A DNA stretch of 64,000 nt from Gemmatimonadales bacterium. Its GTDB lineage: Bacteria > Gemmatimonadota > Gemmatimonadetes > Gemmatimonadales > GWC2-71-9. The notes beneath the pieces are model-generated. The model was not told where the DNA came from. It ran no database searches and was given only the letters and a program-made list of their open reading frames with translations. Positions 1 through 64,000 of this stretch are shown here, one piece after another (the stretch's first letter is position 1; each line of letters starts with the position of its first letter). A program made the translations under genes and the position numbers. The stretch is from the NCBI GenBank assembly GCA_036279355.1, contig DASUJH010000007.1, forward strand, positions 62,001-126,000. The letters are read 5' to 3'.

Positions 1-845
1 AGCATGAGATCGGCGCGGGCGAGATACTCGGGAACGCGCTCGGGCGCCACCGCGCCTTCGAACCGCACCAGCGAGGCGACGCCGAGGCGGCCGGCGAGCG
101 CTTCGAGCGCGCTTCGCTCGGGACCGTCTCCCACGATGGTAAGCGGAAGCGGGCGGCCCAGCTCGACGAGGCACGCGACCGCCTCGATCGCGAGCTGCAC
201 CCGCTTCTGCGCCGTGAGTCGCGCGATCACGACGGCGCCGGCGCCGCCCGCGGTCCACGGCCAGCTGGTCGATTCAACCGGCATCGGCTGCACGTGCTCC
301 CTGGGCACGAATCGGTGCACGGCGGCCTGCACCCATCCGGCCAGCTCCTTCGACACGGTGGTGACGACGCGCGCGCGGCGAAAGACGGGCGCCGCAACGC
401 CCCGCGCGAGCGCCGAGCGCCGGAGCAGCGCCGCGTCGGTGCCATGCACGGTGAGCACGGCCGGCGCGCCGGCCGGGATGGCGAGCCCGGCCGGCACCCA
501 CCAGTGTGCGTGGATCAGCTCCGCGCCGGCCTCCAGCTCGCGGCGCACGCCGCGCCGGAGCGCGCGCCAGAGACCGCCGAGCGCTATCCACCCGGCGGGC
601 CCGCGGAGGGCGGAGAGCATCGTCCCCTTGTACGCGATGGTCTCGCGCCGCGGGGAGGCATAGCGCACCCGCCGCACGCGCACGCCGTTCAGCTCCGCGT
701 CCCCGCCCTGCCCCGCATCGCTCGGGGCCACGACGCTCACGACGTGCCCCCGGCGCACCAGTGCTTCGGCAAGGGTGGCCAGAAAGCTGCCGGAGAGATC
801 GCCCGCGTGGCGCGGGTAGTTGTGGGTCACGAAGACGACCCGCAC
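1..845 (-). CDS. GT4-type glycosyltransferase, 3' end beyond window
   Basis: Group 1 (GT-B fold) glycosyltransferase, cut off by the left edge; about 281 residues are visible. The N-terminus (VRVVFVTHNYPRHAGD) is typical of the acceptor domain. HAHWWVPAGLA and VLTVHGTDA follow, then the start of the donor domain with VVIARLTAQKR and LTIVGDGPE. The GTG at 845 is the first sensible start, 9 bp after the stop of the neighbouring GT2 gene, so the two are probably co-transcribed. It likely adds a sugar to a lipid-linked glycan or exopolysaccharide at the inner face of the membrane. Substrate unknown. Confidence 0.85.
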   Translation of the reverse strand, partial: MRVVFVTHNYPRHAGDLSGSFLATLAEALVRRGHVVSVVAPSDAGQGGDAELNGVRVRRVRYASPRRETIAYKGTMLSALRGPAGWIALGGLWRALRRGVRRELEAGAELIHAHWWVPAGLAIPAGAPAVLTVHGTDAALLRRSALARGVAAPVFRRARVVTTVSKELAGWVQAAVHRFVPREHVQPMPVESTSWPWTAGGAGAVVIARLTAQKRVQLAIEAVACLVELGRPLPLTIVGDGPERSALEALAGRLGVASLVRFEGAVAPERVPEYLARADLM

Positions 846-853
846 GGGGGCAC

Positions 854-1885
854 TCAGGGCGGTCCGGCGGTCGGGCGGTCGGGCGGTCGGGCGGTCCGAC
901 GCTCGGGCGGCCGGGCGGCCGGGCGGTCGGGGGCGTCGGCGGCATCGGCACCGATCGACTCGCGAGCGAGCTCACCTGCGAGTTCGCGGGCCAGCTCGCG
1001 CTGCTCCTCGCGCATTCCGGCGATCATCTCGCCCACGAAGCCGAACCCGAAGAGCACGATTCCGCTGATGACCATGGTCTCGACGAGGTTGAGGAACGGG
1101 CGGAAGCCGATGCCGTAGCCGAAGCGGAGGATGAGTGCGGCGACGCCGACCAGAAAGCCGATGGCGAAGAGCACCGCGCCGACCACGCCGAAGAAGAGCA
1201 TCGGCTTCCGGCCGAAGCGGAGCTGAAACCAGACGGAGAGAAGATCGAGCACGCCGACGGGAATGCGGCGCCAGTTGAACTTGGAGACGCCGGCCATGCG
1301 CGGGTAGAGCCGTACCGGATGCGAGGCGAGCCGGAAGCCGTCGGTGGCGGCGATCACGACCATGTAGCGGTGCCAGTCGGGCCGGAGCGCCGCGCCCGCC
1401 ATGACGCCGCGGCGCCAGGCCTTGACCGAGTTGAGATCGGTGACGCCCACGCCGAAAAGCGCGCGGCAGAGCGCGTTGTAAATGCTCGAGACGAACGCCT
1501 TCTCGTACTTGCCCTGCTTGGTGCCGGTGACGATGTCGGCCCGGTCGTCGAGAATGGGGCGCACGAGCGGCGGGATGTCCTCGGGCAGGTACTGCAAGTC
1601 GGCCGGATAGAAGACACACACTTCGCCGCGGGAGGCCTCGACGCCGGAGCGGAGCGCGTCGGCGATGCCGCGCTGGCGGCGGTGCGTCACCACATGGAGA
1701 AAAGGATACTTGGCGCGCAGCTCGCAGAGTACGCGGGGCGTTTCGTCACGCGAGCCGTCGTCCACCACCACCACCTCGAACGAAAACCCCGCCGGCCCGA
1801 GGGCGTCGGCGCAGCGCGCCACGAATTCGGGCAGATTCGGCGCCTCGTCCTTGGCGGGGACGAGCACGCTCACGTCCAGCGTCAT
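854..1885 (-). CDS. GT2 polyprenyl-phosphate glycosyltransferase (DPM/GtrB-like)
   Basis: 343-residue family 2 glycosyltransferase. The GT-A domain starts at once (VSVLVPAKDEAPNLPEF) and carries VVVDDGSRDETP near residue 42. Two hydrophobic segments near the C-terminus (roughly residues 227-255 and 268-290) resemble dolichol-phosphate mannose synthase and GtrB relatives, which move a sugar from a nucleotide donor to polyprenyl phosphate at the membrane. The last 25 or so residues are a Pro/Arg-rich tail made by the 8-bp repeat and are unlikely to be catalytic. Its ATG overlaps the rpoN stop by 4 bp. Sugar not predictable. Confidence 0.88.
   Translation of the reverse strand: MTLDVSVLVPAKDEAPNLPEFVARCADALGPAGFSFEVVVVDDGSRDETPRVLCELRAKYPFLHVVTHRRQRGIADALRSGVEASRGEVCVFYPADLQYLPEDIPPLVRPILDDRADIVTGTKQGKYEKAFVSSIYNALCRALFGVGVTDLNSVKAWRRGVMAGAALRPDWHRYMVVIAATDGFRLASHPVRLYPRMAGVSKFNWRRIPVGVLDLLSVWFQLRFGRKPMLFFGVVGAVLFAIGFLVGVAALILRFGYGIGFRPFLNLVETMVISGIVLFGFGFVGEMIAGMREEQRELARELAGELARESIGADAADAPDRPAARPPERRTARPPDRPTAGPP
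861..932. repeat. 8-bp tandem repeat, about nine units
   Basis: Nine tandem copies of an 8-bp unit, consensus ggtcgggc, with a few base changes. It encodes the Pro/Arg-rich last residues of the GT2 protein (reading RPPDRPTA on the minus strand) and ends just before the stop codon at 854-856. Because 8 is not a multiple of 3, each unit gained or lost would shift the reading frame. Confidence 0.9.
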
Positions 1886-3504
1886 ACCCGCTTTCGCATT
1901 CTCGCTGGCAGGATCCCGAGCTGGTCCCGGTACTTGGCGACGGTGCGCCGCGCGATCTGGATGCCCTGCTCCTGGAACAGATGCACGATCTGCTGGTCGG
2001 TGAGCGGTTTGCTGGTCTTTTCGTCCGCCACCATCTTTTCGAGCTTGGCCCGGATGGACCGCGCGCTCGCATCCTCACCCGAGGCGGTCGAGAGCGCGCT
2101 CGAGAAGAAGAACTTGAGCGGGAGCACGCCGCGCGGGGTCTGCACGTACTTCTCGTTGGTCACCCGGCTCACCGTGCTCTCGTGCATGTTGATGACCTCG
2201 GCCACCTCGCGCAGCGTGAGCGGCTTGAGGTACTCGATGCCCTTCTCGAAGAAATCCCGCTGCCGGTCGACGATGAAGTTCATCACCTTGAGCATCGTCT
2301 GGCGCCGCTGCTCGATGGCCTGGATCATCCAGTTCGCGCTGTTCATCTTGGCGGCGATGAACTCGCGGTTCTCCGGCGTCATCTTCTTTTTGTCGCGCGC
2401 CACCTCCTGATAGGCCCGGCTCAACCGGAGCCGCGGCATGCCCGTGTCGTTGAGGAACACGTGGTAGCGCTCGCCGATTTTCTCGACGATCAGGTCGGGG
2501 ATGATGTAGCCGTCGTTCCGATCGGAATACTTGAGCCCGGGCTTGGGATCGAACCGCGCGAGCCCGTCCGCCGCTGCCTGCACCCGCGCGGGGTCGACGC
2601 CGAACCGCTTGGCGAGGTCGTTCCAGCGGTGGGCGATCAGGTCGGGGAACGCGTCGGCGACAAGCCGATAGGTGAGAGACTCGGTGTCACCCGCCTCGCG
2701 CAATTGGATGAGCAGGCACTCGCGAAGGTCCCGCGCGCCGACGCCGGCGGGGTCGAGGCGCTGAATGATGGCGAGAAGGTCTTCGGCCTCGGCCAGGGTA
2801 TACAGGGCCTCGGATGGGACGGCAGGGGGTTGAGTGGGCGCCAGCGGCGGTACAGACGGCAGAGGCGGGAGTGCCTCGGCCGGCACGGCGCCGTGCTCGG
2901 CCATCAACTCGGCGACCTCGTCGATCGCTTCGGCGTCGATGTCCGTACCGCCTCGACCGTCACGATCGCCGCCACCGCCCTCCTTCCCGGCAGTTGCGAA
3001 GTGGTTCGCCACGAGCTGGTTGACCGACCCGATGATCTCCTCCAGCGAGGCCGCAAGGTAGCCGTCGTCGGTCATGTTGCCCAAAAACTCTTCCGCCAGC
3101 AACCGCTGGCGCGGCGTCAACTCGCTGTGATGGAGCTGCTCCCGGAGGTGATCGGTGAGGTTTCGCGTTTCGACGGTGACCGGCTCGGTGTATTCCTGCA
3201 CCTCGAACTGCTCGCGCGTGCCGCCGACGTCGAAGCCGTTGAGCAGGATCTCCTCCCAGTCCACCTCGTCGTTCTTCTGCTGCTGCTCCTTCTCCTGATC
3301 GTTCGTGGCCTGCGCCTCTTCGGTGGTTTCCTCCTCGGGCTCGAGGAGCTCGAGGAACGGGTTGGCCAGGAGTTCCTGCTTCAGGTGCTGCTGCAGGTCC
3401 ATCATGGGCATGTAGAGCATGTCCATGGCCTGGTAGAGCCGCGGATTGACCCGAAGCTCCTGGCGGAGGCTCGTCTGCTGGGAGAGTCCGGTGCGGAGGC
3501 TCAT
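1882..3504 (-). CDS. rpoN: RNA polymerase sigma-54 factor
   Basis: 540-residue RpoN. Region I is Gln/Leu-rich (MSLRTGLSQQTSLRQEL) and contacts bacterial enhancer-binding proteins. An acidic linker follows (around residues 55-85), and a low-complexity Asp/Gly/Pro stretch interrupts the core-binding part around residues 170-230. The C-terminal DNA-binding region ends in the RpoN box ARRTVAKYRD at residues 518-527, which reads the -24 element. The gene follows lptB with a 4-bp overlap, the same neighbourhood as in Proteobacteria. No activator or PTS-Ntr kinase gene is adjacent. Confidence 0.97.
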   Translation of the reverse strand: MSLRTGLSQQTSLRQELRVNPRLYQAMDMLYMPMMDLQQHLKQELLANPFLELLEPEEETTEEAQATNDQEKEQQQKNDEVDWEEILLNGFDVGGTREQFEVQEYTEPVTVETRNLTDHLREQLHHSELTPRQRLLAEEFLGNMTDDGYLAASLEEIIGSVNQLVANHFATAGKEGGGGDRDGRGGTDIDAEAIDEVAELMAEHGAVPAEALPPLPSVPPLAPTQPPAVPSEALYTLAEAEDLLAIIQRLDPAGVGARDLRECLLIQLREAGDTESLTYRLVADAFPDLIAHRWNDLAKRFGVDPARVQAAADGLARFDPKPGLKYSDRNDGYIIPDLIVEKIGERYHVFLNDTGMPRLRLSRAYQEVARDKKKMTPENREFIAAKMNSANWMIQAIEQRRQTMLKVMNFIVDRQRDFFEKGIEYLKPLTLREVAEVINMHESTVSRVTNEKYVQTPRGVLPLKFFFSSALSTASGEDASARSIRAKLEKMVADEKTSKPLTDQQIVHLFQEQGIQIARRTVAKYRDQLGILPARMRKRV

Positions 3505-4676
3505 GCCGCCGCCTCGAGCCGCGCGCGGAGGCGCATGGTGAGCGTCGGCCCGAGGTAGAGCTGCGCCACGCGGTCATCATAGACGAGCGCGCGCACGGTG
3601 CCTTCGGCCTGGACCTTTCCCTCGAACATGATGTAGGCGCGATCCACGATATCGAGCGTCTGCTCCACGTTGTGGTCGGTGATCAGCACGCCGATGCCCC
3701 GGTGCCGGAGTCCGGCGACGATGGTCTGGATGTCGTGCACCGCGATCGGGTCGACCCCGGCGAACGGCTCGTCGAGCAGCATGAACTTGGGCTCGGTGAC
3801 GAGCGCACGGGTGATCTCGAGCCGGCGCCGTTCGCCGCCGCTCAGCGCGTACGCCTTCACCGCGCGCAGGTGGCGGATGCCCAGCTCGTCCAGCATCCGC
3901 TCGAGCAGGCGGCGCCGCTCGTCGCGCTTGAGCCGGCGGGTTTCGAGAATCGCCCGAATGTTCTCCTCGACGGTCATTCTACGGAAGACCGAGGGCTCCT
4001 GCGCCAGGTAGCCGATCCCGGCGCGGGCGCGGCGGAACATCGGCGCGCGGGTGAGGTCGCGCGCATCGAGCGTGACCCGACCGGCCTCGGGCCGCATGAG
4101 CCCGGTAAGCAGGTAGAACGTCGTCGTCTTACCGGCGCCGTTCGGGCCCAGGAGCCCCACGATCTCGCCCTGGGCGAGGCGCACCGTCACGCTGTCCACC
4201 ACGTGGCGCCCCCGAAAGCTCTTGGTGAGATCGCGTCCCTCGAGCACGCTGCCCACGCGCGCCGGCTCGGGCTGAGCCGCATGGCCGCCCGCCTGCTCGG
4301 CCGCCGAGAGGAGGAGCGCCGCGGCACCGGCGCGCTCGGACGACACCTCGGTCCACCACGCCGATGCCGCGCGGACGTCCGGCCATTCGCCCGCCCGGTG
4401 ATCGCCGCCGCGCTCTTCGACCTGCGGAGGCTCGATCCAGCCGTCCGTCACGAGGCGTGGCAGCACCGAGCTCACCACGTGATCGCGCACGGAATCGGGC
4501 AACCCTTCGGCCGGCTGGTAGACCCGCATGAACCCGTCGCGGTAAGCAAGCAGCATCGCGTCGAGTGATGCGCGGCCCTCCGCGTCGGCCGTGCGAACCA
4601 GCGCCGCGAGCGCAAGCGGGATGGAGGCGTCGGCGGTGTCGAGCCGCGCGAGCCACGCAGGAGGTGCGTCGATCAT
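3501..4676 (-). CDS. lptB: LPS export ABC ATPase with long N-terminal extension
   Basis: 391 residues; LptB is normally about 240. Residues 144-391 form a full LptB-type ATPase: Walker A GPNGAGKT at 177-184, Q-loop YLAQEPSVFRRMTVEENI, signature ALSGGERRR, Walker B FMLLDEPFAGVDP and H-loop ITDHNV. The protein would power lifting of LPS from the inner membrane through LptFG to LptC and LptA. Residues 1-143 are an unrecognised, mostly helical segment. The reading frame stays open upstream, but the ATG at 4676 overlaps the lptA stop as ATGA, so I start there. Even this start gives a clear N-terminal fusion. rpoN follows by a 4-bp overlap. Confidence 0.93.
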   Translation of the reverse strand: MIDAPPAWLARLDTADASIPLALAALVRTADAEGRASLDAMLLAYRDGFMRVYQPAEGLPDSVRDHVVSSVLPRLVTDGWIEPPQVEERGGDHRAGEWPDVRAASAWWTEVSSERAGAAALLLSAAEQAGGHAAQPEPARVGSVLEGRDLTKSFRGRHVVDSVTVRLAQGEIVGLLGPNGAGKTTTFYLLTGLMRPEAGRVTLDARDLTRAPMFRRARAGIGYLAQEPSVFRRMTVEENIRAILETRRLKRDERRRLLERMLDELGIRHLRAVKAYALSGGERRRLEITRALVTEPKFMLLDEPFAGVDPIAVHDIQTIVAGLRHRGIGVLITDHNVEQTLDIVDRAYIMFEGKVQAEGTVRALVYDDRVAQLYLGPTLTMRLRARLEAAA

Positions 4677-6132
4677 GGTTTGCGTGGCGCCGAATGCGCC
4701 GAGTCGCCCGCTGCCGGGACGGGCGGCGGCGGGGGGGCCGGGTGCGTCGAATCGGCCGGGGCAGCGGGCGCAGGATGCGCCGAGTCCGCCGGCACCGGCG
4801 ACGCCGAGGGCGCGCCGAGAGCGGCGCCAGCCGACGACGTGTCGTTCGACGGCTCGAGCTCCGCACCATGGACGTGCCCGTGCAGCTCGACCAGGTCGGC
4901 GCGGTCGCTGCCGTCGGGCTTGAGCGTGATCACGATCTCGTCCGCCCGGGCGTAGCTCACCGATGGCCGCTCGGCGGGTTTCTTCGGATCGCGCTCCACC
5001 CGGTAGGAGCGCGCGGAGTCGCGCGCGACCAGTCTGGTGAGCACGGTCCGCTCTTGGCCGGCGGAGTCGTGGGGCGCAAATCGCGCGACGACGGTGTCGC
5101 CCGCGAGCCAATCGCGCTCTTTCGTGGCAGAATCGACGGCGCCGCCGAGCCACGCGCGGCGGAACGCGCGCGCCTCCTCAAGCTGCTGGCCGGGCGTGTC
5201 GAGCGCGAGCGAATCCGCCCGGATCTCGTGATCCGGCGAGGTAGCGACCGGACGCAGGCTGTCGCCCCATGCGCGGGTGCGCTCGAGCTTTCGGTGATCC
5301 ACGTCGAGGGCGATCGTGTCGGCCACCAGGGTCCAGTCCTTGTTTACGGCCTTGCTGTCGTGCTGCGCGAGCACGAAGGTGAGCTCGCGGTCCTTGAGCT
5401 TGAAGTCGATGCGCCGCCCGCTCAGGTCGAACGTGTCTGCGCCGAGTCCGTGGAGCTCGGGCCGCTCACCCAGGAGCGTGCCGTCGCTCCCCTTCCCGGT
5501 GTCGAGGCGGAGCGAGTCGCCGCGGGCGGCAAAGTCGCTTCGATCGATGGTCACCTTGCCCCCGCCCCACACCTGGTCATCGCCCTTGATGCGCACCCGG
5601 TCGGCCACGATGATGTACGGCTCGGCCGGGGCGCCGGCGGAATCCTTGGCGGCGTACGCGATGCGCGGACGGCTCACGGCATAGAGCTGCGTCGTGTCGC
5701 GTACGCCCTGCACGGTGCGGTAGTAGTCGAGCGACGGACCCTCCAAGGTCGAGCCGGTCTTGAGGTTCTGCGTCTTCACGTGGCCGCGGGCTTCCCAACG
5801 CTCGGCGGCGCGGTAGTAGGTGCCGCGGTCAGCGTCCATGGTGAGGGTGGAGTCGCGATACCGCACGTCGCCGATGAACTCCACCACGTTGCCGGCGTAG
5901 GAGGCGACGCTGTCGCTGCGCATGGTGATCGCGCTGTTCCGGCAGCGAAGCCGCACGTTGCCTCCGGCGAAGTAGTTGGTGCCCTGCGGTGTTTCGACCG
6001 CGATGCCCTGCCGGTCCACGTTGTCGATTTGGAGGGTGCACCGGTCGGCCGCCGGCGTGCCCTGCGCCGCGGCACCGCGCGCACCGAACGTCGCCAGCGC
6101 CATTCCCACGAGCAGCGCCCCACGCCCGGCTC

Positions 6133-6136
<4 letters not shown>
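4673..6136 (-). CDS. lptA: LptA/OstA-like periplasmic LPS-transport protein
   Basis: 487 residues with a cleavable signal peptide (LLVGMALATFGARGAAAQG). The body has several OstA-type beta segments (NYFAGGNVRLRC, NVVEFIGDVRYRDST, DQVWGGGKVTID), the fold that bridges LPS across the periplasm. It is far longer than E. coli LptA (185 residues) and ends in a Pro/Ala tail with DSAHPAP-type repeats (about residues 435-487). It starts at GTG, overlapping the lptC stop by 4 bp. The length leaves open a closer relation to the N-terminal part of LptD or to a stand-alone OstA family protein. No LptD barrel is present. Confidence 0.8.
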
Positions 6137-8438
<2,302 letters not shown>

Positions 8439-8445
8439 TCATCCA

Positions 8446-8473
8446 AGTTAACAGGGGCGGGGCGCGCAGTCAA
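8446..8473 (-). promoter_or_regulatory. Candidate sigma-70 promoter for pyrG-lpt-rpoN
   Basis: On the minus strand TTGACT (8468-8473) and TTAACT (8446-8451) are separated by 16 bp in the 162-bp gap between the pabA-type gene and pyrG. The leader to the pyrG ATG would be about 65 nt. The rest of the gap shows no small gene and no convincing terminator. Confidence 0.45.
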
Positions 8474-8534
8474 AAGTCATGCCGTGGCGGACACGCCGGC
8501 GGGACAGGTGCTTAAGGAATTGACAGCCAAAGAG

Positions 8535-9149
8535 TTATACAGTAGCCGCCGGCTGGGTGAGCCGGGCGGCGCCGGCCAGCTCGAAGAAGTTCTGCAGGAT
8601 CTGCTTCCCGTAAGCCGTGCCGACCGACTCGGGGTGGAACTGCACGCCCCATACGGGGAGCGCGCGATGGCGGAGGGCCATGATCTCCGTCCCCGCGGGG
8701 CGGTCGGAGGACCAGGCGGTAATTTCGAGCTCGGCCGGAAGCCCATCGGCAGCCACGACGAGCGAGTGATAACGCATCACGGTGAGCGGCGAGGGCACGC
8801 GGGCAAAGAGCGTGCGGCCGTCGTGCACCACGTCGGTGGTCTTGCCGTGCATGAGCCGATCGGCGCGCACCACCCGGCCTCCGAACGCCTCGCCGATGGC
8901 CTGGTGACCGAGGCAAACGCCGAGCAACGGTACGCGGCCCGCGGCCGCGCGCACGAGCGGAACTGAAATCCCGGCCTCGGCGGGCGTGCGGGGACCCGGG
9001 GAAATGAGAATTGCGGCGGGTGCCAGGGCGAGCACGGCCTCGGGCGTGATCTGGTCGTTCCGGTAAACCAGCGGCTCCGCGCCGAGCTCGCCGGCGTACT
9101 GCACCAGGTTGTAGGTGAAGCTGTCGTAATTGTCGAGGACGAGGAGCAT
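8535..9149 (-). CDS. pabA: Anthranilate/aminodeoxychorismate synthase glutaminase subunit
   Basis: 204-residue class I glutamine amidotransferase of the TrpG/PabA family. It supplies ammonia to TrpE (tryptophan) or PabB (folate). It starts with the family hallmark [13 protein letters not shown]. The catalytic triad is complete: C79 in GVCLGHQ, H172 and E174 in FHPES. No trpE or pabB lies in the window, so this may be a shared amphibolic subunit and the symbol is only a best guess. It lies 32 bp after the next upstream gene on the same strand. Confidence 0.88.
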
Positions 9150-9181
9150 GGGCGCTGAGCGGATGCGGTCCGGGCGGTGCG

Positions 9182-9898
9182 CTAGTGATCGCGCGCGGCC
9201 GCGCGGAGCGAGTCGCGCAGCACCTGCCCCCGGTGCCGCATGGAGTCCACGAAGGGCTGCATGGCTTGCCGGATGGAGTCGGCCACGTGCTCGTGCGCGC
9301 CGGCCATCGAGTCTGCCATGCGGCGCGTGGCCGCTTCAATCGAGTCGGCCATGCGGTCGGCGGCTTCGCTGATCGAGTCCGCGGTGACTTCGGCGCTCGC
9401 CTGCGCTCGTGCCGCGGCGTCGCTCTGGTGAAACTCGGCGGCGAACTGGCGCGGCACGAGCAGCGGCAGCGTCAGGCCGCCCGGTTCCAGCGCGAGAGTG
9501 CCGAACCGCACGGCATCGGTGCCGGCGGTGTCCCGCAGGCAGTGGAAATCGGCGTTCTGGATCTGGACGTGCCTGCCGGCGGCGATGGTATCGATCGAGG
9601 CGAGGAGCGCGCAGTCGGCAAGGGAATCGGCATTCACCGAATCTGCGAGCTGCGCCCTGAGCTTCACCCCTGAGAGCTTGCCGGGCGTCTTGCGCAGAAA
9701 CACGATCCGGTCGAACGTCCCGAGCCGGCGGCCGTCGATCCGGAAGGGGACGAAGGCGAGGGGCACCACGATCGGGTCGGTGCTGTTGGCTACGTCATGC
9801 GCCCGCTCGACGCCCGCGCGGACGGCAGTGATGAGAACCATGCCGACGGCAAAGACGCCAAGGGCGCCAAGCAGGATCTTGATCCAGTAGGTCCGCAT
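9182..9898 (-). CDS. Membrane-anchored protein with C-terminal 11-residue DS repeats
   Basis: 238 residues, family not recognised. An N-terminal membrane helix (about residues 8-26) is followed by a beta-rich region of about 130 residues, then six 11-residue repeats from 173 to the end: [55 protein letters not shown] and [11 protein letters not shown]. These should form a hendecad-type helix, probably outside the inner membrane. The ATG at 9898 is chosen because MRTYWIKIL begins the membrane helix. It lies only 10 bp from the divergent ABC gene, so its promoter must lie inside that gene. Confidence 0.7.
9185..9382 (-). repeat. Six 33-bp (11-residue) coding repeats
   Basis: Six degenerate 33-bp units at the 3' end of the preceding gene, each with a core of x-D-S-(I/M/L). 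Conservation is at protein level more than at DNA level, so this is an old coding repeat. Confidence 0.75.
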
Positions 9899-9908
9899 CG
9901 GAGCGCGC

Positions 9909-10646
9909 GTGATCGAAGTAGAGTCACTGTCAAAGGTGTACGGACCGGTCGACGCCGTCCAGGGTCTCACCTTCCGGGTTGGGCCCGGCGAGGTGCTCGG
10001 GCTCGTGGGTCCGAACGGCGCCGGCAAGACGACGACGCTCCGCAGCATTGCGGGCATCGTCCGCCCGACCGCGGGCACCATCCGCATCGCCGGGTACGAT
10101 CTGGCGCGTGATCCGGTTTCGGCCAAGCGCGCGCTCGCGTTCGTGCCCGACGAGCCGCACCTCTTCGACTACCTCACCGTCGAGGAACATCTCCGCTTCA
10201 TCGGCCGGCTCTACGGCGTGGCGGACGTGGGAGCGCGCATGGCCGCGCTCCTCGCGGAGCTCGAGCTCACCGACAAGCGGAACGTGCTCCCGGGCGAGCT
10301 GTCGCGCGGGATGCGGCAGAAGCTCGCCATTGCCTGCGGGCTGCTGCACGAGCCCAAGGCGCTGGTGCTCGACGAGCCGCTCACCGGGCTCGATCCGGTC
10401 GGCATCCGGCGGCTCAAGGAGACGATCCGGCGCCGCGCGGCGGCGGGCGCCGCCGTAATCCTCAGCTCGCATCTCCTGCACCTGGTCGAGGAGGTATGCG
10501 ACCGGGTGCTGGTGATGCGCCAGGGCCGGGTGCTCGCGGCGGGTCGGATCGCCGAAATCGTTGCGGGCGATCCGGCACTCGCGGGGCGGCCGCTGGAGGA
10601 GGTGTTCCTCGCGCTCATCGCGCGGCCGGAGGTCGAGTCCCCGTGA
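9909..10646 (+). CDS. ABC exporter ATP-binding subunit
   Basis: 245-residue ATPase of the CcmA/drug-exporter type. Walker A GPNGAGKT at 34-41, Q-loop in LAFVPDEPHLFDYLTVEE, signature LSRGMRQKLAIA, Walker B ALVLDEPLTGLDP and H-loop SSHLLH are all present. It starts at GTG with GGAG 5 nt upstream (9900-9903). Its stop overlaps the GTG of the permease gene, so the pair almost certainly forms one exporter. Substrate unknown. The gene is divergent from the DS-repeat membrane protein with only 10 bp between start codons. Confidence 0.9.
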   Translation: MIEVESLSKVYGPVDAVQGLTFRVGPGEVLGLVGPNGAGKTTTLRSIAGIVRPTAGTIRIAGYDLARDPVSAKRALAFVPDEPHLFDYLTVEEHLRFIGRLYGVADVGARMAALLAELELTDKRNVLPGELSRGMRQKLAIACGLLHEPKALVLDEPLTGLDPVGIRRLKETIRRRAAAGAAVILSSHLLHLVEEVCDRVLVMRQGRVLAAGRIAEIVAGDPALAGRPLEEVFLALIARPEVESP

Positions 10647-12373
10647 CCGCGGGTGCGCTCGGGTATCTCACCCGCCGGTCGATGGCCAACCGCATGGCGC
10701 GGCAGGCCGCACAGTTGCGGAGCCCGCGCTACGTCGCGGCGCTGCTGCTCGGCGTGGCGTATCTCTGGTACGTCCTCGTCCACCAGCAGCCGGGCAGGGT
10801 ACCGGGCGGTGTGCCGCGCGCGTGGGTCGTGCTTGCCGGCGCGCTCGGTCTTGTGGGCCTCGTGACGTGGAGCTGGATCGTGGGCTCCGGACGGCGCGCG
10901 CTCGCGTTCTCACCGGCGGAGGTGACGCTGCTCTTCCCCGCCCCGCTCACCCGGCGCACGCTGGTGCACTACAAGCTGCTCCGCTCACAGCTCGTCATCC
11001 TCTTCAATACAGTGCTCTGGACGTTGCTGCTCGGCTGGAGCAACGACCGGCTGGCGCCGCCGTTCCGCGCGCTTGCGATCTGGACCCTGTTGTCGACCCT
11101 CTCGCTCCACCGCCTCGGCGCCGCGTTCGTGCGCGCCGGCCTCAAGGAGCACGGGCCGGCGCGGCTCGGCCGGCGCGCGGTGCCGCTGCTCGTCGCGCTG
11201 CTGGCGGCAGCCGTGCTCCTGGGGAGTGTCATGGCCGCGCTGCCGGAGCTCCGTGACGCGGCCGGCCGGGGAGTGGTCCAGCTCATCTCTGCGTTCGTGG
11301 CAGCGCTCTCGCGTCCCCTGCCGGCATTCATTCTCTGGCCATTCAAGGCACTGGTGCGCCCGCTCGTGGCGGTGCACGCCGCTGGGTGGGCGCGCACCAT
11401 GCCCGCGGCGCTCGTGGTGCTCGCAGTGCACTATGTCTGGGTGGTGCGCGCCGACGCGGAGTTCGAGGAGGCGGCTGCCGAGGCGTCGCTCGCGCGGGCA
11501 CGGCGGCGAGCGGAGCGGCGGGTGCTGGGTGTGCCGGCGGTGGGCAGCGGGGGTCTCGTGTCCCCGCCACTCGTGGCGCTCGCGCCAACCGGCTGGCCCG
11601 CGGCGGCGCTCCTCTGGAAGAACGTGACGGCGGTGGTCCGGCGCCGGCGGGCGCGCAACATCGCGGCGCTGTTCGTGGTGGTGGGGACGCTCGCCGCCGC
11701 GGGGTCCGCGCGCGGCCGCGGGAGCCTGTCGGAAGTCGCGGCGACGCTGGCCGTAACCTGGTGCGCGTTCCTGTTCTTTCTAGGGCCGCACTGGGTTCGC
11801 AATGACCTGCGCGCCGATCTCACGCGATTCGACGTACTGCGCGCGCTGCCGCTGCGTGGACCCGCCATCGTCGCGGCGGAGGCGCTCGCATCGAGCCTCA
11901 CGCTCACGGTGATGGAGCTCGGGCTGCTCGGGCTCGGTTATCTCGGCCTCCTCGCCAATCACGAGTTCGACGTGCCGCTGGACGAGCGCACGTTCATCCT
12001 CATGGCAGCCGTGCTGCTGCTGCCGCCGATCAACTTCGCGGCCATGCTGCTCCAGAACGGGGCGGCGCTCGTGTTTCCGGCGTGGGTCCGGCTCGGCGCG
12101 GACGCGCGCGGGGTCGAAGCGCTGGGCCAGGGGGTGCTCGCGACGGTTGCCTACACCGCGGTGCTCGTGCTGCTCCTGCTCCCGGCTGTGGGCATGGGCG
12201 TAGCGCTCGCGCGGGCGCTCCAGCCGGCGTTCGGGCCGTGGGCGCTCGCGCCCGGCGCGGCGGCGGGATTCGCGGTGTTCGCGCTTGAGCTGCTGTCGCT
12301 CGTGCGTTGGCTCGGGCGGATGTTCGAGCGGACGGATCCGGCGGAGGTCGGACTCGAGGCCGCCCGTGAGTAG
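10643..12373 (+). CDS. Large ABC exporter permease
   Basis: 576 residues starting at a GTG that overlaps the ATPase stop. About ten hydrophobic segments are visible, for example YVAALLLGVAYLWYVLV, VPLLVALLAAAVLLGSVMAAL and ALVVLAVHYVWVV. A charged cytosolic loop (EAAAEASLARARRRAERR) lies between the two halves. It resembles the large permeases that partner a single CcmA-type ATPase, such as bacteriocin or antibiotic exporters of the ABC-2 superfamily. I cannot name the substrate. The next gene starts 8 bp before its stop. Confidence 0.8.
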   Translation: MTAGALGYLTRRSMANRMARQAAQLRSPRYVAALLLGVAYLWYVLVHQQPGRVPGGVPRAWVVLAGALGLVGLVTWSWIVGSGRRALAFSPAEVTLLFPAPLTRRTLVHYKLLRSQLVILFNTVLWTLLLGWSNDRLAPPFRALAIWTLLSTLSLHRLGAAFVRAGLKEHGPARLGRRAVPLLVALLAAAVLLGSVMAALPELRDAAGRGVVQLISAFVAALSRPLPAFILWPFKALVRPLVAVHAAGWARTMPAALVVLAVHYVWVVRADAEFEEAAAEASLARARRRAERRVLGVPAVGSGGLVSPPLVALAPTGWPAAALLWKNVTAVVRRRRARNIAALFVVVGTLAAAGSARGRGSLSEVAATLAVTWCAFLFFLGPHWVRNDLRADLTRFDVLRALPLRGPAIVAAEALASSLTLTVMELGLLGLGYLGLLANHEFDVPLDERTFILMAAVLLLPPINFAAMLLQNGAALVFPAWVRLGADARGVEALGQGVLATVAYTAVLVLLLLPAVGMGVALARALQPAFGPWALAPGAAAGFAVFALELLSLVRWLGRMFERTDPAEVGLEAARE

Positions 12374-13277
12374 CGCGCCCGCGCCACACCGCGCAGGCCC
12401 ACAGTCGACAGACCGGCCGCGCTACGTTGAGTGGGCGGCCGGCGAGCAGCTTGCGCCCTGGGTAGATCGCTACTGGTGCTCCGGCGCGGCGCACTCGGCC
12501 CCGCACCACACGCGCGTACTGCCGGACGGATGCGTCGATCTCGTCTTCGACCTTGCGCATGCCGACGCGCCGCTCGTAGTGGGCGCCATGCGCAGGCCCC
12601 TCCTAGTGCGGCATTCGGGACCGGTGGACATCGTGGGCGTGCGGTTCCGGCCCGGAGGCGCGTTGCCGTTTCTCGACGTGACGCTTCGGGAGCTCACCGA
12701 CGCGCGCGTGCCGCTCGCCACGTTCTGGGGGAGTGAGGCGGACGCCATCGTCGCCGCGCTTCGGTCGGGCACCGGGCGCGACCGCGTGCGACATCTCGAG
12801 CGCGTGTTGCTGCTCCGCCGACGCGCGCGGATCGCCGCCGGGCGCGAGGGCGAACTCGTGGGCGCCGCGGTGAACTTGCTGGGTGCCGAGCACCGCCCCG
12901 CCGCTGTACGGGAAGTAGTGGCCGCACTCGGAATCGGCCAGCGGGGTCTGGAGCGCGCGTTCGAACGGTGGGTGGGGCTCAGCCCCAGAGTGCTCGCGCG
13001 GGTGTTCCGATTTCAACGGCTCGTTCGCCGGATCGGGGATGCTGCCGAGGCGCCGCGCTGGGCGGCCGTCGCGGCGGAGGCGGGCTACGCCGACCAGCCG
13101 CATCTCATTCGTGACTTCCGGGCGCTCGCCGGCATTACCCCGGCGCGGTTCGCGGTGGAGCGCCGTGTCGGAAACGTTCAAGACGCCGCGGCCGCGGCGA
13201 GTAGCTTTCGACCTTCTCCTGCATCCGAGTGTTCCGATGAGCGCATCGAGCCCACCGCTGCACGGCGCCGAGCATGA
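12366..13277 (+). CDS. AraC-type transcription regulator with DUF6597-like sensor
   Basis: 303 residues. Residues 20-130 resemble the DUF6597 N-terminal domain (YVEWAAGEQLAPWVDRYW, RVLPDGCVDLVFD, VRFRPGGALPFL). The C-terminal half is an AraC double helix-turn-helix (VREVVAALGIGQRGLERAFERWVGLSPR, then WAAVAAEAGYADQPHLIRDF and GITPARF). It starts at the GTG overlapping the permease stop, so it is probably co-transcribed with the exporter and may regulate it. The stop is called at 13275-13277, which makes it overlap the next gene by 41 bp. Confidence 0.88.
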   Translation: MSSAPAPHRAGPQSTDRPRYVEWAAGEQLAPWVDRYWCSGAAHSAPHHTRVLPDGCVDLVFDLAHADAPLVVGAMRRPLLVRHSGPVDIVGVRFRPGGALPFLDVTLRELTDARVPLATFWGSEADAIVAALRSGTGRDRVRHLERVLLLRRRARIAAGREGELVGAAVNLLGAEHRPAAVREVVAALGIGQRGLERAFERWVGLSPRVLARVFRFQRLVRRIGDAAEAPRWAAVAAEAGYADQPHLIRDFRALAGITPARFAVERRVGNVQDAAAAASSFRPSPASECSDERIEPTAARRRA

Positions 13278-13611
13278 TCGGCGCATCGACTACATCGAGC
13301 TGCCCGCGACCGACGTCGCGGCCGCCAAGGCGTTCTATGCCCGCGCCTTCGGCTGGACGTTCACCGACTATGGGCCGGACTACACCAGCTTTGAGGACGG
13401 CCGGCTGGCGGGTGGATTGCGGAAGGCAGAGGTCGTGGGGCGGGACGGGGTGCTGGTGGTGATCTTCGCGGTGGACCTGGCCGCGACGGAGGCGCGGGTG
13501 CGCGGGGCGGGCGGCACAATCGTGCAGCCGGTGTTCAGCTTTCCGGGCGGGCGCCGGTTCCACTTCACCGATCCGAGCGGGAACGAATTGGCGGTGTGGT
13601 CGGATCGGTAG
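13237..13611 (+). CDS. VOC (glyoxalase/bleomycin-resistance fold) protein
   Basis: 124-residue single-domain VOC protein. IDYIELPATDVAAAKAFYARAFGW is the typical first strand and helix, and FHFTDPSGNELAVWSD the last strand with the metal-ligand Glu position. Such proteins bind small hydrophobic ligands, isomerise or cleave substrates, or give drug resistance. The ATG at 13237 lies inside the end of the regulator gene, so the two are translationally linked. It is the last gene of the exporter-regulator unit; function unassigned. Confidence 0.85.
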   Translation: MSASSPPLHGAEHDRRIDYIELPATDVAAAKAFYARAFGWTFTDYGPDYTSFEDGRLAGGLRKAEVVGRDGVLVVIFAVDLAATEARVRGAGGTIVQPVFSFPGGRRFHFTDPSGNELAVWSDR

Positions 13612-13655
13612 CGCCGCCGCGGCGCCGGCGCGCGGGGAGTCGGCCACAATGCAGT

Positions 13656-13686
13656 CGGCGGCGGGCGCCCAAGGGGCCCGCCGCCG
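13656..13686. terminator. GC-rich hairpin between convergent genes
   Basis: Perfect 11-bp inverted repeat (13656-13666 and 13676-13686) with a 9-nt loop, in the 107-bp gap between the VOC gene (plus) and the DS-repeat lipoprotein gene (minus). Position suits a two-way terminator. There is no T-run on either side, so termination would rest on the hairpin alone. Confidence 0.5.
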
Positions 13687-13718
13687 TGCGCTGCCACCAG
13701 CCGGCCCACCAGCCGGCC

Positions 13719-14132
13719 TCAGCGGGTGCTGTCGCCCATCCGGCTCATCGCCGAATCGTGCATGCGGCCCATCTTGCTACTCGCGCTGTCCCGCATCCGC
13801 CCCATCTTGCTGCTCGCGCTGTCCTTCATTCGTCCCATCTTTGCCGATGCGCTGTCGCGCATGCGGCTCATGCGGTTCGAGGCCGTATCGCTCGTGCCGC
13901 TCGTTGTGCTGTCGGCCATGCCGCTGGACGTGTCGCGCATGCCGCTCATCGACGTATCGCTCGCCCCCGGCGCCGCCGGCGCCATGCCGGTGTCGCTCGG
14001 CGTCGCGCCGGTCGACATGCCAGCGGTGTCGCCCATGGCACCCGTATTGTCGCTGCCGGCGCGGTTCCCGGGCGAGCTACACCCGGCGAGCGCAACGACG
14101 AGCGCCGCCACGATCAAGTCCGTCCGTGTCAT
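13719..14132 (-). CDS. Small lipoprotein with 11-residue DS repeats
   Basis: 137 residues, no known family. The signal peptide ends in LAGC, a clear lipobox, so the protein should be lipid-anchored. The mature part is rich in Ser, Thr, Gly, Asp and Met. From residue 88 it becomes four near-perfect 11-residue repeats built on MGRMRDSASSK. GGGAG about 6 nt before the ATG is a good ribosome site. Likely helical and periplasmic. It stands alone, 108 bp downstream of the RND operon, and nothing in that gap was recognised. Confidence 0.75.
   Translation of the reverse strand: MTRTDLIVAALVVALAGCSSPGNRAGSDNTGAMGDTAGMSTGATPSDTGMAPAAPGASDTSMSGMRDTSSGMADSTTSGTSDTASNRMSRMRDSASAKMGRMKDSASSKMGRMRDSASSKMGRMHDSAMSRMGDSTR
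13740..13871 (-). repeat. Four 33-bp tandem coding repeats
   Basis: Four consecutive 33-bp units encode the 11-residue repeats of the lipoprotein (units MSRMRDSASAK, MGRMKDSASSK, MGRMRDSASSK, MGRMHDSAMSR). DNA similarity between the middle units is high, which suggests recent unit duplication. Confidence 0.85.
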
Positions 14133-14240
14133 ACCTACTCCCGGTGTCTGGCTACCCGCCTCGCCCCCGCACCGCGCGGACCTCAGCTCGCGGGCTGGCG
14201 GAGCATAACAGCCGCCCGCCAGGGCCGGAGGTGACGGGGC

Positions 14241-17200
14241 TCACGTCCGGTCGAAACGGCCGAACCGGAGTGCCAGCGTGGGCAGGACGAAGAGGCTCAG
14301 CACGGTCGAGGTAAGCAGGCCGCCCAGAATCACGATGGCCATGGGCCCCTCGATTTCGCGGCCCGGATCGCCGCTGCCGAGCGCCAGCGGCAGGAGGCCA
14401 AGCGCGGTGACGAGGGCCGTCATGAGGATGGGACCCAGGCGCTCGAGCGCGCCGCGCACGGCGGTCTCCAGACCCCACGCCGCGCCTTCACTCACCATCA
14501 GGTGCTGGTAGTGCGAGATCAGCATGACCGCGTTGCGCGTCGCGATGCCGAAGAGGGTGACGAAGCCGACGAGCGAGCCGAGCGAGAGCAACCCACCCGT
14601 CGCGAAGACGGCCATGATGCCGCCCACGAGCGCGAACGGAAGATTGGCGAGCACGAGCAGCAGCCGGCTCGCATTGCCGAACGCCAGCCAGAGGAGCATC
14701 ACGATGCCGGCACCCGCCAGCAGGCTGTGCAGCAACAGCTCGCGCTGCGCCTCCCGCTGGGCCGTGGCGGAACCACCCAGCTCGGCGTAGACGCCGGCAG
14801 GCAGTTTCGCGGTGCGGAGCCGGCGCTCGACCGCGCGCGCGAATCCCGCCACGTCTTCACCGGCCGCGTTAGCCGTGACGAGCTGCAACCGGCGCGCGCC
14901 CTGGTGTGCCACCGAAAAGCGCCCGGTGGTGCGCGCGATGTCCGCCACCTGCGAGAGCGCCACGAGCCTGCCGCCGGCCGACACGACCGGGAGATCGCGC
15001 AGGTCCTCCGGCCGGGCGCGGGCAGTAGAATCGAGCAGCACGACGACGTCGGTCGAACGATTGCCCTCGAAGGTTTCGCCCACCTTGACGCCGCGGGTTG
15101 CCGCCTCGACCGCGGCGAGCACCTCGTCCGCGCCGAGGCCCGCGGCAGCGACATCCGCGGGGCGGACGCGCACGGTGACCTCGGGCGTCACCGGCGGCGG
15201 ATCGTACTGTACGTCCGAGGCGCCGGGCGCGCTCTTCACCAGCTCGGCCACGCGGCGCGCGGCGACGTCGAGGCTATCGAGATCGTCGCCGTACACCTTC
15301 ACCACGAGCTGCGCGGTGGACCCCGTGATCGTCTCCTCGATCCGCTCGGCCAGGAAGCCGCGGATGGCGAAGTTGACGCCGGGAAAGTGCGCGAGGATTC
15401 GGCGCAAATCGTCCTGCATCGTCTCCGCCGCTCGCCCGGCGAGCGGCACGAGGTCCACCTCGAACTCGGTGTAGTGCGTGCCCCAGGTGTCCTCCGACAG
15501 TTCCGCCCGCCCGATCCGCTGCGCGACGGCGCGCACCCGCGGATCGCGGCGGAGCGCGGCCGTCACCTGCTGGCCCAGGCGAAAGGATTCGTCGAGCGAG
15601 GTACCGGGCACGGCCGACATGTGGACCAGGTAATGCCCCTCGCGAAACTCGGGGAGAAACGTGGCGCCGAAGAACGGCAGCGTGGCGGCGGCGGCAACGC
15701 AGGTCGCGAACGCCGCGGCCGCCACTGCCATGGGGCGCGCGCAGAGCCAGTGGAGTGCGCGCCCGTAGCCGCCCTTGAGCCACGCGAGAAAGCGGGATTC
15801 GTGCTCCGCGCGACCGCGCCGGGCGATGAGAGTGAGCGTGAGCGCCGGGGTGACCGTGAGCGCGACCAGCAACGACGCAAGCGTCGCCAGGATGTACGCC
15901 AGGCCGAGCGGGCGGAAGAGCGCGCCCTGGACGCCGGACAGCGCCAGCACCGGCAGGAACACGAGGGCGACGACGAAGGTGGCGTACACTACGCTGCCCC
16001 GCACCTCGAGTGAGGCATCGATCACCACATCCCCGATAGCGCGCGGCGAGCCGGATGCCCGGTTGAGCCGGAGCCGGCGCGCGATGTTCTCGACGTCGAT
16101 GATCGCGTCGTCCACCACCTCGCCCAAGGCGATGGCGAGACCGCCCAGCGTGAGGGTGTTGATGCCGAAGCCGAAGCGGTCGAGCACGATGATCGCGGCG
16201 AGGAGCGAGAGCGGAATCGCGGTGAGCGAGATGGCGGCCGCGCCCACGTCCGCCAGGAACACGAACAGCACGACGGCGACGAGCGCCGCGCCCAGGAGGA
16301 GCGACGTCGTGATGTTGCGCAGCGCCAGGTCGATGAACTCGGCGGGCCGGAAGAGGGCCGGGTGCAGCGTGAGCCCGGCCGCGCGGATGGCCGGCTCCAT
16401 CTGGCGCAGGGCGGCCTCGGCGCCCGCCGCAACCACCTTGGTGTTGGCGCCGAGCTGCGCCGAAATGACGATGACGAGACCGCGCTCGCCCATGACGCCA
16501 CCCTCGCCGATGCGGGGCGCGCCGCCTTCGATCACGTGGCCCAGGTCGCGGAGGCGCAGCACCGCGCCGTCTCGCTCGCGCACGACGGCGCCGGCGAGCA
16601 CGTCGGGATCCACGAGCTGGCCCTCGGTGCGCACCACGATGCGCTGGTTCGGGCTGTCGATGACGCCGGCGCCGCGCACACCGGTGGCCCGCTCGGCGGC
16701 CGCCAGCACCTCGGGAATGCCGACGCCATGGAGCCTGAGCCGTTCGGGGTCGAGCAGAATCTGAAGCTGCCGCACCTCGCCGCCGAACACGGCGACCTTG
16801 GCGACACCGCGCGTCGCGAGGAGCCGCGGGCGCATGACCCAGTCGACGAACGTGCGTTGCTCGATCGGGGTGCGGGTCTCCGAGGTGATGCCCACGATGA
16901 GCACGGTGCTCGATGACGAGGTGAGCGGGCTCAGGACGGGTGGCACGACGCTCGCCGGCAGGCGGCTCGCCGCCTCACTCAGCCGCTCGGCGATGGCCTG
17001 GCGGGCACGGTAGATCTCGGTGCCTTCGGCAAGCACCGCCGTGATGACCGAGAGCCCCTGGATGCTTTGTGATCGCACGGTCGCAACACCGCTCACCCCG
17101 TTGATCGCATCTTCGATCGGCCTGGTGACCAGGATCTCCACCTGCTCGGCGGAGAACCCGGGCGCCTCGGTCTGGATGGAGACCTGCGGCGGGGCGAACT

Positions 17201-17321
17201 CGGGGAACACATCGAGCTTGGCGTTGCGCAGCACGTCGAGACCGTAAACCACGACCGCGAGCGCGAGCCCGATGACGATCCCGCGATGCCGGACCGAGAA
17301 CCGGACCAGGGTGGAGAGCAT
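14241..17321 (-). CDS. RND efflux pump, CusA/CzcA (heavy-metal) family
   Basis: 1026-residue inner-membrane RND transporter of the HME group. Both halves are complete, with SVRHRGIVIGLALAVVVYGLDVL at the start and LGGLAIALGEVVDDAIIDVEN in TM4. In that helix the proton-relay acids appear as E401, D404 and D405, instead of the DFG...VDG pattern of CzcA. Where CusA has a substrate methionine, this protein reads SAVPGTSLDES, so silver or copper is not implied. It likely exports a metal ion or a small organic molecule using proton flow. It follows the adaptor gene by 3 bp. Confidence 0.9.
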   Translation of the reverse strand: MLSTLVRFSVRHRGIVIGLALAVVVYGLDVLRNAKLDVFPEFAPPQVSIQTEAPGFSAEQVEILVTRPIEDAINGVSGVATVRSQSIQGLSVITAVLAEGTEIYRARQAIAERLSEAASRLPASVVPPVLSPLTSSSSTVLIVGITSETRTPIEQRTFVDWVMRPRLLATRGVAKVAVFGGEVRQLQILLDPERLRLHGVGIPEVLAAAERATGVRGAGVIDSPNQRIVVRTEGQLVDPDVLAGAVVRERDGAVLRLRDLGHVIEGGAPRIGEGGVMGERGLVIVISAQLGANTKVVAAGAEAALRQMEPAIRAAGLTLHPALFRPAEFIDLALRNITTSLLLGAALVAVVLFVFLADVGAAAISLTAIPLSLLAAIIVLDRFGFGINTLTLGGLAIALGEVVDDAIIDVENIARRLRLNRASGSPRAIGDVVIDASLEVRGSVVYATFVVALVFLPVLALSGVQGALFRPLGLAYILATLASLLVALTVTPALTLTLIARRGRAEHESRFLAWLKGGYGRALHWLCARPMAVAAAAFATCVAAAATLPFFGATFLPEFREGHYLVHMSAVPGTSLDESFRLGQQVTAALRRDPRVRAVAQRIGRAELSEDTWGTHYTEFEVDLVPLAGRAAETMQDDLRRILAHFPGVNFAIRGFLAERIEETITGSTAQLVVKVYGDDLDSLDVAARRVAELVKSAPGASDVQYDPPPVTPEVTVRVRPADVAAAGLGADEVLAAVEAATRGVKVGETFEGNRSTDVVVLLDSTARARPEDLRDLPVVSAGGRLVALSQVADIARTTGRFSVAHQGARRLQLVTANAAGEDVAGFARAVERRLRTAKLPAGVYAELGGSATAQREAQRELLLHSLLAGAGIVMLLWLAFGNASRLLLVLANLPFALVGGIMAVFATGGLLSLGSLVGFVTLFGIATRNAVMLISHYQHLMVSEGAAWGLETAVRGALERLGPILMTALVTALGLLPLALGSGDPGREIEGPMAIVILGGLLTSTVLSLFVLPTLALRFGRFDRT

Positions 17322-17324
17322 CGG

Positions 17325-18320
17325 CTATTCGTTCGCTTCGTCGCCCACGGTAACGCGGGCGCGGAATTCCTCGGAGAGCAGTTGCTCGGCGCCTTCGATC
17401 ACGACGGGCGTGCCGGGCTCGAGCGTGGTGGCGAGCATTCCGCCGGCTACCGGGCGGTCGGTCGGTACGCGCACTCTCGAGAAGCGGCCTGGCTCGCGCT
17501 CGACGTAGGCCCAGACGAGGCCCTCCCATTGCACCAGCGCGCGGTCCGGGACGAGCACGCCGCGGCGCGCGGAGCCGCCGCGCGGGAGGAGAGCGAAAAC
17601 CGCGGCGCCCGGCCGTGCGCCGGACCAGCTCCGCTCCGCGCGGTAGAGAAACGCGGGGAGCCGGGTGAGCGCATCGGCTTCGGGAGAGGCACCGACGAGA
17701 CGCGCGGTCACCCGGCCACCGGTGCGTCCGGGCGCCACGAGCGCGAGCGAAGCGGGCGGCCGCGGTGCGTCGGCCGGCCATGCGATGCGCGCAAGCGGTT
17801 GGGTGTAGTCGGTGATCTCGAGCAGCACCTGGCCGGGCTGCACCATTTCGTCCGGCTGCGCGCCAACGTGGGTGACCACGCCGCCGCGCGGCGCGGCGAG
17901 GGGCTTCGCGTCGGACACCTGCGCCACGAGCGCGCCTGCCGACACCCGGTCCCCAAAGCCGGGCCAGTGCGCGCCGTCGGGAACGCTGAGCCGGCCAGCG
18001 AGCGGCGCGCGCACCGCGGCCGTGCGATCCGGCTCGGGCACCAGCTCGCCGGTAAGCCGGACCTCGGGCGCCGCCACTGCGGCCCGCACCGGAGCCACGC
18101 GAAGGCCCAGGCGGCGCTCATCGGCGGTGTCGAGCACGACCGTGGCCTCGCCGCCGCTCTCCCGCACGCGGCTTGGCGCCACGACGGGCTCCTGCAAACC
18201 GGCTTGCGCCTCCAGCCGAGCCTCATGGCGATGATACATGGTGACGAGCCATACGCCCACGAGGACCGCCGTCGCCAATGCGAGCGCTGACGCGAGCGCG
18301 CGCGGGAGCGGGCGGCTCAT
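17325..18320 (-). CDS. RND periplasmic adaptor (membrane fusion protein)
   Basis: 331 residues with an N-terminal membrane helix (about residues 8-28). Paired lipoyl-type halves are visible: VRLTGELVPEPDRTAAVRAPL then GDRVSAGALVAQV, and GGVVTHVGAQPDEMVQPGQVLLEI. A beta-barrel region with VPDRALVQWEGLVWAYVE follows. It links the RND pump to the outer-membrane channel. The helical hairpin is very short, as in some metal-efflux adaptors. No His/Met-rich metal-binding tail is seen. ATG overlaps the stop of the channel gene. Confidence 0.88.
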   Translation of the reverse strand: MSRPLPRALASALALATAVLVGVWLVTMYHRHEARLEAQAGLQEPVVAPSRVRESGGEATVVLDTADERRLGLRVAPVRAAVAAPEVRLTGELVPEPDRTAAVRAPLAGRLSVPDGAHWPGFGDRVSAGALVAQVSDAKPLAAPRGGVVTHVGAQPDEMVQPGQVLLEITDYTQPLARIAWPADAPRPPASLALVAPGRTGGRVTARLVGASPEADALTRLPAFLYRAERSWSGARPGAAVFALLPRGGSARRGVLVPDRALVQWEGLVWAYVEREPGRFSRVRVPTDRPVAGGMLATTLEPGTPVVIEGAEQLLSEEFRARVTVGDEANE

Positions 18321-19723
18321 CGCGCCGCCTCATTCACCGTGGGGCTCACCGTCGGATCGGGCCAGGTGACGTTGCCCGGCGGCCAGGCACCGGTCGCCGC
18401 GTCGAGCGCGAGCGCCGCCGTGGCCTCGCGCTGCGCCGCCGCGTGCTGCTCCAGGATGGCGCGGCTCTCGGCCAGCTCGAGCGGCTCGAGATCGCCCGCG
18501 CCGACCTCGCCACGCTCGTACGCCGCGCGCGCCACTTCGGCGCGACGGCGCGTTGCCGCAAGCACCGAATCGGTACCGGCCGTTTCGCTCCGCGCCACCC
18601 GGCAGGCGGCAAGCGCCGCGCCCACATCGGCGATCACGCCCTGCTGCAGCTCCGAGAACCGCGCGGCGGCGGCGGCGCGCCGCGCGGTGGCCTCGGCGAT
18701 CGGACCGCGATTCCGGTGAAACGGCAGCCGCGGCAGGGCGAGCGCGAGCGTCCAGATGCCGATGCCCTGGTCCCAGTTGAATCCGGGGCCGAGCGTGAGG
18801 TCGGGCGAGGCGCCCGCCACGGCCATGCGCAACTCGCCCTCCGCGACGGCGTACTCGGCGAGCCCGCGCCCGATGTCGGTGCGGCGGCGGAGCGCCACCG
18901 CGCGCACGCTGTCGGGCGCGGCGGCATGCACGGCGCAGCGCGCCGGCGGGTCGGGCTCGACCCCGATCGAGTCCATCGCGTCCGGCGGCACACCGACCGT
19001 GCGCCCGAGCGCCGCGCGTGCGCCGGCCACCGCGCGCGCTTCGCGCGCGAGCGCGGTGCGCGCGCCGGTCTCCTCCGCCTCGATCGCGACCAGCTCGCCA
19101 CGCCCAACGGCGCCTTCCTCATATCGGTGGCGCAGCCGCGCCGCGAACTTGCCGACGCGCTGCTGCTGCTCGGCGGCATCGCGCGCACGCTGCTCCGCCG
19201 CGCCGAGCGCCACCGCGGCGTCACGGACCGCGCGCGCGGTGCGCCACGCAGTGTCGTCCAGCTCCACCTCGGCCAGCGCGGTGCGCGCCCGCGCCGCGGC
19301 GACGCGGGCGCCCCGCTTGCCGCCCAGCTCGAGGGTGAAAACGGTCGTGAGCGCGGCAACCCAGCGGGACTCGAACACGTCGCTCGACGTGGCGTAGCCA
19401 AGCTGCGATTCCAGCGCAGGCTCGGGCCGCGCGCCGGCCGTAATTTCGCCCGCACGCGCGGCACGCCACTCCGCGCGGGCGCGGTCGAGCGCGGGCTGCC
19501 AGTAGAGCGCGGCGAGCGCCAGATCGGCCGGGCGCCACGCGGCGGAGGGCGCGCTGGAGCCATGCTCGCCGAGGTAGCGGACCAGCCCAGGCTCATTGAG
19601 CCGGCGCGCCGCAAACGCATCGGCCAGCTCGGCAGGATGGAGCGGCGCGGGTGTGTAGTGCGCGCAGGCGGCGAGGAGCAGCAGGGCGCCGGCATGCGCC
19701 GGAAAGCCGGGGCGAGCCGTCAC
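18317..19723 (-). CDS. TolC/CusC-type outer-membrane efflux lipoprotein
   Basis: 468 residues from a GTG overlapping the xerD stop. The signal peptide ends in LAAC with the lipid-anchored Cys at residue 20. The rest is Ala/Arg-rich alpha-helical coiled coil with the two-fold repeat of outer-membrane factors (ELGGKRGARVAAARARTALAEVE, and later RLPFHRNRGPIAEATARRAAAAARF). It completes a tripartite pump with the next two genes. Order channel-adaptor-pump with overlaps supports one transcript. Confidence 0.88.
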   Translation of the reverse strand: MTARPGFPAHAGALLLLAACAHYTPAPLHPAELADAFAARRLNEPGLVRYLGEHGSSAPSAAWRPADLALAALYWQPALDRARAEWRAARAGEITAGARPEPALESQLGYATSSDVFESRWVAALTTVFTLELGGKRGARVAAARARTALAEVELDDTAWRTARAVRDAAVALGAAEQRARDAAEQQQRVGKFAARLRHRYEEGAVGRGELVAIEAEETGARTALAREARAVAGARAALGRTVGVPPDAMDSIGVEPDPPARCAVHAAAPDSVRAVALRRRTDIGRGLAEYAVAEGELRMAVAGASPDLTLGPGFNWDQGIGIWTLALALPRLPFHRNRGPIAEATARRAAAAARFSELQQGVIADVGAALAACRVARSETAGTDSVLAATRRRAEVARAAYERGEVGAGDLEPLELAESRAILEQHAAAQREATAALALDAATGAWPPGNVTWPDPTVSPTVNEAAR

Positions 19724-20661
19724 GCGCGCGGGTGATATTGGCGGTGCACCGATCGGAGATACTCGCGGTCCACGTGGGTGTAGAGCTGTGTGGTGGAGAG
19801 ATCGGCGTGGCCGAGCATCTCCTGTACGGCACGCAAGTCGGCGCCGCCTTCCAGGAGATGGGTGGCGAACGTGTGCCGGAGCGTATGTGGCGTCACCCGC
19901 TTGGTGATGCCGGCGCGCTCGGTGCACCGCTTCACGACGCCCCAGGCGCCGACCCGCGAAAGCGGCTCGCCGCGCGCGTTGAGCAGCAGCCGCGCCTTCG
20001 ATTTGCCGCGGTCGAGCGTCGGACGCAGCTCGTGCAGGTACACGGACACCGCGCCAATCACGCGCCGGCCTATCGGCACGAGCCGCTCCTTGCTCCCCTT
20101 GCCGAAGACGCGCACGAGGCCCTCCGTAAGCAGCAGGTCAGCGAGGCCGAGCCCGCAGAGCTCGGAGACGCGAAGCCCGGCGCCGTAGCCCAGCTCCAGC
20201 AGCGCGCGGTCGCGCCAGGCGAGCGGGTCGTCCACGCGTGGCGCCGCGATCAGGGCCTCGACCTCCGCCACGGTGAGCGTGTCGGGGAGCGTGCGCCAGC
20301 GCTGCGGGCTCTCGAGCCGGTCGCTCGGATCCTCGGCCAGGCGCCCCTCGGCCACGAGAAACGCGAAGTAGGTTCGAATTGCGGAGACCTCGCGCCGGAT
20401 CGTCGCGGCGCTCATGCCGACGTCCTTCAGCTGATAGATGAAATCGCGGAGCAGGCTGCGGCTCACCGCGGCCGGGCTCCGCACGCCCTTCGAGATGGCG
20501 AACCGGCCGAGCCCATGGAGATCGTGAAGGTACGCGGCCACGGTGTTGGGGCTATGCCCCGCCTCGAGCGCGAGGTAGTCGCGAAAGCTCTCCAGCCAGA
20601 ACGCGCGCTCGACCTCCGCGCGAAGTCCGGCGGGGTCGCTCCCGGCGCCCACTCCGGTCAC
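19720..20661 (-). CDS. xerD: Site-specific tyrosine recombinase XerD
   Basis: 313 residues, the normal XerD length. The SAM-like core-binding domain (residues 20-110) precedes the catalytic domain. All active-site residues are visible: R164 in AGLRVSEL, K189, H259 and R262 in HTLRHTFATHLLEGG, H285 in LGHADLSTT and Y294. It resolves chromosome dimers at dif with XerC. The symbol could be xerC; the family alone does not decide. GTG start overlaps the dedA stop. Being upstream of an efflux operon without a gap is unusual, but the protein looks chromosomal, not integron- or phage-derived. Confidence 0.92.
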   Translation of the reverse strand: MTGVGAGSDPAGLRAEVERAFWLESFRDYLALEAGHSPNTVAAYLHDLHGLGRFAISKGVRSPAAVSRSLLRDFIYQLKDVGMSAATIRREVSAIRTYFAFLVAEGRLAEDPSDRLESPQRWRTLPDTLTVAEVEALIAAPRVDDPLAWRDRALLELGYGAGLRVSELCGLGLADLLLTEGLVRVFGKGSKERLVPIGRRVIGAVSVYLHELRPTLDRGKSKARLLLNARGEPLSRVGAWGVVKRCTERAGITKRVTPHTLRHTFATHLLEGGADLRAVQEMLGHADLSTTQLYTHVDREYLRSVHRQYHPRA

Positions 20662-21320
20662 GGCGCCTCCCCCGCTTCCGGCGTTCCCTTCGGGCCGTTT
20701 ACGCGCTCGCGCCGCCTGCGCCGCGCCCGCGCGTACGCGAGGGCGAGCCAGAGCGCCACCACCACGGCCGCCGCCACAGCGAGCGCGCGGTTCACCCCGC
20801 CGAGGAGTGCCACGATCGCTCCCCACTCGGCGCCGAGCAGCGCGCCGAGGATGGTGATGCCGCCGTACCAAACGGCCGAATGGGCGGCGATCGGAATCGC
20901 GGTCCGCAACGGCGGAATATCGGAGATGCCCGCGAACGGCGGCACCACGGCCCGGATGCCGGGCAGGAACCGGGCGAGGAAAATGCCGAGGACGCCGAAG
21001 CGGAGGTATTCGCGTCTGATCACGGCGAGTGCGTCCGGCGCGAGTAGCCGGCGGCCACGCTTGGTGGCGAGAAACCGTCGCCCGCGACCGCGCACCGCGA
21101 AGTACACCGCGAGCGCACCACCCACGTTGCAGGTCCACACGACCGTGAATACGCCGAGTGGGGAGGTGACTCCGCGCCTCGAAAGAAAGGCGCCGATCAG
21201 TGCCGCCGCATCGGCCGGCACCGGGGGCACGACGTTTTCAACGGCGGCGAGGAGACCGAGCGTCAGATAGATCGCGAGCGGCGGGAGTGCGGCCAGCCGC
21301 TCGAGCAGCGACTCGATCAG
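20658..21320 (-). CDS. DedA-family membrane protein
   Basis: 220 residues. DedA/SNARE-associated domain with FLARFLPGIRAVVPPFAGIS, the conserved Arg-rich motif, and several membrane segments (IYLTLGLLAAVENVVPPVP, LAVAAAVVVALWLALAYA). DedA proteins act as lipid-carrier flippases or keep membrane homeostasis. No ATG, GTG or TTG fits; the best start is CTG at 21320, which overlaps the ispF stop in the same way as its neighbours (CTGA). An undecaprenyl-phosphate role next to ispF is attractive but unproven. Confidence 0.83.
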   Translation of the reverse strand: MIESLLERLAALPPLAIYLTLGLLAAVENVVPPVPADAAALIGAFLSRRGVTSPLGVFTVVWTCNVGGALAVYFAVRGRGRRFLATKRGRRLLAPDALAVIRREYLRFGVLGIFLARFLPGIRAVVPPFAGISDIPPLRTAIPIAAHSAVWYGGITILGALLGAEWGAIVALLGGVNRALAVAAAVVVALWLALAYARARRRRRERVNGPKGTPEAGEAP

Positions 21321-21820
21321 CGGGCCTCCCTCGCGCCGAGCATGGCGACGGCGAGCACGGCGACACCGTCGCCCCGTCCGATGAAACCCATTCCCTCGTT
21401 GGTCTTGGCCTTGACGCCGATATCGTCCGCCGACACATCGAGACGCGCCGCGAGTGCTGCCGCCATGGGCGCCAGATGTGGCGCGAGCGCCGGCGCTTCG
21501 GTGATCACGGTGAGGTCGGCCTGCCTGAGCGTCCACCCACGGGTGCGGGCGATATCATGCGCCTGGGCCAGCAGCTCGAGCGAGTCGGCGTCCTTCCAGC
21601 GCGGATCGGTATCGGGAAAGTGGCGGCCGATGTCGCCGGCACCCGCCGCACCCAGGATCGCGTCGGTCAGCGCGTGCGCCACCGCATCGGCATCCGAGTG
21701 CCCGGCGAGCCCGAGCGGATGCGGAATCGTGACACCACCCAGAATGAGAGGACGCCCGGGCGCGAAACGGTGGGAGTCGTAGCCGAGTCCGATGCGGAAC
21801 GGGAGGCCCGGCTCCCTCAC
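21317..21820 (-). CDS. ispF: 2-C-methyl-D-erythritol 2,4-cyclodiphosphate synthase
   Basis: 167 residues, standard length. Makes MEcPP in the non-mevalonate isoprenoid pathway, which supplies the menaquinone side chain and undecaprenyl phosphate. Zinc ligands D15, H17 and H49 lie in GYDSHRF and HSDADAVAHALTD; the C-terminal VKAKTNEGMGFIGRGDG closes the active site. The GTG at 21820 overlaps the mqnC stop. The link with menaquinone genes is sensible. No ispD is present, and the protein is not the IspDF fusion. Confidence 0.95.
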   Translation of the reverse strand: MREPGLPFRIGLGYDSHRFAPGRPLILGGVTIPHPLGLAGHSDADAVAHALTDAILGAAGAGDIGRHFPDTDPRWKDADSLELLAQAHDIARTRGWTLRQADLTVITEAPALAPHLAPMAAALAARLDVSADDIGVKAKTNEGMGFIGRGDGVAVLAVAMLGAREAR

Positions 21821-22872
21821 ACCAACACCGTGTAGTCCTGCCGCCGCCGCTTCGGCGTGTAGCCGGCGTCCGTGATGAGCCGCTCGATCTCGCCGAGCGT
21901 CGTACGATAGGTGGTGCCGGCGGCGGAAACGACGTTCTCTTCCATCATCAGGCTGCCGTAGTCGTTGGCGCCGAAGCTCAGCGCCACCTGGCCCACCTTG
22001 TGGCCCATCGTGACCCACGACGACTGCATGTTGGGAACGTTGTCGAGCACGATGCGCGCGATGGCGAGCGTGCGCAGGTAGGTCACCGCGTCGGTCCTGG
22101 GCTGGCGCGACATCGTCGGCGTGCCCTCGGGCTGGAGTGGCCAGCAGATGAACGCGGTGAATCCGCCGGTGCGCGCCTGCACTTCGCGCACGCGAAAGAG
22201 ATGCTCGATCCGGTCGGCGTTGCTCTCGCCCAGCCCGTACATCATCGTGACCGAGGTGCGCATTCCCTGGCGATGCGCCTCCTCCTGGACGCCGAGCCAC
22301 TCGTCGGTGTGCGCCTTCTTGCGCGCGACGCGCCGGCGCACCTCGTCCACCAGGATCTCGCCGCCGCCGCCGGGAATGCTGTCGAGCCCGGCCGCGGCCA
22401 GCTCGCGCACCACGTCGGCCACGGAGAGCGCGAACCGCTCGCTGAAGAAGACGATCTCCGAGGGCGAGAAGCCGTGGATGTGGATCGGGTGGCTGCGCTT
22501 GATGTAACGCATCAGGTCGAGGTACCACTCGAAGGGAATGTACGGGTTGTGCCCCCCTTGCAGCAGAATCTGTACGCCGCCGATCGCCTTGCACTCGTCG
22601 ATCTTGCGTCCGATCTCATCGAAGCTCAGCACGTAGCCTTCGGCATGCTTGGGGCGCCGGTAAAATGCGCAGAAGCCGCAATCGGCGACGCAGACGTTGG
22701 TGTAGTTGATGTTCCGATCGATGATGTAAGTGACGACCGACTCGGGATGGAGCCGCCGGCGCGCCTCGTCGGCCAGCCGGCCGAGCTCCAATAGATCGGC
22801 GTCCTCGTAGAGCGCGAGGTACTCCTTGAACTCACTCGAAGTGCGATCTACAACATCCATGGAGAGTGGCAC
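21817..22872 (-). CDS. mqnC: Cyclic dehypoxanthine futalosine synthase (radical SAM)
   Basis: 351 residues. The radical SAM enzyme that cyclises dehypoxanthinyl futalosine in the futalosine menaquinone pathway. The [4Fe-4S] ligands are C61, C65 and C68 (CVADCGFC, CX3CX2C). IHIHGFSPSEI, GLDSIPGGGGEI and MMYGLGES are family motifs. The first possible start is a GTG that touches the mqnA stop (TAAGTG); an ATG twelve bases on (22860) is an equal candidate. Partner genes mqnA and mqnE lie directly upstream. Confidence 0.95.
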   Translation of the reverse strand: MPLSMDVVDRTSSEFKEYLALYEDADLLELGRLADEARRRLHPESVVTYIIDRNINYTNVCVADCGFCAFYRRPKHAEGYVLSFDEIGRKIDECKAIGGVQILLQGGHNPYIPFEWYLDLMRYIKRSHPIHIHGFSPSEIVFFSERFALSVADVVRELAAAGLDSIPGGGGEILVDEVRRRVARKKAHTDEWLGVQEEAHRQGMRTSVTMMYGLGESNADRIEHLFRVREVQARTGGFTAFICWPLQPEGTPTMSRQPRTDAVTYLRTLAIARIVLDNVPNMQSSWVTMGHKVGQVALSFGANDYGSLMMEENVVSAAGTTYRTTLGEIERLITDAGYTPKRRRQDYTVLV

Positions 22873-23694
22873 TTATGCGGCTGAAATAAAGGACAGTGAG
22901 CCGTCGGGCACGAGGCCGTCCCTGGTCAAGCGGCGGAAGAAGTCGGTGAGGCCGGCCAGATGCGCGTAGCTCAACGCGTAATCGAGGTCGCCGAGATAGG
23001 CGCGGCAGACGGGCTCCGGCACTGCGGTTTGCCGTGCGGCCGCGGCGGCCAGCTCGTCGAGATGCCCGAGCCCCCACGCGCGCGACTCGAGCAACTGCTC
23101 GTGTACCCGGCGCACCTCGGCGGCCGGCGCGTTCCGCCGCGCGGCCCAGACCGCGAACACGAACGGAAGTCCGGTCCACTCCTGCCACGCGGCGCCCAGG
23201 TCCACGGTGATCGGATAGCGCCGTTCGGCCGTGAGCATCAGCGCCGCATCGCCGATTACGAGCACCGCCTCGTGCGGAAAGCCCGCGAGTGCCTCGAGGT
23301 CTCCCGCCTCCGCGCGCACGGTGGCGAACCGTGGTGTGATGTGCCACCGGTGACGCGATAACAATTCGAGCAGCAGCACCGACGTGCGCGACGAGGCCGT
23401 GAGCAGCACCGTGCAGTCCGACAGCTCCGCGACGGGCCGCCGGCTGAAGAGCGCCACGCTGTGCACCGGCCCGTCGCAGGTGATGGCGAGATCGGGCAGG
23501 AGATGATAGGCCGCCGCGTTCCGCGCGTACTCGACGGCCGACACCACGCTCACGTCTAGCTCGCCGGCCGCGAGCAGATCGTTGAGCTCCGACGCAGTGC
23601 CGGTCACGAGCTCGGCCGGCACCGGCACCAGCGCGCGATCGATGGCGCCATACACCGGGTAGCAGTTGATCCAGGGAATCCGCCCGAGCCTCAT
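22873..23694 (-). CDS. mqnA: Chorismate dehydratase
   Basis: 273 residues. Dehydrates chorismate to 3-enolpyruvyl-benzoate, the entry step of the futalosine pathway. It has the periplasmic-binding-protein-like fold of the MqnA/MqnD family. It begins RLGRIPWINCYPVYGAID, a MqnA hallmark. EYARNAAAYHLLPDLAI and VALFSRRPVAEL follow. The N-terminal motif and the neighbouring mqnE and mqnC favour MqnA over MqnD. ATG overlaps the mqnE stop by 4 bp. Confidence 0.92.
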   Translation of the reverse strand: MRLGRIPWINCYPVYGAIDRALVPVPAELVTGTASELNDLLAAGELDVSVVSAVEYARNAAAYHLLPDLAITCDGPVHSVALFSRRPVAELSDCTVLLTASSRTSVLLLELLSRHRWHITPRFATVRAEAGDLEALAGFPHEAVLVIGDAALMLTAERRYPITVDLGAAWQEWTGLPFVFAVWAARRNAPAAEVRRVHEQLLESRAWGLGHLDELAAAAARQTAVPEPVCRAYLGDLDYALSYAHLAGLTDFFRRLTRDGLVPDGSLSFISAA

Positions 23695-24902
23695 GCGGCG
23701 TGCACCACGGGCAATGCCGCGCCGCGCCGGTGCGCCCGCCCGTCGGGGTGCTCCGGCGGTGGCGGATCGTCGAAGGCGTCCCGCACGACGCGGTAGAGGC
23801 TATCGCGCTCGACGGGCCGGCGCCCCGCCCCTCGGATGAGCCGCACCAACTCGAGGTAGGGCAGGCCCATGGCGGTGCGCGCGCCGGCTTCATGATAGAT
23901 CCGCTCGTACACCACCGTGCCCTCGACATCGTCGCACCCGAAGTTGAGCGCAATCTGCGACAGGAACGGCGTCACCATGGGCCAGTGGGTCTTGACATGC
24001 AACACGTTGTCGAGAAAAAGCCGCGCGACCGCGATGTTCTTGAGATCCTCGTGGCCCGTGGTGGCCGTGCCGACGCGGCCCAGGTCCTCGCCCAGGTCGT
24101 TGTGGTCGGGGTGATACGCGAGCGGAATGTAGGTGAGAAACCCGCCGGTCTCGTCCTGCAATGCGCGCAGCATGCTCAGGTGCTCGATCCGGTCCGCCGC
24201 CGTCTCCACGTGACCGTAGAGCATGGTGCAGTTGGTCGGGAGGCCTAGCGCGTGCGCGGTGCGATGCACCATGATCCACTCCTCGCCGGTGAGTTTCCGC
24301 TCGGCGATCGTGGCGCGGACCGCGGTGCTGAACACTTCGGCGCCACCGCCCGGGAGGCTCGTGAGGCCGGCCTCCTTGAGCGCCACCAGCACCTCGCGCA
24401 CGCTCGACCGCTCGATCCGCGCGAGGTGCGCGATTTCGACGGCGGTGAGCGCCTTCACGTGCACCTCGGGGTGGCGCTCCTTGAGGCCGCGGATCATGTC
24501 CGTGTAATACGAAAGGCGGAGCTTGGGGTGCAGCCCGCCCACGATGTGGAACTCCCGCGTCGGCGCGCCGCGCGCCTGCTCCGCCTCGGCGAACACGTCG
24601 TCGAGCGAGCGGGTGTAGGCTCCCGCTTCCTTCGGCAGCCGCGCGAACGAGCAGAAGACGCAGGTGTTGCGCAGGACGCAGACGTTGGTCGGATTGATGT
24701 GCTGGTTGGCGCTGAAGAAGACGCGGTCGCCGTTGACGCGTCGGTTGGCCGCGTCGGCCAGCGCGCCGAGACCCAGCAGGTCCGCCGTGGCGTAGAGCGT
24801 GAGCCCGTCGGCAGCCTCGAGCCGCTGGCCACCGAGCACCTTCTCGCCGATCGGGCGGAGCGCGGGATCGGCGAGGCGGCCGAGGTCGGGTGCGCGGGAC
24901 AT
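23691..24902 (-). CDS. mqnE: Aminofutalosine synthase (radical SAM)
   Basis: 403 residues. Joins 3-enolpyruvyl-benzoate to the adenosyl group of SAM to give aminofutalosine. The cluster-binding cysteines are C75, C81 and C84 (CVLRNTCVFC), a CX5CX2C spacing, where the neighbouring MqnC has CX3CX2C. Other motifs are normal for the family: EFHIVGGLHPKL, KALTAVEIAHL, LTSLPGGGAEVF, MLYGHVETAADR. It lies 5 bp after the cysteine dioxygenase gene. mqnB and mqnD are not in the window. Confidence 0.93.
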   Translation of the reverse strand: MSRAPDLGRLADPALRPIGEKVLGGQRLEAADGLTLYATADLLGLGALADAANRRVNGDRVFFSANQHINPTNVCVLRNTCVFCSFARLPKEAGAYTRSLDDVFAEAEQARGAPTREFHIVGGLHPKLRLSYYTDMIRGLKERHPEVHVKALTAVEIAHLARIERSSVREVLVALKEAGLTSLPGGGAEVFSTAVRATIAERKLTGEEWIMVHRTAHALGLPTNCTMLYGHVETAADRIEHLSMLRALQDETGGFLTYIPLAYHPDHNDLGEDLGRVGTATTGHEDLKNIAVARLFLDNVLHVKTHWPMVTPFLSQIALNFGCDDVEGTVVYERIYHEAGARTAMGLPYLELVRLIRGAGRRPVERDSLYRVVRDAFDDPPPPEHPDGRAHRRGAALPVVHAA

Positions 24903-24907
24903 CGTAT

Positions 24908-25486
24908 CTACGCCGTGTAGTGCAGCTCGCGGAATTCCCGCCGGTAGCGGCCCTCACCGCTCGGCTCGAAAACGTGGCAGTAGGTCATCTCCCCACCGTA
25001 CACGTGGATCGTCACCGCGGGCGCCCGGTCCGGATTCTCGATGCGGTGATACTCGAACGGCGGAATGAGCGCCCCCGCCTCGCCCCTGCCCGCGAGCACG
25101 ACGGTTTCCTGCCGGAACTCGACCAGATCCAGCTCGGGATCGCCGCCGCTCACCGAGTATGACGTGACCTTGATGCGCCCGCGATAGACGCACTCCACGC
25201 ACCACGTGCCGGCGTGGTCGTGAAGCGGCGTGCCCTGGCTCCGGTCCCAGACCATGGCGATCACCGTGTAGCGGCCCGCCGGATCGCGATGGAGCAGCCG
25301 GCGCGCATAGCGATCGGGCGCGGGCACGAGAAAGCGCGCGTCGAGCAGCGCCTCGCCCGCGTGCATCACGTCGATCAACACCTGCTTCACCCGGCGGCAG
25401 CGGCCCGCGTCGTCGCGCACGGCCACGGCATCATCGAGGCGATGGATCAACTGCTCGACGGCGGCGGATGGTACGGTGGATGTCAT
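24908..25486 (-). CDS. Cysteine dioxygenase (cupin)
   Basis: 192-residue cupin matching cysteine dioxygenase, which oxidises L-cysteine to cysteine sulfinate with iron and oxygen. Iron ligands are H89, H91 (TPLHDHAGTWC) and H147 (EYHRIENP). R62 fits the substrate-carboxylate Arg of true CDO (not the Gln of thiol dioxygenases). C96 and Y163 sit where mammalian CDO forms its Cys-Tyr crosslink. AAGGAGG lies 5 nt before the ATG. It is the first gene of the mqn unit, an unexplained pairing. Confidence 0.87.
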   Translation of the reverse strand: MTSTVPSAAVEQLIHRLDDAVAVRDDAGRCRRVKQVLIDVMHAGEALLDARFLVPAPDRYARRLLHRDPAGRYTVIAMVWDRSQGTPLHDHAGTWCVECVYRGRIKVTSYSVSGGDPELDLVEFRQETVVLAGRGEAGALIPPFEYHRIENPDRAPAVTIHVYGGEMTYCHVFEPSGEGRYRREFRELHYTA

Positions 25487-25514
25487 GCGACCCTCCTTGC
25501 GTTCGAGCGCGATG

Positions 25515-26780
25515 CTACCCGCGCCAGCCGCGCACGGCCAGCGTCACGTTGTGCCCGCCGAAGCCGAACGAGTTCGAGAGCGCCACGTTGACCGGCCGTT
25601 CCACTTTCTGGTTCGGGGCGGAGTCGAGATCGCACTCGGGGTCAGGGTGGAATTGGTTGATGGTCGGAGGAATGACCCCGCAGCGCGCCACGAGGAGCGA
25701 TACGGCAAACTCGAGCGCGCCCGCGCCGCCGAGCAGGTGCCCGGTCATCGATTTGGTGGAGGCGAATACGAGCTGGCGGGCACGCGGCCCGAAGAGCGAC
25801 TTCACCGCCTGGGTTTCCGCCACGTCGCCTTGCGGGGTCGAAGTGCCGTGGGCGTTGATGTAGTCGACGTCCGCGGGGTCAATGGCGCCGTCGGCGAGGC
25901 AATCGGCCATGGACTGGCGGGCGCCGGCACCGCCCTCGGGCGGTTGGGCCATATGGAACGCGTCGTCGCTCATTCCGTAGCCCAGCACCTCCCCCAGAAT
26001 CGTGGCGCCCCGCGCCTCGGCGTGCTCCAGGCTCTCGAGTATGATTGACGCGGCGCCGTCGCCCAATACGAAGCCGTCGCGGTCGCGGTCGAAGGGGCGG
26101 CTCGCCGTCTCGGGCGAATCGTTGCGGGTGGAGAGCGCCTTCATGTTCTGGAACCCCGCCACCGTGAGCCCGGTGATGGCGGCCTCGGCGCCACCCGCGA
26201 TCATCACGTCCACCTTGCCGTGCTGCACCAGCCGGTACGCCTCGCCGATGGCGTGCGCCGACGACGCGCAGGCCGACACGGTGCAGAAGTTCGGGCCCTT
26301 GAGCCCGTAGCGGATGGCGACGAGCCCGGCAGCGATGTTGGGGATGTACATCGGAACGAAGAATGGCGAGACGCGGTCGGGGCCCTTGAGAAGATAGGCG
26401 CTGCAGTTGTCCTCGTAAGTCTGCATCCCGCCGATCCCGCTGCCGATGATGACGCCGGTGCGCGTCGCCGGAAATCTCCCCTCGAGCCCGGCCCGGCTCA
26501 CGGCCTGGTGCGTGGCCGCGAGCGCGAACTGCGCGAAGAGGTCGTAGCGCCGCGCCTCCTTCCTGTCCATGTAGCGGGAGGCGTCGAAGCCCTTCACCTC
26601 GCAGGCGAAGCGGACCTGCAGCCTGGCGGGATCGAACTTGGTGATCGGCGCCGCACCGGACTTGCCCGCCACGAGCGCGGACCAGGTGGAGTCGACGTCG
26701 TTGCCGACGGGAGTGACGAGCCCTAAGCCGGTGACGACGACCCGCCGAGTGGCGACCGCAGTGCCCACGGGTGCACCCAA
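25515..26780 (-). CDS. fabF: 3-oxoacyl-ACP synthase II
   Basis: 421 residues from a TTG at 26780 (a GTG at 26768 would remove four). Elongating ketoacyl-ACP synthase of type II fatty-acid synthesis. The Cys-His-His active site is present: C171 in TVSACASSAH, His in NAHGTSTPQGD and His in STKSMTGHLLGG. RRVVVTGLGLVTPVGND is the family N-terminus. It lies 1 bp after acpP, the usual fab order, and is the last gene of the operon, 28 bp from the cysteine dioxygenase gene. Confidence 0.96.
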   Translation of the reverse strand: MGAPVGTAVATRRVVVTGLGLVTPVGNDVDSTWSALVAGKSGAAPITKFDPARLQVRFACEVKGFDASRYMDRKEARRYDLFAQFALAATHQAVSRAGLEGRFPATRTGVIIGSGIGGMQTYEDNCSAYLLKGPDRVSPFFVPMYIPNIAAGLVAIRYGLKGPNFCTVSACASSAHAIGEAYRLVQHGKVDVMIAGGAEAAITGLTVAGFQNMKALSTRNDSPETASRPFDRDRDGFVLGDGAASIILESLEHAEARGATILGEVLGYGMSDDAFHMAQPPEGGAGARQSMADCLADGAIDPADVDYINAHGTSTPQGDVAETQAVKSLFGPRARQLVFASTKSMTGHLLGGAGALEFAVSLLVARCGVIPPTINQFHPDPECDLDSAPNQKVERPVNVALSNSFGFGGHNVTLAVRGWRG

Positions 26781-26781
26781 G

Positions 26782-27021
26782 CTACTTCCCGATCTTCTGG
26801 TGAAGATACGTCATCGCATCGCCCACGGTGCGGAGTTTTTCCGCCTCTTCGTCGGGGATGTCGATGTCGAATTCCTTCTCGAAGGCCATCACGAGCTCGA
26901 CCGTGTCCAGGCTGTCGGCGCCGAGGTCCTCCATGAAGCTCGCCTCGGGGGTCAGTTTCTCGCGCTCCACCCCCAGCTCCTCGACGATGATGTCCTTGAC
27001 CTTTTCGTCCACGTCGCTCAT
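26782..27021 (-). CDS. acpP: Acyl carrier protein
   Basis: 79 residues, acidic. S37 in [10 protein letters not shown] is the phosphopantetheine site. The ATG at 27021 gives the standard ACP start [10 protein letters not shown]; a longer open frame upstream would add twelve residues unlike any ACP and is rejected. It carries growing acyl chains between FabD, FabH, FabG and FabF and donates to PlsX. Confidence 0.97.
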
Positions 27022-27064
27022 GTCGTCCTCGTCCCAGATTAAAGGTCCGCCCTCCACGACCCGA

Positions 27065-27805
27065 TCACATCGCCATCCCGCCGTCCACGATCAGCACCTG
27101 CCCGGTGATGTAACGCGCCAGGTCCGAGACCAGAAAGAGCACGGCCCCGGCGATATCTTCGGGGCGGCCCAGCCGACCGAGCGGAATGTCCTGTAATAAC
27201 GACTCCTTCGCTTCGACCGGCAAGGCATCGGTCATGTCGGTTTCGATGAACCCGGGGGCCACGCAATTCACCAGGATATTGCGGCTGGCGTACTCCCGTG
27301 CCACCGACCGGGTGAAGCCCACGAGCCCCGCCTTGCTCGCCGCGTAATTGGCCTGCCCCTTGTTGCCCATGAGGCCGACGATGCTCGAGACGTTCACGAC
27401 GCGTCCGGCGCGGCGCTTGAGCATGCCACGCGTCGCCGCCTTGGTGACGAGGAACGCGCCCTTGAGATTGGTATCGAGCACCGAATCCCACTCGTCCTCG
27501 CTCATCCGGAGCAGGAGCTGATCGCGGGTTATGCCGGCATTGTTCACCACGATGTCGAGCGGGCCCAGGGCGCGCTCCGCCGCGGCAACGACCGCATCCA
27601 CCTGCGCCGCGTCGGTGACCTCGCATGCGAAGCCCGCGGCGCCCTCGCCAAGTACGGCGGCGGCGGCTTCGGCGCGCGCCAGGTCACGCCCGGTGAGGGC
27701 CACACGCGCCCCCGCCGCGTGCAGCTCCTCGGCGATCGAGCGGCCGATGCCGCGGGTCCCGCCAGTGATGAGCGCGACCTTGCCGCCGAGATCCACCGCA
27801 GTCAC
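27065..27805 (-). CDS. fabG: 3-oxoacyl-ACP reductase
   Basis: 246-residue short-chain dehydrogenase. NADPH motif TGGTRGIG (residues 14-21), NNAG at 88-91 and catalytic S141, Y154, K158 (YAASK). [13 protein letters not shown] and [10 protein letters not shown] are FabG-specific. GTG start overlaps the fabD stop. It reduces 3-oxoacyl-ACP in each elongation cycle. Confidence 0.96.
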
Positions 27806-28788
27806 GCGCCCGCGGGCTCCCGGCCGCCGCGGCCTCCGGCCGCTGATGCCGCCGTGCCGGCAGGGCCCGCGAGAAAGCGCTCGACCTCGGCCGCGGTGCC
27901 GAGGCTCACGGCCCGGGCCTCCGGCACGATGCGCTTGAGCAACCCGGCCAGCACGTTGCCAGGACCAACCTCGACAAAGCTCGCGCCGGGCGCCAGGCGA
28001 TGCGCAGCCTGCATGCATTCCACCCAGCGCACCGGTGCGGTGAGCTGCTCCTGTAACCGCGCGGAGGCCGCCGCGCCCGTGTGTACCGGCTCGGCGGTCG
28101 CGTTGGCGATGACCGGCGCGCACGGATCGCGGAACAAAACCTCGGCGAGCGCCGCGCCGAGCCCGTCGAGCGCGGGTTGCATGAGCGGCGAGTGAAATGC
28201 GCCGCTCACCTTGAGCGGCGTGACCCGCTTGGCGCCTCGCGCCCTGCACCGTTCGCCTGCGCGGGTCACCGCCTCGGGATCGCCCGAGATGACGGTTTGC
28301 TCCGGCGTGTTGAGGTTGGCTGCGACGGCCACCCGACCGCCGGATGATGCTTCCCGACACGCCGCCTCGACCTCCGCCGTGGCAAGGCCGAGCACAGCGG
28401 CCATGGCGCCGGGGCGCTCGACGCCGGCCGCGTACATGAGCTCGCCGCGGCGGCGCACGAGGCGCGCCGCGTCCGGCAGCGTGAGCGTGCCGGCGGCCAC
28501 GTGCGCGCTGTACTCCCCCAGACTGTGACCGGCCGCGGCGCGCACGTCGCCCAGCCGATCGCCCAGGACGGCGAGCACGGCGCACGAGTGCGCGAGGATG
28601 GCGGGCTGCGCGTTATCGGTGCGGGTGAGCTCCTCTTCCGGGCCCTCCCACATGAGGCGCGAGAGCCGCGCGCCAAGCGCCTCGTCCACTGCGGCGAATG
28701 CGTCGCGCGCGGCGGGAAAGCGCTCGGCCAGATCTTTCCCCATGCCGACGCGTTGCGCGCCCTGGCCGGGGCACATGAGGACCGTCAC
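27802..28788 (-). CDS. fabD: Malonyl-CoA:ACP transacylase
   Basis: 328 residues. Loads malonyl units onto ACP. CPGQGAQRVGMG at the start, the nucleophile S89 in GHSLGEYS and the catalytic H199 in GAFHSPLM. The C-terminus has an Ala/Gly-rich tail of about 30 residues not needed for the fold. GTG start overlaps the fabH stop as GTGA. Confidence 0.96.
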   Translation of the reverse strand: MTVLMCPGQGAQRVGMGKDLAERFPAARDAFAAVDEALGARLSRLMWEGPEEELTRTDNAQPAILAHSCAVLAVLGDRLGDVRAAAGHSLGEYSAHVAAGTLTLPDAARLVRRRGELMYAAGVERPGAMAAVLGLATAEVEAACREASSGGRVAVAANLNTPEQTVISGDPEAVTRAGERCRARGAKRVTPLKVSGAFHSPLMQPALDGLGAALAEVLFRDPCAPVIANATAEPVHTGAAASARLQEQLTAPVRWVECMQAAHRLAPGASFVEVGPGNVLAGLLKRIVPEARAVSLGTAAEVERFLAGPAGTAASAAGGRGGREPAGA

Positions 28789-29774
28789 CACCGGACGACG
28801 GCGCTCCCCCAGGTGAACCCGGCTCCGAACGCAACGAAGAGGAGCAGCGAGCCGCGCGACACCCGCCCCTCCTTCAATGCCTGATCGAGCGCCAGCGGAA
28901 TCGATGCCGCCGACGTGTTGCCGTAACGGTCGAGATTCACCATCACCTTGTCCATCGGAACGCCGGCGTGCCTGGCCGTCGCCTCGATGATGCGGATGTT
29001 GGCCTGGTGCGGGACGAAAAGGTCGATCTCGTCGGCGGTGACGCAGGCGCGGCGGAGCGCTTCGTCGGTCGCCTCCGCCATCGCGTGGACCGCCGCCTTG
29101 AACACCTCGCGCCCGGCCATCTTCATGAACTGCGAGCGGTCGCGGATGACCTGCTCGCTGATCGGCTCGCAGCCCGCGCCGCCGGGGATGTACAGCAGAT
29201 TTGCGAGCCGCCCGTCGGTGCGCAGAAACGTCGAGAGGATGCCCCGGTCGCCGCGCGCCGGCTGGAGCACGACCGCGCCTGCGCCGTCGCCGAAGAGCAC
29301 CGCGGTCGAGCGGTCCTGCCAATCCACCACCGTCGAGAGCCGCTCCGCGCCGAGCGTGAGCACGTTCCGGCCCTGCCCCGTCGCGATGAGTCCTTCGCCC
29401 ACCGCAAGCGCGTAGATGAAGCCCGGGCACGCGGCGTGAATGTCGAATGCCGCGGCCGACTCCGCGCCGATGAGCGCCTGCAGGTCGCACGCGGTGCCCG
29501 GCATCCGGCGGTCGGGTGAGACGGTGGCGAGGATGATGGTGTCGAGGTCCGCGGCGGTAATGCCTGCCTCGTTCGTGGCGCCGGTCGTGGCGGTGCGGCA
29601 GAGCGAGGCGAGCGTTTCCTCCGGCGCCGCGATGCGCCGCTCACGGATGCCGGTGCGCTCGACGATCCACTGGTCCGTGGTGTCGAGCGTGCGGGAGAGG
29701 TCGTGATTGGTGACGGTGCGGGCGGGCACCGCGACGCCCAGCCCCGCAATTTCCGCGATGGGGCGGGCCATCAT
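28785..29774 (-). CDS. fabH: 3-oxoacyl-ACP synthase III
   Basis: 329 residues. Starts fatty-acid synthesis by condensing an acyl-CoA with malonyl-ACP. Active-site C116 (HAACPGF), H256 (PHQANIRI) and N286 (YGNTSAAS). Two in-frame ATGs stand together; the first overlaps the plsX stop (ATGATG). The open frame extends further upstream but only as antisense-like residues inside plsX. Confidence 0.96.
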   Translation of the reverse strand: MMARPIAEIAGLGVAVPARTVTNHDLSRTLDTTDQWIVERTGIRERRIAAPEETLASLCRTATTGATNEAGITAADLDTIILATVSPDRRMPGTACDLQALIGAESAAAFDIHAACPGFIYALAVGEGLIATGQGRNVLTLGAERLSTVVDWQDRSTAVLFGDGAGAVVLQPARGDRGILSTFLRTDGRLANLLYIPGGAGCEPISEQVIRDRSQFMKMAGREVFKAAVHAMAEATDEALRRACVTADEIDLFVPHQANIRIIEATARHAGVPMDKVMVNLDRYGNTSAASIPLALDQALKEGRVSRGSLLLFVAFGAGFTWGSAVVRW

Positions 29775-30799
29775 GCGCGGGCCGCTGCGGCGTCCTGCCG
29801 CGCGAACTGGGCGCCGATGTGCTCGTCGAGGCGGCGCTCGACCGAGTGTACGGTGACCCGGATCGCATTCTTGATCGCGTTGGCATTCGAGGCGCCGTGG
29901 CACATGACGGCGATGCCTTTGACGCCGAGCAGGGGCGCGCCACCGTACTCGGTGTAGTCGAGGAACGTGAGCACCCGGCCGAAGTCCTCCCGCGTGAGCA
30001 CCTCGGGCGCCTCGCGCCGCATGATGCCCACCAGCAGCTTGGCCGCCGACTCGTAGAACTTGAGGACGATGTTGCCGACGAAGCCGTCGCACACGATCAC
30101 GTCGACGGGCCCGTGGACCGGGTGGCCGGGCAGGATGTCCCGGCCCTCGATGTTGCCGATGTAATTGAGGCCCGGCGTGCGCTTGAGCAACTGGTGCGCT
30201 TCGCGGGCCGTCGCGTTGCCCTTCTCCTCTTCCTCGCCCACATTGAGCAGGCCCACGGTGGGATTGGGCCGGTCGAAGATGTCGCGCACGTAGACGGTGC
30301 CCAGGCGGGCGAAGTTCACCAGCTCGCGGGCGGAGCAGTCGACGTTGGCGCCGGCGTCGAGCACGATGACGGGGCGGCTCTCGGTGGGAAAGGCGGATGC
30401 CGCCGTCGCTCGTTCCACGCCTTCGTGCAGGCCAAGAATGAGCGTGGAGGCGGCGAGCACCGCGCCGGTGTTGCCCGCTGAAAGAAACGCGTCGGATCTG
30501 CCGGCGGCCTGCAGTTTGAGCCCCACCACGATGCTCGAGAGCGGCTTCTTGCGCACGGCCGCGAGCGGCTTCTCGCCCATGCCGATCACGTCGGGCGCGT
30601 CGTGGAGCTCGATGTGCGAACGATCCGCGCCCGGGTGGCGCGCGAGCTCAGCTTCGATGACGTCGCGCCGCCCCACGAGCTGGGCGGTGAATGCGGGCGA
30701 GCCGGCCGAGCCGTACTCGGCGAGCGCCGCGAGGACGCCCGCGACCTCCGCCGCCGGGGCATGATCGCCGCCCATCGCGTCCACCGCGACGCGGATCAC
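29771..30799 (-). CDS. plsX: Phosphate acyltransferase
   Basis: 342 residues. Makes acyl-phosphate from acyl-ACP for the PlsY step of phospholipid synthesis. It begins with VIRVAVDAMGGDHAP, the PlsX signature, followed by SAGNTGAVLAAS, LNVGEEEEKGN and CDGFVGNIVLK. The GTG at 30799 lies 2 bp after the rpmF stop. rpmF-plsX-fabH order is common in bacteria and supports a shared transcript. Confidence 0.96.
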   Translation of the reverse strand: MIRVAVDAMGGDHAPAAEVAGVLAALAEYGSAGSPAFTAQLVGRRDVIEAELARHPGADRSHIELHDAPDVIGMGEKPLAAVRKKPLSSIVVGLKLQAAGRSDAFLSAGNTGAVLAASTLILGLHEGVERATAASAFPTESRPVIVLDAGANVDCSARELVNFARLGTVYVRDIFDRPNPTVGLLNVGEEEEKGNATAREAHQLLKRTPGLNYIGNIEGRDILPGHPVHGPVDVIVCDGFVGNIVLKFYESAAKLLVGIMRREAPEVLTREDFGRVLTFLDYTEYGGAPLLGVKGIAVMCHGASNANAIKNAIRVTVHSVERRLDEHIGAQFARQDAAAARA

Positions 30800-30801
30800 G
30801 C

Positions 30802-30984
30802 TCAGGCGTCCTCGACCTCGACCCGCTTCACGCCCCCGTAGTAGCCGCAAGTATCGCAGACCCGGTGCGGCAGCTTGGGCGAGCTGCAGCGCGGACAGGC
30901 CTGGGTCCTGACGGTCGCTGCGGTGTGGTGCCCGCGGCGCAGGCGCTTGCGGGATTTGGACGTGCGTCGCTTCGGGACGGCCAT
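30802..30984 (-). CDS. rpmF: Ribosomal protein bL32
   Basis: 60 residues, very basic, start AVPKRRTSKSRKRLRR after the ATG at 30984. A zinc-ribbon CPRC...CDTC is intact. Large-subunit ribosomal protein. It sits between yceD and plsX as in many bacteria, tying ribosome and lipid synthesis in one transcript. Confidence 0.97.
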   Translation of the reverse strand: MAVPKRRTSKSRKRLRRGHHTAATVRTQACPRCSSPKLPHRVCDTCGYYGGVKRVEVEDA

Positions 30985-31015
30985 GAATGCCTCAGCGGAG
31001 TGCGGTGAAGTGGTG

Positions 31016-31483
31016 CTACGCTGGTTCGGCCGGCGCGCACTGGCACGCACCGGCATTGCGATCGGCCCCGCACCGCGGGCAGAGGCCCGCGCAATCTTCC
31101 CGGCAGAGCGGATAGGGCGATACGGCGAGCGCCAGCTCCTCGCGTACGACGGTGGCCAGGTCGATGGCCGTGGCGTCGGGTGGCAGCGGATAGACGCTCG
31201 GGTCGTCGGCCGCGTCGGGATCGTCGCTGAAGAGCGCGTTCAGCTCGGTGTCGATGTGCTGCGGCACGTCGACGAGGCAGCGGCGGCAGCTCGCCCGCAC
31301 GTCGCCCTCCACCCTGCCACGCCAGAAGTATTCGCCGGGACCCGTCGCCTGGATGCGCCCTTCGACCGCCGCCGGCCCCGTGAGCCCGAGATCGAGCCCC
31401 TCGAACGCGGGATCGTCCGGCTCGAGGCGCCCCACGGTCTCCACCGGACCGCGTCGGAGATCGCGAAGGTCGACTCGAAGCAT
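31016..31483 (-). CDS. yceD: YceD/DUF177 family protein
   Basis: 155 residues. The DUF177 core CRRCLVDVPQHIDTELNALF is clear, and the C-terminus has CREDCAGLCPRCGADRN, a typical cysteine-rich end. The family is linked to 23S rRNA accumulation and is nearly always upstream of rpmF. First gene of the fab operon. Its ATG lies only 8 nt after the -10 box of a good promoter, so the mRNA may lack a leader. Confidence 0.92.
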   Translation of the reverse strand: MLRVDLRDLRRGPVETVGRLEPDDPAFEGLDLGLTGPAAVEGRIQATGPGEYFWRGRVEGDVRASCRRCLVDVPQHIDTELNALFSDDPDAADDPSVYPLPPDATAIDLATVVREELALAVSPYPLCREDCAGLCPRCGADRNAGACQCAPAEPA

Positions 31484-31491
31484 AGCCGCTT

Positions 31492-31520
31492 ATTGTAGTA
31501 GGGGTAACGACTTGGGACAA
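31492..31520 (-). promoter_or_regulatory. Sigma-70 type promoter of the yceD-fab operon
   Basis: Minus-strand TTGTCC (31515-31520) and TACAAT (31492-31497) with a 17-bp spacer. With a usual start 6-8 nt after the -10 box, transcription would begin at or within 2 nt of the yceD ATG. The rest of this 102-bp gap has imperfect GAGGCGGTA repeats and no gene. Confidence 0.6.
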
Positions 31521-31585
31521 GGGAGCGAGAGGCGGTAGAGAAAGCCGGGAGAGGCGGTAAGGGCGGCAGGGACGGTAAGCGAAAT

Positions 31586-32023
31586 TCAGCCGGCAAGGCG
31601 CGCGAGGGTGGCCTCGGTGAAGAAGAAGGCAACCTCGCGGGCGGCGTTGTCGGGGCTGTCGGAGGCGTGGATGACGTTTCGGCCCTTGGATTCGGCGTAG
31701 ACCTTTCGGACGGTGCCCTCGGCGGCCTCGGCGGGGTCGGTAGCGCCGATCACCGTGCGGAGATGGGACACGGCGTCGGCGCGCTCCAGAGCCATTGGCA
31801 AGCAGGGGCCGCTCGTCATGAAGGAAACCAGATCGTTGTAGAACGGGCGGCCGCGATGGATGGCGTAGAAGGCGCCGGCCTCGGCGGGGGTGAGGCGGAC
31901 GAGGCGCGCGGCGCGGAGCACGAAGCCCTCGCGCTCCAGGTGGGCCAGGATGAGGCCCGCCTTGCCGCGCTGGACGGCATCGGGCTTGATGATGGCGAGC
32001 GTCAGGGTCGGCGTGTCGGGCAT
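31586..32023 (-). CDS. ndk: Nucleoside diphosphate kinase
   Basis: 145 residues. Balances NTP and dNTP pools by ping-pong phosphate transfer through H119 (GRNVIHASDSP). LTLAIIKPDAVQRG is the N-terminal signature. It follows the EIIA-CBS gene by 58 bp and precedes the fab operon promoter, so it is probably the last gene of the suc unit. Succinyl-CoA synthetase and Ndk often work together in GTP/ATP exchange. Confidence 0.97.
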   Translation of the reverse strand: MPDTPTLTLAIIKPDAVQRGKAGLILAHLEREGFVLRAARLVRLTPAEAGAFYAIHRGRPFYNDLVSFMTSGPCLPMALERADAVSHLRTVIGATDPAEAAEGTVRKVYAESKGRNVIHASDSPDNAAREVAFFFTEATLARLAG

Positions 32024-32081
32024 GGGTGCGGTCCGGGTGTTGGGGTGAACGTGGTGCGCGGTACCTTCGATTCGCTCCGCG

Positions 32082-33020
32082 TCAGCCGAGGAGGCGGCGC
32101 ACGATGTCGCTGCGGGTGAGGAACCCGCGGAGCGCCCCGTCGCGTACCACCGGCACGCCGCTCACGTCCTTGTTGGCGAGGAGCGTCGCCGCCTCGGCGA
32201 CCGTCTGATCCTCGGAGACGCAGAGCACCGTGCGCGCCATCGCATCGCGGACGGCGCGGGCGGGCGCGGCGCCCGGCCGCTGGCCCGCAGTCTCGCCGGT
32301 CTGCATCCGCTGCACGTAGGCCGGCCCCAGTACGCGGAGCAGGTCACGCGTCGAGAGGAGGCCCAGCACCTCGCGGGCCGAGCTCACCACGGGCACCGCA
32401 TCCACGCCGTGCGCGAGGAGGAGCCGGGCCGCTTCGTCGAGCGGCGTGTCCGGAGCCACGGCAAGCGATTCGGGAGGGAGAATGTCCCCCACCAGCAATT
32501 GCCCCTCGAGCCGCACGTCGCGCAGCGCCGGCAGCGCGAGCACGGCATCCGGGCCGCTCGCCGCGTGGAGCCCAGTCACGATTTCGGGGCGCGAGAGCGC
32601 CCGTGCGAAGGCCGCTACCGTCTGCAAGTACTCTGCAGCCTGGGCCGCCGGCGCCACCACGAGCAGCATGATCCGCGCGCCGGCCGCTTCCGACGAGGCG
32701 GCGGCGAATCGCGACCGCGGCGAGGCACCGGCGCTCCGCGCCGGCATCAGGGGTGCCGGTGCCACCCCGAGCGCCACGACGACCTCGTCCACCGCGTCCG
32801 TGCGGAAGTGCGCAAGGAACGCATTCGGGCCGAGGTGCATGGTGTCCGCCGGCCACGCCTCGCGCACCACCTCCGCAAGGCGTGCCGCGTCCCTCACGCA
32901 ACCGTCCGCGACGCACGCGGAAAGCAGCGCGTCGATGCCCTCGGCCCAGGTGGCGGCGGCGAGTGGAACCACCACCCGCCGCGGGCTCAGGAGGTCGGTG
33001 AGCCGCCGAAATGCGTTCAC
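32082..33020 (-). CDS. EIIA(Fru/Ntr)-like domain fused to paired CBS domains
   Basis: 312 residues. Residues 1-150 look like a PTS EIIA type 2 domain, with H71 in the phosphorylation-site position ([18 protein letters not shown]). Residues 180-312 hold two CBS domains ([25 protein letters not shown] and [25 protein letters not shown]), which usually bind adenine nucleotides. The GTG overlaps the sucD stop. It looks regulatory: an energy or PTS-state sensor beside succinyl-CoA synthetase. No EI, HPr or sugar permease is present in the window. Confidence 0.8.
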
Positions 33021-33889
33021 ATGCGTGCCCGGACCAGCTCGACCACGTCCGCCGGCCGCCGCATGATGCCGAGCCCCGCGTCCGCGAACGCGCCCAGCTT
33101 TTCCTCCGCCGTGCCGGAGGAGCCGGAGATGATCGCCCCCGCATGTCCCATCCGCCGCCCCTTGGGCGCCGTCTGCCCCGCGATGAAACCGATCACCGGT
33201 TTCGAGATCCGCTCCTTCACGTAACGCGCCGCGTGCTGCTCGTCGGTGCCGCCGATCTCACCGATCAGCACGATCACATCGGTCTCGGGGTCTGCCTCGA
33301 AGGCCTGGAGGCAGGCGATGAAGTCGGTGCCGATGATCGGGTCGCCACCGACGCCGACGCAGGTGCTCTGACCGATCCCGGCGCGGGTGAGATGGTTCAC
33401 CACCTCGTAGGTGAGCGTGCCGCTCCGCGAGATGACGCCCACCCGGCCCGGCGCGCAGATATTGCCCGGAATAATGCCCACCTTGGCGCGCGCCGCCGGG
33501 CTGATGAGCCCGGGGCAATTGGGCCCGATGAGCCGCACACCGTGCCGGGCGAGAAACGGCATCACGCGGCTCATGTGCATTACGGGCACGCCTTCGGTGA
33601 TGCAAACGACGAGCGGAATGCCGGCATCCGCCGCCTCGTAGATGGCGCTTGCCGCCGCCATCGGCGGAACGTAGATGACGGCCGTGTTCGCGGCCGTCTC
33701 GCGCACCGCCTCCGCCACGGTGTTGAAGACCGGCACGCTGCCCTCGAAGCGCTGCCCGCCCTTCCCCGGCGTGACGCCGGCCACGACGCTCGTCCCGTAC
33801 TCGATCATGTGGCGCGCGTGGAACGATCCCTCGCGCCCGGTGATACCCTGCACCAGCAGGCGGGTGCCGCCGTTTACAAAAATGCTCAC
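33017..33889 (-). CDS. sucD: Succinyl-CoA synthetase, alpha subunit
   Basis: 290 residues. Contains the phospho-histidine H249 in [11 protein letters not shown], the CoA-binding N-terminus ([14 protein letters not shown]) and [11 protein letters not shown]. With SucC it converts succinyl-CoA to succinate with nucleotide phosphorylation. GTG start overlaps the sucC stop. It lacks any extension. Confidence 0.97.
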
Positions 33890-35025
33890 GCCGCCTCCCG
33901 CGCCAGCGCGACCGCGCGCCGCACCGCCTCGTCCATGTCGCTCAGCGCCGTCATCCCCACCTCGTTCAGAATGCGGATCGCCTCGGCTTCGTTGGTGCCG
34001 GTGAGCCGGATGACGATCGGCACCCGCACCTTGAACTGGCGTGTTGCCGCGACGATGCCGTTGGCCACGTCGTCCGTGCGGGTGATCCCGCCGAAGATGT
34101 TGAAGAGGATTGCCTTCACCCTCGGATCGGCGGTGATGATCCGGAGCGCCGCGATGACCTTCTCCGGGCTCGAGCTGCCGCCGATGTCGAGAAAGTTGGC
34201 CGGCTCGCCGCCGTAGTACTTGACCAGGTCCATCGTCGCCATCGCGAGCCCGGCGCCGTTTACCACGCACCCGACGTCCCCGTCGAGCTTGATGAACGAC
34301 AAGTTGGCGCGCCGGGCCGCCGCCTCGCTCGGCTCCTCGGCCGTGTCGTCGCGCAGCACGCCCAGGTCGGGGCGCCAGAACAGTTCGTTGTCGTCGATGA
34401 TGATCTTGGCGTCGAGCGCCAGCACACGCCCCTCGGGCGTCGTGGCGAGCGGATTGATCTCGGCGAGCGAGCAGCCGTTGGCGACGAACGCCGCGTAGAG
34501 CTGCTCCAGGATGCGCGCCGCGGCCTTCACCTGGGTGAAGTCGCGAAAGAGCGCAAAGGCGAGTGCCAGCGCCTGGTGAGGAAAGAGCCCGTAGGCGGGG
34601 TCCACCGCGAGCCGGGTGATCTTCTCCGGCGCGCGCGCCGCCACGTCCTCGATGTCGACGCCGCCGGCCGGGCTCACCATGAAGACCGGCTTCTGGCTCT
34701 CGCGGTCCATGATGAGGGCGACGTAGCTCTCGGTCGCGATTTCGGCCGCAGGCACGACGAGAATCTTCTGGACCTCGAGGCCCTTGATCCGCATGCCCAG
34801 TATGTCGGCGGCGCAATCGAGCGCTTCGGAAGGATTGCGCGCGAGCCGCACGCCACCCGCCTTGCCGCGCCCGCCGGCGTGCACCTGTGCCTTGATGACC
34901 ACGGTGCGTCCAAGCCGCCGCGCAATGGCCTCCGCTTCGGTGGGCGTGGTGGCGACGTCGCCGTCGAGCATCGGGATGCCCTGGGCCTTGAGCAGCGCAC
35001 GGGCCTGGTACTCGTGAATGTTCAC
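33886..35025 (-). CDS. sucC: Succinyl-CoA synthetase, beta subunit
   Basis: 379 residues, ATP-grasp fold. [17 protein letters not shown] at the start, [17 protein letters not shown] for nucleotide binding and [19 protein letters not shown] in the C-terminal ligase domain. I use the GTG at 35025, which yields the usual SucC N-terminus. The carbamate kinase stop is 7 bp upstream, so the two genes are likely in one operon. Confidence 0.97.
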
Positions 35026-35032
35026 GCCGTCC

Positions 35033-35977
35033 TCACGTTGCCGGGGCGGACACGATGGTAGTGCCGGTCTCGCCGCGGAGCGCGGCGGGGCCCTCGGCGA
35101 GACGCGCGATGATGGCGCGTCCGCCGCCTCGCGCGAATTCCGCCGCGGCCTCGAGCTTGGGCCGCATGCCGCCGGCATTCGCTCCGCCGGCTTCGACGAA
35201 GGCCGCCGCCTCGTCCGGCGTGAGGCGGCGGAGCGGGCGCGCGGCCGGCGTCCGCCAGCCCTCGTACACCGCGTCCACGTCGGTCAGGATCATCAACACC
35301 TCGGCCGAGAGTTGACGCGCGAGGATGGCGGCCACCCGATCCTTGTCGACCACGGCGTCGAGGCCCTCGTGCCCGAGCAGCGGATCGTCGTAGATCGGCG
35401 GTCCGCCGCCGCCCGCGGCGATGACCACTACTCCGTCGTCGACCAGCCGCTTCACCAGCGGAAACTCGACCACGCCGAGCGGCCGCGGGCTCGCTGCGAG
35501 CCGGCGCCATGCGCCGGCACCGTCGCGGCCCACGGCGAGTCCGGCTTCCGCGAGCTCGGCCGCGTACGGCTCCGCCAGCGCGTGCCCGATCGGTTTCGTG
35601 GGGCAGCCGAGCATGGGGTCGTAGCGGTCCACCACGGTCTGGGTGATGAGCGTTACGACCGGACGATCCACCCGCGCGCTCCGGAGACCGTTCTGAAGGG
35701 ACTGCTGCAGCATGTAACCGATCCAGCCGGCCGTGCCCGCCACCAGCACGCCGAGCGGCAGCGGCTCGATGCGGTCACGGGCGCGCTCGTTGCGCGCCAG
35801 CTCGTCGCCGACCTGCGGGCCGTTTCCGTGGACGATCGCGATGCCCCATCCCTCGCGCGCGAGCTGCACGATCGGGGCGACGCTTTCGCGAGCGTGGCGG
35901 AACTGGTTGGTGATCGTCGCCCGCTCTCCGGCCCGGGCGAGCGCGTTGCCGCCAAGCGCCAGCACCGCCGTCCTCAT
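35033..35977 (-). CDS. arcC: Carbamate kinase
   Basis: 314 residues of the amino-acid kinase fold. Transfers phosphate between carbamoyl phosphate and ADP. LALGGNALA at the start, VHGNGPQVG, GAGAWRRLAASPRP and VIAAGGGGPP, ending with GGMRPKLEAAAEF, are all carbamate-kinase motifs. AGGAGG lies 3 nt before the ATG. There is no arginine deiminase or ornithine carbamoyltransferase gene nearby. It leads the unit arcC-sucC-sucD-EIIA/CBS, where each enzyme makes ATP at substrate level. Confidence 0.9.
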   Translation of the reverse strand: MRTAVLALGGNALARAGERATITNQFRHARESVAPIVQLAREGWGIAIVHGNGPQVGDELARNERARDRIEPLPLGVLVAGTAGWIGYMLQQSLQNGLRSARVDRPVVTLITQTVVDRYDPMLGCPTKPIGHALAEPYAAELAEAGLAVGRDGAGAWRRLAASPRPLGVVEFPLVKRLVDDGVVVIAAGGGGPPIYDDPLLGHEGLDAVVDKDRVAAILARQLSAEVLMILTDVDAVYEGWRTPAARPLRRLTPDEAAAFVEAGGANAGGMRPKLEAAAEFARGGGRAIIARLAEGPAALRGETGTTIVSAPAT

Positions 35978-36006
35978 GCGCCTCCTGCCGGGATCAAGGC
36001 GGGTGC

Positions 36007-36035
36007 AACCTAGCCCGGGCCCGGAGACCGGGCAA
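36007..36035 (-). promoter_or_regulatory. Weak promoter candidate before carbamate kinase, with hairpin
   Basis: TTGCCC (36030-36035) and TAGGTT (36007-36012) on the minus strand with 17 bp between. A hairpin GCCCGG-AGA-CCGGGC (36019-36033) fills the spacer and could instead be a terminator for the UPF0182 gene. No T-run follows it. The 105-bp gap has no gene. Confidence 0.25.
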
Positions 36036-36082
36036 GCGGAATGCGAAGCCGCGCACGGCGTGCAGACGAGCGCGGGCGCCGC

Positions 36083-38614
36083 TCACGGCACGGCCGAATC
36101 GCGCGGCGTGAAGGAGTCGCGCGGCGGGACGGAGTCGCGGAGGGCCGTCGAGTCGGGCGAAGCACCGAGGGTGCGGCGCAGCGCGTCGAACGCGCGGCCG
36201 AACTCAGCCCAGTCGCCGGTGCGGAGCGCGCTGTCGGCGAGGCGAACCCAGCGTCGCGCGGCCTCGAGCTCCGCGGCGGGCACCGCGGGCGGCAGCGGGG
36301 CGGAGGCGCCTTGCAAGTTGTCCCAGGCCGCCGGAAGTGTGCGCCCGGCGCCGCGCCGCTCGCCCTTCCACACGCTCACCCAGACGAGCGCGGGCCCGCC
36401 GCCGCCCGGACGGGGCGCGTAATAGGGGCGGTACGCGCCGAGCGTGCCGCCGTCGCGCCAGAGCGTGAGCGCACCGGGCGTGATGCTATCGCCACGGGCG
36501 CCGCTCGTCCGGACCGAATCGGCCAGGCGCTCGTACGACGGAAACCGCGTCCAGGTGGCATCGAGTACGCGCGGCGCTGGAAGCGCGTCGTTCGAGTCTG
36601 TGCGCATGACCTCGAGGATCGGCATGCCGCCCCGTACTGCACCCGCGACCACCGCGCTCACCCGCCGGCCCGCCGGACGCTCGAAGATCGCGACCCGGCG
36701 GACGTCCGACGTATCGGGCGCCCACCCCGGCTCGGCGATGCGCGGCTCGCCGCCCAGCGTTCCGCTCGCGGGCCGGCCGCTCAGCACACCGAGGCTCCAC
36801 GGAGCGCGCTCCAGCGCGATCGACTGCACACGGAACTGCGCCGCGGGATACGGAAGTCGCTCGGGCAGCTCATCGGGCAGCTCGCTCGCCGGACGCACCA
36901 CGCCGGCCGCGATCGAGGCCCAGGCTTCCGCCAGCGGATCGGGATCCCGCTCGCGTCGGAGATAGAGCTTGGTATCGCCGGTCTCGGCCCAGACGACGCC
37001 AATGAAGCCCGCGCGCACCGCGCTCGCGCCTTCGCCCCGCCACGGCACGCGCTCCACCAGCGGGAAAGTGCCGCTGCTCACGTAACCATCGCTGATCCAG
37101 ACGAGCCTGCCTTCGAGAATACGCGCGATCGGCACGCTCCATGTCGCCACGGGCAGGAGCGCATCGAGCCGCTCGGCCGGCGTGAGCCGCCAGACGAGCC
37201 GCGCGCCGGCGGGCACGTCACCGAGCAACCGCCCGATCTGCAGCGCCCACGCGAGCATCACGCGGCGGGGCCAGGAGTCGATGGCCGCGCCGCGCCCGCG
37301 GCCGTCGGTCTCGATACTCCACGCGGGCGCGCCAGGACGCACCGGCGCGTCGGCCAGCTCCATTACGGTCTGCGGGACGGGGTACGCGTGAGCGTCTCCG
37401 GCGCGATACCAGAGGGGATCGCCCACCGCGCTCGCGGTATCCGCCGCCATGGCGGTGAGCGTGATCGTGCCGCTCCCATGGCCCTGCACCGCGAGCCAGG
37501 TCGGGCGGCGGACGCCGTTCAGCTCGAGGACGGCGGGACTCACCGAGGCGGCATCGAGCGAGTCGGGTGCCGCGGCGCGCGCGGCGTGGGCATCCCAAAG
37601 CGGCGCGAGCCTGGGCGGCGATGTGTCGCGGAGCAGATGGCCGTTGGCGGTGTCGCTCAGCGCGGCGAGGCCGAAAGCGAGCGACGACAGCTCCCGCGTA
37701 AGCGCGGGATCCAGCGCGGGCGAGGGCGCATCGCCGTCGAGCGCGGGCAGGATATAGTGGCCCGCGAGCGAGGCGAGCACGAGCACGAGCCAGCCCGCCG
37801 CCACGAGCGCGTGCCTCGGCCGCGCCGCCCACACGGCTGAGACGAGTGCCACCATGAGGGCGGTGCCGGTGAGCACCGGCGCGATCACCGTTACGAGATC
37901 GGCCGTGGCCCGATCGGGCACCCCGCCCCGGCCGGCCACGAGCTCGTAGGGCTCGAGCATGTAGCCCCAGGCGAGTGCCAATGCCAGGGCGACCAGAAGC
38001 CATCCCACGTGCGCCCGCGCATGGTCGTTGATCGCGGGGCGTCCCTCCACCCAGCGGATCGCGCCGACCACGCCATAGAGGCCAACGCACACCACCAGTG
38101 CCAGCACCGCGAGCAGCAGGAAGAACCCGTGGAGCGAGCGCCAGAGCGGCAGCTGAGCGACGTAGAGGCCCGGATCGTGGCCCAGCAGTGGCTCGGCAAA
38201 GCCGAACGAGAGCCCGTGCCACGCGAGCGCCACCTCCGCCGCCCAGTGCGACGCGGCAATGCCGGTAATGAGACCGAGCAGAAGGCCGCCGATGACCGTG
38301 CCGGTGAGCAGGGTTTCGGCGGTGAGCGCTTCGCGGATCTCGAGGTTTGCGACGCGGCGGGAGATCTGCACGGAGCCGATGGCTCGGTACACGACGAGCA
38401 GGTGGCCCACGAACCACGCGCTCGCGATGAGCACGCCGCCGAAGCCGAGCGTGAGCTGAAGGACGTGCCAGCCGGTGAGAAACGTGACCGCGGCCGGCGA
38501 GATGCCTTCCGCCCACCAGCGGTCGGCGAGCACGCCGGCGGTCCAGTGGCCGGCAAAGAGCACGGCGCCAGCGGCCGCAAATGCGGGGGCGAGCCGCCGC
38601 CCGCGCGAGGGCAC
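36083..38614 (-). CDS. UPF0182 family membrane protein
   Basis: 843 residues; the family is usually 900-1000. About seven membrane segments fill residues 1-270 (for example AFAAAGAVLFAGHWTAGVLAD and FFLLLAVLALVVCVGLYGVVG). The rest is a large extracytoplasmic part with LVWISDGYVSSGTFPLVERVP, the family core. Function is unknown; it occurs widely in actinobacteria, cyanobacteria and related groups. It starts with GTG, 3 bp after the phosphohexomutase gene. Confidence 0.87.
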   Translation of the reverse strand: MPSRGRRLAPAFAAAGAVLFAGHWTAGVLADRWWAEGISPAAVTFLTGWHVLQLTLGFGGVLIASAWFVGHLLVVYRAIGSVQISRRVANLEIREALTAETLLTGTVIGGLLLGLITGIAASHWAAEVALAWHGLSFGFAEPLLGHDPGLYVAQLPLWRSLHGFFLLLAVLALVVCVGLYGVVGAIRWVEGRPAINDHARAHVGWLLVALALALAWGYMLEPYELVAGRGGVPDRATADLVTVIAPVLTGTALMVALVSAVWAARPRHALVAAGWLVLVLASLAGHYILPALDGDAPSPALDPALTRELSSLAFGLAALSDTANGHLLRDTSPPRLAPLWDAHAARAAAPDSLDAASVSPAVLELNGVRRPTWLAVQGHGSGTITLTAMAADTASAVGDPLWYRAGDAHAYPVPQTVMELADAPVRPGAPAWSIETDGRGRGAAIDSWPRRVMLAWALQIGRLLGDVPAGARLVWRLTPAERLDALLPVATWSVPIARILEGRLVWISDGYVSSGTFPLVERVPWRGEGASAVRAGFIGVVWAETGDTKLYLRRERDPDPLAEAWASIAAGVVRPASELPDELPERLPYPAAQFRVQSIALERAPWSLGVLSGRPASGTLGGEPRIAEPGWAPDTSDVRRVAIFERPAGRRVSAVVAGAVRGGMPILEVMRTDSNDALPAPRVLDATWTRFPSYERLADSVRTSGARGDSITPGALTLWRDGGTLGAYRPYYAPRPGGGGPALVWVSVWKGERRGAGRTLPAAWDNLQGASAPLPPAVPAAELEAARRWVRLADSALRTGDWAEFGRAFDALRRTLGASPDSTALRDSVPPRDSFTPRDSAVP

Positions 38615-38617
38615 CGG

Positions 38618-39991
38618 TTACGCGGTCACGCCCTGCGCGGCGAGCCAGTCCATCACCTCGCCGCGGTAGGCGTCGAGCGCCTCGGGGCTCGTGGCCTCGA
38701 ACCTGAGCACGAGCACGGGCTGGGTGTTGGACGAGCGGATCAATCCCCAGCCGTGGGGAAACGTCATCCGCACGCCGTCGATCGTATTCACCGGGTACCG
38801 CGCGCCGAAGTGCCGCACTGCGCGCTCGGCGATCTCGAACTTGAGATCCTCGGGGCACTCGACCCGGATTTCGGGCGTCGCGAAGGTCCTCGGCAGATCC
38901 GCGAGCAACGCCGCCAGGCCGAACGAGGAGCCCGCGGCTACGATGCCGAGCAGCCGGGCTGCGGCAAAGAGCGCGTCATCAAAGCCGAGATAGTCCCCGC
39001 CGAAAAACATGTGGCCGCTCATCTCGCCCGCGAGCGGCGCGTGCATCTCCTTCATCTTGGCCTTGATGAGCGAATGCCCGGTCTTCCACATCACCGGCTC
39101 GGCGCCCGCGCGCTCGAGCGCCTGCGGCAGCACTTCCGAACACTTCACGTCGAAGATTACCGGTATGCCGCGGCCGAAGCGCCGCACTGCGTCCCGGCCG
39201 AAGAGCACGAGTAACTGGTCGCCGAAGATCACGGTGCCGTGCTCGTCCACCGCGCCGATCCGGTCGGCATCGCCGTCGAAGGCGATGCCCAGCTCGGCGC
39301 CGGTGCGGCGGACGGCGGCCTGGAGGTCGCGCAGGTTCTCGACTACCGTCGGATCGGGATGGTGATTCGGGAAGCTGCCGTCCGACTCGCAGAAGAGGCC
39401 CGTGACCTCCGCGCCGAGCGCCTGCAACGTCGCCACGGCGATCACGCTGCCGACGCCATTGCCGCAGTCCACCACCGCGCGCACCGGCCGGGATACCGAG
39501 TTGCGGCTCAGAATCGCCTCCCTGTAGCGCCCGAGGACCGAGCCGTCGCTCGTCTCCTGACCCGTGCCGCTCCGCCACCGCTCGGCCATGATGATCTCCC
39601 AGAGACCGAGGATCTCGTCCCCATGGAGCGCGTCGCCGGTCAGGACCATCTTGAATCCGTTGAACTCGGGCGGGTTGTGCGAGCCGGTGACCTGGCAGCC
39701 GCCGTCGGTCTCGAGCGCGGTGACGGCAAAGTAAAGCGCCGGCGTGGGCAGCATGCCCACATCCACCGCCGTACCCCCCGCGTCGGCAATGCCTCGGCGG
39801 AAGCCGGCGGCGAGCGCGGTGCCGGAGGGCCGGTTGTCGCGCCCCACCGCGAGCCGCGGCGCGCGCCCCAGCCGCTCCCAGCCGACGCTTGCGTACGCGC
39901 GCCCCAGCGCACGGGCGAATTCGCGCGTGAGCTCCGTGTCGACCAGCCCGCGGACGTCGTACTGACGAAAAATCGATTTCGCGACCTGCAT
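38618..39991 (-). CDS. manB: Phosphomannomutase/phosphoglucomutase
   Basis: 457 residues, alpha-D-phosphohexomutase superfamily. Phosphoserine S104 lies in VTGSHNPPEFNGFK, the Mg-binding loop is FDGDADRIGAV, and the sugar loop is GEMSGHMFF. It interconverts hexose 1- and 6-phosphates for glycan or LPS precursors. The manB symbol is tentative, because PMM and PGM activities often share this enzyme. GAGGG lies 5 nt before the ATG. It follows nuoN by 60 bp. Confidence 0.92.
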   Translation of the reverse strand: MQVAKSIFRQYDVRGLVDTELTREFARALGRAYASVGWERLGRAPRLAVGRDNRPSGTALAAGFRRGIADAGGTAVDVGMLPTPALYFAVTALETDGGCQVTGSHNPPEFNGFKMVLTGDALHGDEILGLWEIIMAERWRSGTGQETSDGSVLGRYREAILSRNSVSRPVRAVVDCGNGVGSVIAVATLQALGAEVTGLFCESDGSFPNHHPDPTVVENLRDLQAAVRRTGAELGIAFDGDADRIGAVDEHGTVIFGDQLLVLFGRDAVRRFGRGIPVIFDVKCSEVLPQALERAGAEPVMWKTGHSLIKAKMKEMHAPLAGEMSGHMFFGGDYLGFDDALFAAARLLGIVAAGSSFGLAALLADLPRTFATPEIRVECPEDLKFEIAERAVRHFGARYPVNTIDGVRMTFPHGWGLIRSSNTQPVLVLRFEATSPEALDAYRGEVMDWLAAQGVTA

Positions 39992-40051
39992 CAGAACCCT
40001 CGACTGCGTGGACGGTGCGCGCGCCGGAGCGGCACGGCGCGGGCACCGATG

Positions 40052-41533
40052 CTATCGACCGGCCAGCGACGCGGCGCTGCGCAACACGGTGGAGAGCGGC
40101 CCCGTGGGCCAGATCCCGAATACGACCACGATCGCAACCGCGACGGCAACCGTGGCGCGCGCCGCCCACGAGAAGGTGACCTGCCGGTGCGATTCCTTGC
40201 TCCGCGTGGGCTTCATCGTCATCGCCATGATGATCGGCAGGTAGTAGCCCGCCGAGATGAGGCTCCCGAGCACCAGCACGACCGGAAGAATGTACTGCCC
40301 CTCCGCCACCGGCGCGGAGATGAGGTACCACTTGCCGATGAAGCCGAACGTCCCGGGAAAGCCGAGCAGCGACAGCAGGCAGATGCTGAGGGCGAGCGCC
40401 GCGCCCGGGCGCACGGAGAAGAGCCCCTCGAGGTCCTCGATCATGACGGTGCGCGAGCCGACGTGCTCGACGGCCGCCACGATGCCGAAGGCGGCGAGCG
40501 TGGTCACGGTGTAGGTGAGGAGGTAGAACGACACCGCACCGGCGCCGAGCGTCGTCCCGGCCCAGACGGCCACGAGCGTGTAGCCCGCGTGCGCGATGGA
40601 GCTGTAGGCGAGCAGGCGCTTCACCGAACGCTGCGCCAGCGCCACCGTGTTGGCGAGCACGATGGTGGCGATCGCGAGCGCCGCGACCACCGGCTGCCAG
40701 AGGTACCCCGCTTCCGGGAAGGCGTGCAGCAACGTGCGGACGAGCGCGGCAAAGGCGGCCACCTTGACGCCGGTGGCCATGAAGCCGGTGATGGGCGTGG
40801 GCGCGCCGTCGTACACGTCGGGCGCCCACATGTGAAACGGCACGGCGGAAATCTTGAACGCGAACCCCACGAGGAGCAGCGCCAGCCCGAGCCCCGCCAT
40901 CGGCGAGAGCGGTGCACCCGAAAGCCGCCGGCCGATCTCGGTGAGATTCGTGGCCCCGGTGGCACCGAAGACGAGCGCGATGCCGTACAGCAGGAACGCC
41001 GAGGCGAATGCCCCGATCAGGAAGTACTTGAGCGCCGCCTCGGCCGACGAGCGGCGAAAGCGGTCAAAGCCCGCGAGCACGTACACTGCAACCGACATGA
41101 CCTCGAGGCCGAGGAAGGTCACGATCAGGTCTTCCGCGGCCGCGAGCAGCAGCATGCCGATCGTGGCGAGCAGCACGAGCACGTAGTACTCTGGCGCGAG
41201 CAGGCGCTGGCGGTCGAGATAGCGGAGCGAGAGAAGAATGGTCGCGGCCGAGGAGAGCAGGATCACCGCCGCCCCGCCGAAGCGGTAATCGTCCACCGCG
41301 ACCATGAAGGGCGCGCCGGCCGAATGCGCGCCGCCGAGCGCCATCACGCCGAGCGCCGCGCTTGCGACCAGGATGCCGACGAAGGCGAGCCACCCGGCGA
41401 GGTGCACGTCCTCCTCCGTGTCATGCCGCCACGCCACCACGAGCAGCATGAGGAGCACCCACGCGGTGAGGAGGACCTCCGGCAGCAGTCCGATCAGCGC
41501 GTCGAGCGGCACGCGGAGGTCGAGGGGCCTCAT
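40052..41533 (-). CDS. nuoN: NADH-quinone oxidoreductase subunit N
   Basis: 493 residues. Antiporter-like membrane subunit of complex I with many hydrophobic helices. It carries the TM5 Glu (FLGLEVMSVAVYVLAG) and TM7 Lys (ALKYFLIGAFASAF) of the proton channel family. ATG at 41533 overlaps the nuoM stop. Last gene of the nuo operon. Confidence 0.96.
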   Translation of the reverse strand: MRPLDLRVPLDALIGLLPEVLLTAWVLLMLLVVAWRHDTEEDVHLAGWLAFVGILVASAALGVMALGGAHSAGAPFMVAVDDYRFGGAAVILLSSAATILLSLRYLDRQRLLAPEYYVLVLLATIGMLLLAAAEDLIVTFLGLEVMSVAVYVLAGFDRFRRSSAEAALKYFLIGAFASAFLLYGIALVFGATGATNLTEIGRRLSGAPLSPMAGLGLALLLVGFAFKISAVPFHMWAPDVYDGAPTPITGFMATGVKVAAFAALVRTLLHAFPEAGYLWQPVVAALAIATIVLANTVALAQRSVKRLLAYSSIAHAGYTLVAVWAGTTLGAGAVSFYLLTYTVTTLAAFGIVAAVEHVGSRTVMIEDLEGLFSVRPGAALALSICLLSLLGFPGTFGFIGKWYLISAPVAEGQYILPVVLVLGSLISAGYYLPIIMAMTMKPTRSKESHRQVTFSWAARATVAVAVAIVVVFGIWPTGPLSTVLRSAASLAGR

Positions 41534-43092
41534 CGGCGCGCCTCGATGGTCTGGCCCGGCACGCCGAGCACCGCCGGAGGCACGTGGGGGCGGACGGTTT
41601 CGACGTAACGGATGCTGGCCGCCTCGGTGCGGCGCAGAATCGGGCGCGGGTAGATGCCCATCCACACCATGGCGGCGATGAGCGGGATCATCACCGCCAG
41701 CTCGCGCAGGTTCAAGTCCCGCACCTTCTCGTTCTCCGGATTGCTGAGCCGGTTGAAGAAGACGCGCTGCACCGCCCAGAGCAGGTAGGCGGCGGCAAAG
41801 ATCACCACGGTGGTGGCAAAGCCCGTGGCCCAGGGGAAGCGGCCGAAGCTCCCGAGCAGCACCAGGAATTCACCGATGAAGCCGTTGAGACCCGGCAGGC
41901 CGATCGCAGCGAAGGCGGTGACGGTGAAGGCCGCCGCGAGGAGCGGCGCCACCCGCGCGAGGCCACCGAAGTCCGCGATCATGCGGGTGTGCCGGCGCTC
42001 GTAGAGCATACCCACCAGGAAGAAGAGCGCGCCGGTCGAAATCCCGTGCGCGATCATGACCATGATCGCCCCCTGGACGCTCTGGACGGTGCCGGCCCAG
42101 ATGCCGAGCATGACGAAGCCGAGGTGGCTCACGGAGGAATACGCAACCACGCGCTTCAAGTCGGGCTGCACCATCGAGACGAGCGCGCCGTACACGATGC
42201 CGATGACCGCGAGCACCACCACGACGTTGGACACCGTGGGGCTCAGCGCAAATGCCGTGAAGAACGGGACCGCGAATCGTAGGAACCCGTACGTCCCCAT
42301 CTTGAGCAGGATCACCGCCAGGTCCACGCTTCCCGCGGTGGGCGCCTCGCCGTGCGCGTCGGGCAGCCAGGTATGGAAGGGGAAGACCGGTACCTTGACC
42401 GCGAAGGCGAGCGCGAACGCGGCGAAGAGCCACGGCGCCTTGTCGCCCAGCAGATCCTTGTGCGCCAGCAGGTAGTCGTACGCGAACGAGTAGGTGCCGG
42501 TCCCCTGGCCCACGGTCCACACCATCGCGATGATCGCCACCAGCATGAGGAGCGACCCCGAGAAGGTGTAGATGAAGAACTTCTCCGACGCGTAGAGCCG
42601 CCGCGTGCTGCCCCAGATGCCGATGATGAAGTACATCGGCACCAGCAGCAGCTCCCAGAAGCAGTAGAAGAGGAAGAGGTCGAGCGAGACGAAGACGCCG
42701 ATCATCCCGACCTTGAGCGCCAGGAGCAGCGCGTAGAAGCCGCGCTGCTTGAAGTCGATCTGGTGCCAGCTCCCCCACACGAGCAGCGGCATCATCGCGG
42801 TCGAGAGCAGCACCATGAAGATCGACAAACCGTCGAGGCCCACGTAGTAGCTCACGCCCCACTGCGGGAGCCAGTCCACGCGGGTGACGAACTGCATGCC
42901 GCCGTTCGACGGATCGAAGGCCCACCAGAGCCCGAGCGAGATGACGAACTCGAACAGCCCGACGCAGAGCGCCACCACCCGCGCCCATGCGGACCGGGAT
43001 ACCACGACCAGCACCATGCCGACGAGCGGCGTCACCAGGAGGACCTGGAGGATCCAGCGGCTGTAGCCGATCGAATCGAGAAAGGCGTGCAT
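41530..43092 (-). CDS. nuoM: NADH-quinone oxidoreductase subunit M
   Basis: 520 residues. Antiporter-like subunit with FYCFWELLLVPMYFIIG (the TM5 Glu) and ALAFAVKVPVFPFHTWLPDAHGEAPTAGSVDLA, the classic proton-antiporter motif. It contributes one proton channel of complex I. It begins 3 bp after the nuoL stop. Confidence 0.97.
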   Translation of the reverse strand: MHAFLDSIGYSRWILQVLLVTPLVGMVLVVVSRSAWARVVALCVGLFEFVISLGLWWAFDPSNGGMQFVTRVDWLPQWGVSYYVGLDGLSIFMVLLSTAMMPLLVWGSWHQIDFKQRGFYALLLALKVGMIGVFVSLDLFLFYCFWELLLVPMYFIIGIWGSTRRLYASEKFFIYTFSGSLLMLVAIIAMVWTVGQGTGTYSFAYDYLLAHKDLLGDKAPWLFAAFALAFAVKVPVFPFHTWLPDAHGEAPTAGSVDLAVILLKMGTYGFLRFAVPFFTAFALSPTVSNVVVVLAVIGIVYGALVSMVQPDLKRVVAYSSVSHLGFVMLGIWAGTVQSVQGAIMVMIAHGISTGALFFLVGMLYERRHTRMIADFGGLARVAPLLAAAFTVTAFAAIGLPGLNGFIGEFLVLLGSFGRFPWATGFATTVVIFAAAYLLWAVQRVFFNRLSNPENEKVRDLNLRELAVMIPLIAAMVWMGIYPRPILRRTEAASIRYVETVRPHVPPAVLGVPGQTIEARR

Positions 43093-43095
43093 CGG

Positions 43096-45135
43096 TTACC
43101 GCACGATGGTGCCCAGCACCAGGACGGCGCCCAGGACGAAGAGGACCGCGTAGAAGCCGAGCTGGCCGTTCTGCAGGCGGCTCCCGAGCCAGCCGAGGCT
43201 GCGCGAGACCTGCACCGCACCGGTGACGCCGAGGCCGTCCACCAGCGCCTGGTCCACCGTGCGCCAGAGCACCCACCTGGAGAACCAGACCGTGGGCCGT
43301 ACGATGAGCGCCCGGTAGATCTCGTCCACGTAGTACTTGTGGTAGAGCACGCGCGCAAACCCGACGTCCGGCGGCGCCTCGCGGGCCGGGAGGATGCGGA
43401 TGCCGCGGGTGCGGACGTATCCGGCAATGAGCCCGAGCACGCCGACCACTACCGCGGTGGCGACCAGCAGGGACTCGGCGTGGCCGGCGGGCAGCGGGAG
43501 GGGGCGGATGCGGAGCGCGGCGCCCGTCACGGGCTCGAGCCAGTGCTCCAGCCGCTCTCCACCGCCCAGGAACGCCGGCACGTCGATGAACCCCCCCACG
43601 AGGCTCAGCACGCCCAAGATGACGAGCGGCCCCGTCATGATCGGCGGCGCCTCGTGCAGATTGGTCCGTTCGGCCGCGCCGGTCCGGTTCTCGCCGGCAA
43701 AGGTCATCGTCATGAGCCGCGCCATGTAGAACGCGGTCAGGAGCGCGGCGGCGAGACCGAGCACGTAGAACAGGTACCAGACCGGCTGCTCCGCGCCCCG
43801 GGCAAAGGCGGCCGACAGGATGGCGTCCTTCGAGAAGAAGCCCGAGAACGGCGGAATCCCCGCGATGGCGAGCGTGGCGACGAGCATGAGGCCCGCGGTG
43901 GCCGGCAGATAGCGCGCGAGCCCGCCCATGTTGCGCATGTCCTGCGCGTCCTCGTGCGAGTGCGTCGCATGATACGCGTGGTGCATCGCGTGGATCACGC
44001 TCCCCGCGCCGAGAAAGAGGAGCGCCTTGAAGAAGGCGTGGGTCACGAGATGAAAGATTCCCGCCGTGTACGCCCCCGCGCCCACGGCGAGGAACATGTA
44101 GCCGAGCTGCGAGACGGTGGAGTAGGCCAGCACCTTTTTGATGTCGTACTGCCGGAGCGCGATCGTCGCCGCAAAGAGCGCGGTGACCGCCCCGATGCCG
44201 GCGGTCACCATGCTCGCCGCGGGCGAGAGCGCAAAGAGCACACCCGCGCGGGTCACGAGATACACGCCCGCCGTCACCATCGTGGCCGCGTGGATCAGCG
44301 CCGAGACCGGCGTGGGGCCCGCCATCGCGTCGGGCAGCCAGACATAGAGCGGGATCTGCGCCGACTTGCCCGCGCAGCCAAGCAGCAGGAACAGGCAGAT
44401 CAGGGTGGCCATCCGCGTATGGAGCACGCCGGGCGCCTTCGCCAGCATCGGCGCAAAGTCGAGCGATCCCACGGTGTGCCAGAGCAGGAACATCGCGATC
44501 AGGAACCCGAAATCGCCGATCCGGTTCACCAGGAACGCCTTCTTCCCCGCGTCGGCATTGGCCTGGTCGGTGAACCAGAAGCCGATCAACAGGTAGGAGC
44601 AGAGCCCGACGCCCTCCCACCCAATGAAGAGCACCGGCATGCTCGACCCCAGCACCAGCAGCAGCATGAACACGACGAACAAATTGAGATACGCGAAGAA
44701 ACGCGCGTAGCCCGGGTCCTCGCGCATGTAGCCCACGCTGAAGAGGTGGATGAGGCTCCCGACGCCGGTCACGATGAGCAGCATGACGGTCGAGAGCTGG
44801 TCCACCTGCAACGCCAGCTCGATCTGGAGCGACCCCACGTCGAGCCAGCGCCAGATTGACACGAGGTAGGGCCACTCGGGGGGCGCCGCACGCAGCTGGG
44901 CAAAGACCGCTGCGGCCACGGCGAAGGCGGCCAGCAGCACCCCCGGGCCGATGACCGAGACGAGCCGCATGGCGCCGGCTCCCGGCGCGCGTCCCCGCGC
45001 CTCCGCCCGCGCGCCCGCGATGGCGATCAAGCCGTTCGCGAGAAAGCCCGCGAGCGGGAGCGCCACCGTCAGCCACACGAGGCTCACGGCGCCATGGGGC
45101 GCAAGGGTGCCGGCAATGGCGAGCGAATCCTGCAT
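43096..45135 (-). CDS. nuoL: NADH-quinone oxidoreductase subunit L
   Basis: 679 residues. Largest antiporter-like subunit, with FIGWEGVGLCSYLLIGFWF and SAQIPLYVWLPDAMAGPTPVSALIHAATMVTAGVYL. The C-terminal horizontal helix region is present after residue 500. A long reading frame runs antisense to nuoL and nuoM but has no protein-like character. Confidence 0.97.
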   Translation of the reverse strand: MQDSLAIAGTLAPHGAVSLVWLTVALPLAGFLANGLIAIAGARAEARGRAPGAGAMRLVSVIGPGVLLAAFAVAAAVFAQLRAAPPEWPYLVSIWRWLDVGSLQIELALQVDQLSTVMLLIVTGVGSLIHLFSVGYMREDPGYARFFAYLNLFVVFMLLLVLGSSMPVLFIGWEGVGLCSYLLIGFWFTDQANADAGKKAFLVNRIGDFGFLIAMFLLWHTVGSLDFAPMLAKAPGVLHTRMATLICLFLLLGCAGKSAQIPLYVWLPDAMAGPTPVSALIHAATMVTAGVYLVTRAGVLFALSPAASMVTAGIGAVTALFAATIALRQYDIKKVLAYSTVSQLGYMFLAVGAGAYTAGIFHLVTHAFFKALLFLGAGSVIHAMHHAYHATHSHEDAQDMRNMGGLARYLPATAGLMLVATLAIAGIPPFSGFFSKDAILSAAFARGAEQPVWYLFYVLGLAAALLTAFYMARLMTMTFAGENRTGAAERTNLHEAPPIMTGPLVILGVLSLVGGFIDVPAFLGGGERLEHWLEPVTGAALRIRPLPLPAGHAESLLVATAVVVGVLGLIAGYVRTRGIRILPAREAPPDVGFARVLYHKYYVDEIYRALIVRPTVWFSRWVLWRTVDQALVDGLGVTGAVQVSRSLGWLGSRLQNGQLGFYAVLFVLGAVLVLGTIVR

Positions 45136-45146
45136 CGCGGGTATCG

Positions 45147-45442
45147 TCAGCCGTGCAGCAGGTTGATGTTCTGCAAATCGATGGACTGGCCGTGCCGGAA
45201 CACCGCCAGGATGATCGCGAGCCCCACGGCCGCCTCAGCGGCGGCCACCGTCATGACGAAGAACACGATCACGTAGCCGGCCACGCCGTAGAGCTGGGCA
45301 AGGGCGACGAACGCGAGGTTTACGGCGTTGAGCATGAGCTCGACGCACATGAAGAGCACGATGGCGTTGCGGCGGAGCAGCACGCCCGCCACGCCCAGGC
45401 TGAACAGAATCGCCGACAGCACCAGCGCCGGTCCGAGGAGCA

Positions 45443-45443
<1 letters not shown>
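45147..45443 (-). CDS. nuoK: NADH-quinone oxidoreductase subunit K
   Basis: 98 residues, three membrane helices. The buried Glu needed for proton transfer is in [13 protein letters not shown]. The ATG shares one base with the nuoJ stop (TGATG), which fixes the start. Confidence 0.96.
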
Positions 45444-46006
<563 letters not shown>

Positions 46007-46531
46007 CTATTCACCCTTCGGATCGGTCGGGTCCCAAAGCGTGGAGACCGGGTGGGTCTGCGAGGAGAGCCGCTCCAGGTCGTATACGAACCGGTCGCGG
46101 CCGTACTCGGCGTTCTCGTAGTGCACGCCCACGTGGATCGCCTCCTCGGGGCAGACCTCCTGGCAGTAGCCGCAGAAGACGCAGCGGAACTCGTCGATCT
46201 CGTAGATCAGCGGGTAACGATTGCCGTGCTCGTCTTCGCCCGGCACCAGTTTGATGCAGTTGGCCGGGCAGATCTGGGGACAGAGCCCGCAGGCCACGCA
46301 CTTGGAGCGGCCCTGCTCGTCGGTCAGCATCCGGTGGGTGCCGCGCCAGCGCGGCGAGAGCGCCCAGGAGCCCATGCCGTGGGCCGCGTCGGTGCTCTTC
46401 TCCTCCGGATACTGCATCGTGACCCTCTTCTCGAACATGTGCTTGAACGTGAGCGCCATTCCCTTGAGGGTGGCGCGCACGTAGCTCACCTCGCGCTCGG
46501 GACGCTTGAGCACCTTGACCCCGATGGCCAT
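46007..46531 (-). CDS. nuoI: NADH-quinone oxidoreductase subunit I
   Basis: 174 residues. Holds clusters N6a and N6b through two ferredoxin motifs: C78, C81, C84, C88 and C117, C120, C123, C127. It passes electrons from NuoG to NuoB. The ATG at 46531 sits on the nuoH stop (TGATG). Confidence 0.97.
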
Positions 46532-47793
46532 CAGGGCCGGGCCTCCCCGCCGGCCCGGGCCGCCTGCCCGGCGACGGCGAGCGCCCGGGCGCGGGCGCGC
46601 CGATCCGACCCGGCGAGCAGGAACCCGCGGTCGAGTCCCACGAACATCAGGAGCCCGAGCCCGAGGCTCACGACGGTGAGCACGATCGCCGTGGCCAGCG
46701 CGCTCGGGTGGGCGATCGCGCGCTCCGCCAGATACAGGGCGATGCAGACCACCATGATGTACGCCAGCGCGAGCGGCGTCAGCAGCTTCCAGCCGAGCGC
46801 CATGAGCTGGTCGTAGCGGAAGCGCGGCAATGTCCAGCGGATCCACATGACGAAGAAGATCCAGAACATCAGCTTGAGGAAAAACACGAACCCGGTGATG
46901 ACGGTGGCCAGTACGCTGCCGTGCTCGTCCCAGTGTATGAACGGAATATCCCAGCCGCCGAAAAAGATCGTCGTCACCATGGCCGCGACGGTCACCACGT
47001 TGGCGTACTCGGCGATGAAGAACATGGAGAACTTCATCGCGCTGTACTCGGTGTGGTAGCCCGCGATCAGCTCCGACTCCGCCTCCGGCAGGTCGAACGG
47101 CAGTCGGTTGGTTTCGGCGAAGCCCGACACGAGGAAGACGAAGAAGGAGAGAAAGAGCGGCAGCACGTACCAGAGCGACTCCTGCTGCGCCGCGATGATC
47201 CGCGAGAACGAGACGTCGCCGGCGAGCAGCAGCACCGGAATGAGGCTCAGGCCGAGGGCCACCTCGTAGGAGATGAGCTGGGCGCTCGCGCGGAGCCCGC
47301 CGAGCAGACTGTACTTGCTGTTCGACGCCCAGCCCGCGAGCGCGATGCCGTACACGCCGAGCGAGCCGACGGCGAGTACGAAGAGAAAACCCACCGGCAG
47401 GTCCGCCACCACCATCGGCATCGCGCCATGGTGCGCGATGCGGCCCAGGATCGGCACGGTGATGTCAAAGTCGAGCGGCAGCGGCGCCGCGAACGGGATT
47501 ACGGCCGAGAGCAGGAGCGCCGGGATGAACGCGAGCGCCGGCGCCAGCATGAAGAGCACCGGGCTCGCCTCGGACGGAAAGGTCTCCTCCTTGAGGATGT
47601 TCTTGAGGCCGTCGGCGGCGGGCTGCAAGAGTCCGCCGGGGCCCACCCGGTTCGGTCCCATCCGGTTCTGCATCCAGGCGGAAACCTTGCGCTCCATCAG
47701 CGTGAGCAGCGCCACGCCCACCATGACGACGGTGAAGACGAAGAGCATCTTGACGATGCTCAAGATCAGAAAAGCCTTCATCTCCGGCGTCAC
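46531..47793 (-). CDS. nuoH: NADH-quinone oxidoreductase subunit H
   Basis: 420 residues; eight or nine membrane helices. Conserved MERKVSAWMQNRMGPNRVGPGG and the acidic quinone-channel loop LPEAESELIAGYHTEYS. Gates the quinone chamber with NuoB and NuoD. GTG start overlaps the nuoG stop. The C-terminus carries about 40 extra, Ala/Arg-rich residues. Confidence 0.97.
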   Translation of the reverse strand: MTPEMKAFLILSIVKMLFVFTVVMVGVALLTLMERKVSAWMQNRMGPNRVGPGGLLQPAADGLKNILKEETFPSEASPVLFMLAPALAFIPALLLSAVIPFAAPLPLDFDITVPILGRIAHHGAMPMVVADLPVGFLFVLAVGSLGVYGIALAGWASNSKYSLLGGLRASAQLISYEVALGLSLIPVLLLAGDVSFSRIIAAQQESLWYVLPLFLSFFVFLVSGFAETNRLPFDLPEAESELIAGYHTEYSAMKFSMFFIAEYANVVTVAAMVTTIFFGGWDIPFIHWDEHGSVLATVITGFVFFLKLMFWIFFVMWIRWTLPRFRYDQLMALGWKLLTPLALAYIMVVCIALYLAERAIAHPSALATAIVLTVVSLGLGLLMFVGLDRGFLLAGSDRRARARALAVAGQAARAGGEARP

Positions 47794-49379
47794 CGCGCCG
47801 CCTCCGCACGACCGGCGAGCACGCGCCCCGTAAAGCCGAGGTCATCGCGAGTGATGCCGGCAAACACAGGCCAGCTCTCGCCCACGAGAACGAATGCCTC
47901 GTCGGCCGTGGACGGCGCCGAGGCATCAGGCCCCGGACCCGCCAGCACTTCGCCCGCGATCCACCAGGCGGGCCGCGCCATGCCCGGCTGTGCCTTGGCC
48001 TGATCGAAGCGCTGCGCGCGGCCATCGCGGTTCACGTAGGTGCCGTTCTCCTCGACCATGTTCGTGACCGGCAGCACGAGGTCCGCGGTCTGAAGCGCGT
48101 CGCCCGCCACGGTGCCCAGGAGCACCAGGGCGCCCGGAATGCCGGCCAGCGCCGCCAGGTCGTCGGGCGCGAGCGCGGCGTCGAGCACGATCACCACCGA
48201 GGCGCCGATGGCCGCGCGGAGCGCGCTCTGCCAGTCGCTGCCGTAACCCAGCAGCTCGGCGCCGACCAGGTTGGGCGCGCGCTCGCGGCGGAGTGCCAGG
48301 TCCGGGATGCCGGCCAGCGGCGCCTCCTCACCGAGCGGAACCTGCACCGCCGCCGTCACGCTTCGCCCCGCCACCAGACGGCGCACGAGCCCGAGCGACT
48401 CGACCGACGCGCGGCCACTCGCGAGGATCACCGCCGGGCCTGACGCGTCCTCGAGCAAGCGGCCGAACCGATCGAGCGCCGTGTCCCAGTCCACCGCGAC
48501 GTGGCGTTCGCCCTGGCGGCTGCTCTCGCGCACGAGCGGCGCCTCGATCCGGTCGCCCCGGTTCATCCAGCGGTAGTCCATCCGGCCATGATCGCACATG
48601 AAGTGGCGGTTCACCTCGAGGTTGGGGCGCGGCCGGAGCCGCACCACCACGCCGTCGCGCGTGTCCACGGTCATGTTGCACCCCTGGGTGCAGCCGGGGC
48701 AGACGCTCGCGGTCTTGTCCAGCTCCCAGGCGCGCGCCTTGTGCAGGAAATCCTTCGAGAGGAGCGAGCCCACGGGGCAGAGGTCCACCACGTTGCCGGC
48801 CCAGGGATGCTCGAGCGGCTGGCCGGGCGCGATCCCGATGTAGGCCCGGTCGCCGCGCTCGGAGACGTTGAGCACCGGGTCTTCGGCGACGCTCTCCATG
48901 AACCGAACGCAGCGGGTGCAGAGGATGCAGCGGTTGGGGACGTACAAGATGTCCGGCCCGAACGACTCCACCGGGTTGTAGCGCTTGGCGTACTCGGCGT
49001 ACCGGGTGCCGGCGCGGCCCTCCTGAAAGACGTAGTCCTGCAGCTCGCACTCGCCGGCCTGGTCGCAGATGGGGCAGTCGAGCGGGTGATTGATGAGCAG
49101 CAACTCGAGCACGCCCTGGCGCGCCTCCCTGGCCCGCTCGCTCTCGACGTGCACCACCTGCCCTTCCGTCACCGCCGTGACGCACGCCGGCATCAGTTTG
49201 GGCGCCTTCTCCACCTCGACCAGGCACATGCGGCATACCGCGGGCGACGGCAACGACGGGTGATAGCAGTAGTGCGGCACGAGCACGCCGGCGCGCTTGG
49301 CGGCCTCGATAATGGTCGTGCCCTTGGGCACCGCGACCGGCATCCCTTCGATCGTGACGTGGACCAGCTCGTCGGTCAT
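47790..49379 (-). CDS. nuoG: NADH-quinone oxidoreductase subunit G, short form
   Basis: 529 residues, much shorter than the 700-900 of many NuoG proteins. All iron-sulfur ligands are present: C38, C49, C52, C66 for [2Fe-2S]; H98, C102, C105, C111; C151, C154, C157, C201; and the optional N7 set C227, C230, C234, C262. The molybdopterin-like domain after residue 270 is reduced to about 260 residues but still has GDALQTADLVLPVTNMVEENGTYVNRDGR. GTGA overlap with nuoH shows the 3' end is natural. Confidence 0.95.
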   Translation of the reverse strand: MTDELVHVTIEGMPVAVPKGTTIIEAAKRAGVLVPHYCYHPSLPSPAVCRMCLVEVEKAPKLMPACVTAVTEGQVVHVESERAREARQGVLELLLINHPLDCPICDQAGECELQDYVFQEGRAGTRYAEYAKRYNPVESFGPDILYVPNRCILCTRCVRFMESVAEDPVLNVSERGDRAYIGIAPGQPLEHPWAGNVVDLCPVGSLLSKDFLHKARAWELDKTASVCPGCTQGCNMTVDTRDGVVVRLRPRPNLEVNRHFMCDHGRMDYRWMNRGDRIEAPLVRESSRQGERHVAVDWDTALDRFGRLLEDASGPAVILASGRASVESLGLVRRLVAGRSVTAAVQVPLGEEAPLAGIPDLALRRERAPNLVGAELLGYGSDWQSALRAAIGASVVIVLDAALAPDDLAALAGIPGALVLLGTVAGDALQTADLVLPVTNMVEENGTYVNRDGRAQRFDQAKAQPGMARPAWWIAGEVLAGPGPDASAPSTADEAFVLVGESWPVFAGITRDDLGFTGRVLAGRAEAAR

Positions 49380-49388
49380 GCGGAGACC

Positions 49389-50693
49389 CTAGACGGCCGC
49401 GAGCGCCGGCTGCCGCGCCCGCGCGATGTAGGCCTCGAACTCGCCGCGGAACTTCTGGATGCCGCTCACCACCGGCGCGGCGCACGAGTCGCTCAGCACG
49501 CAGATCGTCTTGCCGGTCATGTTCTCCGAGAGGTCGAGCAGAAGCTGCAGGTCGTCGTCCTTGCCCTGGCCGGCGAGGATGCGCTCGAGAACCTTGGTGG
49601 TCCACGCCGTGCCCTCTCGGCATTGGGTACATTGGGCGCACGACTCGTGGGCGTAGAAGCGCGCGAGGCGCCAGATCTGGTACACCATGTCGGCCGAATC
49701 GTCCATCACGATCATTCCGCCGGAGCCGAGCATCGAGCCCTTGGCCACGACGCCCTCGTAGTCCATGATGCAGTCCTCGGCCTCGGCCGCCGTCATGATC
49801 GGCACGGAGGAGCCGCCCGGGATCACCGCCTTCAACGTCCGGCCTTCCGGCACGCCGCCGCACATGTCGAGCAGCGCCTTCATCGGCGTGCCCATCGTGA
49901 TCTCGTAGTTGCCCGGCCGCCGCACGTGACCGCACACGGAGATCAGCTTGGTCCCCGTGCTCTTGGGATTGCCGAGGCAGAGGGACTTGTACCACGCGCC
50001 GCCGCGCACGAGGATGTGCGGCACCGCGGCGAGCGTCTCCACGTTGTTGATCGTGGTGGGCATGCCGAACGCGCCGGCCTGCGCGGGATAAGGCGGCTTG
50101 ATCCGCGGGTTGCCCCGCTTTCCCTCGAGCGAGTTGAGCATCGCGGTCTCTTCGCCGCAGATATACGCACCCGCGCCCCGGTGCAGCACCATCTCGATGC
50201 GATGGCCGCTCCCGAAGACGTCGTCGCCGAGCGCGCCGTTGGCACGGGCCTCGGCCACCGCGGCCGCCATTACCCGGAGCGGCTCGGTGAACTCGCCGCG
50301 GATGTAGATGTAGCAGCGCTCCGCGCCGATGGCATACGCGGCGATGGCGCAGCCCTCGATCAGCGCGTGCGGCGTCCACCGCATGATCTCGCGGTCCTTG
50401 AACGTGCCCGGCTCCGATTCGTCGGCGTTGCACACGAGGAAATGCGGGCGACCATCCGCCTTGGGCATGAGCGACCACTTGAGGCCGGTCGGGAATCCGG
50501 CGCCGCCGCGGCCGCGGAGCCCCGAGCCCTTCACCTCCTCGACGATTGCCTCGGGCGCCATCCCGAGCGCTTTGCGCAGGCCCTCGTATCCGCCGCGCGC
50601 CACCCAGCCCGCGTAGGTGCGCGCGTCGGCGTCGCCGAAATACTTCGAGAGAATGACCGTCTCCCGGGGATCACTCGGGTGGGGAAAACCCAT
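49389..50693 (-). CDS. nuoF: NADH-quinone oxidoreductase subunit F
   Basis: 434 residues. Binds NADH and FMN and cluster N3. GRGGAGFPTG at 61-70 is the flavin/NADH site, ICGEETAMLNSLEG and CAQCTQCREGT near the C-terminus the N3 ligands. The ATG at 50693 overlaps the nuoE stop by one base (TGATG). Confidence 0.97.
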   Translation of the reverse strand: MGFPHPSDPRETVILSKYFGDADARTYAGWVARGGYEGLRKALGMAPEAIVEEVKGSGLRGRGGAGFPTGLKWSLMPKADGRPHFLVCNADESEPGTFKDREIMRWTPHALIEGCAIAAYAIGAERCYIYIRGEFTEPLRVMAAAVAEARANGALGDDVFGSGHRIEMVLHRGAGAYICGEETAMLNSLEGKRGNPRIKPPYPAQAGAFGMPTTINNVETLAAVPHILVRGGAWYKSLCLGNPKSTGTKLISVCGHVRRPGNYEITMGTPMKALLDMCGGVPEGRTLKAVIPGGSSVPIMTAAEAEDCIMDYEGVVAKGSMLGSGGMIVMDDSADMVYQIWRLARFYAHESCAQCTQCREGTAWTTKVLERILAGQGKDDDLQLLLDLSENMTGKTICVLSDSCAAPVVSGIQKFRGEFEAYIARARQPALAAV

Positions 50694-51247
50694 CAGGCGT
50701 ACCTCCGCACGATCTCCGGCACCCGCTCCGGCGTCACGCTCTCGATGAAGTCGTCGTCCACCATGATCGGCGTGGGGAAGCCGCAGGCGCCGAGGCACTC
50801 CACCTCGATCACGGTGAAGCGCCCGTCGGGGCTGGTGGCACCAAGCTCGCCGCAGCCGGTCGCCTCGAGCAGCGCATCGCGGGCAGCCTCGGCACCGCAG
50901 AGCCCGCAAGGCGACGTGGTGCACACCTGGACGAAATGCCGGCCGACGGGATGGGTGTGGTACATCGTGTAGAAGGTGACGACGCCCTTCACATACGCCG
51001 GGGTGAGGTCGAGCACATCCGCCACCTCGCCCACCGCCTCCTCGCTGATCCAGCCGCGCGCTTCCTGCACCATCCAGAGCGCCGGCAGGAGGCACGCCGC
51101 CTTGGTGGGATAGAGGGCAAGGAGCTGGTCCAGCCGCGCCCGCGCCTCGCCGGTGAAGACCGGCTCGTAGGGGGCCACGCCCGCGCCGGTCTCCGCCGAC
51201 ACCGCACCGGAATGCCGCCCGGACACCCGGGCGCCGTGCTGGCTCAT
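50693..51247 (-). CDS. nuoE: NADH-quinone oxidoreductase subunit E
   Basis: 184 residues, thioredoxin-like fold with a [2Fe-2S] cluster (N1a) bound by C109, C114, C151 and C155. The ATG overlaps the nuoD stop. The first 25 residues are a variable extension. Confidence 0.96.
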   Translation of the reverse strand: MSQHGARVSGRHSGAVSAETGAGVAPYEPVFTGEARARLDQLLALYPTKAACLLPALWMVQEARGWISEEAVGEVADVLDLTPAYVKGVVTFYTMYHTHPVGRHFVQVCTTSPCGLCGAEAARDALLEATGCGELGATSPDGRFTVIEVECLGACGFPTPIMVDDDFIESVTPERVPEIVRRYA

Positions 51248-52563
51248 CGATCCACCTCTCCCATGACGATGTCAACGCTCGCGTTGATCGCGATCACGTC
51301 GGACAGGAGCGCGCCCGCGCAGAGTCTGGGCAGGCACGACAGGTTGATGAATGACGGCGGGCGGATGCGCCAACGGACCGGCTTGGCGGTGCCGTCCGAG
51401 ACAAAGTAGTAGCCCAGCTCGCCCTTCGGATTTTCGATCCCCATGTACGCTTCGCCGACCGGCGGCTTCACCCCCTCCATCACCTGCTTGAAGTGGTAGA
51501 TCATCGCCTCCATGTCGCTCATTGCACGGCTCTTGGGGGGCAGGATCACGCGGGGGTCGTCCACGTTGAGCGGCGCGCCCTTGAGCCGCTCGAGCCGATC
51601 GAGCGCCTGCTCCAGAAGGCGGGTGGCCTGCCACATCTCCTCGAGCCGCACCCGGTAGCGGTCGTAAATGTCGCCGTGCTCGCCGATGGCGACGTCGAAG
51701 TCGTAGGTCTCGTAGTCGAGGTACGGCCGGTCCTTCCGCACGTCGTAGGGGACGCCGCTCGCACGGAGCATCGGCCCCGAGAGCGAATAGTTGATCGCAT
51801 CGTCCGCCGAGATGACACCCACGCCCTGGGTGCGGCCGCACCAGATGGCGTTTCGGGTGAACATGGTGTCCACCTCGGTCAACGTGCTCGGAAACGTGCG
51901 GCAGAACTCGCGCAGTCCGTCGGTCCAGCCGTCGGGCACGTCGGCCATCATGCCGCCGACGCGGGTCACGCTGGTGGTGAGCCGAGCCCCGGTCCAAGCC
52001 TCCTGCAGGTTGTAGATGCGCTCCCGCTCCTGGAACGACCAGAGGAACGGGGTGAACGCGCCCAGATCGATGCCCGTGGTGCCGAGCCAGACGAGGTGCG
52101 AAATGATCCGGCTCATCTCGCAGGCGATGACGCGGAGCACCCGGCACCGCTCGGTCACCTCGATCCCCATGAGCTTCTCCGCCGCGAGCGCCAGGCAGAC
52201 GTTGTTCGCCATCGGGCTCAGATAATCGGTGCGGTCGGTGAGCGGGATGATCTGATTGTAGTGCCGGTACTCCCCGAGCTTCTCGAAGCCCGAGTGGAGA
52301 TAGCCGATGTGCGGAATGACCCGCAGCACCGTCTCGCCCTCGAGCTCGATCACGAGCCGCAGCACGCCGTGGGTCGCCGGGTGCTGCGGCCCGATGTTCA
52401 CCAGCATGTGCTCGGCGCCGAAGTTCTCGTCGAAGTGCCCCGGCGCGCGATGCTCGTTCGTCTTTCGGCCACCCACGCCCAGGGGGAGCTGCACGGTGCG
52501 GCCGTCGGCGTCGAGGCCGGGGGTGCTGAGCGCGTACTCGACGGTGCGGAGGCGGTTGCTCAT
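51244..52563 (-). CDS. nuoD: NADH-quinone oxidoreductase subunit D
   Basis: 439 residues, 49-kDa type, separate from NuoC. Contains NIGPQHPATHGVLRL, in which the quinone-head His lies, and ESPKGE-like ENPKGELGYYFVSDG. The start overlaps the nuoC stop by 4 bp. Residues 1-45 form an N-terminal extension beyond the usual beginning. Confidence 0.97.
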   Translation of the reverse strand: MSNRLRTVEYALSTPGLDADGRTVQLPLGVGGRKTNEHRAPGHFDENFGAEHMLVNIGPQHPATHGVLRLVIELEGETVLRVIPHIGYLHSGFEKLGEYRHYNQIIPLTDRTDYLSPMANNVCLALAAEKLMGIEVTERCRVLRVIACEMSRIISHLVWLGTTGIDLGAFTPFLWSFQERERIYNLQEAWTGARLTTSVTRVGGMMADVPDGWTDGLREFCRTFPSTLTEVDTMFTRNAIWCGRTQGVGVISADDAINYSLSGPMLRASGVPYDVRKDRPYLDYETYDFDVAIGEHGDIYDRYRVRLEEMWQATRLLEQALDRLERLKGAPLNVDDPRVILPPKSRAMSDMEAMIYHFKQVMEGVKPPVGEAYMGIENPKGELGYYFVSDGTAKPVRWRIRPPSFINLSCLPRLCAGALLSDVIAINASVDIVMGEVDR

Positions 52564-53192
52564 CGCAGATACCCCCGCTCACCGCGTTGCAGGCGCTCGC
52601 GCATGTCGCGCGGCAGCTCGTGGAACGCCTCGGCGATCGACAGCTCCTCGAGCGAATAGTGGGCCTCGGGATTCGAGGCGAGCGCCTGTCGGGTCTGCTC
52701 GGCGCGGCTCATGTGGCCCCGCAGCGGAAAATCCTTCCGGAGCGGGTAGCCCTCAGCGTAGGTCTCCCACATGAGGATGCGGCGGAGATCGGGGTGGCCC
52801 GCAAAGACGACCCCGAACATGTCGTACACTTCGCGCTCCAGCCAATCCGCTCCGCGCCAGAGATCGTAGACCGAGCGGACCTCGAGCGGCGCGCGCTTGT
52901 CGAGCGCCACCTTCACTCGGAGGTCCGCGCGGCGCTCGAGCGCACGGAGCTGGTACACCACCTCGAGCGGGCGCTCGGGGTCGCGATAGTCCACGGCGGT
53001 CACGTCGGTGAGGTAGTCGAAGCGCTGGCCCGGCGTGTCGCGGAGCCACGCGAGAATGTCGTGCGCACGCTCGCGCGAGACGTACACGATCGTGTCGCCG
53101 CAGGAGACGAGCGCCCGCTCGACCGCATCGCCGAACGCCTCGTGCAGCGCGGGGACGCTCGGCTGGAGGGTGCCGGACGCGACCGCGCTCAC
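52560..53192 (-). CDS. nuoC: NADH-quinone oxidoreductase subunit C
   Basis: 210 residues, 30-kDa subunit. Core [19 protein letters not shown] and [25 protein letters not shown], then [11 protein letters not shown]. It has a C-terminal extension of about 35 residues after the usual end. Overlaps nuoB and nuoD by 4 bp. Confidence 0.96.
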
Positions 53193-53836
53193 CCGCCCGA
53201 CCTCGTCTGCTGCACCGAGTTGCCGAATGGCTCCGACAGCTCGTCCACCCGCTCGGGCGGCAGGAAAAGTCCCGATGGACCCACCAGCCGCTCCTCGCGC
53301 AGCGTGTCGTCGGTGAAGCTCTCGCCTCTGATCTTCTTCTGCAGGAGCGTGATCCCGTAAATGAGCCCCTCGGGGCGCGGCGGACAGCCGGGCACGTACA
53401 CGTCCACCGGGATGATGGTGTCGATCCCCTGCACCATCGCGTAATTATCGAAGATGCCTCCCGACGACGCGCAGGCGCCCATCGAGATCGACCACTTGGG
53501 CTGGGGCATCTGGTCCCAGACCCGGCGAATCACCGGCGCCAGCTTGAACGGCAGCCGCCCCGCGCAGATCAGCACGTCGGCCTGGCGGGGCGAGAAGCTC
53601 ATCCGCTCCATTCCGAAGCGCGCGATGTCGAAGCGGGCCGCGGCCGTGGCCATGAACTCGATGGCGCAGCAGGCGGTGCCGAACGGCATCGGCCATAGGG
53701 AATTCGAGCGGGCCCAGTTGCTGAGAAAGTCGAGCGTCGTCGTCACGTAGTTGGGCGAGACGGCGGAGAGCTCGGCCTGGCCGTTCGGCGCGTGACCGCC
53801 TGGCGCCACGCCGCCCGGCGGGACGGTCAGTCCCAC
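53189..53836 (-). CDS. nuoB: NADH-quinone oxidoreductase subunit B
   Basis: 215 residues. Binds the terminal cluster N2 through C56, C57, C122 and C151 ([28 protein letters not shown]). It overlaps the nuoA end by 10 bp. The C-terminus is about 40 residues longer than needed for the fold. Confidence 0.97.
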
Positions 53837-54207
53837 TGGAGTGCCCCCCGCTTCCAGATGTAGACGTAGCCCACCGCGAGGATCGCCATGAAGACGAGCA
53901 TATCGACGATCACGATGCCCGGGTCGAGCCCGAACCCGCCGTGGCTCGCGCCGAAGAACGCCACGGCCCAGGGCACCAGGAAGATGACCTCGATGTCGAA
54001 GATGATGAACAGCATCGCGATGAGGTAGAACTTCACCGAAAAGCGCTCGCGCGCGTCGCCCAGCGGCGGCATGCCCGATTCGTAAGGAGCGATCTTCGTG
54101 GGAGTACGCCGGTAGGTGGAGAGGACGTGCGAGACCGCCAGCATCATGATCGCGTTGCCGACGACGAAGGCGATCAGGAGCAAAATCGGAATGTAGGGGA
54201 GCAGCAT
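53827..54207 (-). CDS. nuoA: NADH-quinone oxidoreductase subunit A
   Basis: 126 residues, three membrane helices. Conserved [40 protein letters not shown] holds the acidic residues of the family. First gene of the complete nuoA-nuoN operon, which continues without any gap above 11 bp. A 16-bp inverted repeat lies 9 bp before the ATG. Confidence 0.97.
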
Positions 54208-54357
54208 AGGCAGCTCGTGAAAGTTTTCACGTGACGGTAAAGGAAAAGGTAAGCGGGCCGCTGGTGCACTTCAACCCTGGGTGGGAGGGTGATAATATTG
54301 GCGGCACGCGGGGTTAGGCAGCGCCCTTACCGCCTCCTCTATACGCCGATCATCTCC
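54208..54357. promoter_or_regulatory. Divergent promoter region, nuo operon and dcd
   Basis: The 150-bp gap between two divergent genes. For nuo (minus strand), TTGAAG (54269-54274) and TACCTT (54246-54251) are 17 bp apart. For dcd (plus), GATAAT (54291-54296) is a good -10 box but has only a poor -35. The two promoters overlap, so the genes may compete for polymerase. The matches are modest. Confidence 0.4.
54216..54231. promoter_or_regulatory. Inverted repeat in the nuoA leader
   Basis: CGTGAAAGTTTTCACG, two 7-bp arms with a 2-bp centre, 9 bp before the nuoA ATG and downstream of its candidate promoter. The form fits a dimeric repressor operator, or a short hairpin covering the ribosome site. 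No regulator gene is adjacent to point to a protein. Confidence 0.4.
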
Positions 54358-54936
54358 ATGTCCATCAAGTCCGATAAGTGGATCCGCCGGATGGCAGTTG
54401 AACACGGGATGATCGAGCCTTTCGTCCAAGGTCAGGTTCGCCAGTGTGACGAACAAGGCAGAAAAGTCATCTCTTACGGCGTCTCCTCCTACGGCTACGA
54501 CATGCGGGTGGCGCCGGAGTTCAAGATCTTCACCAACGTCCTGTCCGCCGTCGTTGACCCCAAGGCGTTCGACTCGCGCAGCTTCGTCGAGTTCGAGGGC
54601 GACGTGTGCATCGTGCCGCCCAACAGCTTCGCCCTCGCCCGCTCGGTCGAATATTTCCGGATTCCGCGCAACGTGCTCACCATCTGCGTGGGCAAGTCCA
54701 CCTACGCGCGCTGCGGCATCATCACCAACGTCACGCCGTTCGAGCCCGAGTGGGAGGGCTATGTCACCCTCGAGATCAGCAACACGACGCCGCTACCCGC
54801 GCGCGTCTACGCCAACGAGGGCATTTGCCAGGTGCTCTTCTTCGAGGCGGACGACGACGACATCTGCGAGCGCAGCTACCGCGACAAGCAGGGTAAGTAC
54901 CAGGGACAGATCGGCGTCACGCTGCCCAAGCTCTGA
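54358..54936 (+). CDS. dcd: dCTP deaminase
   Basis: 192 residues, the usual length. Deaminates dCTP to dUTP for dTMP synthesis. [31 protein letters not shown] holds the catalytic Glu and nucleotide-binding residues. The ATG at 54358 gives [13 protein letters not shown], the common start. It is divergent from nuo; the M1-type peptidase gene begins 25 bp after its stop. Confidence 0.95.
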
Positions 54937-54961
54937 CCACCCCACTCACCGGCTGTGTGAC

Positions 54962-56989
54962 ATGATCCGCCTGCACCTCGCGCCGCTCCTCCTCGGCGCC
55001 GTTCTCCTGGCCGCCTCGGGGGCGCCGAGCGAAGCGCAGCAGCCGGCGCCCGGCATCCGCGCTCCCGTCGCCGACACCGGCATCTTCAGCCCTCTCGATC
55101 TCCCGGCCGGCAACGAGTTCCGCACCGCGTCGGGGCTTCCCGGCCCCCGATACTGGCAGCAACGCGCCGATTACACCATCCGCGCCACGCTCGATACGGC
55201 GGCCAAGCGCATCACCGGCAGCGAGCGCATCCGCTACACCAACAACTCGCCCGATACGCTCCGCTTCGTCTGGATGCAGCTCGACCAGAACCTCTTCCGC
55301 CCCGGCAGCACCGGCTCGCTCCTCTTTCCGCCCGACACTCGCTTCAGCGCCCGGAACTTCCCCGGCGGGTTCGATCTGACACGGGTGGCGCAGGTTTCCA
55401 GGGGCACGATCAAGGCGGCGCGGCGCGGCGCCGCCCGCCCGGCCGACTCCGCCGGCGCCGAGCTCTCCACCCGGGTGGACGGCACCATGATGTACATGGC
55501 GCTCGCGGCGCCGCTCCCGCCCAAGGGCGTCACCACCTTTGCGATCGACTACGCCTTCAACGTCCCCGAGCACGGGGCCGACCGGATGGGCCGGGACGGC
55601 AGCCTCTACGAGATTGCGCAGTGGTATCCGCGGATGGCCGTGTACGACGACGTGCACGGCTGGAACACCCTGCCCTACCTCGGCCAGGGCGAGTTCTACC
55701 TCGAGTACGGCGACTTCGACTACTGGGTGACGCTGCCCGCCGGCTACATCATGGCCGGCACCGGCACGCTGCAGAACGCGGCCCAGGTGCTGACGCCGGC
55801 CGAACGCCGGCGCCTGACGCTCGCCGCGGGGTCTGACACGACGCTGCACATCGTCACCGAAGACGAGATCAGATCCGGCGCTGCGCGGCCGACCCGGAGC
55901 GGCACCCAGACCTGGCACTTCCACGCGGGAAGCGTGCGCGACGTCGCGTGGGCCGCGTCACCCGAATATCTCTGGGACGCGTCCGGGTGGGACGGCATCG
56001 TGACGCAGGCGTACTATCGCCCCTCGGCGCGCGCCACCTGGTTCGAGGCGGCCCGGATGACGCGGTTCTCCATCCGGGAGTACAGCACCCGGTGGTTCCA
56101 CTATCCCTACCCGCAGATGACCTCCGTCGAGGGACCGGTCACCGGCATGGAGTACCCGATGCTGGCAATGGACGAAGCGGGCGACACGCGCGAGGAGCTC
56201 TACTCGGTGGCCACCCACGAAATCGGCCACATGTGGTACCCGATGGTGGTGGGCTCCGACGAGCGGCGCTATGCGTGGATGGACGAGGGGTTCAACACGT
56301 TCATCAATACGTTTTCCGAAGAGGACTACTTCCAGCGGAACGACGCCGAGCGAAGGCGGGCGGAAACCGCACGGGTGCTGGAGCTCGACCAGGGCGCCAC
56401 GCCGCAGCCCATCATGACGGCCGCCAACCGGTACCTCAACAACGACAATCTCGGCAGCCTCGCGTACATAAAGCCGTCGATCGTGCTCCTGGCGCTCCGG
56501 AACCAGGTGCTGGGCCCAACGCCGTTCGACGCGGCGTTCCGCGAGTACACCCGCCGGTGGGCGTTCAAGCATCCGCAGCCCGCCGATTTCTTCAATACAA
56601 TAGAGAACGTGTCGGGCGAGAACCTCGCTTGGTTCTGGCGTAGTTGGTTCTATACCACCGACGCGCTGGACCAGGCGGTGACCAACGTGGTGCAACGCGC
56701 CGACTCGGACGGCGGCACCGTGGCGCGCATCACGCTCAGCAATAACGGCGCGGCGGTCATGCCGGTGGACTTGCAGCTCACGCTCGCCGACAGCAGCACC
56801 GAGCTCGTCAAGCTGCCGGTCGAGATCTGGTTCGAGGGGGATACATACCTCGCCACGGTAGAGACGCCAAAGCCGATCGTCGCCGCGCGCGTCAACGCCG
56901 ACGGCCGCATGCCCGACGTGGCGCCGGCCAACGACGAATGGCATGCGCCCGTGGTCGCAGGTCCGACGCCCGCGCCGCCAGCCCGATAG
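54962..56989 (+). CDS. M1-family zinc metallopeptidase, secreted
   Basis: 675 residues. A signal peptide (LLLGAVLLAASGAPSEAQ) exports it. The gluzincin motif HEIGH at 419-423 with E442 (HExxH-18-E, in WMDEGFNTF) gives the zinc site of M1 aminopeptidases. GMEYPMLAM lies at the position of the GAMEN exopeptidase motif but departs from it. The N-terminal beta domain contains YTIRATLDTAAKRITGSERIRYTN. Likely a periplasmic or outer-membrane-facing peptidase; substrate unknown. It follows dcd on the same strand. Confidence 0.9.
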   Translation: MIRLHLAPLLLGAVLLAASGAPSEAQQPAPGIRAPVADTGIFSPLDLPAGNEFRTASGLPGPRYWQQRADYTIRATLDTAAKRITGSERIRYTNNSPDTLRFVWMQLDQNLFRPGSTGSLLFPPDTRFSARNFPGGFDLTRVAQVSRGTIKAARRGAARPADSAGAELSTRVDGTMMYMALAAPLPPKGVTTFAIDYAFNVPEHGADRMGRDGSLYEIAQWYPRMAVYDDVHGWNTLPYLGQGEFYLEYGDFDYWVTLPAGYIMAGTGTLQNAAQVLTPAERRRLTLAAGSDTTLHIVTEDEIRSGAARPTRSGTQTWHFHAGSVRDVAWAASPEYLWDASGWDGIVTQAYYRPSARATWFEAARMTRFSIREYSTRWFHYPYPQMTSVEGPVTGMEYPMLAMDEAGDTREELYSVATHEIGHMWYPMVVGSDERRYAWMDEGFNTFINTFSEEDYFQRNDAERRRAETARVLELDQGATPQPIMTAANRYLNNDNLGSLAYIKPSIVLLALRNQVLGPTPFDAAFREYTRRWAFKHPQPADFFNTIENVSGENLAWFWRSWFYTTDALDQAVTNVVQRADSDGGTVARITLSNNGAAVMPVDLQLTLADSSTELVKLPVEIWFEGDTYLATVETPKPIVAARVNADGRMPDVAPANDEWHAPVVAGPTPAPPAR

Positions 56990-57077
56990 TGTTTGACCCC
57001 CGCCATGCATCAGTCCGTTCGGATGGCTGGGGACCCGGCGGGCGCTTCCACAACCAACGCTCAACGGTGAGACAGCC

Positions 57078-59264
57078 ATGGCTCTGCGCATCCCGCGGCA
57101 CCTGATCTTCCTCGCGGTCGGCGTGATGCTCGCCTCGTGTGGCGGCAGCGATTCGGGGCCCACGGGACCGGCCACGGCCAGCATCTCGCTGGCGCCGGCG
57201 ACCGTTGCATTCGGCGCCGTCCAGGGCGGTGCGGCGCCGGCCGCGCAGACGGTTGCGGTGACGAACGGCGGCACCGGGTCGCTCGAGGGGCTCTCGGTCG
57301 GTGCAATCACGTATAGTGCCGGTGCCTCGGGCTGGCTCGGGGCGAGCCTCAGCAGCGCGAGCGGCCCCGCCACCCTCACTCTCGCCGCCAAGCCTGCCGG
57401 TCTCGCGAGCGGCAGCTACACCGCCTCGGTCCCGCTCTCGTCATCCCGCGCCACCAATAGCCCGCAGAAGATTTCGGTCTCGCTGCTCGTGCTCCCCGAC
57501 AACAAGGCGACCTCGCTCGCGGCGGGGCAGTCGGCCGTGTTCCTCGGCTCACCGGCCTTCAGCACGCAGCTCGCGGTGCCGGCCGGGTCGCGGTATCTGG
57601 TCGCCGTGGTAAACACCGATCCGTCGAGCTCCGCCACCGCCGACTTTACCCTCCAAGGCGCGCTTACCGGCGGCTCCGCCGGCACCACCACGCGCGTGAC
57701 GGCGCTGGCGCGCGGTGCCGCGCCCGCTCCGAGCGCCGCGGCGCCGCGCGGTGCGGCACCCGGCTATGCGATGAGCGCGGGTGACGCGCGCGCGATCGCG
57801 TACCTGCGGCGCCTCGCGCCGGCCCACGACGCAATGCTCGCGCGCAATCGGCAGATCTACGCCCGCTGGGGCGGTGCGCGCGGCGCGAGGCGGGCAGCCG
57901 AGGCGCGGAGCGCGCGGCTGTCACCGGTCGCCGCGTCGATCGCGCAAACGGTCGGCACCGTGAACAAGGTCTACGTGGCAAAATCACTCAGTGAAGGGTG
58001 CGCGGATGTGGATTCGATCGGGGCCAGGACCGTGGCGGTGGGCCAGCACGTCATCGTGCTTGCCGACACCAACCGGACCACGTGGCCGGATACCGAACGC
58101 CCCGATTCGGCCTTTTACCAGACATTCGCCGACGAATATGACCAGATCACCTGGCCGCATCTCCTCACCTACATCGGCGATCCGCTGGCGGACGACGGCA
58201 ATCTGTCGGGCGTCGGGAAGGTGACGGTGACGCTGACACCCGTCCTCAACAACTTGGGCGGCGGTGTCTTGGCGTTCGTGAGCTCGTGCGACTTCTTCCC
58301 CACAGAAGTGAGCGCCCAAGACACCAACTTCAGCAACTTCACCGAGATGTTCTACTCGCTGGTGCCGGCGTCCAACGGCCTGAGCGTCACGACCTGGGAA
58401 AAGGCGCTGCGGAGCACGGCGGCGCACGAGAGCAAGCACATCGTCTCGTTCGCCGACCGGATCATCAACAACAGCCCGGTGCTCGAGGAGATCTGGCTGG
58501 AGGAAGGCCTGGCCCAGATCTCATCGGAGATCTGGATGCGGAACTTCAATCAGGCGAAGTGGAAGGCTCACGCCAATTTCGACCAGACGGTCGTCTGCGA
58601 GCTCAACTTCGGCATCGGCGCCCCGTGCAACTCGCAGAATACCAATCCGCTCACGCTGATGATCGCGCATCTGCCGTTCACCTTCGAGTACCTGAACACC
58701 GAGAGCACCAAGCATACCGAAGGGCTGGGTGTGGACACGCCCTCGAACTACGGCGCCGGCTGGGCCTTTGCCCGCTGGGTCATCGACCAGTACGCGGGCG
58801 ACGAGCCCACGCTGATCAAGGGACTCATCAACGAGCCATCGCTGAGCGGCCTGCCCAACCTGAGCAGCCACACCGGACAGCCTGCGCCGTTGCTGCTCAT
58901 GTACTGGAATCTCGCGAGTGCCATCTTCGAAAAGCCTGCGTTCACCGCAGCGGATCCGCGGGTCACGATTCCGAGCTTCGATTTTGCCAATATCTACGAG
59001 ACGGGGCAGACCGGTGTGACGTGCAATGGCCAGCCGTGCGGACTCTTCACCCAATCCGGTACGCCGACATTTCCGGTGCAGCCGATTGCCATCTCGCCCG
59101 GTGCGATCAGCCAGCAGGTGACCGGCGTTCCCGGCACGTCCGCCGCGTACTTCCTGCTCTCCGCGACTGCCGACGGGACCGAGGCGCTGCAGCTCGCGAG
59201 CGGCGCCGGTGACGCTATCTCGCCACAGAGTGCGTTCCGCGTCGGCATCCTGAGGGTAGAGTGA
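57078..59264 (+). CDS. HExxH metallopeptidase-like lipoprotein with BACON-type domain
   Basis: 728 residues. Signal peptide with lipobox LASC. Residues 35-140 look like a BACON/Ig-like repeat (LAPATVAFGAVQGG, VAVTNGGTGSLEGL, GLASGSYTASVPL). The second half carries HESKH at 450-454 followed by EEIWLEEGLAQ, where E475 or E476 could be the third zinc ligand. This resembles M30/gluzincin enzymes, but I cannot name the family. It is likely anchored outside the cytoplasm. It lies 88 bp after the M1 peptidase gene. Confidence 0.75.
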   Translation: MALRIPRHLIFLAVGVMLASCGGSDSGPTGPATASISLAPATVAFGAVQGGAAPAAQTVAVTNGGTGSLEGLSVGAITYSAGASGWLGASLSSASGPATLTLAAKPAGLASGSYTASVPLSSSRATNSPQKISVSLLVLPDNKATSLAAGQSAVFLGSPAFSTQLAVPAGSRYLVAVVNTDPSSSATADFTLQGALTGGSAGTTTRVTALARGAAPAPSAAAPRGAAPGYAMSAGDARAIAYLRRLAPAHDAMLARNRQIYARWGGARGARRAAEARSARLSPVAASIAQTVGTVNKVYVAKSLSEGCADVDSIGARTVAVGQHVIVLADTNRTTWPDTERPDSAFYQTFADEYDQITWPHLLTYIGDPLADDGNLSGVGKVTVTLTPVLNNLGGGVLAFVSSCDFFPTEVSAQDTNFSNFTEMFYSLVPASNGLSVTTWEKALRSTAAHESKHIVSFADRIINNSPVLEEIWLEEGLAQISSEIWMRNFNQAKWKAHANFDQTVVCELNFGIGAPCNSQNTNPLTLMIAHLPFTFEYLNTESTKHTEGLGVDTPSNYGAGWAFARWVIDQYAGDEPTLIKGLINEPSLSGLPNLSSHTGQPAPLLLMYWNLASAIFEKPAFTAADPRVTIPSFDFANIYETGQTGVTCNGQPCGLFTQSGTPTFPVQPIAISPGAISQQVTGVPGTSAAYFLLSATADGTEALQLASGAGDAISPQSAFRVGILRVE

Positions 59265-59794
59265 TGCGCCCCGTTGCGGTGGTGGGCCGCGCGCTGGCCG
59301 CCGCGGCGTTCGGGCTGGGCGGGGCCATCCTGGTCGCGGCGGCCTGTCATCGCACCGGCGGCAATTCGCCCGGCGCGCAGCCCGATGCGGCGGCGGCCGA
59401 CACCATCACCGGTCAGGTGCGGCTGGTCGGCGTCAGCGGCAAGCCGCGGGTGACGCTCGTGCCCGACAGCGGCGGCTCGGCCATGACACTGACCGGTGCG
59501 CCCGCGCTCGAGCGTGTGAACGGCCTCAGCGTGGCGGCGGTGGGCCGCGCGGTGCCCGGCGCGGAGCCGCGCAAGTTCCAGGTGCGTGAGTTCACCGTCG
59601 TCGCCGCCAACGGACTCGCCGCGACCGATGGCCGCCTGGCCGCCGGCGGCGACACGCTCTACCTCGTCACGGCGGACGGCACGCGCCACCCGCTGGTGAA
59701 CCCCTCGCCCAACCTCTGGGCGCACGTCGGGAGCCGGGTTTGGGTGTCCGGGCCGATCAATCAGGAGCCCGTGGCCTACGGGATCATCGAATAG
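59261..59794 (+). CDS. Unknown secreted protein, probable lipoprotein
   Basis: 177 residues, family not recognised. An N-terminal hydrophobic segment ends in VAAAC, a weak lipobox. The rest is beta-rich with LVGVSGKPRVTLVPDSGG, VAAVGRAVPGAEPRKFQVREF and WAHVGSRVWVSG, suggesting an OB- or barrel-like fold. It starts at the GTG that overlaps the stop of the HExxH lipoprotein gene (ATG 3 bp later also fits), so the two are probably co-translated. Confidence 0.65.
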   Translation: MMRPVAVVGRALAAAAFGLGGAILVAAACHRTGGNSPGAQPDAAAADTITGQVRLVGVSGKPRVTLVPDSGGSAMTLTGAPALERVNGLSVAAVGRAVPGAEPRKFQVREFTVVAANGLAATDGRLAAGGDTLYLVTADGTRHPLVNPSPNLWAHVGSRVWVSGPINQEPVAYGIIE

Positions 59795-59852
59795 CCGGCG
59801 ATGCGATCTGCCTCACAGCGCGCCGAGGGCCGCCGCAAGACCTTCGCCATCC

Positions 59853-60326
59853 ATGGGCACCGATAACCCGCTGGCCAGCTATCTGAACGACCACCTGGCA
59901 GGCTCCGTGGCGGCCATCGAGCTGCTCGAGCACCTGACCAAGCATGCCGGGGGCCCGACGGAGCGGGACTTCTTTGCCGGTCTCCGCGCCGACATTGCGA
60001 GCGACCAGGAGGTGCTGAAGGAGATCCTGAACCGGGTGGGCGGCTCGGAGAGTGAGTTGCGGAAGGCCGGGGCCTGGATCTCCGAAAAGGCCAGCCGGTT
60101 GAAGCTGCGCCTCGAGGACGGCGCCGGACTCTCACGCCTCGAGGCGCTGGAGACGCTCGCGCTCGGGATCACCGGCAAGATGGGGCTCTGGCGGGTGCTC
60201 TCGATGCTGAGCGACCGGCGCCCCGAGCTTGTGGGCGTGGACTACGCCCGGCTCGAGCAGTTCGCGGAGCGGCAGCACGCCGACGTGGAGGCGCGGCGGC
60301 TCGAGGCGGCGCAGGCGGCGTTCTGA
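59853..60326 (+). CDS. Unknown helical protein, ferritin-like length
   Basis: 157 residues, soluble, no signal peptide. It is nearly all helical (ASYLNDHLAGSVAAIELLEHLTKHAG, RDFFAGLRADIASDQEVLKEIL, GLWRVLSMLSDRRPEL) and has His/Glu positions in two helices that would allow a ferritin-like bundle, though no clear ExxH pair fits. It ends 10 bp from the convergent sdhB end. Function unknown. Confidence 0.7.
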   Translation: MGTDNPLASYLNDHLAGSVAAIELLEHLTKHAGGPTERDFFAGLRADIASDQEVLKEILNRVGGSESELRKAGAWISEKASRLKLRLEDGAGLSRLEALETLALGITGKMGLWRVLSMLSDRRPELVGVDYARLEQFAERQHADVEARRLEAAQAAF

Positions 60327-60336
60327 CGCGCGGCGG

Positions 60337-61103
60337 CTACGATGCCGCGGTGCCGTTGACCGCCGGGCCGCGGAGCGTCGCCCGCAGGTAGTCGCCGTTC
60401 ATCCGCGCGATCGCGGCGATACTGATCTCCTTGGGGCACGCCTCCTGGCACTCCCCGTAGAGGCTGCACCCGCCAAAGCCTTCCGCATCCATCTGCCGCA
60501 CCATCGCCCGCGCCCGGCGGTTGCGCTCGGGCTGGCCCTGCGGCAGCAGGCCCAGGTGAGTGATCTTGGCTCCGGTAAACAGGGACGCCGACCCGTTGGG
60601 GCACGCGGCCACGCACGCGCCGCAGCCGATGCACTGCGCCACGTCCATCGCCGCCTCGACGTCGTCCTTGGGGATGGGGATCGCGTTGCCGTCCGGCGCG
60701 GCGCCCGTGCGCTCCGAGACGAACCCACCCGCGGCGATGATGCGGTCGAAGGCACTGCGGTTCACCACGAGATCTTTCACCACCGGGAACGCCCGCGCGC
60801 GCCACGGCTCGACATGAATCACCGCGCCGTCGGGAAAGCTCCGCATGTGAAGCTGGCAGGTCGCCGTTCCCTTCATCGGCCCATGCGCCACGCCGTTGAT
60901 CATCATGCCGCAGGACCCGCAGATGCCCTCGCGGCAATCGTGGTCGAACGCCACCGGCATCTCGCCCCGCGCGATCAGATCCTCGTTCAGCGCGTCGAGC
61001 ATTTCGAGGAACGACATGTCGGGGCTCACGTCCCGCATTGCGTACTCGACCATTTTGCCCGGCGCGTCGGGGCCCGCCTGACGCCAGATATGCAGCGTGA
61101 GGT

Positions 61104-61107
<4 letters not shown>
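60337..61107 (-). CDS. sdhB: Succinate dehydrogenase iron-sulfur subunit
   Basis: 256 residues. [2Fe-2S] ligands C58, C63, C66, C84; [4Fe-4S] C159, C162, C165, C169; [3Fe-4S] C214, C220, C224. It transfers electrons from SdhA to the membrane quinone site. GTG start overlaps the sdhA stop. The loop with [20 protein letters not shown] between clusters fits the b558-type group. Confidence 0.96.
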
Positions 61108-63034
<1,927 letters not shown>

Positions 63035-63038
<4 letters not shown>

Positions 63039-63745
63039 CGCGGGCCGCCGATCCAGCCGAAGAACACCGCGATCGGAATGATCGTGAAGCCGAGCCAGAT
63101 GAACACCGCCAGCACCACCGCCACGGGCCGGCGGAACGTATTCGGCTCGGCCGGCGCTGCACCGAGCGAGCGGCCGCTGCTCCACACGCCGTGGTACAGA
63201 TGCAGGCCCAGCGCCGCGAGCGCGATGAGGTAGAACACCACGACCACCGGGTTGTGGAATCCGGTGAGCACGTTCCGGTAGGGGTCGCCCTCGATGAAGC
63301 CGGGGAGAATCGTGCCGGTGGTGAACTGGAGCAGGTGGATGATGATGAAGATGAGGATGAGCACGCCACCCCAGCGGATGGTGCGCGAGGCGAACGTCGA
63401 GACCTGCGGCTCGCGCTGCACGTAGCCCACCGGGCGCGCCGCCTGCCGCCGCCGCGCGAGCTGGTATGCGGCCACGATGTGGAGCACCAGCGCCGCCATC
63501 AGGATGAGCCGCGGAACCCACAGCGCGAGCCCGGTGCTGTGCAGGAACGCGCTGTAGGCGTTGATGCGCGTGGGCCCGGAGAAGACCAGCAGGTTCGCCA
63601 GCACGTGGGTGATGAGGTAGGCGACCCAGATGAGGCCGGTCACCGCCATCACCGCCTTCTTCCCCACCGAGCTCTGCCAGAAGGCGAGCACGGGGCCCAC
63701 CGCACGCCGGGGGAGCGGGACGCCGGCCGAGCCGGTGGCGGTCAC
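63035..63745 (-). CDS. sdhC: Succinate dehydrogenase cytochrome b558-type membrane anchor
   Basis: 236 residues with about five membrane helices; one subunit instead of separate SdhC and SdhD. His residues in [34 protein letters not shown] and [13 protein letters not shown] are likely heme ligands. It passes electrons to menaquinone. The GTG overlaps the end of the malate dehydrogenase gene. No second anchor gene exists between sdhC and sdhA. Confidence 0.92.
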
Positions 63746-64000
63746 GCGGCCTCCAGGGTGGCCTGCGTGCTCCGCACCGCCTCGGCCGATTTGAACAGCG
63801 CGGCGCGCTCCGCTTCGGTGAGCGTCACCTCGATCACCTGCTCCAGTCCGCGCCGGCCCAACTTGCAGGGCACGCCGCAGAAGACGTCGCGGAGCCCGTA
63901 CTCGCCTTGCAGCCACGCCGCGCATGGAAGGATGCGCCGCTTGTCGAGTGCGATTGCTTCCACCATCTGCACCGCTGCGGCGCTCGGCGCGTAGTACGCC
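63742..64000 (-). CDS. mdh: Malate dehydrogenase, C-terminal part, 5' end beyond window
   Basis: About 85 C-terminal residues are visible. [38 protein letters not shown] and [23 protein letters not shown] match the LDH-like malate dehydrogenases. It oxidises malate to oxaloacetate with NAD. It leads into sdhC with a 4-bp overlap, so TCA genes are joined here. The right edge cuts off the active site. Confidence 0.9.

Follow-up and report, generated by a model that had tools for sequence, protein, structure and literature searches.

A probable MCE-like protein and a nearby lipoprotein with apparently convergent 11-residue repeats in a Gemmatimonadales bacterium

The stretch of DNA analysed here, hereafter referred to as the window, spans 64,000 nucleotides of a Gemmatimonadales genome (GCA_036279355.1, contig DASUJH010000007.1, positions 62,001 to 126,000), and encodes two envelope proteins with C-terminal 11-residue D-S repeats, labeled A and B. 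The genes and features considered are listed below, in positions of the window.

9182–9898, minus strand: protein A, 238 amino acids, with a membrane anchor, a putative MCE-like beta domain and a hendecad tail (open reading frame, homologues and model)
9785–9895, minus strand: A residues 2–38, N-terminal helix including the transmembrane segment (sequence and model)
9452–9772, minus strand: A residues 43–149, putative seven-strand MCE-like domain (model, fold and profile comparison)
9185–9382, minus strand: A residues 173–238, six D-S hendecads (repeat analysis)
8535–9149, minus strand: TrpG/PabA, in the same direction as A and 32 bp behind it
6708–8384, minus strand: PyrG CTP synthase (profile match)
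6133–6711, minus strand: LptC, beginning with a lipobox (the author selected the start codon)
4673–6136, minus strand: LptA/OstA-like protein (assigned by the author from the sequence, without a Pfam or NCBIfam match)
3501–4691, minus strand: LptB ATPase (TIGR04406, 339.6 bits, cut-off 240)
9909–10646, plus strand: ABC ATPase, divergent from A, with 10 bp between the start codons
10643–12373, plus strand: ABC_export membrane protein (PF16962, Pfam match), following the ABC ATPase
13719–14132, minus strand: protein B, 137-amino acid lipoprotein, lipobox LAGC, Cys18 (open reading frame and lipobox)
13896–14078, minus strand: B residues 19–79, low-complexity linker rich in D-T and M, predicted unstructured (model)
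13722–13895, minus strand: B residues 80–137, 11-residue repeats, LEA_4-like, with a predicted helix at 80–133 (repeat analysis, Pfam and model)
14241–17321, minus strand: CusA/CzcA-like RND pump gene, lying 108 bp ahead of B (PF00873 above cut-off; TIGR00914 629.7 bits, below the cut-off of 701.45)
17325–18320, minus strand: RND adaptor protein (TIGR01730, 35.0 bits, below cut-off)

The order behind A is trpG/pabA, pyrG, lptC, the OstA-like gene and lptB. An Rfam scan of the window gave nothing at gathering thresholds.

The 11-residue repeats described in the original prediction are real, and their coordinates are correct, with six D-S units in A and four, plus a D-T, in B. In A, the D-S pairs are found at residues 174, 185, 196, 207, 218 and 229, every gap being 11, and all six fall in one 11-phase (shuffle p at most 0.0005). 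In B, a D-T at residue 82 is followed by D-S at 93, 104, 115 and 126, with gaps of 11, and at 134, after a gap of 8. The lag-11 self-identity of the tail lies 7.9 s.d. over composition-preserving shuffles in A, and 11.2 s.d. over shuffles in B. An R-M at the end of the unit, said to be frequent in both proteins, is present in three of the four B units, but in only two of the six A units.

A DNA pattern for three D-S-like pairs spaced 11 apart, which is also satisfied by T, R, C and W codons following D, was used to search the whole genome (3.25 Mb). It gave eight matches, four of them overlapping in A, three located in B and one at a further locus, against one for the control; this further locus encodes a protein on C13 with one N-terminal hydrophobic stretch. 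Over the 61 genomes of the family, there were 176 matches to the pattern and 33 to the control, and many of those listed are clearly something other than hendecads. The genome-wide count leads me to reject the idea, raised in the original prediction itself, that the pattern is a general compositional habit of the secreted proteins of this genome. Small D-S/T-rich lipoproteins in several genomes of the family would favour a compositional accident of D-S-rich secreted proteins, but this is hardly credible given the same count and the spacing of 11 kept in the relatives of A.

The predicted structure of A consists of an anchor helix (residues 2–38), seven strands (residues 43–149) and a helical tail, an anchor-domain-helix arrangement. 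The N-terminal membrane anchor, a feature expected of the MCE family, is found both in the sequence and as helix 2–38 of the model, and two cysteines, Cys96 and Cys120, are invariant across the 15 rows of alignment A3. No Pfam match at gathering score and no NCBIfam match was obtained for A, and Pfam MlaD (PF02470) fails to match any of 15 A members at E 0.1; two Pfam-recognised MlaD proteins are encoded elsewhere in the genome (C2 and C11).

A Foldseek search of the PDB with the A model gave nothing at E 0.001; for the middle domain, ranks 1–5 are chains of the MlaD complex and LetB, these matches being weak (best E 0.17). VIA-align was run on Foldseek's 1000 best chains for the A model, and rows 1–27 are all MCE entries, with Z of 4.0–5.8, all below 8 and for a single predicted model. 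The MlaD core 5uw8_B aligns with a Z of 5.6 and an rmsd of 3.6 (77 aligned), and 6zy9_K with a Z of 5.5 and an rmsd of 2.9 (77 aligned), while the top non-MCE row on the beta domain has a Z of 3.0.

Since a VIA Z below 8 alone may reflect a common arrangement, I also tested the sequence profiles of A. For the MCE profile, 30 MlaD loci were fetched, 23 extracted and 21 used; L122 and L124 were omitted, as their starts were not settable. With hhalign, the A profile (39 sequences, with the anchor helix) matched the MCE profile (21 sequences) at 90.5% with a score of 44.8, against 1.7% and 1.9%, with scores of 19, for reversed controls. Without the anchor helix, the A domain matched at 54% with a score of 28.7, over just 35 aligned columns centred on the motif P-F-x-x-x-G-x-x-x-G, which is aligned with P-V-x-x-x-G-x-x-x-G of the MCE proteins; the forced global alignment gave 2.5%. 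The maximum among 80 column-shuffled controls to this domain-only comparison was 17.3 and 2.4%, and that among seven unrelated families drawn from the same loci and compared with A was 15.8 and 0.34%. Compared to three MCE subgroups, A gave 80, 29 and 10%, versus 96–99% for these subgroups against each other. A search of PDB sequences with the A4 profile gave six matches up to E 1, none of them MCE, the best being apolipoprotein A-IV (E 0.022), on the tail. Structure and sequence profiles agree, each match being weak to moderate, and A is probably a very divergent MCE-like (MlaD-type) protein that is unseen by Pfam; its MCE fold is supported but not proven. The original prediction was right that the two proteins are unrelated outside of their repeats, but overlooked this domain.

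A resembles MlaD of the MlaFEDB complex in its single transmembrane helix at the N-terminus, its one MCE-like domain and its C-terminal helix, and MlaD is among its best fold matches. Unlike MlaD, it shows no Pfam match, contains the invariant cysteine pair and a long D-S hendecad tail, and no MlaE is seen adjoining. No partner gene of the MlaE/YrbE permease, PqiA or LetA type is present among the scanned neighbours (TrpG, PyrG, LptC, LptB, the ABC ATPase and the PF16962 ABC_export protein), and for this reason A is referred to as an MCE-like protein and is assigned to none of the Mla, Pqi and Let systems.

I compared 13 A-bearing loci from relatives (L079–L091), some of them on short contigs. 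A neighbouring pyrG is present in ten, the divergent ABC ATPase in nine, trpG in eight, lptC in six and the RND pump in three, and on one 3.9 kb contig (L086) A stands alone. Protein B is matched in none of the 13. The matches to the pump and to the exporter lie ∼40 bp apart in L081 and L083, where the window has an AraC gene, a VOC-like gene (by my own reading) and B. The LPS-transport neighbours fit an envelope-lipid role of A, without demonstrating such a role. LptC starts with a lipobox in the window (6133–6711) as well as in L081, L082, L088, L090, L091, L107 and L108, and as read from these sequences the LptC of this group may be a lipoprotein instead of a transmembrane protein.

Both tails had been proposed to be helical, and long helices are indeed predicted, at residues 150–198 and 202–237 of A and 80–133 of B. 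In A, the block pLDDT is 48–62 for residues 161–210 and 79–88 for residues 211–238, and the strongest hydrophobic moment of the tail lies at 98.5 degrees, the hendecad angle, which was reached by none of 300 shuffles. Counted from D-S, position 0 is I or M and position 7 is M, V, F or L, so that the hydrophobic stripe is narrow (positions 0 and 7, with Ala at 3). By simple arithmetic (1.5 Å per residue), the 88-residue tail would measure ∼130 Å as a single helix.

PqiB and Mce1, too, have a long C-terminal helix after the MCE domain. PqiB is described as a hexamer of ∼230 Å with a C-terminal coiled-coil needle, working with the outer-membrane lipoprotein PqiC (PMC10897342), and Mce1 as having an alpha-helical needle, with a tunnel lined by hydrophobic residues (PMC9882608). 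PqiB possesses three MCE domains and Mce1 six different subunits, whereas A has one domain and hendecads, and no PqiC-like protein was noticed. In the open-licence part of PubMed Central, I found no published work on MCE or MlaD proteins in a Gemmatimonad, and none on an MCE protein together with a PqiB-type helical needle.

The tail of A might instead be a LEA- or apolipoprotein-like amphipathic helix, lying on the membrane or on LPS and forming no needle, with the MCE-like domain doing something else. It matches apolipoprotein weakly (E 0.052 in the domain search, besides the E of 0.022 given above), and the free-standing helix is modelled at low confidence. LEA-type 11-mers can also be disordered alone though predicted helical, as described for BilRI, an outer-membrane lipoprotein with eleven 11-mers that is disordered by NMR (PMC8096337). 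These points favour a surface helix, but the narrow stripe argues against it, as do the C-terminal helices which PqiB and Mce1 have in the same place (PMC10897342, PMC9882608), and I consider it rather unlikely.

The A family was identified in 24 of the 61 genomes of the family, and in 32 of the 249 genomes of the phylum, own genome included, every one of which belongs to the family of the window. The eight best-scoring named relatives (L102–L109) all keep a DS-rich tail, in which, past residue 150, the spacing from one D-S to the next is exactly 11 in 29 of 43 cases. The hydrophobic moment peaks at 97.5–100 degrees in six of these eight (L102–L104 and L106–L108, p 0.013–0.043), while a 98–100 degree peak is absent in L105 and L109. 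The D-S pairs in one phase amount to 5/5 in L016, 5/6 in L017 and 5/6 in L080 (p at most 0.0005 against shuffles in every case); the same test is nominally significant in L079, L020 and L043, and no better than shuffles in L018 (3/6) and L019 (3/7). Judging by these sequences, the hendecad tail of A is the older one, and is kept in close relatives.

More distant members carry other tails, consisting of 22-residue beta-type repeats or short charged segments, and the hendecad is therefore not required for the A family. Beta-type repeats, resembling A-D-S-x-G-x-x-L-x-V, are present in L021 (= L110), L030 (= L116), L031, L039, L040 (= L115), L041 and L043, and by eye also form the tails of L113 and L114; lag 22 is the strongest in six of the seven beta-type tails tested, with L041 the exception. 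These members suggest that the extension of the A family is exchangeable. A second copy of A in the same genome, of 150 amino acids (L003:6241-6690, corresponding to G000:C34:109240-109689), has no tail, and none of the window's neighbour genes was matched around it.

Protein B, folded without relatives, is predicted as a single helix spanning residues 80–133 (block pLDDT 75–90 for residues 81–130), with residues 17–79 unstructured. Its hydrophobic moment is 0.88 at 98.2 degrees versus 0.89 at 131 degrees; the helix stripe is not the sole periodicity of the B repeat, a second one being as strong. Each of the four units contains a glycine, and counted from D-S they have A at 0 and M at 4, and three of the four also have M at 7. 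LEA-type 11-residue repeats with helix propensity are present in B, and its tail matches LEA_4 with 45.0 bits (E 9.5e-12), which misses the cut-off of 51.1 (28.5 bits in the genome search); in 40 other genomes, no LEA_4 was found at E 0.001. Among solved structures, the single sequence match up to E 1 is SHERP (E 0.76), and I found no published hendecad lipoprotein of the periplasm in open-licence PubMed Central. B resembles BilRI of Aggregatibacter and the group 3 LEA proteins (LEA_4) as a lipoprotein with 11-mer repeats and a predicted helix, and differs from them in its Met- and Ser-rich units (D-S-A-S-S-K-M-G-R-M-x), its score below the LEA_4 cut-off, and its four or five 11-mers versus eleven. 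Since BilRI is predicted helical yet disordered, such a prediction does not prove that the tail of B is a helix.

No clear relative of the B repeat was found in the 60 other genomes of the family. Weak matches occur in G009, G012, G021 and G071 only (E 4e-4 to 0.007). On re-alignment with B, those in G071 and G021 prove to be of low complexity, and for the two G009 loci there is either no match or one at chance level. The G012 match is a small lipoprotein that is similar to B residues 1–77, signal included, without the repeat tail, and on this alignment the front half of B may have a relative in G012. A strict lipoprotein-gene filter applied to the window and 18 loci matched LptC, three other open reading frames of the window (B included) and two out-of-start fragments of A, and identified no B-like protein outside the window; it missed a lipoprotein-like open reading frame in L080. 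The latter, on the minus strand between 8100 and 10001, has LEA-like charged repeats and is located past the ABC exporter in G084, the side of B in the window. In other genomes of the family, L046, L099 and L101 encode very small Met-rich lipoproteins with D-S/T repeats, that of L046 being similar to residues 1–77 of B. The small lipoproteins of L096 (G025:C125:5754-5972) and L097 (G008:C164) have D-S/T repeats, some of them at a spacing of 11, and are the closest counterparts of the B tail elsewhere.

B is encoded last behind the genes for an outer-membrane factor, an adaptor and the RND pump, all on the same strand, the first two matching NCBIfam models below cut-off, and it possesses 17 Met in 137 residues, six MxxM motifs and one His. 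The best solved relative of this pump is ZneA, and in the pump alignment H, Y and E are found at positions 573, 623 and 672, which I take to be those of the CusA methionines; the pump thus lacks this presumed triad. B could be a Met-rich metal buffer for the adjacent pump, similar to SilE and PcoE for silver and copper pumps, which are likewise small Met-rich exported proteins by an RND metal-type pump. Its gene position and methionines are consistent with such a role, as is the helix that SilE forms on metal binding through Met/His motifs (PMC5008109). Unlike SilE and PcoE, however, which have ten His each, B is a lipoprotein with one His only, and the pump is present without B in L081–L083. 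The residues of the pump weaken the case for a Cu/Ag buffer in particular, and I regard a metal buffer as quite unlikely. I take B as a lipoprotein specific to its lineage, encoded behind a metal-type pump in the same orientation, with a LEA-like tail that is helical or becomes so conditionally; its function would most likely be protective or structural at the outer membrane.

The original prediction proposed that the two tails pair across the periplasm, that of A from the inner membrane and that of B from the outer membrane. This would be similar to PqiB and PqiC, where an MCE needle meets an outer-membrane lipoprotein (PMC10897342). The two are the only strong D-S hendecad loci of the genome and lie 3.8 kb apart, both have a hydrophobic residue at position 7 after D-S, and their tails have net charges of -2 (A) and +7 (B). 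Some link is also favoured by G008 and G025, which have A homologues with D/E-S tails, plus small D-S/T-repeat lipoproteins on other contigs, and by the G012 lipoprotein that is similar to B residues 1–77 but has no repeat tail. However, the genes for A and B, which should be encoded together in a PqiB-PqiC-like pair, are not in one operon. The co-occurrence in relatives that would be expected of partners is not seen: the A tail is conserved without B, B is matched in none of the 13 A loci and is absent from its slot in L081 and L083, and no clear relative of its repeat was found in the 60 other genomes. B is moreover modelled as one helix, not as a ring-forming domain, and each of its units contains a glycine. 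The proposed pairing thus finds no support, either between the tails or with B as a conserved partner of A; A-B pairing is unlikely, and its PqiB-PqiC-like form very improbable.

A common origin of the two tails is unlikely too. The serine of D-S is encoded by TCN in all six A units, while in B it is AGC at residues 93, 104, 115 and 134 and TCG at 126 (AGC in 4/5). The core residues differ, and the DNA identity of the units is 27–45% between A and B, compared to 33–67% within A and 67–85% within B. Because the A tail is kept, no clear relative of the B repeat was found in those 60 genomes, and the serine codons and core residues differ, A and B look like two unrelated envelope proteins whose 11-residue repeats are convergent.

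The best joint reading, to which I give a probability of about 0.6, is that A and B are unrelated proteins with convergent repeats, A being an inner-membrane MlaD-type protein with a hendecad periplasmic extension, and B a separate LEA-like lipoprotein. A would be held in the inner membrane by its one transmembrane helix, with the divergent MCE domain in the periplasm, followed by the C-terminal D-S hendecad helix. By analogy with MlaD, PqiB and Mce1, it may assemble as a ring, probably of six copies. Its tails would pack via the stripe of I/L/M and M/V/F/L, resulting in a helical extension toward the outer membrane, and hydrophobic molecules, presumably lipids, could pass through the assembly. 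The oligomer, the needle, the lipid cargo and any link to the divergent ABC exporter are all inferred.

A further reading, which I consider quite unlikely, is that A defines a new lineage of MCE lipid transporters, seen only in one Gemmatimonadales family. Its periplasmic extension would be interchangeable, made of D-S hendecad helices in one clade and of 22-residue beta repeats in other clades, and it would work with the lpt genes and the divergent ABC exporter, with lineage-specific hendecad lipoproteins like B as outer-membrane contacts. MCE proteins are lipid bridges and shuttles between bacterial membranes. If true, a Pfam-invisible MCE branch beside LPS-transport genes, with a variable tail, would imply that MCE extensions are replaceable module by module, and A would provide a compact single-domain system for testing the hendecad packing of a needle.
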